Of a stretch of DNA of 27,604 nucleotides, positions 1-27,604 are shown piece after piece. The notes beneath the pieces were generated by a model. The model had not been told where the DNA came from and did not search any database. It saw nothing but the letters and a program-made list of their open reading frames with translations. The DNA comes from a virus. The position numbers and the translations under genes were made by a program. Where the stretch lies: the IMG/VR virus record IMGVR_UViG_3300032116_001071, positions 1 to 27,604 of that record, one strand, 5' to 3'. How positions within the stretch are numbered: position 1 is the first letter of the stretch; the number at the start of each line of letters is the position of its first letter.

Positions 1-2
1 TG

Positions 3-35
3 GGTAAACGATCTTCACATGGAGGAAATGCCTGA
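3..35 (+). CDS. possible C-terminal end of an upstream gene
   Basis: One frame is open from the window edge to a TGA at 33-35 and encodes a short tail, GKRSSHGGNA. This TGA overlaps the ATG of the next gene as TGATG, an arrangement used repeatedly in this genome for adjacent co-transcribed genes. The Shine-Dalgarno of the next gene (GGAGG, 21-25) would lie inside this tail. Only ten codons are visible, so no function can be assigned, and the frame may be fortuitous. Confidence 0.3.
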   Translation, partial: GKRSSHGGNA

Positions 36-340
36 TGAGTAGCCCCGTCCCCCTTTCCCCCTCTGCGCAAGCGGTAAAAGATGCCGTGCTGGCGACCTAT
101 TCAGACAGCGTTCCTAGGGACGACGTGCTTTGGGCACTAGAGAAATGTTCAGCCGTTGCTGTGCTTCGTGCCGCAGCTGATCAAGTTGTCCCGGTATGCG
201 ACACGCGATGTGATCGGGGAGTGCAACAGATGAAGATCCGCCGTGAACTGCTCGCCATCGCCGCCGAGCTGGAGGGGGGCAATAGGGTTGAAGCCTCGGC
301 TGCCTTTGTTAAATCCTTGCTTGAGGGGGAGGGGCAATGA
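35..340 (+). CDS. small hypothetical phage protein, 101 aa
   Basis: This is a soluble 101-residue protein with no signal peptide or membrane segment. The ATG at 35 is well supported by a GGAGG Shine-Dalgarno at 21-25 with about 9 nt spacing. The sequence is mostly helical. Its two recognisable stretches, AVLRAAADQVVP (residues 42-53) and IRRELLAIAAELEGG (around 68-82), recall short uncharacterised proteins I associate with phages. A pair of cysteines lies in between (CDTRC). It opens the plus-strand group of non-structural genes, and a tRNA-like gene follows within 20 nt. No function can be assigned. Confidence 0.75.
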   Translation: MSSPVPLSPSAQAVKDAVLATYSDSVPRDDVLWALEKCSAVAVLRAAADQVVPVCDTRCDRGVQQMKIRRELLAIAAELEGGNRVEASAAFVKSLLEGEGQ

Positions 341-356
341 CGACTGAGGTCACCCA

Positions 357-429
357 GGGGGTCTAGCAATCTGGTGAATGCGGCGAACTCATAATTCGCC
401 GTAGGTGGGTTCGAGCCCCACAACCCCTT
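357..429 (+). tRNA. tRNA-like gene with CAT anticodon (Met or Ile2), slightly degenerate
   Basis: A cloverleaf can be drawn by eye. The D stem is GCA/TGC (366-368 with 379-381) with GG in its loop. The anticodon stem GCGAA/TTCGC (383-387 with 395-399) is perfect, around loop CTCATAA with CAT at 390-392. The variable loop is CGTAG. The T arm is GTGGG TTCGAGC CCCAC (405-421). The acceptor arm is weaker: G1 opposite T72 is a wobble, C7 opposite A66 is a mismatch, the discriminator is T429, and no CCA is encoded. A356 could pair with T429 as an extra pair. It does not look like initiator tRNA. Elongator Met and CAU-reading Ile2 cannot be separated by eye. A decaying or tRNA-like RNA is also possible. 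Confidence 0.75.
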
Positions 430-438
430 CCCTGAATT

Positions 439-453
439 GTAACGGATTGTTAC
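439..453 (+). promoter_or_regulatory. short inverted repeat GTAAC-N5-GTTAC
   Basis: A perfect 5-bp inverted repeat, GTAAC GGATT GTTAC, lies just after the tRNA-like gene and about 40 nt before the membrane-HTH gene. It could be a small operator half-site pair or simply chance. No -10/-35 pair can be defended here. Confidence 0.2.
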
Positions 454-495
454 GACCGCTGGCCTGATCCGCTGGATCGTCGGTATGGTTGGCAC

Positions 496-735
496 ATGGA
501 TCGGGCGGCAGTAATGCCCATCCACCACCAACATTTTCCTCCAATGACCACCCTTCTTTGCATTTTGTTCTGGATCATCGTCCCACTGATCCTGATTGGC
601 GCGATCGTGAACCGTCTTGTGCTGGAGACCCAGCCCGAGCGGATCCGCCGCATGCGTCAGGCTGGCATGAGCCAGCGTGCCATTGCTGATGCCTTGGGCA
701 TCACGCGCCACAAGGTCCGCCTGGCCCTGGCGTGA
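496..735 (+). CDS. small membrane-anchored helix-turn-helix protein
   Basis: This 79-residue protein has two visible parts. Residues 18-39 (TLLCILFWIIVPLILIGAIV) form one strong hydrophobic transmembrane helix. Residues 50-77 carry a helix-turn-helix of the resolvase/sigma region 4 type (RMRQAGMSQRAIADALGIT, then RHKVRLALA). The protein ends with the recognition helix. The order, N-terminal membrane anchor and cytosolic C-terminal HTH, suggests a DNA-binding domain tethered to the inner face of the membrane; this is inferred. No clear Shine-Dalgarno precedes the ATG at 496, and in-frame ATGs at 514 and 544 are alternatives. The 544 start would begin right at the membrane helix and keep both parts. 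The partner, ligand and target DNA are unknown. Confidence 0.6.
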   Translation: MDRAAVMPIHHQHFPPMTTLLCILFWIIVPLILIGAIVNRLVLETQPERIRRMRQAGMSQRAIADALGITRHKVRLALA

Positions 736-737
736 TC

Positions 738-757
738 ACCGTGGCCACCGGGAGCCA
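738..757 (+). repeat. 20-bp direct repeat, copy 1
   Basis: The sequence accgtggccaccgggagcca occurs here and again, base for base, at 1516-1535. It contains the palindrome GTGGCCAC. It starts 3 nt after the stop of the membrane-HTH gene. The two copies bracket the RNA ligase gene. Confidence 0.85.
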
Positions 758-808
758 ACGGCCGTGACGCTGCCGCCGAAGCGCACAAGTGCGGATAGCC
801 GTTGGCTC
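752..808 (+). promoter_or_regulatory. long-range inverted repeat in the RNA ligase leader
   Basis: GAGCCAACGGC (752-762) is the exact reverse complement of GCCGTTGGCTC (798-808). A leader RNA could form an 11-bp stem with a loop of about 35 nt, and a small CGCA/TGCG hairpin (782-793) lies inside the loop. The left arm overlaps the end of the direct repeat. The structure lies upstream of the preferred ligase start at 855, so a role in translation control or transcript processing is possible but not shown. Confidence 0.5.
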
Positions 809-854
809 TCCGCTTGAACCGACAGTTATGCAGCAACCCAACGAAAGGACGAAC

Positions 855-1487
855 GTGAGCGAGTACCACAAGATTCAGAGCATCTACAAGCGCGACATGA
901 CCAGCAAGCGGAAGACGCTGATCAAAGGCGAATGGACGCTGCCGGAGTTTGAGTATCTGGCCGGAAATGTGTGGACGTTCACCGAGAAGGTGGACGGCAC
1001 GAACATTCGCGTGATCTTCAAGGATGGCGGAATCACGTTTGGAGGCCGAACCGAGAACGCTCAGATTCCGGCGCAACTGGTGGCCCGCCTGAACGAGCGC
1101 TTCCTGCCGCTGGCCGCGAAGCTGGGCGAGGTGTTCCCGTACGGCGCCGCCGTGCTGTACGGCGAGGGCTACGGCGCCAAGATTCAGAAGGGCGGCGGCA
1201 ACTACCGCTCGGACCAAGACTTCGTGCTGTTCGACGTACGCGTGGGCCAGTGGTGGCTGCAACGCGCCGACGTGCACGACGTGGCACAGAAACTTGGCAT
1301 CGACGTGGTGCCGGTGATCGGAGAAGGCACGTTGCACGATGCCGTGGCCTGGGCGAAGCGCGGCATTCGCTCAACGTGGGGCGACTTCGAGGCCGAGGGC
1401 ATCGTGGCGCGGCCGAAGACCGAGCTGAACACGCGCAGCGGGCACCGGCTGGTGGCGAAGATCAAATGCCGCGACTTTGCTGCCTAA
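855..1487 (+). CDS. RNA ligase, T4 Rnl2-like nucleotidyltransferase family
   Basis: This is an ATP-dependent polynucleotide ligase domain of 210 residues. It is expected to charge itself with AMP on a lysine and seal 3'-OH/5'-phosphate RNA nicks. Visible motifs are motif I EKVDGTNIR with K45 as the nucleotidyl lysine, LYGEGYG (102-108) near motif III, FVLFDVRV (123-130), motif IV EGIVARP (181-187), and motif V VAKIKCRDF (200-208). I prefer the GTG at 855 because AAAGGA (844-849) precedes it at good spacing. A GTG at 789 and an ATG at 828 are in-frame alternatives, but the extra residues look unlike the family. There is no extra C-terminal domain. The codons are visibly richer in G+C than those of the neighbours, and exact 20-bp repeats flank the gene, which suggests a separately acquired cassette. 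A tRNA-like gene lies about 430 nt upstream. Confidence 0.85.
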   Translation: MSEYHKIQSIYKRDMTSKRKTLIKGEWTLPEFEYLAGNVWTFTEKVDGTNIRVIFKDGGITFGGRTENAQIPAQLVARLNERFLPLAAKLGEVFPYGAAVLYGEGYGAKIQKGGGNYRSDQDFVLFDVRVGQWWLQRADVHDVAQKLGIDVVPVIGEGTLHDAVAWAKRGIRSTWGDFEAEGIVARPKTELNTRSGHRLVAKIKCRDFAA

Positions 1488-1496
1488 CTACTATTT

Positions 1497-1510
1497 AGGC
1501 GGATCCGCCT
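1497..1510 (+). terminator. perfect palindromic hairpin after the RNA ligase gene
   Basis: AGGCGGATCCGCCT is a 14-nt perfect palindrome (5-bp stem AGGCG/CGCCT with loop GATC) starting 10 nt after the ligase stop. Only TTGTCT follows rather than a run of T, so it is at best a weak intrinsic terminator. It may instead be an RNA processing or stability hairpin. Confidence 0.4.
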
Positions 1511-1515
1511 TGTCT

Positions 1516-1535
1516 ACCGTGGCCACCGGGAGCCA
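1516..1535 (+). repeat. 20-bp direct repeat, copy 2
   Basis: This is an exact second copy of the element at 738-757. It lies 29 nt after the RNA ligase stop and 47 nt before the next start codon. The sequences on either side of the two copies differ, so the identity is confined to these 20 bases. Confidence 0.85.
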
Positions 1536-1582
1536 CTCCAAAGACCGGTCACCTTTAACCCTTAATCTTTCACCTGAGAATC

Positions 1583-2254
1583 ATGGCACAATTAGAAGTG
1601 AGGCGTGTTCCGCTCGGGTGGCAGCACCCTAAGGAACGAGTTTTCAATTATTGTAGTGGTTTGATGGAAGACCGCTACAAGGAGTTGAGTGGCGCTGAAG
1701 ACTATCAGCCAGAGGCAGGCGAATGGGACGATGAGTGTGCAAAGTGGAAGGCAGGTTGGCGCCCTGATAATTGCAACGCAGAAAATCACGGCATGACATA
1801 CGAGCAGTGGGAGGGCCAGCGCCCCCACCGTGATAACTACATGCCCAACTGGCCTGTAGAGGATCGCACGCATCTGATGATGTATGAAACCACCAGCGCA
1901 GGCACGCCGATCAGCCCAGCGTTTGCCACTCCAGAAGAACTAGCCCGCTGGCTGGCCGATTGGGCCCCCAGTGTATTTGCCGCCAGAGGCACATACGAAC
2001 AATGGCTGAATGAAATTGTCCGCAGTCTTGCGCTTGAAATGCCTGACAGCGCTACCACCGCCACCCCAGCTATTCCCCCAGAGAGTCCATCGCCTGCCCC
2101 TGTGCCAGCCGAACCCGAAGCTCGCGTCCGTTTCACCGTTGACCTTCCCCGATCGCTCCACAAGCGCCTCCAGCTGGCGGCCGTGGATCGGGACCTGCCC
2201 ATGACGGACCTGGCCCGACGCGCTCTGGAGGAGTGGCTTAACTCTCAAGCCTGA
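1583..2254 (+). CDS. hypothetical phage protein with C-terminal ribbon-helix-helix-like domain
   Basis: This 223-residue protein has two parts. Residues 1-150 are acidic and rich in Trp and Tyr, with the stretch MYETTSAGTPISPAFATPEE (100-119) followed by LARWLA. I recognise this pattern from uncharacterised phage and bacterial proteins but know no function for it. Residues 155-180 are a Pro/Ala/Ser linker. Residues 181-220 (VRFTVDLPRSLHKRLQLAAV, then DRDLPMTDLARRALEEWL) fit a ribbon-helix-helix fold: a beta strand with alternating hydrophobics, then two helices ending in RRALEEWL, as in CopG/Arc-type DNA binders and antitoxins. The protein may therefore bind DNA as a dimer while presenting the N-terminal domain. 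No strong Shine-Dalgarno precedes the ATG. No toxin-like partner is adjacent. Confidence 0.75.
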   Translation: MAQLEVRRVPLGWQHPKERVFNYCSGLMEDRYKELSGAEDYQPEAGEWDDECAKWKAGWRPDNCNAENHGMTYEQWEGQRPHRDNYMPNWPVEDRTHLMMYETTSAGTPISPAFATPEELARWLADWAPSVFAARGTYEQWLNEIVRSLALEMPDSATTATPAIPPESPSPAPVPAEPEARVRFTVDLPRSLHKRLQLAAVDRDLPMTDLARRALEEWLNSQA

Positions 2255-2281
2255 CTGGCGTCCGTAAAGTTTTATGAACAA

Positions 2282-2310
2282 CCGCATCTCTCTTTTGATG
2301 GTGCGGCTTA
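2282..2310 (+). terminator. weak hairpin between two plus-strand genes
   Basis: CCGCATC (2282-2288) can pair imperfectly with GATGGTGCGG (2297-2306) around a TCTCTTTT loop, followed by CTTAAAGTTT. This is a modest structure without a proper T run. It may be a weak terminator or may do nothing. Confidence 0.25.
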
Positions 2311-2341
2311 AAGTTTAATCGCAACCCAAGCACACCACATC

Positions 2342-2812
2342 ATGGACAAAGCGACCAGAGACGAACTTATCAAACAAGCAACTGATTGGCTTTTCGCTGC
2401 CAGGGGATTTCAGGAAGCTGCAAAGCAAGCCAAACAAGGGCCATTCCCGGATGAAGAGAAAGCTCTTTTAAGCCGTGCCACGGCATGCCTTCGGCGCCGC
2501 GCCTCGCTGTTGGAACAGATAGCCAAGGGCGAAGGCGAACCCGCGCCACCCTGGCGGGCAAAGATCGCGCCGGAAGAAGATGAAGACCGCGTAATCTTGC
2601 ACGGCTTTTATTCTGAAACCGCCGCATCCCGACACGGAGGCACTTCAATATATGCGACTCAAGATGGACTAGAAGTAAAAGTAACTGCTGTTTATAGGAC
2701 TCAAGAACGCGGCAGGCGTGAGTATAGCCGCTGGCCCGATATGGTTTATGTAGGCGAAGTCACCAAATGGCTCAGAACTTTTCAGCCCCTGATCGGTCGC
2801 CCCTTCAGGTAG
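2342..2812 (+). CDS. hypothetical protein, 156 aa
   Basis: I do not recognise this gene. The first 65 residues are helical and charged, with RATACLRRRASLLEQIAKGE at 45-64. The C-terminal part (residues 80-156) looks alpha/beta and contains the stretch MVYVGEVTKWLRTF. There is no signal peptide or membrane segment. No Shine-Dalgarno precedes the ATG at 2342, which is the first start after the previous gene. It is the last plus-strand gene before the convergent junction with the late operon, and an intrinsic terminator follows 80 nt downstream. The position suggests a non-structural accessory protein, but this is only context. Confidence 0.65.
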   Translation: MDKATRDELIKQATDWLFAARGFQEAAKQAKQGPFPDEEKALLSRATACLRRRASLLEQIAKGEGEPAPPWRAKIAPEEDEDRVILHGFYSETAASRHGGTSIYATQDGLEVKVTAVYRTQERGRREYSRWPDMVYVGEVTKWLRTFQPLIGRPFR

Positions 2813-2820
2813 AATGTTGT

Positions 2821-2883
2821 TGGCGATCGGCGCCCCCGTGAATTCTTGCTTGGGGTTCATGTAGGCACCCCCCCCGATCGCCA
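2821..2883. repeat. 10-bp perfect inverted repeat in the convergent intergenic region
   Basis: TGGCGATCGG (2821-2830) and CCGATCGCCA (2874-2883) are exact reverse complements around a 43-nt loop. The loop contains CCCCC and GGGG blocks that could pair with each other, plus an eight-C run at 2868-2875. It lies between the last plus-strand gene and the terminator pair. Its role is unknown: it could be a protein binding site, an RNA structure or a recombination site. Confidence 0.6.
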
Positions 2884-2892
2884 CCACATTCA

Positions 2893-2913
2893 GCCCCCTA
2901 GGGGGCATTTTTT
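2893..2913 (+). terminator. intrinsic terminator for the plus-strand gene group
   Basis: The palindrome GCCCCCTAGGGGGC (2893-2906) folds into a G+C stem with a CTAG loop and is followed by ATTTTTT (2907-2913). This is a classical Rho-independent terminator reading rightward, 80 nt after the last plus-strand stop codon. Confidence 0.85.
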
Positions 2914-2920
2914 ATGGCAT

Positions 2921-2948
2921 AAAAAACCGGCCGCCGCCAGACAGCCGG
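2921..2948 (-). terminator. intrinsic terminator for the late operon
   Basis: On the minus strand CCGGC (2948-2944) pairs with GCCGG (2931-2927). The inner bases extend this to a nine-pair stem, with two G-T pairs and a TGGC loop, and six T follow (2926-2921). It starts 32 nt after the thymidylate kinase stop, so it ends the whole leftward late operon. It lies back to back with the plus-strand terminator. Confidence 0.85.
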
Positions 2949-2979
2949 GGGATGGATCTCATGACGCCCGAACGGTAGG

Positions 2980-3612
2980 TCAGAACCAGTCAAGAATTTG
3001 GTCTTTGCAGCGACCTGTCACCAGATCGGGACCGCCCACGCCATTGACGCGCCGCCATCCTGGCCCCTCCGCCAGCCGACGGAAGCCGTAATACACCCGG
3101 CTGAGGAAGGCCTCCCCTTCCGTCTCGATGCGATCCTGTGCGCGATGGCGGAGACGCGCCATCGCTTCCGCGAGCGGCACATCCAGCCACAGGGTAAGGT
3201 CAGGCTGAAGGCCATTGGCAGCGAAGCGATGCAGGGCCCCGAGCAGCTCCAGGGGGTGGCCGCGCCCATGACCCTGATAGGCAAGCGTGGACCCGTGGTA
3301 ACGATCGGACAGCACCCAATGGCCGGCGGCCAGGGAGGGGGCGACACGCTCGGCCACATGCTGGGCGCGATCGGCCAGATACAGGAGCAGCTCCGCCCCC
3401 CAGCAAGGCGATTGCCCTGCTGGGGGGTGGAGGAGGAGATCTCGAAGGGCATGCCCGAAAGGCGTGCCGCCGGGCTCGCGGGTGGTGATCACTTTGGCGC
3501 CGGGGGGGAGCAGGCCACTGTCGGGCAGCCAATCCCGGAGCGCTTCGAGCTGTGTGGTTTTGCCACAGCCGTCGATGCCTTCGAGCACGATGAACCGACC
3601 GCGATGGCTCAT
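2980..3612 (-). CDS. tmk: thymidylate kinase (dTMP kinase), cyanobacterial type
   Basis: The enzyme phosphorylates dTMP to dTDP with ATP in the cytosol, feeding dTTP synthesis. Visible motifs are the P-loop LEGIDGCGKTTQ (residues 9-20), TREPGGTPFG in the substrate site, the SDRYHGSTLAYQG signature, and a LID with RLRHRAQDRIE. With the ATG at 3612 the protein is 210 aa, the normal family length, so it looks intact. I chose this start because it forms an ATGA overlap with the endolysin stop and because the family begins MxxRGRFIVLEGIDG; a start at 3639 would add nine residues. To my memory, the sequence is closest to Synechococcus-type Tmk. It is the last gene of the late operon, an odd place for nucleotide metabolism, and is probably a host-derived auxiliary gene. 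Confidence 0.92.
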   Translation of the reverse strand: MSHRGRFIVLEGIDGCGKTTQLEALRDWLPDSGLLPPGAKVITTREPGGTPFGHALRDLLLHPPAGQSPCWGAELLLYLADRAQHVAERVAPSLAAGHWVLSDRYHGSTLAYQGHGRGHPLELLGALHRFAANGLQPDLTLWLDVPLAEAMARLRHRAQDRIETEGEAFLSRVYYGFRRLAEGPGWRRVNGVGGPDLVTGRCKDQILDWF

Positions 3613-3639
3613 CGGATGAAATCGACCACGATGGCCCAT
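3589..3639 (-). repeat. imperfect 24/25-nt direct repeat across the endolysin/tmk junction
   Basis: On the plus strand 3589-3612 and 3615-3639 align with 21 identical bases, three substitutions and one gap; both begin GATGAA and end CAT. On the minus strand each copy begins with ATG followed by codons for (G/S)HRGRF. The right copy encodes the C-terminus of the endolysin in another frame, and the left copy encodes the start of tmk. Confidence 0.7.
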
Positions 3640-4859
3640 CCCTTGCCCGGAGCGAAACGGTAGGCACCACCACCGATGGGCTCCACCATCCAGCGCTTGC
3701 CGAAGTTCTGGCGGGAGAAGCGGAGCTCCTTGCCGTTCGCGTTCAGCGTGTCCCCCGTGATCAGATCGGGCTCACCCCAGGGGTCGTTGACCACCACCTG
3801 GGTGGGGGTATGACCAATCACAATCAGCCAATGGCCCGAGCCTGTGGGGCGGTTCACCGGACCCCGATGGATGTAACCGCATGGCACCGGGATGCCGCGA
3901 GCGATCTGCTGCTCGAGCAGCTGGAAGTCAGCGTTCTGGACCATCCGGGCGGTGACACCGAAATGAGCCAGCGCCTTGATCTGCGCACTGGCGTCGGTGG
4001 TATCGCCAAAGCGCTGCACTACAGCCAGGTATTCGTCGTCGCCATTGGCGCCCTTCAGCGTGCCGGGCTTAATGGCCTCCAAGAGCATGGCACAGCTGGA
4101 GGAGAAACACATCCGCAGGCCCTGGCCGGTGGCCGAGTCACGCTGTGGATACCAGGGGACGGCTCTTAAAACGCTGGTGATTGCCACCGCTGGGGGTGGA
4201 GCCGGAGCCGGAGCAGGGCCGGCATTCCAGAGAGCACCCTCTGCCTTGCGACGGCGGCGGAGTCCTGCTTCGCTGGGGCCGCCTTGGTTCACGTACAGCA
4301 TCATCGCCGCTGGCACGTCAGCCAACCTGCCCTCGCTCAATGCCTTGGTGATGGTGTCGAACCCCTGGCTGCCAAACCAGTTGGGGCCAACGTTGTAGGT
4401 GAACGACAGCAGTGCCGCCCGCTGATTCAGGTTCAGCCGATCCCACCCCTCTACACGGCCGGTGATCGTGACGCAATCCTCCTCCAGTCGCGCAAACAGC
4501 AACGCATTAGCCACCTCTTGGGTGATCACATCCCCTTCTTTTACCGGCTTGCCCGTGGCATAGGTGGTCGTTCCCCACCCGATCGTCCAGGGCTCCCCGC
4601 CCGTTTCGGGGTCGGGATACGCCTCAAGCTTGCAGCCCTCAAACTCCTTCACCTGGGGCAGCGCGGCCAACGCCACCTGGGCAGGAGCCATGACCGGGCC
4701 GGTCCGCCCGCGCCAGATCCGCCACAGCTCCCCACCTTCGGCGAGCGCACCCGGATCAGCGGCCACCAGTTTGGTCAGCACCGCATGCAACCATTCTCGA
4801 TGGTGTGAGAGGCTTTTGTCAAAAAACTTGACATAATCTTCCACTGAGCTGTCAGTCAT
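3609..4859 (-). CDS. two-domain endolysin: GH24 lysozyme plus C39-like peptidase
   Basis: This 416-residue lytic enzyme acts on peptidoglycan. Residues 62-212 form a T4-type GH24 lysozyme (muramidase) domain, with KEFEGCKLEAYPD carrying the expected catalytic Glu (E74), D83, the WTIGWGT element with T92, and the later LNLNQRAALLSFTYNVG motif. An AP-rich linker follows (213-226). Residues 232-395 look like a papain-fold C39-like peptidase: a cysteine at 251 or 256 (MCFSSSCAM), H343 in SGHWLIVIGH and D359 in VVNDPWGEP. The N-terminal 55 residues are a helical extension without a signal peptide, so a holin would be needed for export. It is joined to its neighbours by ATGA overlaps on both sides. 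A role in entry as a virion-bound enzyme cannot be excluded, because it follows tail genes directly. Confidence 0.9.
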   Translation of the reverse strand: MTDSSVEDYVKFFDKSLSHHREWLHAVLTKLVAADPGALAEGGELWRIWRGRTGPVMAPAQVALAALPQVKEFEGCKLEAYPDPETGGEPWTIGWGTTTYATGKPVKEGDVITQEVANALLFARLEEDCVTITGRVEGWDRLNLNQRAALLSFTYNVGPNWFGSQGFDTITKALSEGRLADVPAAMMLYVNQGGPSEAGLRRRRKAEGALWNAGPAPAPAPPPAVAITSVLRAVPWYPQRDSATGQGLRMCFSSSCAMLLEAIKPGTLKGANGDDEYLAVVQRFGDTTDASAQIKALAHFGVTARMVQNADFQLLEQQIARGIPVPCGYIHRGPVNRPTGSGHWLIVIGHTPTQVVVNDPWGEPDLITGDTLNANGKELRFSRQNFGKRWMVEPIGGGAYRFAPGKGWAIVVDFIR

Positions 4860-5215
4860 TTGAAGCAGGAAGTGAGAGTAAGTTCTATATCATAAAAGCC
4901 CGCCCCCTTTAGTGTAAAGGTAGGCGATTTAGTGTATTTGTATTCATGCGTAGGCGGCACCACTTCATATTGGTCAGCCTGCATCCGCCATAGATCAGCA
5001 GGGGTGCCAAAGCTTATGCTTTCGCGGTGAGCAAAGTGGTGGTTGTAAACCGCTGTGACAGTAGTTTCGCCAACGTCCAAGAAACCAAACGTGACGGTGT
5101 GATCCGTAGGCGCCGCCCCGGTTCTGCCAACAATGGTGTCATTGGCCACGATCGGAACTTCCCCCAGGTTAAATGTCCGCACCTGGGGTTGAATACCTGA
5201 AGGGAAATCGGTCAT
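4856..5215 (-). CDS. hypothetical structural protein, 119 aa
   Basis: I do not recognise a named family. The protein is soluble and beta-rich, with a VTFGFLDVGETTVTAVYNHHFAHR stretch in the middle, written here as two parts: VTFGFLDVGE and TTVTAVYNHHFAHR. The stretch PADLWRMQADQYEVVPP lies in the C-terminal half. There is no signal peptide or membrane segment. It lies between another beta-rich protein and the endolysin, with ATGA overlaps on both sides, so it probably belongs to the tail-tip or fibre group. A small baseplate or fibre accessory protein is the best guess. Confidence 0.65.
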   Translation of the reverse strand: MTDFPSGIQPQVRTFNLGEVPIVANDTIVGRTGAAPTDHTVTFGFLDVGETTVTAVYNHHFAHRESISFGTPADLWRMQADQYEVVPPTHEYKYTKSPTFTLKGAGFYDIELTLTSCFK

Positions 5216-5658
5216 ACGCTAAACGAATATGCTGGGATAGTGGTCGTCCATGTGCCGCTAGTGATGTCTAGCGACGCGGCTGTGCGATTCTCTACACCAG
5301 CGAAAGAAAACAGCCGGACCAAGATGTCATCAGCCGCAGCACCTAGAGATTTATACAAATAGGCATGGCGCACGCCTGTGACAGTTATATTGGGAAGGCT
5401 AATGGCAGCAATTGTCACAATTGCTTTCCCCGTGGTGTCAATCGAGAAAGTGAACGGGTTAGTAGAAATCGTCACGCCCCCAGCCGGACAATTCGTTCCG
5501 GTCACCTCCCATGCGCTGACGTCAGACCGGCGCCTATGCGTTCCCGGTAGGGGTGTGTAGGCATTGTTCAATAGCAACGTCTTCCAAGTGCCAGACCCAA
5601 GGAACAACTTGAAGGCCTCGTCATAGGCCGCAACAGAAACCGTACCGATGGCTGGCAT
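5212..5658 (-). CDS. beta-sandwich-like phage structural protein, 148 aa
   Basis: Threonine, glycine and hydrophobic residues alternate as in beta-sheet virion proteins. The N-terminal pattern FLGSGTWKTLLLNNAYTP, then SDVSAWEVTGTNCPAGG, matches a widespread but uncharacterised phage protein usually found near tail fibre genes; I recall this from similar proteins and have not searched for it. It lies directly after the LamG fibre-like gene and overlaps the next gene by ATGA. A tail-tip or fibre-associated role is inferred from context. Start ATG at 5658 has no strong Shine-Dalgarno; the gap to the previous gene is 36 nt. Confidence 0.7.
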   Translation of the reverse strand: MPAIGTVSVAAYDEAFKLFLGSGTWKTLLLNNAYTPLPGTHRRRSDVSAWEVTGTNCPAGGVTISTNPFTFSIDTTGKAIVTIAAISLPNITVTGVRHAYLYKSLGAAADDILVRLFSFAGVENRTAASLDITSGTWTTTIPAYSFSV

Positions 5659-5694
5659 AGCTAAGCTGTTTTGGCTGTCATCCTAACGCAGCAC

Positions 5695-6951
5695 TCACGG
5701 TGTGTAAGGCCCTGTGGGAACGGAAAAATCTGTCGTGAATCCATTCTTTATGATCGCCAGATCATCAATCCTGGCCCGCATCGGCCTGAACAGGTTGGCG
5801 GTGTTCATGCCAAGCCGCACCCTGCGCCGCTCTGGTGTGGCGCTCCCCGGATCCGCCCCAACGGTGCCAGCGACGCCGGCTTCCGCTACAACCGTTCCAT
5901 TGATTGCTAAGTAGATTTGATTGCTTGGCAGCCTTGTAAGCACGATGTAGTGCCACTGATTGGCCGTTAGTGTGTAATTATTGGACACGGCTGGAAGCCT
6001 TGCGGATCCCACGTCAACCTTAAAGTTTTCAGCGCTACCCGATGTAATTTGGATCCCGTAATGCCCCCCTGAGTCTCCAATCCCCAGGATGGTGTCATAC
6101 CCGCCAAAGTAGTTGAACTGTTTCAGCCAGAATCGAATCAGGAATGCCCCGTCAAATTGATACAGGTTACTGGGGGGGATTTCCAGATAGCTTGGAACGC
6201 CGGCTGATGATGATCCGGTTTCAAATGATTGGCCAAACACCGCGTCAGTGGTGGTGATCGAACCTGGGCCTGTGCCGCTGCCGCCCGCAGCAACCACTGA
6301 AATGGTCTGGGCTGCGGGCGATGAATCGACAATCGTCTGGCTGCCGTTGGTGCCATCGAACCGCAGCAACAGAGATAGCGTGCTGGGCCCTGTATCGGGA
6401 TATTGGATTCCGCCCCATACCGAGGTTGACGTGCCCTCAATAGGCGGGAACCAATGGACGAGATAGGGGCCGGCCATCTCTGAAGTTCCAGCCATGAGGA
6501 TCGAATCCACCATCGTGCTGGTTCCCTCCAGGATCAGCATGAGCGCCAGCTCCATCGTGCTGGTCCCTTCCATCACAATGGGTTGAGTACTAGAGATCTC
6601 AACCGGGACGCAAACAAATTCAATGCTTACATCCCGGACGTTCGGGTGCAGATCACCTACTGTAGGTGCTGATGCATATCGCCAAGCGTAACCGGCAGGC
6701 GTGTAGAATGCTGGAACGGTTGCGGAGTTAAATGGGAAAGATAACGTTGTGAGATGTATAGCGTAATGCGCGTCTAGAAGTGCAAGCTGAGAATCGGTCA
6801 ACCTGAATTGAAGCGGCAGGATACGATCGCGTTCAATGGTGGACGTTGTAATTGTTGACGCCCCACCTTCGAGCGAGCGATGCGTCACGGTGGCGACGGT
6901 GCCAGCAGTGAGCGGTGCGCTGCTTGGGATCAGGGTGGGGAAGGGTTGCAT
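5695..6951 (-). CDS. tail fibre / tip protein with GTSTM repeats and LamG-like lectin domain
   Basis: This is a 418-residue virion protein. Residues 1-120 look like a tail-attachment domain (LPLQFRLTDSQLALLDAHYA and FYTPAGYAWRYASAPTVGDL). Residues 127-177 hold four copies of an (E/A)GTS(T/E)M-type motif: MEGTSTM, LEGTSTM, MAGTSEM and IEGTSTS. Residues 192-418 form a concanavalin A/LamG-type sandwich (SLLLRFDGTNGSQTIVDSS, FLIRFWLKQF, NQWHYIVLTR, YLAINGT, IDDLAII). The LamG domain is a good candidate for binding host surface polysaccharide, making this a possible receptor-binding protein. It overlaps the tail-hub stop as TGATG and follows the hub directly. How many copies the virion carries and the ligand cannot be read from sequence. 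Confidence 0.8.
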   Translation of the reverse strand: MQPFPTLIPSSAPLTAGTVATVTHRSLEGGASTITTSTIERDRILPLQFRLTDSQLALLDAHYAIHLTTLSFPFNSATVPAFYTPAGYAWRYASAPTVGDLHPNVRDVSIEFVCVPVEISSTQPIVMEGTSTMELALMLILEGTSTMVDSILMAGTSEMAGPYLVHWFPPIEGTSTSVWGGIQYPDTGPSTLSLLLRFDGTNGSQTIVDSSPAAQTISVVAAGGSGTGPGSITTTDAVFGQSFETGSSSAGVPSYLEIPPSNLYQFDGAFLIRFWLKQFNYFGGYDTILGIGDSGGHYGIQITSGSAENFKVDVGSARLPAVSNNYTLTANQWHYIVLTRLPSNQIYLAINGTVVAEAGVAGTVGADPGSATPERRRVRLGMNTANLFRPMRARIDDLAIIKNGFTTDFSVPTGPYTP

Positions 6952-9353
6952 CAGGATGGCAGCTCAAGGGGCTGATTCGGAAAGATCAGGTTGGGGTTTT
7001 TGATATTATTTAATTTTTGAATTTCAGGCCACCTGGATTCGTCGCCTAGTTTGCTCTTGGCGATGCTTGACAAGGTGTCCCCTTTCTTGACTATATAAAT
7101 TTCCGGGCTCACTGGAGTCGTCGGGCCGGACGGTCCGCATCCTACGCTCTCCATCACCAGCTTATAATCCGACCAACCGTAGAATTGAAAACGAAGGGTC
7201 TCCCCGTTCAAACCATATCCCGCAGCTGTGTATCTCTGCACCAAACGCCCAGGGCCTCTTTCTGGCTGTTCTTCAGGGATAGGGCTAATTATACCCGGCC
7301 AGTCGTCTTTAGTAATTACGGGCAGCGTTGACAAGGAAAACACGTAAACCTTCTCTCTCATGCCAAATTTAAACAAATCATCTATACCTTCCCACGCATA
7401 TAAAACATAAACAAAGCGCTGATCACCATTTGGGCACGCAGCAAGATTTTTCACACTTGCCGGGGGAAGTGACCCCATGCTTGGCGGCCCTGAAGCCCCT
7501 GCTGGCCCACCATTGAGCCCAGGGATCGGAGGCCCACCGGAGGGAGGAGACACGCCGCCGGCCGGATCCTGCGGGGGCTGCGGAGTGCTTTGCGGCGGAG
7601 GGATCGGCGGTCCATTAAACCCACCAGGCACCCCACCGCCCAGGCTGGTGTCAGGGCCTGGCGAGATGCCCCCTCCGCCCTCGGAGAACGCCTGGCCCGT
7701 GGTGGTGGTCTGCGCCGGTACAGTTGTATCAGTCGCCCTGCCGGGCAGGTCACAGGTGCCGAGCGTGGGCCATGGCAGGAGCGACCCCTGCGGCTGAGCC
7801 TGGGCCACCTCTAAACCGATCAGCGAGCGCCCCCCTTCATCTACTGGCCAATGAGACAGGGTGAGATTTTCGGAGCCATCCGCGTCAAACCCCAGAGCTT
7901 CCACGCAATAAAACTCAGAGATCACATGCTGCCCCTCGGCTTCGCTGTCGGCTGTAACGCGCAGTTGGCAGATATCACCCTCGCGGATCCAGCCGGTCTG
8001 GCCGCCAGGCCGTAGCGAAACGCTGCCTGTGTGCTGGATTAAGTAGCGCTGCCCCCGGAGGAACGCTGCTACCTTCGCCGCATGCTTTTCAGTGGCGCAT
8101 AGATGATAGAGATCATGAGTTTCTGCGGCATCTCGCGCGCCGGCAGGTTTCAGGGTTAAATCGCGCTTGACCGGAATTTGGGCGGGGTCTTGCTGACGCC
8201 AGAACAGAGCCAGGTGGGGGTCCTCCCTCTTGCCATTCTCTGGCGCCTCTTGCCGCCAGCTTCCAGGCTTGATGTGCTCATTCTGAAATGTCCATACTGG
8301 CGGCTGAACCTGATCGATATTGATCTGGCCATCGCTATCGGTTGGCACCAGTGGCCGTAAAGCAATTTTGCCTTTGATGCGTGTGATTCTTAGTAAATAG
8401 TACGGAAGGATTTTAAGGATCCAATCGCCGAGGTTTCCGGCATCTTCAAAGTAGGCGTTTACATAAAAACCATTTACGTCTGTGAACTTTGCGGCGAAGA
8501 TGAAAGAGTCAAGATCGATAAGATCATCACGCGCACCATTCTGTCTTAGTGCCCATAGGATAAGGTCCGCGATATTATCCGATGGCCCTTGTACATTATC
8601 CAGTAATCTAGTAACAATATGCCCGCCTTCTAGAAATACATTACAGCCGAGGTTCCACTTATCTGAACCACCCTCCACTGTATTGCTGAATTCTAGTACG
8701 CTCAGACCCCGGTAATCACCACCCCCACCGCAAGCCTGGGAGGCGTTAGGCAGTTGATAGCCCGCCTGTGGAGTGAGCGAGTTGCCAGGGCTCCAGGTAC
8801 CAGCCCGCTGGCCGTAGTTCTGAGAGAACGATCCAACACGACACGATCCGACGCGGAAGTGTTGAACCTTGATCGGCGGAATCTGGCCTTGGCTGATGAC
8901 ACAGTGAAAACGACTGGTGATGGTGGTGGCGTTGTTCGCAAACGCGGCCATCGTTGCCCTGGGGAACACCAGCACCCCGCCAGAGTTGGTGTCTGATCGG
9001 AAGCGGCACCATGCCAGGGGGATTGGGTCGCCGACCTGCATGGCCTGCTGTGGGCGGTCTAGGAGCGATGGCTGGCCGGCCTCTCGTTCCCGCGCCGGGG
9101 GGAGCCGCCCGGAAGCGGCTTCAATGACCGATGACGGGATGGCATCGAGACGAGAAAACGTGCCCCCCGAGAATCCCTCCCCGCTCCTGCCAAATGAAAT
9201 GCTAGGCCCGGTGTAATTGCCCCCCGGCATGGCGTAACTGCCGGAGGATTTGCCATAGCTGGCAGCGGCACGGGCTTGTGCCTCTGCAACCCCACGGGCC
9301 CGCCTCTGAGCTTCTGTAACCCTGGCCCACTCGTTCAGACTGTTCGGGGCCAT
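6951..9353 (-). CDS. tail tip / hub protein (gpJ-like) with C-terminal LysM
   Basis: This 800-residue protein would form the distal tail hub. Residues 100-520 resemble host-specificity/tip proteins, with IADLILWALRQNGARDDLID, DWILKILPYYLLRITRIKGK followed by IALRPL, and GWIREGDICQLRV as landmarks. Residues 555-635 are a Pro/Gly linker almost collagen-like in composition (GGVPGGFNGPPIPPPQ). Residues 751-798 form a LysM domain (IYIVKKGDTLSSIAKSKLGD, then LNNIKNPNLIFPNQPL), which binds GlcNAc-containing glycans such as peptidoglycan. The N-terminal 60 residues are Gly/Ser/Ala-rich. The ATG at 9353 follows the preceding stop by 2 nt. LysM on the tip suggests the tail engages the cell wall during entry. 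The assignment as gpJ analogue rests on order and general pattern. Confidence 0.82.
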   Translation of the reverse strand: MAPNSLNEWARVTEAQRRARGVAEAQARAAASYGKSSGSYAMPGGNYTGPSISFGRSGEGFSGGTFSRLDAIPSSVIEAASGRLPPAREREAGQPSLLDRPQQAMQVGDPIPLAWCRFRSDTNSGGVLVFPRATMAAFANNATTITSRFHCVISQGQIPPIKVQHFRVGSCRVGSFSQNYGQRAGTWSPGNSLTPQAGYQLPNASQACGGGGDYRGLSVLEFSNTVEGGSDKWNLGCNVFLEGGHIVTRLLDNVQGPSDNIADLILWALRQNGARDDLIDLDSFIFAAKFTDVNGFYVNAYFEDAGNLGDWILKILPYYLLRITRIKGKIALRPLVPTDSDGQINIDQVQPPVWTFQNEHIKPGSWRQEAPENGKREDPHLALFWRQQDPAQIPVKRDLTLKPAGARDAAETHDLYHLCATEKHAAKVAAFLRGQRYLIQHTGSVSLRPGGQTGWIREGDICQLRVTADSEAEGQHVISEFYCVEALGFDADGSENLTLSHWPVDEGGRSLIGLEVAQAQPQGSLLPWPTLGTCDLPGRATDTTVPAQTTTTGQAFSEGGGGISPGPDTSLGGGVPGGFNGPPIPPPQSTPQPPQDPAGGVSPPSGGPPIPGLNGGPAGASGPPSMGSLPPASVKNLAACPNGDQRFVYVLYAWEGIDDLFKFGMREKVYVFSLSTLPVITKDDWPGIISPIPEEQPERGPGRLVQRYTAAGYGLNGETLRFQFYGWSDYKLVMESVGCGPSGPTTPVSPEIYIVKKGDTLSSIAKSKLGDESRWPEIQKLNNIKNPNLIFPNQPLELPS

Positions 9354-9355
9354 GG

Positions 9356-9826
9356 CTACAGCAGGCAGGGGGTTCCAATCGCAGCGGTATCGGCCACACG
9401 TGGCGGGAAGTAGCTGCCAACGCGAGCGACACCTGAGCCGAGCTTGAGCGTGAACCCCTCGAGCGCCACCCGTGAGCCCGACGCGACTTCGCCCAGCGCG
9501 GACGCCACCAGCACCACTTCATTGGTGGGCCCGGTCAGCGCCAACGATTTCCGCCATTGATACAGCCGTAGCTCCACCAGCCAGCGGCCGTCGAGGGCCT
9601 GCTGATACAGCGGGGCGGTGGAGGGGAGATCAGGAAACGAAATACTGGCCTGATCGCCGGAGATGGCCCCGGCTGTGATCGCATCCCAGCGCAACCGCTG
9701 ATGCGCCCACGACTTGCCTTCCCATTGCACCTCGCCTGGCCAGTGGGATTGCCACCGCACCCGATCGAGTCCCGAGGCGTCAATCATCCGCACGAAGAGA
9801 GCCTGATCCCGTGAATTTTCAGCCAT
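9356..9826 (-). CDS. minor tail protein between tape measure and tail hub
   Basis: This is a 156-residue protein with a beta-rich pattern. Its stretches HWPGEVQWEGKSWAHQRLRW, ASISFPDLPS and LVELRLYQWRKS resemble minor tail proteins found between the tape measure and the tip protein (the lambda M/L position, or distal-tail-type proteins). It probably joins the tail tube end to the hub. The start ATG (9826-9824) overlaps the tape-measure stop as TGATG. The chain ends GTPCLL. An exact family cannot be assigned by eye. Confidence 0.7.
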   Translation of the reverse strand: MAENSRDQALFVRMIDASGLDRVRWQSHWPGEVQWEGKSWAHQRLRWDAITAGAISGDQASISFPDLPSTAPLYQQALDGRWLVELRLYQWRKSLALTGPTNEVVLVASALGEVASGSRVALEGFTLKLGSGVARVGSYFPPRVADTAAIGTPCLL

Positions 9827-12800
9827 CAGAACGCCCCCGCGACGCGGCCCTCAGAAGAGTTGAGCAGGCTTAGCGTTTGCGCTACCGCTTCGCGAACCAT
9901 GGCAGCGCCATCAGAAACCAGCATCGTTGGCTCTTCCATGCCCGGCATCTGGATCACGTCACCAGTCTTGACCGATACGCTGACAGATCCGCCGCCGCTG
10001 GCGGCCGTGCGTGGGGTTGAGTTGAGCACTGCTCCCCCCCGGGCCCCCTGGAGGTAGTTCAGCGATGCCCGCGCCATCATGTCGTCCGGGATGGCATACT
10101 CTGGCCGCCGCTCACCAAACTCCGCCACCGTGGATTTGGTCACGTACGCGCCATAGGCAAACTGGGGAATCTGCACCTGTGGCACATAGACAAGGCTAAT
10201 CCCGACACGAGCGGACATCGAATTGATCCGGGCGATCATGTTGTTCACGCTCTGGATAAATGCATTCACGGCATTACCAGCCGCTTGAATCACTGCATTG
10301 ATCGCCCCGCGTATCGCCTTCACCGCAACATCAAAGGCGGTTTTAAATGCCTTGCCAATGTTTTCAGGGATCTTAGTAAAAAACTTTTGAAGATCTTCAG
10401 CTCTTTTCTTGATCCAATCCCACGCCAAAGTGATCCCCGCTCGCAGGGCATCGCCCACCGCTGTCAACATGGTGTTCATCCCTTCCAGGAAGCCTTGGAA
10501 AAATCCGGCGGTGTTTTCTTGTAACCAAGTCAATACGCCGAGCAAGGTATTTTTTAGCGCTTCGCCCATTCCGGCCAGCGTTTCAGGAATCTTTGCAAAC
10601 TGTTCCCCCAGCCAGATTAGGAAGTTCCAGATCGGCTCCCGGAACAGCGCCACCATCGTGACCACCGCAGCTACAGCCAACACAGTCCACCCGGCCGGCC
10701 CGCTGAAGAAAGCCAAAAGTGTTGGGACGAAGGTGGAGCCGATCCATGCGGCGAGGCCAGTTAAAGCAGTGATAAACGGCTGGACAAGCCCAACACCACC
10801 TAGGACAAGTTTGATACCTTGGAATATGAATAACATCGTACTAAGCGCAGTTATCACATTTCCTAGCGGTGTACTTGCTAAGCCAATCGCAGCGAGAGCG
10901 ACGCCGATCAAACGCAAGGGGCCAGGGATTTGGGCCAGAATGGCAATACCGGAGAGCCATCGATTAATGGTTACTAAACTCATGAAACCACCAATCACAG
11001 CCGTAGCGGTCAGTAACGGCCCGACCAAGCTGCCGACCGCAAAAGAAAGACCACCTATGACAATCGTATTTCTTAAGACTCTTGTTGCCATTTCGCCAAA
11101 AAATTGAACCAACTTTGTTAGGCCTTCGATTAGCGGATTCAACAATTTAAGAGTATCTTCTAAGATTGGCTTAAATACGTCTCCGAAAGCTTTGTTTAAT
11201 TTTGTCAGGTTGTTCCAAAATAGTTGAACCTGTGACCCGGCCGTGCCAAAGCGTATCCCGGCTTCTTGAGAGACTGATCCAGCGTATTGGCCCTTATCGC
11301 CTACAAGTTCCAAAATTCTTTGCAGCTCATCTAAATTATTGATGAGGCTAGGCAACCCTCTGGCCTCATCTCCAAACAAATCAGATATAACTGAGACCTG
11401 TTGTGATTTTGGCAGCTGATTGATTTTGCTCAGCACTTCTAGCACAGTGCCCTGTGCGTCCTTTTGTAACCTATCCGCAAACCCTTGAGCTGAAGCCGCC
11501 GCCAGCTCTTCACCCGTTTTCTTCGCGCTTGCTTTAGCCTCTTCCAAGAATCTACTTTCTACTTCTTTTATTGCTTCATATCGACGCCTTACGCCATCCT
11601 CTACAATACGCAGTTTTTCCTCCTCTTCTGCTTTTATGGCTATCAGTTTTTTGTCAGTACCTTCCTTTAGAATCATCAGCTTGTTTTCTTCTTCTTCTCT
11701 TAATGCCTCCAGCCGGTCTTCCGATGCCTTCCGTTCGGCTTCTTCTCTATCTTGAATCTGATCCTCAAGCAACACCTGGCGATCCTCGGCCGATCTGCGC
11801 TCCTCCAGCAATGCTCGCTCAGTTCCACCCCTGATCTGCTCATAAGCCCGGTCGTAAGATTCCTGAATCGCTCTCAGTTCCTCATTGGCAGAATATCCAC
11901 CCATTGAAGCCCTTTGGCGGGCTGCTTCTAATTCCGCTTCTTCCTGTCTCCTAAGAGATTTAATCTGTTCATTTTCTCTATCTTTGTAATTCTTTTCAAT
12001 GAGTCTCGCCTGATCCTCTGCATTGCGCCTTAACTGTGTCCGCTCAGCTCTGAATTTTCTTGATACAGCTTTATTTAGTCTTTCTTCTTCCGCCTCTGCA
12101 ATCCTGATCCTTTCCTCGCTGGCCCTACGTGCTTCGCGAATCAATCCATCTGCTTCCTGCTCCGCCACCCGGATTCTTAAATCCCCAGCGGCCCTAGCGG
12201 CCCTTACCAGTTCCTCACCCGAGCGCTCCGCAATGCGCAACCGCTCAGCGCTGGCCTGCTCCGCTTGCCGCGTCAACTCACGCTCAACATCGGCAGCATT
12301 GACCATCTCATAACCCAATCGACGCAAAGCATCAACCTGTCGCTCCGTCATGCTCGGCCCTCGGCTCAGGGCCCGGATCATGTTATTAAAGCTTGTAGCG
12401 GCCACCTCTGTATCAGTACCGGCCTGGATCATTGCCGCACCAAATGCGGATGTCTGTTCTGCTGACATCCCAGCAAGACGCCCCATCGCGCCGGAACGAG
12501 TCATGAATTCCACCAGGTTGGCCGCCGATGCTCCAGTCTTGTTGTCTAGGTAGTTGATAGCATCGGCCAGCTCGCGCACCTCTGGTGTTGTCATGCCCAA
12601 GGAGCTGGACAATTGAGACAATGCAGTAGCCGCATCTTTTGCGGTCATATCAAACGCTGAACCAACTTCAGCCACAAGAATGGCAAACTGCCGTATATTT
12701 TGTTTTGCAATACCACTTTGTCCGGCGGCTGCATAAATTTCCGTTATGCCCTCAATGGAGACTGGAATTACGCTAGAAAGATCTAAAATCTCCTGCTGTA

Positions 12801-13098
12801 TTTCCTTAAATGCCTTTGGCGATTCCAAGCCATCGACCACTTTCCTTACTTGAGACATACTTGTCTCAAAATCAATTGATGCTTTTGTCGCCGCAATGAT
12901 CGCGGCTGACATCGCCGCAGTCTTGGCACCATCGCCCCAACGGTTGGTTTCCTCTGACGCGCCTTTGATTGACTTTTCAGCACGTTGCGCTGATCGGCTT
13001 AACGCATCAATCCCCTGCTGTAGGCTGGCGACGGCCTCCAATCCCTTGGTCTTGGCTGTAATCTGCAGCAACGCTGAAGAGCTATAAGAAAATCCCAT
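9826..13098 (-). CDS. tail tape measure protein (TP901 core)
   Basis: This 1090-residue protein sets tail length and is threaded through the tail tube. Residues 75-270 are the first half of the TP901-type core (FETSMSQVRKVVDGLES, IYAAAGQSGIA, FMTRSGAMGRLAGMSAEQTS, FNNMIRALSRGPSMTERQ). Residues 276-530 are a highly charged coiled coil with repeats such as RIAERSGEELVRAARAAGD and EEEEKLRIVEDGVRRRYEAI. Residues 535-640 resume the core (DAQGTVLEVLSKINQLPKSQ, SDLFGDEARGL, VGDKGQYAGSVSQEAG). Residues 675-820 hold several hydrophobic helices likely to enter the host membrane. The C-terminal region has FAYGAYVTKSTVAEFGERRP. At about 1.5 A per residue the tail would be roughly 160 nm, using the usual rule. 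The start overlaps the T stop as TAATG. Confidence 0.95.
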   Translation of the reverse strand: MGFSYSSSALLQITAKTKGLEAVASLQQGIDALSRSAQRAEKSIKGASEETNRWGDGAKTAAMSAAIIAATKASIDFETSMSQVRKVVDGLESPKAFKEIQQEILDLSSVIPVSIEGITEIYAAAGQSGIAKQNIRQFAILVAEVGSAFDMTAKDAATALSQLSSSLGMTTPEVRELADAINYLDNKTGASAANLVEFMTRSGAMGRLAGMSAEQTSAFGAAMIQAGTDTEVAATSFNNMIRALSRGPSMTERQVDALRRLGYEMVNAADVERELTRQAEQASAERLRIAERSGEELVRAARAAGDLRIRVAEQEADGLIREARRASEERIRIAEAEEERLNKAVSRKFRAERTQLRRNAEDQARLIEKNYKDRENEQIKSLRRQEEAELEAARQRASMGGYSANEELRAIQESYDRAYEQIRGGTERALLEERRSAEDRQVLLEDQIQDREEAERKASEDRLEALREEEENKLMILKEGTDKKLIAIKAEEEEKLRIVEDGVRRRYEAIKEVESRFLEEAKASAKKTGEELAAASAQGFADRLQKDAQGTVLEVLSKINQLPKSQQVSVISDLFGDEARGLPSLINNLDELQRILELVGDKGQYAGSVSQEAGIRFGTAGSQVQLFWNNLTKLNKAFGDVFKPILEDTLKLLNPLIEGLTKLVQFFGEMATRVLRNTIVIGGLSFAVGSLVGPLLTATAVIGGFMSLVTINRWLSGIAILAQIPGPLRLIGVALAAIGLASTPLGNVITALSTMLFIFQGIKLVLGGVGLVQPFITALTGLAAWIGSTFVPTLLAFFSGPAGWTVLAVAAVVTMVALFREPIWNFLIWLGEQFAKIPETLAGMGEALKNTLLGVLTWLQENTAGFFQGFLEGMNTMLTAVGDALRAGITLAWDWIKKRAEDLQKFFTKIPENIGKAFKTAFDVAVKAIRGAINAVIQAAGNAVNAFIQSVNNMIARINSMSARVGISLVYVPQVQIPQFAYGAYVTKSTVAEFGERRPEYAIPDDMMARASLNYLQGARGGAVLNSTPRTAASGGGSVSVSVKTGDVIQMPGMEEPTMLVSDGAAMVREAVAQTLSLLNSSEGRVAGAF

Positions 13099-13475
13099 TA
13101 TTTTTTGACCGCCTTTTGTTGTTTTTTATTTATTTGAATAAGGATTTCAGTTTCTATTACCTTGATGTCTTGCATGGTTTGCGTCATGTTGGTGATCCCC
13201 ATGCTTTGACCTAACATGATTATAGGGCCATAATCGAGCCCGATCCAAGTGCCGAAGTCAACCCGCCACTGAGAATCACACAACAGAAACAGCTGGACAG
13301 AATCCCACACCTCCGGCAACACCTCAAAATCTTGCTCTTCCTCCTGCCTGGCTTCTATCCACTCCGGGGGTGGGGTGATCCCCAAGGCAGCGGCTGAGTC
13401 TGCTAGCGATTGAGCACCATCCCCCCTTGCGCCGCTCAGGCTTTTGAGCCATTCCTGCGCGACGCCTTCGAGTTT
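13098..13475 (-). CDS. tail assembly chaperone T portion, made by -1 frameshift (G-T)
   Basis: This frame has no good start of its own; the only early candidate is a TTG at 13385. It stays open upstream to 13475, inside the 3' end of gene G. A -1 shift on A AAG GGA (13481-13475) would continue as AAA CTC GAA GGC and add 125 residues to G. The T part contains EEQDFEVLPEVWDSVQLFLL, CDSQWRV and GLDYGPIIMLGQSMG, a pattern I associate with small tail-assembly proteins at the lambda T position (DUF1799-like). The fusion would be about 284 aa, close to lambda G-T in size. It helps coat the tape measure before tube polymerisation and is not kept in the virion in lambda. It ends overlapping the tape-measure start. 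Confidence 0.8.
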   Translation of the reverse strand, partial: KLEGVAQEWLKSLSGARGDGAQSLADSAAALGITPPPEWIEARQEEEQDFEVLPEVWDSVQLFLLCDSQWRVDFGTWIGLDYGPIIMLGQSMGITNMTQTMQDIKVIETEILIQINKKQQKAVKK

Positions 13476-13951
13476 CCCTTTCGTGCGCCTCCGTTATAGA
13501 TCTGATCGACCCAGGCGCGGAAAATCGCCATCGGCAAACCGTCTACGTTTTCAATCAGGTAATCTCTCTCCTTTTCGGAATACTCAACTGGCTTGTTGTC
13601 GTTTTCTTCGTCTGTTACACCACCTTCGGGCCACCCACAAATCAACTTTTTGACAGCTGGCGTGATCTCAGACTCTGCTAGCTTTTCACGAATCACCTTA
13701 ATTTCTTGCTCAAGCTTTTTAACTTCTTCCGCGTCTTCCTCTTCAATAGCTTCTTCTAGTTGTTGCGCCAAGCGCTTCCCTTCTTCCGCCAATTCATTGC
13801 GACCCGTGATCAGGTCCATCATGGCCTTCTTTTCCTCCCCAGACATGTGGGGGGTTGTCCATACAAACGCTTGAACATCCCCATTGAACTCAAGCTCAAT
13901 TTTTAGAGGCCTGGGCTCTTCAAGCAGTTTCTTTGATTTAACGAGGGCCAT
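13436..13951 (-). CDS. tail assembly chaperone G
   Basis: This 171-residue protein begins MALVKSKKLLEEPRPLKI and contains FVWTTPHMSGEEKKAMMDLI, an acidic coiled coil (ELAEEGKRLAQQLEEAIEEE onward) and, near the end, FRAWVDQIYNGG. Its place between the tail tube and tape measure, and the frameshift into T, identify it as the lambda G analogue. I chose the ATG at 13951 because it starts 5 nt after the tail-tube stop. An upstream in-frame ATG at 14011 would overlap that gene by 55 nt and add 20 residues that do not resemble the domain. No Shine-Dalgarno is evident. Confidence 0.82.
   Translation of the reverse strand: MALVKSKKLLEEPRPLKIELEFNGDVQAFVWTTPHMSGEEKKAMMDLITGRNELAEEGKRLAQQLEEAIEEEDAEEVKKLEQEIKVIREKLAESEITPAVKKLICGWPEGGVTDEENDNKPVEYSEKERDYLIENVDGLPMAIFRAWVDQIYNGGARKGNSKASRRNGSKA
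13475..13481 (-). promoter_or_regulatory. -1 programmed ribosomal frameshift site AAAGGGA
   Basis: In the G reading frame the codons are CGA AAG GGA AAC, giving the heptamer A AAG GGA that fits X XXY YYZ exactly. It lies 13 codons before the G stop. The -1 frame is open from here through the whole T region. No strong stimulatory hairpin was proven by eye. Location and phase match the conserved G/G-T arrangement of long-tailed phages. Confidence 0.8.
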
Positions 13952-13956
13952 GATAA

Positions 13957-14901
13957 TTAGGTAAAGACAAACGAAGGGAAGTGTGCCGCGATTCGGTGGC
14001 GGCTGACCCAATCCATCTGGAGATAGGCGTCACCATCAACATCTACCAGTTGAGGAGATTTGAATTGCACCCTTGGCAGGTTGATGGTAGAAATGTTACC
14101 AGCACCGCCATTCAATGGGAGCAGAATCGCCCCGGTTGTGCTGTTTGCTGCTGTAGCAAACGCATCAAAACCAGAAAGGGCTGGCCTGGCGATAGTAATG
14201 CTTCCGCTTACTTCGCGGTTGGTGTGCGACATTCTCGGAGTGCACCCGGCATCATCAGCAAACCGCTGTGTATTTGCCATGGTGAAACTAAACGAGTTGA
14301 TGCAAGCCGCAAAGCCTGCAACAGTAGCCGTTCCAGACAACACACCAGCCGAGTTAAACGTAACCGGGGGCGCTTGTGCAGGGAAGACAGGCGTTAGGTT
14401 TGCAACATCAACTGGGGCTGCATAAAGGCCCTGCATCGTCGCCGAACAAGAGGCAAACCCGTTCGGCTCTAGGTTGATCTGAAATTGCGAGCCGAGCGCC
14501 CCTGCCATCCGGTAGGCTTGCCCATCAATCCCCGTTGACAGGCTATAGCGTGTCGCTGGCGTCGAGGATGTGAGCCCCATGGTGTAGGTCACACTGACGC
14601 CAGTGGTGACCGATTTGACCATCCCACACGCGAGGAGGATCTTATCGATCCCAGGTGCTGTGCCTGCAGTGCCAGACCCAGCGAATTCCAATGGGATTTC
14701 GAATGATGCCTTTTTTGACACCATTACAGATGGCTCGGCCATGCCAGGCAGGCCGCTGATCATCTGCCGCTCGGCCTCTTCAAAATCTTGAATGGTTGGA
14801 ATAAATTGCCCACATGAGATAGCATCAGCCGCGACTAGCGTCTGATAGGTGCCCGGCGTGGTCTCCGCATTAACGAGCAGAATCTGATCCCTGATTGCCA
14901 T
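13957..14901 (-). CDS. major tail tube protein
   Basis: This 314-residue protein would polymerise into the tail tube. It begins MAIRDQILLVNAETTPGTYQ, typical of tube proteins, and then shows a beta-rich body with a mixed Ala/Gly/Thr/Ser composition (FEIPLEFAGSGTAGTAPGID, then KILLACGM; LPRVQFKSPQLVDVDGDAYL). The position immediately before the G/T chaperones is the canonical one. A strong Shine-Dalgarno AGGAGG lies 8-9 nt upstream of the ATG at 14901, as expected for a protein needed in many copies. That site lies within the preceding small gene. No C-terminal Ig-like domain is obvious. Confidence 0.9.
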   Translation of the reverse strand: MAIRDQILLVNAETTPGTYQTLVAADAISCGQFIPTIQDFEEAERQMISGLPGMAEPSVMVSKKASFEIPLEFAGSGTAGTAPGIDKILLACGMVKSVTTGVSVTYTMGLTSSTPATRYSLSTGIDGQAYRMAGALGSQFQINLEPNGFASCSATMQGLYAAPVDVANLTPVFPAQAPPVTFNSAGVLSGTATVAGFAACINSFSFTMANTQRFADDAGCTPRMSHTNREVSGSITIARPALSGFDAFATAANSTTGAILLPLNGGAGNISTINLPRVQFKSPQLVDVDGDAYLQMDWVSRHRIAAHFPSFVFT

Positions 14902-15058
14902 CGCTGGCTTCCTCCTGTGGTTGGGGTTGGGGGGTTACGGTTTCAGAAGGCGGCTCTCCCTCTGTCCATTCGGTGTCGCCAGGATTGCGCCAAAAAGAGG
15001 AGCCGGGCAACAGGCTAGGCAGCGGCGGATCAGAAACGGTGGGCGATTTTTTGCTCAC
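14870..15058 (-). CDS. small Pro-rich acidic hypothetical protein, 62 aa
   Basis: This short protein is low complexity and probably disordered: it is rich in Pro, Ser, Glu and Gln (PSETVTPQPQPQEEASDG). It starts with an ATGA overlap on the upstream gene and runs 32 nt into the tail-tube gene, covering that gene's Shine-Dalgarno. The coupling supports translation, but the composition gives no function. Its translation might modulate access to the tail-tube start. It could also be a non-functional spacer frame. Confidence 0.5.
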   Translation of the reverse strand: MSKKSPTVSDPPLPSLLPGSSFWRNPGDTEWTEGEPPSETVTPQPQPQEEASDGNQGSDSAR

Positions 15059-15510
15059 AGTGTCAAGTCCTCTTGCCGAGTTTTATGGATCACAGTATAG
15101 CCGAGAGTGAGCTGCATGGCCTGGTCTTCCACCAGCACGTCTGAGCCGCGCAACTGAGTGTCAAGCGCCAGACCGCCCACCCGCCGTAGATCTGCGGTCC
15201 CCATCATCCGGGCGTGCGCCTCTACCCTGTAGGGATCCAGCACCCGCCACGATGGTGGAGGTTCGCCAGGGCCCTGGGGGGGCGACACCGGGACGATGAT
15301 CATGATCACCACCTCCAGTTGATGCTGGAAGGAGCAGGTATCCATTGGTGAGGGCTGCGCTGATGTGGGGCCTTCCGTCACCCTGACGACAACACCATCG
15401 CCAGGAGAGAACACCCGCGAGTCAGACGTGCTGACCGTGTCCGCCCCTGGCACCGCCTGAAATCGTGCAGCGATGGCTTCAAAAATTTGGCAATGGCGGG
15501 ATGTGCTCAT
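15055..15510 (-). CDS. tail terminator / tail completion protein candidate
   Basis: This is a 151-residue protein. It begins with a helix (HCQIFEAIAARFQAVPGA) and then shows beta strands, including a core strand FQHQLEVVIMIIVPV and a closing strand QAMQLTLGYTVIHKT. This helix-then-sheet layout and the location just before the tail tube fit the lambda gpU/gpZ-type terminator or completion proteins that cap the tube and join it to the head. Domain membership is inferred from order and secondary-structure pattern. ATGA overlaps link it to both neighbours. Confidence 0.65.
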   Translation of the reverse strand: MSTSRHCQIFEAIAARFQAVPGADTVSTSDSRVFSPGDGVVVRVTEGPTSAQPSPMDTCSFQHQLEVVIMIIVPVSPPQGPGEPPPSWRVLDPYRVEAHARMMGTADLRRVGGLALDTQLRGSDVLVEDQAMQLTLGYTVIHKTRQEDLTL

Positions 15511-15728
15511 TGGCGCTGCCGGAATGCGATCCCCATAGCAAATCCAGCAGCTGCAAGCCAGGAATTTCCCGCTTCATTTTGGAACACGCGACAAGCGAGG
15601 CCTCCCGCGTGGTTCATGCAATTTATGTAAGCGGCGTGGTTCATCAGCGCTGAAGCCAGGACACAGCTTAGGGCGAACAGCACACAGGCCGTAACCAGAT
15701 CCAGGCGGGGGGGGGGCGGTAGGTTCAT
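15507..15728 (-). CDS. small membrane protein, possible holin/antiholin, with poly-C tract after its start
   Basis: This 73-residue protein has a strong hydrophobic helix at residues 10-30 (LVTACVLFALSCVLASAL) and a weaker one near the C-terminus (NSWLAAAGFAMGIAF), ending in a basic RQRQ tail. Size and topology fit a small holin or antiholin. The first codons MNLPPPPRLD are encoded across a ten-base C run (15716-15707), so slippage would frameshift the gene. ATGA overlaps join it to genes on both sides. Its place among tail genes rather than beside the endolysin is unusual for a lysis gene. Confidence 0.65.
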   Translation of the reverse strand: MNLPPPPRLDLVTACVLFALSCVLASALMNHAAYINCMNHAGGLACRVFQNEAGNSWLAAAGFAMGIAFRQRQ

Positions 15729-16099
15729 TCCGCCCTCCTCTCGACTGCTGCCCCGTGGCGGGGGGCGATCGTGTCATTGTCCAGCCGGCCGCCTAGCCAC
15801 ATTGCCGCGGACAACAGAAACGCTGCCCCTCCCATCAGTGGCAGAATCCAGGTTTTGGCTAGATCCGCCACTACGGACGTGCTTCGTTGTTGCAGCTCCA
15901 GCGCCTCAATTCGTTTTGAATTGGCCGTTGCGGCATCCTCCAGGCGTTTGAACCGATCCCCCCCACTGGTGAGAGTCTCGTGTATCACTGCAATGTTTTT
16001 AGCACATTCGTTTACATCATGCTTACACGCTTCTACCGCGTCGAGAATTCGACCATGGGTCACATTCTCGTCATGCCTGGAGCCGAACAGCCAGGTCAT
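15725..16099 (-). CDS. coiled-coil protein with C-terminal membrane helix, holin/XhlA-like candidate
   Basis: With the ATG at 16099, chosen because it overlaps the upstream stop as TGATG, the protein has 124 residues. It starts MTWLFGSRHDENV, continues with a charged helical region (ILDAVEACKHDVNECAKNIA, then FKRLEDAATANSKRIEALEL), and has one transmembrane helix near the C-terminus (WILPLMGGAAFLLSAAMWLG) followed by a short polar tail. This helix-plus-anchor layout recalls XhlA/hemolysin-type holin partners. An ATG at 16123 would add eight residues. Function remains a guess; together with the next gene it forms a membrane-protein pair. Confidence 0.6.
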   Translation of the reverse strand: MTWLFGSRHDENVTHGRILDAVEACKHDVNECAKNIAVIHETLTSGGDRFKRLEDAATANSKRIEALELQQRSTSVVADLAKTWILPLMGGAAFLLSAAMWLGGRLDNDTIAPRHGAAVERRAE

Positions 16100-16803
16100 C
16101 ACCCTTCCTCCACCCTGGCCCACTCCAGCGATTCGCGCTGGGCTGTCGCGGGGTCATCACTGGCGAACGTGCCATCTGGGTTAGTGCGCTGAATCACACG
16201 CCACAAAACACCATCAGGCCCCCTCCACTCTTGGCCTACATCTTCGGCCTCGGGGACGCCACCGAGGAAGAATACGAATAGAGACGGGAGCGCACACGCA
16301 TCGGCCTGTTCCTTGATCAGTTCTATTTGGTCAACTGATAGATTTACTTCCTTAAGGATTTCTTGCCAATAAATGCTGGCGGCAATATGCTCCCCGCCAT
16401 TGTTGGCTAGGCTTTCTAATGCACGGACGAACAGCGCCAACTGGCTGGACGCTGCAAGCACTGCCAGAATCGCTACCCATTCCTCATTTAACTCATCAGG
16501 CGGGGCAAAGAACACGCTTAAAAACGAAGCCCAGTCATATACAGGAGGCGGAATTGGCTCAGCCTCTTGGTACGATAAAAGAATCCCATTAATATGCGGG
16601 GAATTTTTATCGGTAAAAACTGTCTTTTCTTTCTCAACCAAACGATAACCAGTGGGGCATTGCGGAACAGAATCCTCCGTCTGGCGCTTCAGCACCCACC
16701 ACTTATCCCGCTCTGTCCAATCCAAAATCGGCCTATCATCTTGCCGTGGATAATTCTTGAGAGAACCGTCCGCACGGTTCTGTAGCATCAGGTTGCTGGT
16801 CAT
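16099..16803 (-). CDS. hypothetical protein, possible fibre assembly or accessory protein
   Basis: With the ATG at 16803, which forms an ATGA overlap with the preceding gene, the protein has 234 residues. The N-terminal part is polar (MTSNLMLQNRADGSLKNYPR). The middle is helical and hydrophobic (VAILAVLAASSQLALFVRAL). The C-terminal part is VGQEWRGPDGVLWRVIQRTN followed by PDGTFASDDPATAQRESLEW. That ending is a pattern I associate with small proteins encoded next to phage fibres. Being directly downstream of two fibre-like genes, it could be a fibre chaperone. The longer reading from 16875 would overlap the upstream gene heavily and is unlikely. Confidence 0.6.
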   Translation of the reverse strand: MTSNLMLQNRADGSLKNYPRQDDRPILDWTERDKWWVLKRQTEDSVPQCPTGYRLVEKEKTVFTDKNSPHINGILLSYQEAEPIPPPVYDWASFLSVFFAPPDELNEEWVAILAVLAASSQLALFVRALESLANNGGEHIAASIYWQEILKEVNLSVDQIELIKEQADACALPSLFVFFLGGVPEAEDVGQEWRGPDGVLWRVIQRTNPDGTFASDDPATAQRESLEWARVEEG

Positions 16804-17606
16804 AATGTTGGGGCGGCGTTTTTGTAGGCGTGGCCACTGGGTAGCAACGATTGCAACCCAGAAGAGCCACGCCACAACATATACCCCTGTATCCTTGCCA
16901 ACAAATCACCAGAAACAGCGATGTCATATTGCAACATTTCCACGGATACCATATTAGAAAAACTTCCATAGGTGCCGCTTGCGGCAAATGAACCGCCAAT
17001 AGAATGGCGATCAAAAGATTGATTTAGTGCTACTGTAGATGTATTGGCAGTACCAGCATTCAAAGAGTTCGATAAAGTGGTTCCATTGTGGATAGATTGG
17101 AACAAGCCCCAGGTGTCATAAGCCATGGCGACAGCGGCAACCGATGAGGCCAGAAATGATCCCACATTCACGGTTGTGGCCTGTCTAATGATTGGTACAT
17201 ACCTATTTGGTGTGTCCGCATTTGTACCCAGCGATTGGCTAACAAAACGCGCACTACCGGAAGACGTGGACCCAAACCTAAACACCAAAAAAGTAGATTG
17301 AGCTGTAAACGCAGTTGATGATCCACGAATTAACGTTAGAATATCATCAGTAGCGAAAGATGCACCCCTTAGAGTGCCAATTGTATTTTCCTGTATAGTT
17401 GGCCTGTTGGTGGTTGCTGGCGCCGAAAAGCTTCCCCCAAAAGTACCTTTATTGCCAGCAGAGATCAACGCGCTGCCAGATGTAGTCAACGTTGCAGTAT
17501 CTGGCAGATCAACCCAGTTGATCGGCAACGTTGAACCATTGGCCGGCGTCCATAATGTTGCCCCCGATGCCGTAATCGGCGGTTGCCACCAGATCGCTGT
17601 GCTCAT
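16800..17606 (-). CDS. concanavalin A-like lectin-type structural protein
   Basis: This 268-residue protein is rich in Ser/Thr/Ala/Gly with beta-strand alternation, e.g. STFLVFRFGSTSSGSARFVS and FSNMVSVEMLQYDIAVS. It ends with DLLARIQGYMLWRG and LQSLLPSGHAYKNAAPTL, matching a motif (IEGYLAWKWG...LPxxHPYKxAAP) that often closes concanavalin A-like virion proteins. This suggests a carbohydrate-binding surface or fibre protein. It is joined by ATGA to the long fibre-like gene upstream. No signal peptide or membrane segment is present. Confidence 0.75.
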   Translation of the reverse strand: MSTAIWWQPPITASGATLWTPANGSTLPINWVDLPDTATLTTSGSALISAGNKGTFGGSFSAPATTNRPTIQENTIGTLRGASFATDDILTLIRGSSTAFTAQSTFLVFRFGSTSSGSARFVSQSLGTNADTPNRYVPIIRQATTVNVGSFLASSVAAVAMAYDTWGLFQSIHNGTTLSNSLNAGTANTSTVALNQSFDRHSIGGSFAASGTYGSFSNMVSVEMLQYDIAVSGDLLARIQGYMLWRGSSGLQSLLPSGHAYKNAAPTL

Positions 17607-19693
17607 CGCTGGCCCTCAATCAACGCATCCAAACCAGCCCCGGCAATCGTGGCGCCAGGTTGGATGCAATGGAAGGTCACTGTAGCCAATGCCGATATGA
17701 CCGGATTAGCGGCAAACGCTGTCGAGAATGTGCCGGGGGTGGCGGATGAATCAGTTGCTCCGGCTCCAATCGTAGGTAGCACAGAATAAATACTAGTCCC
17801 ATTAACTCTTATATCAAACTGGGCAGAGCTTCCCGTAGGAGCCGTGACAATTGTCCACAGCGGCAGACTGGTGACCGTAACGGCAACCGACCAGCGCTTA
17901 GTATCCAGAACCCGTGCCGTGAGGTTTTCTGTCCGCCCGCCCAGGGTAAAGCCCTGTGATGTCAGGATGCCGAGGTTCGCCCTGGCGATTGTAGGGCTTG
18001 ATAGGTTGGCAAGATTGCCCGCGCTATTTAGTACAGTGCGCAGAGTAGTTGTAGAATCAAAGTAGACAATGTTGTCGCCGCTTCTGTAAATATATCCCGC
18101 CGCTGGTGTAGATGGTGCCGCGCCAGGGAACAAAAGCGTTGTTGTCGCCACCAGTGTGGTAAACGTTCCCGCCGCTGGTGTCGTATTTCCGATCGCCGGG
18201 GGGGAGGCTAACGATGACGGCTGAAGGGCAGTAGCGGCCAACGCACCTTGGGCCGCCGTGGCGAAATCAGTGGTTGCTGCTTGCGCTGCAGTGCCCAGCG
18301 CCAGGGATGTGCGACCTGTCGCGGCATTAAGGCCCGTAGCGCCACCATCCCAGCGCAAACGCTCGGAAAATGCTGTGTCCCAATCAGCCTGTTTTGCTGT
18401 CGTCGGCAGGGAATATCCGGGCAAAAACAACAGTTCGATATTTCCCGATGTGGTGACCGGGCCGCTAGTTGTAAACCCAGTGGGGACCGAGAGGCCCACG
18501 GAAGTCACGGTCCCACCCCCGCCCCCGGTGACAGAGGCCGAGAGCACTCCGGCAGTAAGGCTTAGGTTTGCGCCTATCTGGATCTCCTCCACCGCGCCAG
18601 TTCCTGCCGTGCCCCTACCCAGCAACCTGGCCGATGTCATCGTCAGGCCGCTGGAGCCCACAGCGCCCGATGCCGCCGCGCTGATCAATCCCCTGGCCGT
18701 TGGGGCATCAGTCGCACCCACCAACGATCGCCCGAGAGACGATGTGATCCCCTGCCACCACGCCACAATGGCCTGACGCACCCGTTGCGCTGTAAACGCC
18801 CGCCGATCCGTCGCCGTTCCTCCCTCGGCATCCGCCTGACTGATCGTCGCCGCGCTCCATTCCCGCGCATCCGTCAGTCGAGGATCCGTGCCCTGTATCG
18901 CCGTTCCCGCCAAGGCTGCCGCTGCATCCCAACCTGTTCGATCTGATGCGGAAACAAGAGAGGATCCAGTAGGGAGCCCCAGCGTCAGCACCACGTTGCC
19001 CGCCGTGTTGGTCGCGGATGTCGTCCACCCGCTCGGCAGCGACAGCGCCACCGTCTGCACCGGGGCCGCAGCAGCGGCCTCCGCTGCGGTGGTGTAGCTG
19101 GGATGGGGATCAGCGGCCGACAGGTGGGCAGCAATCGCCGCTGCAGCCGCGCCTGAACTGTCCGCGCCAACATCGGCGGCGGTCAAACTCTTGGCTTTCC
19201 ACAGGCCATCCCCGAACAGAGCCAGCACCTGGCCCGTGCTTCCCCCCGTCAGCAGCAATGCCGAGAGCTTCGCCTGATCACCAGCAGACAGCAAACCCGC
19301 CAACGTCGGCGTTGCCAGGGGGAGCACTACATCTCCCCCCGTGGAGCTGCTCAGCGTCCTGGTGGCTTGGTCATAGCCCAGATCCGTGGCACCACCAGCC
19401 GCCAGGTCCGCAATGGCCTGAACAGTCGTCTCCCGCGTCTCCGCCACCCTCGCTGTACCCGTGCCAGTACCAGCGCCAGTCGCCACAAACTGCTCACCTA
19501 CCGCAGCTGTAGCGGCACCAATCCCTACCCAGTTCGTGGTGCCAACCGCCACGATTTGATAGGCCGTGCCCGCCACTAATGCCGTCGCGGCCAACGGTGC
19601 CCCTACCGCCTGATCCACCACCAGCCGCTCATCTCCCAACAGCGTTTGCGCTGACGGCAGCTGTAAGGTGTAGACAGGATTTAACTGGGTCAT
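17603..19693 (-). CDS. long fibre-like structural protein (tail or head fibre)
   Basis: This 696-residue protein is dominated by Ala, Thr, Gly and Ser, with repeats typical of phage fibres. The N-terminal region has TALVAGTAYQIVAVGTTNWV then GIGAATAAVGEQFVATGAGT. The middle contains HLSAADPHPSYTTAAEAAAA and SGGGGG-type linkers (VTGGGGGTVTSVGLSVPTG), and PPAIGNTTPAAGTFTTLVAT lies near residue 510. The C-terminal 120 residues (LTARVLDTKRWSVAVTV onward) look like a compact beta domain that may be the tip. It directly follows the neck genes, which suggests attachment at the head-tail junction or capsid, although a tail fibre cannot be excluded. The start ATG at 19693 lies 1 nt after the previous stop. 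Confidence 0.75.
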   Translation of the reverse strand: MTQLNPVYTLQLPSAQTLLGDERLVVDQAVGAPLAATALVAGTAYQIVAVGTTNWVGIGAATAAVGEQFVATGAGTGTGTARVAETRETTVQAIADLAAGGATDLGYDQATRTLSSSTGGDVVLPLATPTLAGLLSAGDQAKLSALLLTGGSTGQVLALFGDGLWKAKSLTAADVGADSSGAAAAAIAAHLSAADPHPSYTTAAEAAAAAPVQTVALSLPSGWTTSATNTAGNVVLTLGLPTGSSLVSASDRTGWDAAAALAGTAIQGTDPRLTDAREWSAATISQADAEGGTATDRRAFTAQRVRQAIVAWWQGITSSLGRSLVGATDAPTARGLISAAASGAVGSSGLTMTSARLLGRGTAGTGAVEEIQIGANLSLTAGVLSASVTGGGGGTVTSVGLSVPTGFTTSGPVTTSGNIELLFLPGYSLPTTAKQADWDTAFSERLRWDGGATGLNAATGRTSLALGTAAQAATTDFATAAQGALAATALQPSSLASPPAIGNTTPAAGTFTTLVATTTLLFPGAAPSTPAAGYIYRSGDNIVYFDSTTTLRTVLNSAGNLANLSSPTIARANLGILTSQGFTLGGRTENLTARVLDTKRWSVAVTVTSLPLWTIVTAPTGSSAQFDIRVNGTSIYSVLPTIGAGATDSSATPGTFSTAFAANPVISALATVTFHCIQPGATIAGAGLDALIEGQR

Positions 19694-19694
19694 C

Positions 19695-20084
19695 TCAGTA
19701 AGGCAACGTTGTTAGACCTTCGCCCGCCAGGGTTACTCTCACCTGATTCCCCAACGTGGTCAGCCAGCGCCTTGCACGTACCACCACAGGCGTGGGCACC
19801 AGTTGTAGTGGGATTCGGCACAGCAACCCATCCCCGGCTGTGATTGGTTCATGCAAAACCTTATAATTTTCTCCTCCGATTTGCATTAGTGCTCCGTATT
19901 CCAACCCGCCAAACAGCTCAGACTTTGCTAGTACGCTCGGACCAACAAACACAAAGTCACCCCCCAAGACGATCTCACTACTTTTAGTGAGCACTCCTGA
20001 GTCGCTCTGCCCAGCGGCCGTAATGGGAGACCCAAACGGCTCGCCGAGCATCGCATTCAAGTCGGCGGCAAAATTAGCCGGCAT
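19695..20084 (-). CDS. head-tail connector / neck protein (gpFII-position)
   Basis: This 129-residue protein begins with a helix carrying FAADLNAMLGEPFGSPITAA. It continues as beta strands (GGDFVFVGPSVL, GALMQIGGENYKVLHEPIT, LLCRIPLQLVP). Size, sheet content and order after the capsid genes match the lambda FII-type head-tail joining protein that docks the tail on the completed head. It overlaps the preceding small gene by 11 nt. The family call is by position and pattern. Confidence 0.7.
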   Translation of the reverse strand: MPANFAADLNAMLGEPFGSPITAAGQSDSGVLTKSSEIVLGGDFVFVGPSVLAKSELFGGLEYGALMQIGGENYKVLHEPITAGDGLLCRIPLQLVPTPVVVRARRWLTTLGNQVRVTLAGEGLTTLPY

Positions 20085-20253
20085 CGTTCGTAGATGACTT
20101 TGGTTTTGCTCCCTTCTCCTGCCCTGGGGTGATCACCCCAAGAGCCAGCAAGGCGGCGGCGGCGGCTTCCTCTAGAGTCACTTGGGCGCCATCTTCAAAG
20201 ATGACGCCATCATGATTCAATGGACCCAGGTCGGTGACTGTGTAATTAGGCAT
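20074..20253 (-). CDS. small head protein, hypothetical (gpFI position), 59 aa
   Basis: With the ATG at 20253 it starts 1 nt after the major capsid stop and has 59 residues (MPNYTVTDLGPLNHDG onward). A helix rich in Ala and Leu (VTLEEAAAAALLALGVI) is followed by a basic disordered tail. It occupies the place of lambda FI between capsid and connector genes, but the sequence is too short to confirm homology. A start at 20283 would add ten residues overlapping the capsid gene and is less likely. Confidence 0.65.
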   Translation of the reverse strand: MPNYTVTDLGPLNHDGVIFEDGAQVTLEEAAAAALLALGVITPGQEKGAKPKSSTNDAG

Positions 20254-20254
20254 G

Positions 20255-21220
20255 TCAAACCACGTTAGAGAACAAATAGCCAAGGTCAGGGGCGATGATC
20301 AGCTCTTTGAGCATCTCGCCCGCAACAACATGCTCACCGCCAAGAAGGCCCATCTCCTCCGCCAGGAAAGAACGGGCAATCCTATCAGCAAACTGAGCAG
20401 TCAGCCCAAAGGTGATAGTGTTCGCATCTGGAGTAAATGCATCTGGATCCATGTAATACATGGCAAGATGATTGCCCCACAAGCGGGAAAGGGCAGGGGT
20501 CTGACCCTTGTTGGCAGTGTTGATCCTAGATTTTCCGATGAAAAGATTTTCAATCTGAAAAAGATCCTTAACCGCCTGCTCTGATGCCATTGCACCAATA
20601 GAGCTGGTGAGGGGAGTGTTTCCGTTTGCGGCGGAAACCAACGCACCGGTTACTTCAGGGTGACGGCGGAACGCTGTCCAGCCGGGTTCGTTAAATACAA
20701 AAGTATTTGGCCGCATTACCATGTTGTCCATGGTTTCTAGCAGCAATTTTACCGGCCTTGAATCTGCATGGGTGAATTGGCTCGTGCCGGAGAGTGTCTG
20801 CTTGTTACCAGTGGGATAAGTCGCTGCATTAAAATAAAGATCAGCGGCTCGCTTCTCTCTCCTTAATTCCACCAGTTTCATCACGCCAGTTACAGCACGG
20901 GCCCTGGGGTTGTACCAAGAAGGACGAACTCCAGGCAGCATGTCATATTGAGGAACGGGAGAACTAAGACCGTATTCAATAATAGAATCAGTCTTTTTCT
21001 CAGCGCTAAACTCAACTTGGTTTAGTTGCCCTTTTCGTCCTATCCTGGTATCAGGAAGGGTCAGCTCTTCGCTCCTGTCATGCAGCCACCATTCAAAAGC
21101 GGGGGCGCCAACGGGAACCCTTGGCGTTACAAGGTCGGCAATACCTCCGGGCCAGCGGTAGGCCATGGCGACCGCTTGCAGCTCGGGATCAGATGGAAAA
21201 TTGAGGTTAGTTTGAGCCAT
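20255..21220 (-). CDS. major capsid protein
   Basis: This 321-residue protein is the main shell subunit, presumably HK97-fold. Useful stretches are RWPGGIADLVTPRVPVGAPA, YGLSSPVPQYDMLPGVRPSW, VELRREKRAADLYFN, NTFVFNEPGWTAFRRHPEVT and LFIGKSRINTANKGQ. They show the usual long helix followed by P-domain-like strands seen in capsid proteins of this class. A good Shine-Dalgarno (AGGAG) precedes the ATG at 21220. Position after the decoration protein is canonical. It differs from lambda gpE at the sequence level, so it is not called by that symbol. Confidence 0.92.
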   Translation of the reverse strand: MAQTNLNFPSDPELQAVAMAYRWPGGIADLVTPRVPVGAPAFEWWLHDRSEELTLPDTRIGRKGQLNQVEFSAEKKTDSIIEYGLSSPVPQYDMLPGVRPSWYNPRARAVTGVMKLVELRREKRAADLYFNAATYPTGNKQTLSGTSQFTHADSRPVKLLLETMDNMVMRPNTFVFNEPGWTAFRRHPEVTGALVSAANGNTPLTSSIGAMASEQAVKDLFQIENLFIGKSRINTANKGQTPALSRLWGNHLAMYYMDPDAFTPDANTITFGLTAQFADRIARSFLAEEMGLLGGEHVVAGEMLKELIIAPDLGYLFSNVV

Positions 21221-21246
21221 TTTGGTCTCCTAAGTGGTTTTAAGGG

Positions 21247-21624
21247 TTAACCCTGGAAGAATCCGGGGGAGATATAGCATGAGCCAATATCATTCAAAAC
21301 ACCATCCTTCTCGGCAAAGCCGATGATTCTGATGTTCGTTCCAGCGGCGGCGGTAGCTGGGATCCCACGCCCTTCGCTGTCGCTTGTTAGCGCCTGCCCC
21401 CGTGTAACTGTGGCGCCATAGGTGAGGGGGGAAATCCCGACTCTCATTACATCGGTGGATTCGCTGATTGCAGCCTCTGGGCGGTCAGTGATGCCAATCA
21501 AAAAATCGGCAGCTGCAGCACCATGAACAACTGTATCATCAGCGCTAAACTTTACAATTCGGTACCCTTTTGTTGCGGCACCTGTTGCATAGTTGACGTA
21601 CTGAATAGGCATGCATTTAGACAT
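21247..21624 (-). CDS. capsid decoration / cement protein
   Basis: With the ATG at 21624 the protein has 125 residues and begins MSKCMPIQYVNYATGAATKG. It is a compact beta-rich protein (YRIVKFSADDTVVHG, DFLIGITDRPEAA, MRVGISPLTYGATVTRGQAL, IRIIGFAEKDGV) resembling small capsid-stabilising proteins (DUF2190-like). It occupies the lambda D position between protease and capsid. TGAGG lies just upstream of this start. A start at 21678 would overlap the protease gene and add 18 unlikely residues. Confidence 0.82.
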   Translation of the reverse strand: MSKCMPIQYVNYATGAATKGYRIVKFSADDTVVHGAAAADFLIGITDRPEAAISESTDVMRVGISPLTYGATVTRGQALTSDSEGRGIPATAAAGTNIRIIGFAEKDGVLNDIGSCYISPGFFQG

Positions 21625-21632
21625 TGGGAACC

Positions 21633-22148
21633 TCAGGTGTTGGAAGTGGGGTAGAGCGCTTCGCGCGCTTTTATGCAAGCCTGCTCAATAGGCATAGTGG
21701 TGCCGCTTGCCTTGGCTTGTTCAGCGATTTCGCGGGCTTTGTCCGCGACGGCGCGGGGATTAATTTCAGCCTTGGGCGGAGCCTTCGCCTCCCGCTGGCC
21801 TTCGCTGACTCCAGCGAATGGCACAGCAGGGGTGGCGTTGGTCAGGCGACTAGACGCGGCGGCTTCACGTAGCTCACGCTCGGCGGCGGTCACAGCCAGG
21901 GCGGCCTCCCCACCAGTGGTCTTGCCATCGGCGCAAAATTTTTCAATCAGCGCCTCATGCCCTGGAATCAGGGCAGCACGAACGCCAGCCACACGCTCGC
22001 GCTCGGCCTCGGCGCCTTCAGCGCGTGCCTTTTCAATCTGGGGCTGGAGCTCTGCCCGCTCGGTGGCGGCGCCTTCTTCCCGAAGGATACTGGCGGCCTC
22101 CTGGTTGTCGGCAGCCCACTGGGCCACCTGCTCCTGGGTGGTTGTCAT
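21633..22148 (-). CDS. possible nested scaffold protein (Nu3-like internal start)
   Basis: The ATG at 22148 (MTTTQEQVAQWAADNQEAAS) lies exactly where the protease linker ends and the helical scaffold-like region begins. It would give a 171-residue protein rich in Glu, Ala and Arg. In lambda the scaffold Nu3 is made this way from within C. No convincing Shine-Dalgarno precedes this ATG, so independent translation is unproven. Confidence 0.4.
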   Translation of the reverse strand: MTTTQEQVAQWAADNQEAASILREEGAATERAELQPQIEKARAEGAEAERERVAGVRAALIPGHEALIEKFCADGKTTGGEAALAVTAAERELREAAASSRLTNATPAVPFAGVSEGQREAKAPPKAEINPRAVADKAREIAEQAKASGTTMPIEQACIKAREALYPTSNT

Positions 22149-23099
22149 ACTCAAAGGGGGGAGGGTGGTCAGTTGGGTCGCACCGGGCGGGGGGCCCGTC
22201 GCAACCGCTGCTAGCGGCGGCAATGCCGCCGATGCTTGACGTGATGGGGGTGGTTCCCATCCCGCCGTAGAATCATTCAATTCAGCAATCAATCCCTCTA
22301 GCGAATGGAAGCCATCGGCAAGTCCTATATCTATCGCTTGCTGCCCCATAAATACCTTCCCATCAGCCATGGCTAACGCCTGCTCATGCGTCACACTACG
22401 ATATTGAGCAACAAAATCAACAAAGATTTCATAGATCGCATCTACCTCTTCCTGGATAGATCGCCGACCTGGGTCAGTCAGGGGCCCGTATTGGCTCGCG
22501 ATTCGCTTGTATTTTCCAGCCGTGATCTCAGTCGTCTGGATCCCGGCCGCTTCCTCCATCCTGGAGATGTTGCGATGGGTGGCGACAATACCTATAGAGC
22601 CCAACCGATCCACCTGGCTGCCTAGGTAGACTTTGCTCGCCGCTGAACCGATCCAATACGCGGCGGAAGCAACCAGGTTGTCGCTCAGGGTCGCGGTCGG
22701 CTTTAACTGTCGAGCCGCAAACAATGCCGACGCTGCCCCCTCAGTCCCAGCAACCGTTCCGCCGGGGGAGTCAATATGCAACAGCAACGCCCGAACTTTT
22801 TTATCCTCAACCGCCGCTTTGATGTCTCTCGTCAGCAAATCACTTGACGTGCCCCCGCTCACCTCCTGCATCAAACTCATGCGCTGCGCAATCGCCCCCC
22901 GTACTGGGATCACCGCCACGCCATTGCGCACCTCATATCCACCAGGCACAGGGCCCGACAGGGGGGCTCCACGCCTTGCCTCCAGTGCCGCGATATCCGT
23001 CCGATCACCCCGGAGATGCGCACCATAGATCTGCCGCATCAGCGTCAGATGCTCGGGCAGGATCGCCCAGGGAGAATAAAGGACATCAACGAGATTCAT
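21633..23099 (-). CDS. S49-type capsid maturation protease with scaffold-like C-terminus
   Basis: This 488-residue protein has an SppA/ClpP-fold protease domain at residues 55-270: RALLLHIDSPGGTVAGTE for the oxyanion glycines, NLVASAAYWIGSAA with nucleophile S145, and EITAGKYKRIAS with K196 or K198 as general base (spacing close to SppA). ADGKVFMGQQAIDIGLADG closes the domain. A Pro-rich linker (282-316) leads to a charged helical C-terminal region (317-488) likely to act as internal scaffold, like lambda C/Nu3. I chose the ATG at 23099, 7 nt after the portal stop. An in-frame ATG at 23279 would extend 60 residues across the portal gene. A nested start at 22148 is possible. Confidence 0.88.
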   Translation of the reverse strand: MNLVDVLYSPWAILPEHLTLMRQIYGAHLRGDRTDIAALEARRGAPLSGPVPGGYEVRNGVAVIPVRGAIAQRMSLMQEVSGGTSSDLLTRDIKAAVEDKKVRALLLHIDSPGGTVAGTEGAASALFAARQLKPTATLSDNLVASAAYWIGSAASKVYLGSQVDRLGSIGIVATHRNISRMEEAAGIQTTEITAGKYKRIASQYGPLTDPGRRSIQEEVDAIYEIFVDFVAQYRSVTHEQALAMADGKVFMGQQAIDIGLADGFHSLEGLIAELNDSTAGWEPPPSRQASAALPPLAAVATGPPPGATQLTTLPPLSMTTTQEQVAQWAADNQEAASILREEGAATERAELQPQIEKARAEGAEAERERVAGVRAALIPGHEALIEKFCADGKTTGGEAALAVTAAERELREAAASSRLTNATPAVPFAGVSEGQREAKAPPKAEINPRAVADKAREIAEQAKASGTTMPIEQACIKAREALYPTSNT

Positions 23100-23106
23100 G
23101 TTCTTA

Positions 23107-24723
23107 TCATACAGCCCCCGGAGTGTTGCCGTCCATCGGCTGATCTGTAACAGTATCGGCCGGCTTGGCTCCCAGCGGGGGCAGGCCATCACGTTCCCTT
23201 GCCCTGGCCTCACGCACCCGCTGCAGATGCTTGTCGTCCCAGTTGCCGCCATTGAACGCCAACGCCTCTTCGTGCTCACTGGTCAGGAACGCTGCCCGTT
23301 TCTCTGCCGCCAACGCTTCCTTCAGCGGATCCAGCGAGCCGGCCGTTGTGCCATGCCAATCGCTGCCGCTCCATGCGTGGCGGATAAATGGATCCGCAAA
23401 AAATCCTGGCGCTTCAATAATGCCCAGCGCCACGGCATCAGCCAACCATTCCTGGTATATCGGCTTACACAAGTCAGCCGCGTCATCATAGCGATCTATG
23501 CTGATAGTCTGCCACCATTGCTCCCTAGCGGCCCTCGCGGCTGTATAACTAGACTCAAACAAGCCCTTGACTATCTCAGGTGGTATATCGGTGCCCATCG
23601 CGCAAATCTTGAGCACGGTCTCCCAGAACTGCTGATGAGCTGGATTCGGACGCCCTGGCGTGGGTGATTCCAGCTTTTCGCCCGGCAACAGATGGATTAG
23701 CTGGCCGTCAGTCCATGCCGTAGAATTTTCTCTCGCTGCTATCGCGAGCTTTTTATATTGTTCAGCATCTTGAGTTTCTTTACCGAAAAGCGCCTCAAAT
23801 GAATCAAAATCCATCATAGCGGCAAGCGTCATCTTTGCCGCATTGCGCGCCCCCGTGATCTCTGATTCTGTATAATCATCAAGACCTTTGATAGTATCTA
23901 TAATCGACCCAAGACGCGGCATCCCACGGCTTGAACCTGGCCGCCTGATCCTTCTGCGTAGAATAAACTGCAATTCTCCGTTTGGTCCATACTGATCGAT
24001 CTCCGTCCATCCCTTGTCAGAATTTACGTTGATACTGCCAGGATGATGGTTTGCAATCCAGAATTTCTCTATCTCCCCATCCTTATTTCTTTGCACACCT
24101 TCATGTAAAGTGGAGGTATTTATACTTCCATCCTTGTTACAAATTCGATCAGCTTCAATCAGCTGCAACGCCAACCGGAACGGCCAGCCGCCGCGCTCCT
24201 TCTTCACAAGTTGAATCCCTACATCACCACTTAGCTCCTGCGATAAAATGGATAACCGCTGCGCTTGGTAGAAGTCAAGCTCACCTGATACTGTTGCAAA
24301 CTTGCTTGCTGCCCACATGTGAAAACGCTTCTCCGTCTTCTTCTTCCACGCCGCAGCGGCTTCCTCTGTGATCCCCAGCTCTTCATGGTCCACGGCACAT
24401 TGCAGCCGTAGACCCATCCCGCCTCGATATTCAACATGTCGGTTGATCGCGGCCGATGCTATCGGCGCAGTACGATCTAAATCCCTACAATGTGCCCTCT
24501 GATCCCTACGCTCATACCAATCTGTCCCATCAGCATCGCGTAACCCTGGCGCCCACATCCCGAACGCCGAACGCATATAGAGGCTTGAGGTCATCGGCTG
24601 CCCCCATGCCATCGGCATAGGCTGATCAGCGATCCCCTCATGCGTGCCCCCAGCCGCACCCGTGGCCGCACCCGCTTGTACAGCTGGCGGCTGGGTCTGT
24701 CGTATCCTGCGCTTGCGCGTCAT
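23107..24723 (-). CDS. portal protein, lambda-type
   Basis: This 538-residue protein forms the twelve-subunit DNA channel at one capsid vertex. Stretches typical of the lambda portal family are RDLDRTAPIASAAINRHVEY, AQRLSILSQELSGDVGIQLV, LIEADRI, FILRRRIRRPGSSRGMPRL and EIVKGLFESSYTAARAAREQ. The C-terminal 90 residues (DWHGTTAGSLDPLKEALAAE onward) are helical and basic-acidic mixed. The start overlaps the gpW-like stop by ATGA. The stop is followed by the protease start after 7 nt. Length is normal for the family. Confidence 0.93.
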   Translation of the reverse strand: MTRKRRIRQTQPPAVQAGAATGAAGGTHEGIADQPMPMAWGQPMTSSLYMRSAFGMWAPGLRDADGTDWYERRDQRAHCRDLDRTAPIASAAINRHVEYRGGMGLRLQCAVDHEELGITEEAAAAWKKKTEKRFHMWAASKFATVSGELDFYQAQRLSILSQELSGDVGIQLVKKERGGWPFRLALQLIEADRICNKDGSINTSTLHEGVQRNKDGEIEKFWIANHHPGSINVNSDKGWTEIDQYGPNGELQFILRRRIRRPGSSRGMPRLGSIIDTIKGLDDYTESEITGARNAAKMTLAAMMDFDSFEALFGKETQDAEQYKKLAIAARENSTAWTDGQLIHLLPGEKLESPTPGRPNPAHQQFWETVLKICAMGTDIPPEIVKGLFESSYTAARAAREQWWQTISIDRYDDAADLCKPIYQEWLADAVALGIIEAPGFFADPFIRHAWSGSDWHGTTAGSLDPLKEALAAEKRAAFLTSEHEEALAFNGGNWDDKHLQRVREARARERDGLPPLGAKPADTVTDQPMDGNTPGAV

Positions 24724-24956
24724 GGCATTGGCACCAACGAACGGCGGCGGGGGCGCCCTTGGGATCTTGCCTGAGCCTCACTCAAGTCCTGCTCAAGCAA
24801 CTTGATCATCCGCTGAATTTTCTCCAGATCTGCCCTGGTGAACTTACGCAACCCATCAGGCCCCGGCAGTTCATAGCTCTGGCCATTGGACAGCACCTCT
24901 AGCTCAGCCTGTCGATAGGCCGCTAGCCGCTGCTCGATTTCCGCAATTGTTGCCAT
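24720..24956 (-). CDS. head-tail joining protein, gpW-like
   Basis: This 78-residue protein has the short helix-strand-strand-helix layout of lambda W: an N-terminal helix MATIAEIEQRLAAYRQAELE, a beta hairpin QSYELPGPDGLRKFTRADLE, a second helix KIQRMIKLLEQDL, and a basic tail. It plugs the portal after DNA packaging. Location between terminase large subunit and portal is exactly that of W. It starts 10 nt after the terminase stop and overlaps the portal start by ATGA. Confidence 0.82.
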   Translation of the reverse strand: MATIAEIEQRLAAYRQAELEVLSNGQSYELPGPDGLRKFTRADLEKIQRMIKLLEQDLSEAQARSQGRPRRRSLVPMP

Positions 24957-24965
24957 GACAAAATT

Positions 24966-26882
24966 CTAGCTGAACCTCAGGCCTTTCAGGAGCGATACGC
25001 GCCCCTCGCCCTGGGCTCCCTTCCGCCGCGTCATGGCTTGCGCCTCCAGCTGATCCCACATCGTACCGCGTGCAAACTCACGCGCCACTAGATCGACCAT
25101 CGCGCTCGCATACACCGCCGTATCCAGCGGTTCGTTGCGAGCCCCTGGGGGGTTGTGCCATTCCAGCCTCTGAAATCCCTTGACCATCTTCGGGATCAAC
25201 CGCTCACACGTCAAACCCTTCAAGAATTCCTGAGTAGCATTCTGGCCAAAATGGATAAACCCAGGGCCAGCCGTTTCGATCAGCAGCTGCCTGTATAAAG
25301 TACGTTTTAATCCATGAACCCCCAACTGATATAAAGTCACGCCTGATTTAATTACTTTATTTTTGTAATTTATATCCATCTTCTTGCCTGGACTCACGGG
25401 TGGCGCCGTTGCCTTGACAGCTCCACTAATCGCCACCACATTTTCGCGAGCATGCAATCTACAGTATTCATATACCTCATGGGTAAAATGTCCCCCGCTA
25501 TCAACGCAAGTTCTAGCCACTTCAAAATATCGATCTTCATCCGCATTAAATTGTGTCCTCCTGATCGCATTAACCTGTAGCCATGGGCCGCCATTCTTTG
25601 GATTACATTCTACATTCTGCGCTGGATCACCTACAATCTTCTCATGCCATATCAGCCATCTTTCCCTATCACGTCCAAATCCCCATACGGCTACCTCCAG
25701 CCAGGTATCCTGTACATCAACCGCACACGTCAGCAGTAAAACACCAGGCGGGCAGTAACCCGTAGCATAAGGCTCCATCTGTGCTCTCTTCATCAATGCA
25801 TCAGCATTTACCTCGGCAACGCTCTCATCCTGGAACGCTTCAGCCGCTCTCTTGTTAATCCATCCCTTCAGCAACAATGCATCACCTTTGGCCCTCAAAA
25901 ATTCATTCCTGATTTGATGCCAGCTCAACCACCCCGCTGGCGCATACCATCCCGGCAGGTGAAATCCAGCCGTCTCACCATCCCCCTCAGCTGTCGCACG
26001 CCATATCCCACCAGGTAACATTGATTCTTTATGCTCCTCACTTATTCGCGTTTGGCAATGCTCGCACCTGCAAAATACTTCCCCGGCTGGTGTATCCCAT
26101 ACAAAATGTTGACGCCATTGTAAAATCTGACGCTCACCACAACATGGCATCTTTACCGCATACCTCCGCTGATCTGATCGCTCTTCAAATTCCCATGTAA
26201 TTCGACAAGCTCCCCTCACGCCAGGCGTTGATGTAAGCAACGTTTTTCGATTCGGAAAATTCGTGAGGCGTGCTTCCGCGTTTTCCAACGGATCGCCCTT
26301 GTCATCCGCTTCATTTGGGACAGAAGACAGCTCATCTACCCACAAGCAGCCAGCCGGCATCCCCTGGCTAGCGCTTCCACTATTACTCCCAATAATTGAT
26401 ACAATCATATCCCCTGCAAATTCTTTTAAGAACATACTATTGGCTGCATCCCTTGTTTTTACTGACACTTGCCTTTCTTTTATGGAGGGCGTATTATTAA
26501 AAAGTGGCGTAAACCTTTGCCGCACCTGCCTCTTCGCAAAACTCTCAGACGGAAACATCACCAAAAATGGAGTCGGGTTCAATACAATCGTCGCCCCCAA
26601 CCAATTAAGGCCCGCCTCCGTCTTGCCTCCGCTCTGGCTGCCGAACACCATTACAACTCGTTTGATCTTCGTCTCGCTTGGACTCAATAAATTCATCGGC
26701 TCCCTCAGGAATGGCGTCCGCTCCGTCCGCCATGGGCCCGGTTCTGAGCTTGACCGCCTAGTCAGCACCCTCTCAGCATCGGCCCACTGACTCACCGTCA
26801 TATCCGGCGGCGGTTGCAACGCCTCCAGAAACGCCCGTCGATACGCATCCCCGGCTGATACAGGTGCCCAGTTTCCGCTCAT
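24966..26882 (-). CDS. terminase large subunit, gpA family
   Basis: This 638-residue DNA-packaging motor has an N-terminal ATPase and C-terminal nuclease. The Walker A-like motif is GSQSGGKT (81-88) and Walker B is GCLWVDE (178-184), with a TSTP coupling motif near 217-220. Cysteines at 247, 248, 271, 273 and 276 form a likely zinc ribbon. The nuclease domain shows AVDVQ with D389, a following WLEVAVWGFGRD strand, CVDSGGH, and a late PLDTAVYA. All this fits the lambda gpA family, which cuts cos sites. It starts with an ATGA overlap on the small subunit. Length matches gpA (641 aa). Confidence 0.95.
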   Translation of the reverse strand: MSGNWAPVSAGDAYRRAFLEALQPPPDMTVSQWADAERVLTRRSSSEPGPWRTERTPFLREPMNLLSPSETKIKRVVMVFGSQSGGKTEAGLNWLGATIVLNPTPFLVMFPSESFAKRQVRQRFTPLFNNTPSIKERQVSVKTRDAANSMFLKEFAGDMIVSIIGSNSGSASQGMPAGCLWVDELSSVPNEADDKGDPLENAEARLTNFPNRKTLLTSTPGVRGACRITWEFEERSDQRRYAVKMPCCGERQILQWRQHFVWDTPAGEVFCRCEHCQTRISEEHKESMLPGGIWRATAEGDGETAGFHLPGWYAPAGWLSWHQIRNEFLRAKGDALLLKGWINKRAAEAFQDESVAEVNADALMKRAQMEPYATGYCPPGVLLLTCAVDVQDTWLEVAVWGFGRDRERWLIWHEKIVGDPAQNVECNPKNGGPWLQVNAIRRTQFNADEDRYFEVARTCVDSGGHFTHEVYEYCRLHARENVVAISGAVKATAPPVSPGKKMDINYKNKVIKSGVTLYQLGVHGLKRTLYRQLLIETAGPGFIHFGQNATQEFLKGLTCERLIPKMVKGFQRLEWHNPPGARNEPLDTAVYASAMVDLVAREFARGTMWDQLEAQAMTRRKGAQGEGRVSLLKGLRFS

Positions 26883-27442
26883 CCCATATCCCTCAGCGCA
26901 CGCAACGCTGTCTTCAGCTCACCATCAATCAATTGACGAATCGCCTGCTGGTCATTCATTGACGCCACACGACCCGCCACCCGATCGGATACAGCCAAAA
27001 TCGAATCCCGTAATGCCATCGCTAACGTAGCCGCCTCTTGCCTCATCTCTTCAATGCTTCCAACCTCTTGCCTATCCCTCAACGCTGCCACCCTCTGGCG
27101 CTCGGCCTGATAGTGCTCCCTCCTGGCCTGGCTGATATTCAGATCAGGTATCTCATCTTCGGGCAGGCTGGCTACCAGCGCCTTTATTTCTCCAGCACTA
27201 GGCAGCCTCCGCGATTCCCCTACATCTATCTCCGGTAGATCCTCTTCAGACTTCCTCCTGTTGCGATGGCTTACCTTTGTTCGCGCCGTCCATAGCTCCA
27301 GTGCTAAATCCTTGCGCAACACCTTCTTCCCTTGGCGCATCACCACCGCGTCGGCCAGCCGCGTTTTCATCGCCTGATTAACGGCTGAGACCGAAACGCC
27401 TTTGAGCTTCGCAAAATCAGCTTGACTGATGCACTCCACCAA
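26879..27442 (-). CDS. terminase small subunit, Nu1-like
   Basis: This 187-residue protein would recognise the packaging site. An N-terminal winged helix-turn-helix (ISQADFAKLKGVSVSAVNQA, then KVLRKDLALELW) is followed by a charged linker and a long C-terminal helical region (AEAR-type: EEMRQEAATLAMALRDSILA) for assembly and large-subunit contact. An in-frame TAA lies 6 nt upstream. The start must therefore be the TTG at 27442 or the GTG at 27439, since later ATGs would cut the HTH. No strong Shine-Dalgarno is present. The repeated motifs upstream are candidates for its binding sites. Confidence 0.85.
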   Translation of the reverse strand: MVECISQADFAKLKGVSVSAVNQAMKTRLADAVVMRQGKKVLRKDLALELWTARTKVSHRNRRKSEEDLPEIDVGESRRLPSAGEIKALVASLPEDEIPDLNISQARREHYQAERQRVAALRDRQEVGSIEEMRQEAATLAMALRDSILAVSDRVAGRVASMNDQQAIRQLIDGELKTALRALRDMG

Positions 27443-27462
27443 TCTTTAGGGCCCATCCTTGG

Positions 27463-27558
27463 GCTTAAACTTAAGCGCTAGCTTAAACGATCCAGGCACA
27501 AACTTAAATGCTCGCAGGGGAGGGGGGCCGTGTGCCCAGTCACAGCAAGGGTTTAAGC
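27463..27558. promoter_or_regulatory. iterated GCTTAAAC/AAACTTAA motifs, candidate cos or operator region
   Basis: GCTTAAAC occurs at 27463-27470 and 27481-27488, and inverted (GTTTAAGC) at 27551-27558. AAACTTAA occurs at 27467-27474 and 27500-27507. TTAAGC GCTA GCTTAA (27471-27486) is an inverted repeat. A G-rich run (27515-27527) and eight T (27563-27570) lie alongside. The region is directly upstream of the terminase small subunit, where lambda-type phages carry cos with its small-subunit binding sites. The late promoter may also be here. Confidence 0.6.
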
Positions 27559-27604
27559 AAGATTTTTTTTCCCAGCTAGGTAAAAATCGGGGTTCGAATA
27601 TACC

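Follow-up and report, generated by a model that had tools for sequence, protein, structure and literature searches.

In phage lambda, the cos site is laid out as cosQ-cosN-cosB, with cosB itself arranged as R3-I1-R2-R1. Few phages from outside the enterobacteria have had their cohesive ends and packaging signals mapped. Lambda, 21 and N15 have cosQ and cosN in common but differ in their R sites and in the recognition helix of TerS (PMC4669245). R3 occupies bp 50–65 in lambda and bp 48–60 in N15, and its spacing to cosN is critical (PMC9026076). In the PICI EcCICFT073, cosQ and cosN are conserved and cosB is swapped, being read by the winged helix-turn-helix (wHTH) protein Rpp (PMC6739421). Rhodobacter phage RcCronus has a 13-base 5' overhang (PMC8601537), and Dinoroseobacter phage R4C has a 14-bp 5' end (PMC6836515).

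Here we compare these systems with one end of the window, by which we mean the whole 27,604-nt stretch of viral DNA that was analysed. Positions 27443–27604 very probably constitute the right half of a lambda-style cos site, made up of cosN and a cosB-type set of putative TerS-binding repeats. That repeats can change while the core is conserved is already known from lambda, 21 and N15. The cos site described here belongs to this known lambda type, and what it adds is a broader catalogue of repeat variants.

Gene context and the virion end

Genes on the minus strand of the window follow the lambda order, namely terS, terL, a gpW-like adaptor, portal, head protease and major head protein. The terS start codon is 162 nt from the window end, which therefore adjoins terS/terL, and the intervening 27443–27604 is free of open reading frames of at least 60 aa, as the sequence-only reading had it. 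The closest annotated isolates are the Synechococcus phages S-CBS3 and S-CBS1 (TerL 57% identical). A TerL search of genome contigs returned one distant Rhodobacter locus as its sole match, and a DNA search of phage records with the whole window end gave no matches. Inspection of the other end of the window revealed no cos, which makes the contig an incomplete genome. Towards that end lie a gene for an RNA_ligase-family protein (789–1487, opposite strand) and a thymidylate kinase gene (2980–3639) that overlaps a gene for a lysozyme–C39-like peptidase domain fusion (3609–4859).

The last 13 bases of the window (27592–27604, minus strand), overlooked in the first reading, are the cosN end. On the strand that leads into the terminase genes, 5'-GGTATATTCGAAC forms the very start of the contig. 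The T-loop-like GGTTCGAAT on the plus strand might suggest a tRNA or an attachment site at this end. We rejected both, because ARAGORN and Rfam give nothing but a tRNA-Met (CAT) at 356–432, near the incomplete end, and in relatives these letters make up cosN.

Relatives were collected by TerL and TerS searches, with contig ends substituting for read-start pile-ups. Thirty of 79 IMG/VR contigs with a related TerS start exactly at the GGT of cosN and 50 of the 79 start no more than 200 nt from TerS, several besides the 30 being off from the GGT by 1–2 bases. The next 2800 nt upstream contain only 14 contig edges, which are scattered. The mapping of virion ends that had been proposed as a check on the candidate site thus finds, when run on contig ends, a stack at the window's own end base, in a geometry shared by the mapped ends of RcCronus.

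The opposite side of the junction is equally sharp. A strict pattern of cosN plus flank was too specific and found nothing in viral contigs. Scanning for GGGTCCT together with GGTNNATTCGAAC gave 42 stretches, of which a few are clearly due to chance and seven real ones stop exactly after the C of GGTNNATTCGAAC. A relaxed pattern would also have caught ends at 10–12 nt, but every end it found was at 13. One contig (G007/L126) stops exactly after the same 13-mer as that of the window. Moreover, four complete linear contigs have the cosN sequence at both ends, as terminal repeats of 13 nt (GGTTAATTCGAAC, 37,356 bp; GGTGATCGCAAAC, 42,087 bp; GGTATATTCGATC, 34,577 bp) or 12 nt (GGTGATCCGTCG, 41,723 bp). 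Across the relatives, then, the ends are those of cohesive-end phages, fixed at unit length with short overhangs; the window itself holds the left end only.

These ends also bear on two other explanations. The window is classed as linear in IMG/VR, a class that often denotes a fragment, and together with its cos-free other end this would suit an arbitrary assembly break beside repeats that are chance or unrelated A+T-rich sequence. Such a break would have to match, to the base, the start of dozens of other contigs and the two termini of complete contigs, and a single assembly artefact is unlikely to lie behind a pile-up drawn from many samples and divergent sequences. The shuffle tests and conservation described below contradict the remainder of this explanation, which we consider barely conceivable. 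Headful packaging of the pac type, in which the repeats would belong to a pac site and the end would be no more than the cut that initiates a series, has a precedent in the related phage S-LBS1, called headful by PhageTerm (PMC6157547). A pac phage would, however, have variable distal ends, whereas seven contigs have fixed right ends and four complete contigs have both ends fixed and share 12–13 nt. Headful packaging is therefore very unlikely. S-LBS1 was called headful though its close relatives carry the cos core.

We thus identify base 27604, from comparison of contigs, as the left cohesive end of the virion DNA, because of the pile-up, the fixed right ends and the repeats at both ends of complete contigs. 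Overhangs with 5' polarity are filled in at library preparation, giving a repeat at both ends, and 3' overhangs are lost (PMC5557969). The overhang here is probably 13 nt long. Its polarity is probably 5', since both contig ends retain the repeat and RcCronus offers an analogy.

The cosQ–cosN core in relatives

The window stops at cosN, hence its own cosQ is not visible. In relatives whose contigs continue across the junction, including the nearest one (L005), the heptamer GGGTCCT lies 19–21 nt before cosN, and cosQ of the window would be expected just beyond the contig end. The heptamer is identical to cosQ of lambda, where it is 23 nt from the 12-nt end in the lambda record. The letters of the cohesive ends are unrelated, lambda having the 12-nt GGGCGGCGACCT in place of the 13-nt end found here. 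Just inside cosN the likeness returns. The conserved block CCCGATTTTTACCTAGCTGG (27572–27591, minus strand; family form CnCGnTTTTTnCTAGCG, from column counts over 33 left ends) is a lambda-like flank resembling TTTTCGCTA, and bp 13–27 of lambda match bp 14–28 of one relative (L103) at 13 of 15 positions without a gap.

The same core is found in RcCronus (RcA cluster, Cronusvirus), whose record opens with GGTTCCTTCGCGC and closes with that 13-mer again, preceded at a distance of 19 nt by GGGTCCT. RcCronus resembles the window family in this heptamer and spacing, in a cosN beginning GGT, in the 13-nt end and in having terS as gp1. It differs in that terS is only 48 nt from the end, the TTAA repeat cluster is missing and the right half of cosN is different. 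In the R4C record, GGGTCCT lies 40 nt from the record end. RcMeacham and RcBaka belong to a cluster with mapped 11-base ends, and RcGingersnap has 12-base ends. cosQ is less conserved in RcBaka and RcGingersnap, because in the former GGTTCTTCC stands 25 nt short of the record end, and inspection of the latter found no GGGTCC near its own.

S-CBS1 and S-CBS3 share with the window their gene order, the TerL similarity and a cosQ-like GGGTCC before the record joint. Unlike the window, they show no TTAA cluster; their records were opened inside terS, and cosN is absent from that of S-CBS1. The S-CBS1 record (NC_016164.1; L085) was deposited as a complete circle. It breaks off a few bases past cosQ and resumes inside terS (30332/1), and from its sequence it appears to lack cosN, cosB and the 5' portion of terS. 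Both phages have been described as being without terS (PMC6157547). Contrary to that description, tblastn finds the remainder of terS at the start of the S-CBS1 record.

Repeats between cosN and terS

The gene-free end carries short repeats whose arrangement parallels that of lambda cosB. The octamer GCTTAAAC occurs three times in the window, all three inside one 96-nt stretch of the gene-free end, against 0.50 copies expected window-wide. As first described, one of the three is inverted: 27463–27470 (+), 27481–27488 (+) and 27551–27558 (−). The second motif reported there, AAACTTAA, is likewise present twice (27467–27474 and 27500–27507), and the inverted repeat was recovered at 27478–27488/27551–27561. 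In the 149 nt from cosN to TerS, none of 5000 dinucleotide shuffles reached three copies of GCTTAAAC, and any 8-mer was present three times in 0.32% of 5000 shuffles, a figure that allows for word choice.

Numbered from the cohesive end, the first repeat is at bp 47–54 and a cluster follows at bp 98–142, ahead of terS. The R3-like repeat (27551–27558, minus strand) is thus at the R3 position of lambda and N15, and it is followed, as in lambda, by a spacer and then the repeat cluster. The cluster comprises an R2-like repeat (27499–27510, plus strand, reading CATTTAAGTTTG on the minus strand and containing AAACTTAA on the plus strand), an R-like repeat (27481–27488, plus strand) inverted relative to the R3-like copy, and the composite R-like repeat GCTTAAACTTAAGC (27463–27476, plus strand), in which two of the copies, GCTTAAAC and AAACTTAA, overlap each other and an inverted CTTAAGC. 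Both exact copies of GCTTAAAC in the cluster are inverted with respect to the R3-like copy and the cluster core is near-palindromic, precluding a clean assignment of R2 and R1. With its end base on the family pile-up and its repeats in the place of lambda cosB, the candidate cos site of the sequence-only reading is supported.

The layout also departs from that of lambda. The repeats are TTAA-centred in place of the lambda R sequence, and the position of lambda's IHF site I1 is taken by a C-rich block, CCCCCCTCCCC (27517–27527, minus strand), which separates the R3-like repeat from the cluster. This block (CCCCTNCCCC) is conserved in relatives. In addition, the sequence has an A8 tract (27563–27570, minus strand) that separates the first repeat from the conserved block and might introduce a bend.

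Conservation among phages with similar TerS, which the first reading had named as a check on its motifs, is evident. The nearest relative (TerS about 60% identical) carries five copies of CCTTAA. Among the 15 TTAA-type sequences tabulated, the TTAA core starts at bp 48–51 in 12, and a CCCC-N-CCC block is present at bp 77–82 in all 15. The TTAA lineages have short repeats, with cores of 5–8 nt, and several relatives have no k-mer that is significant alone.

The end could be cosN and the TTAA repeats nevertheless be late-operon operators, read by a transcription factor or by TerS as an autorepressor. The repeats are directly upstream of the first late gene, and the wHTH of TerS also resembles MerR and BldC, making a transcriptional role conceivable. 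Three observations run counter to this: the first copy keeps a fixed distance to cosN in those 12 of 15 sequences; the repeats track TerS and not the remaining genome; and where a ParB-like gene separates cos from terS (L018, L039, L046, L120), the repeats stay beside cosN, away from terS. We consider operators an improbable explanation, and the repeats are better read, from their placement and conservation, as putative TerS-binding sites.

Gene order next to cos varies. Over the first kilobase from cos, six relatives (L018, L007, L039, L046, L120, L133) have a gene for a ParB_N-domain protein first and terS further downstream; Pfam confirmed the domain in L018. RcBaka (L257, 164–811) and RcMeacham have this order too, and the ParB_N-first lineages carry GTTAC-type repeats beside cosN. 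Other relatives (L146/L124 and L088) combine the same cosQ-cosN core with different, shorter TerS proteins (beginning MQVCNTKELAEELG and MPEITLGELAKKLG), and their repeats before terS are weak or absent.

TerS, repeat variants and packaging

The terminase had been called gpA/Nu1-like. This holds for TerL (24966–26882, minus strand; 638 aa), a gpA-type ATPase and nuclease that scores above the Pfam cut-offs for GpA_ATPase (PF05876, 208.6 bits, E 1.6e-61) and GpA_nuclease (PF20454, 258.6 bits, E 8.8e-77) and matches phrog_15 (E 5.9e-197). It does not hold for the sequence of TerS (26879–27442, minus strand; 187 aa; phrog_57, E 2.3e-18), which, unlike lambda Nu1, lies outside Pfam Phage_Nu1: the window TerS has no match to PF07471, to which lambda Nu1 scores 333 bits, and PDB sequences gave nothing relevant. 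Only its predicted fold resembles Nu1 and Rpp. The AlphaFold2 model (pLDDT 94–97 over residues 1–50) has an N-terminal wHTH at residues 5–43 (helices 7–14 and 18–26, wing strands 33–43), which would be the reader of the repeats, and a gpA-type TerL paired with a wHTH TerS is again lambda-like. The top structural match of the N-terminal domain is 6hn7_B, the RppC/lambda TerS entry (VIA, Z 8.1; 66 residues, 2.4 Å), followed by 7lw0_A (Z 6.8) and lambda Nu1 1j9i (Z 5.2). This likeness extends to the PICI system, although the window phage has its own TerS and TerL, with no hijacking. MerR proteins score nearly as well as the terminase wHTH entries and the fold is also BldC-like; since MerR regulators share it, the fold alone proves no role for TerS.

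Whereas the cosQ-cosN core is common across lineages, the repeat changes from one to another. TTAA forms occur in the window, L005, L021, L029, L061, L064 and L068, TTAG in L026, L008, L179 and L207, TTGCA in L010–L013, TGTGAC in L090, L094, L099 and L102, GCAACC in L112, GTTAC in L039 and L047, and GTTAAC in L132. Among 41 related, non-redundant TerS, repeat content correlates with the helix-turn-helix given the C terminus (partial r 0.25, permutation p 0.001), compared with a partial r of 0.07 (p 0.14) for the C terminus given the helix-turn-helix. At least three TTAA are present in 20 of 25 TerS with an 'AV' recognition helix and in none of 9 with other residues (Fisher p 4e-5, a test that ignores relatedness and uses helix classes defined after the data were seen). 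The repeat thus follows the helix-turn-helix more closely than it does the remainder of TerS, and the repeat 'dialect' of the window is common only to relatives with a similar DNA-reading helix.

These comparisons suggest how packaging might proceed. On a concatemer, the N-terminal wHTH of TerS would bind the TTAA-centred repeats, with the copy at bp 47–54 in the role of lambda R3 and the cluster ahead of terS in that of R2/R1. Bound TerS would place the gpA-type TerL on cosN, where staggered nicking would generate the 13-nt 5' end GGTATATTCGAAC. Packaging would then run from the cosN end into terS-terL and on through the structural genes, terminating at the next cos with the aid of cosQ (GGGTCCT) just past the contig end.

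More broadly, we hold it evenly balanced whether the aquatic phages with gpA-type terminases possess a single cosQ-cosN core on which cosB has been re-invented many times, with matched TerS helices and repeat alphabets. If so, the matched series (for example, 'AV' with TTAA; 'TV/SV/TM' with TTAG or TTGCA) would allow a TerS-DNA recognition code to be read. A lambda-type cos core is recognisable directly in environmental phage contigs, and virion ends can be mapped from contig ends alone. The putative TerS-binding repeats diversify by lineage together with the TerS helix, and packaging specificity, for which lambda, 21 and N15 are the classic cases, becomes testable over dozens of natural pairs.
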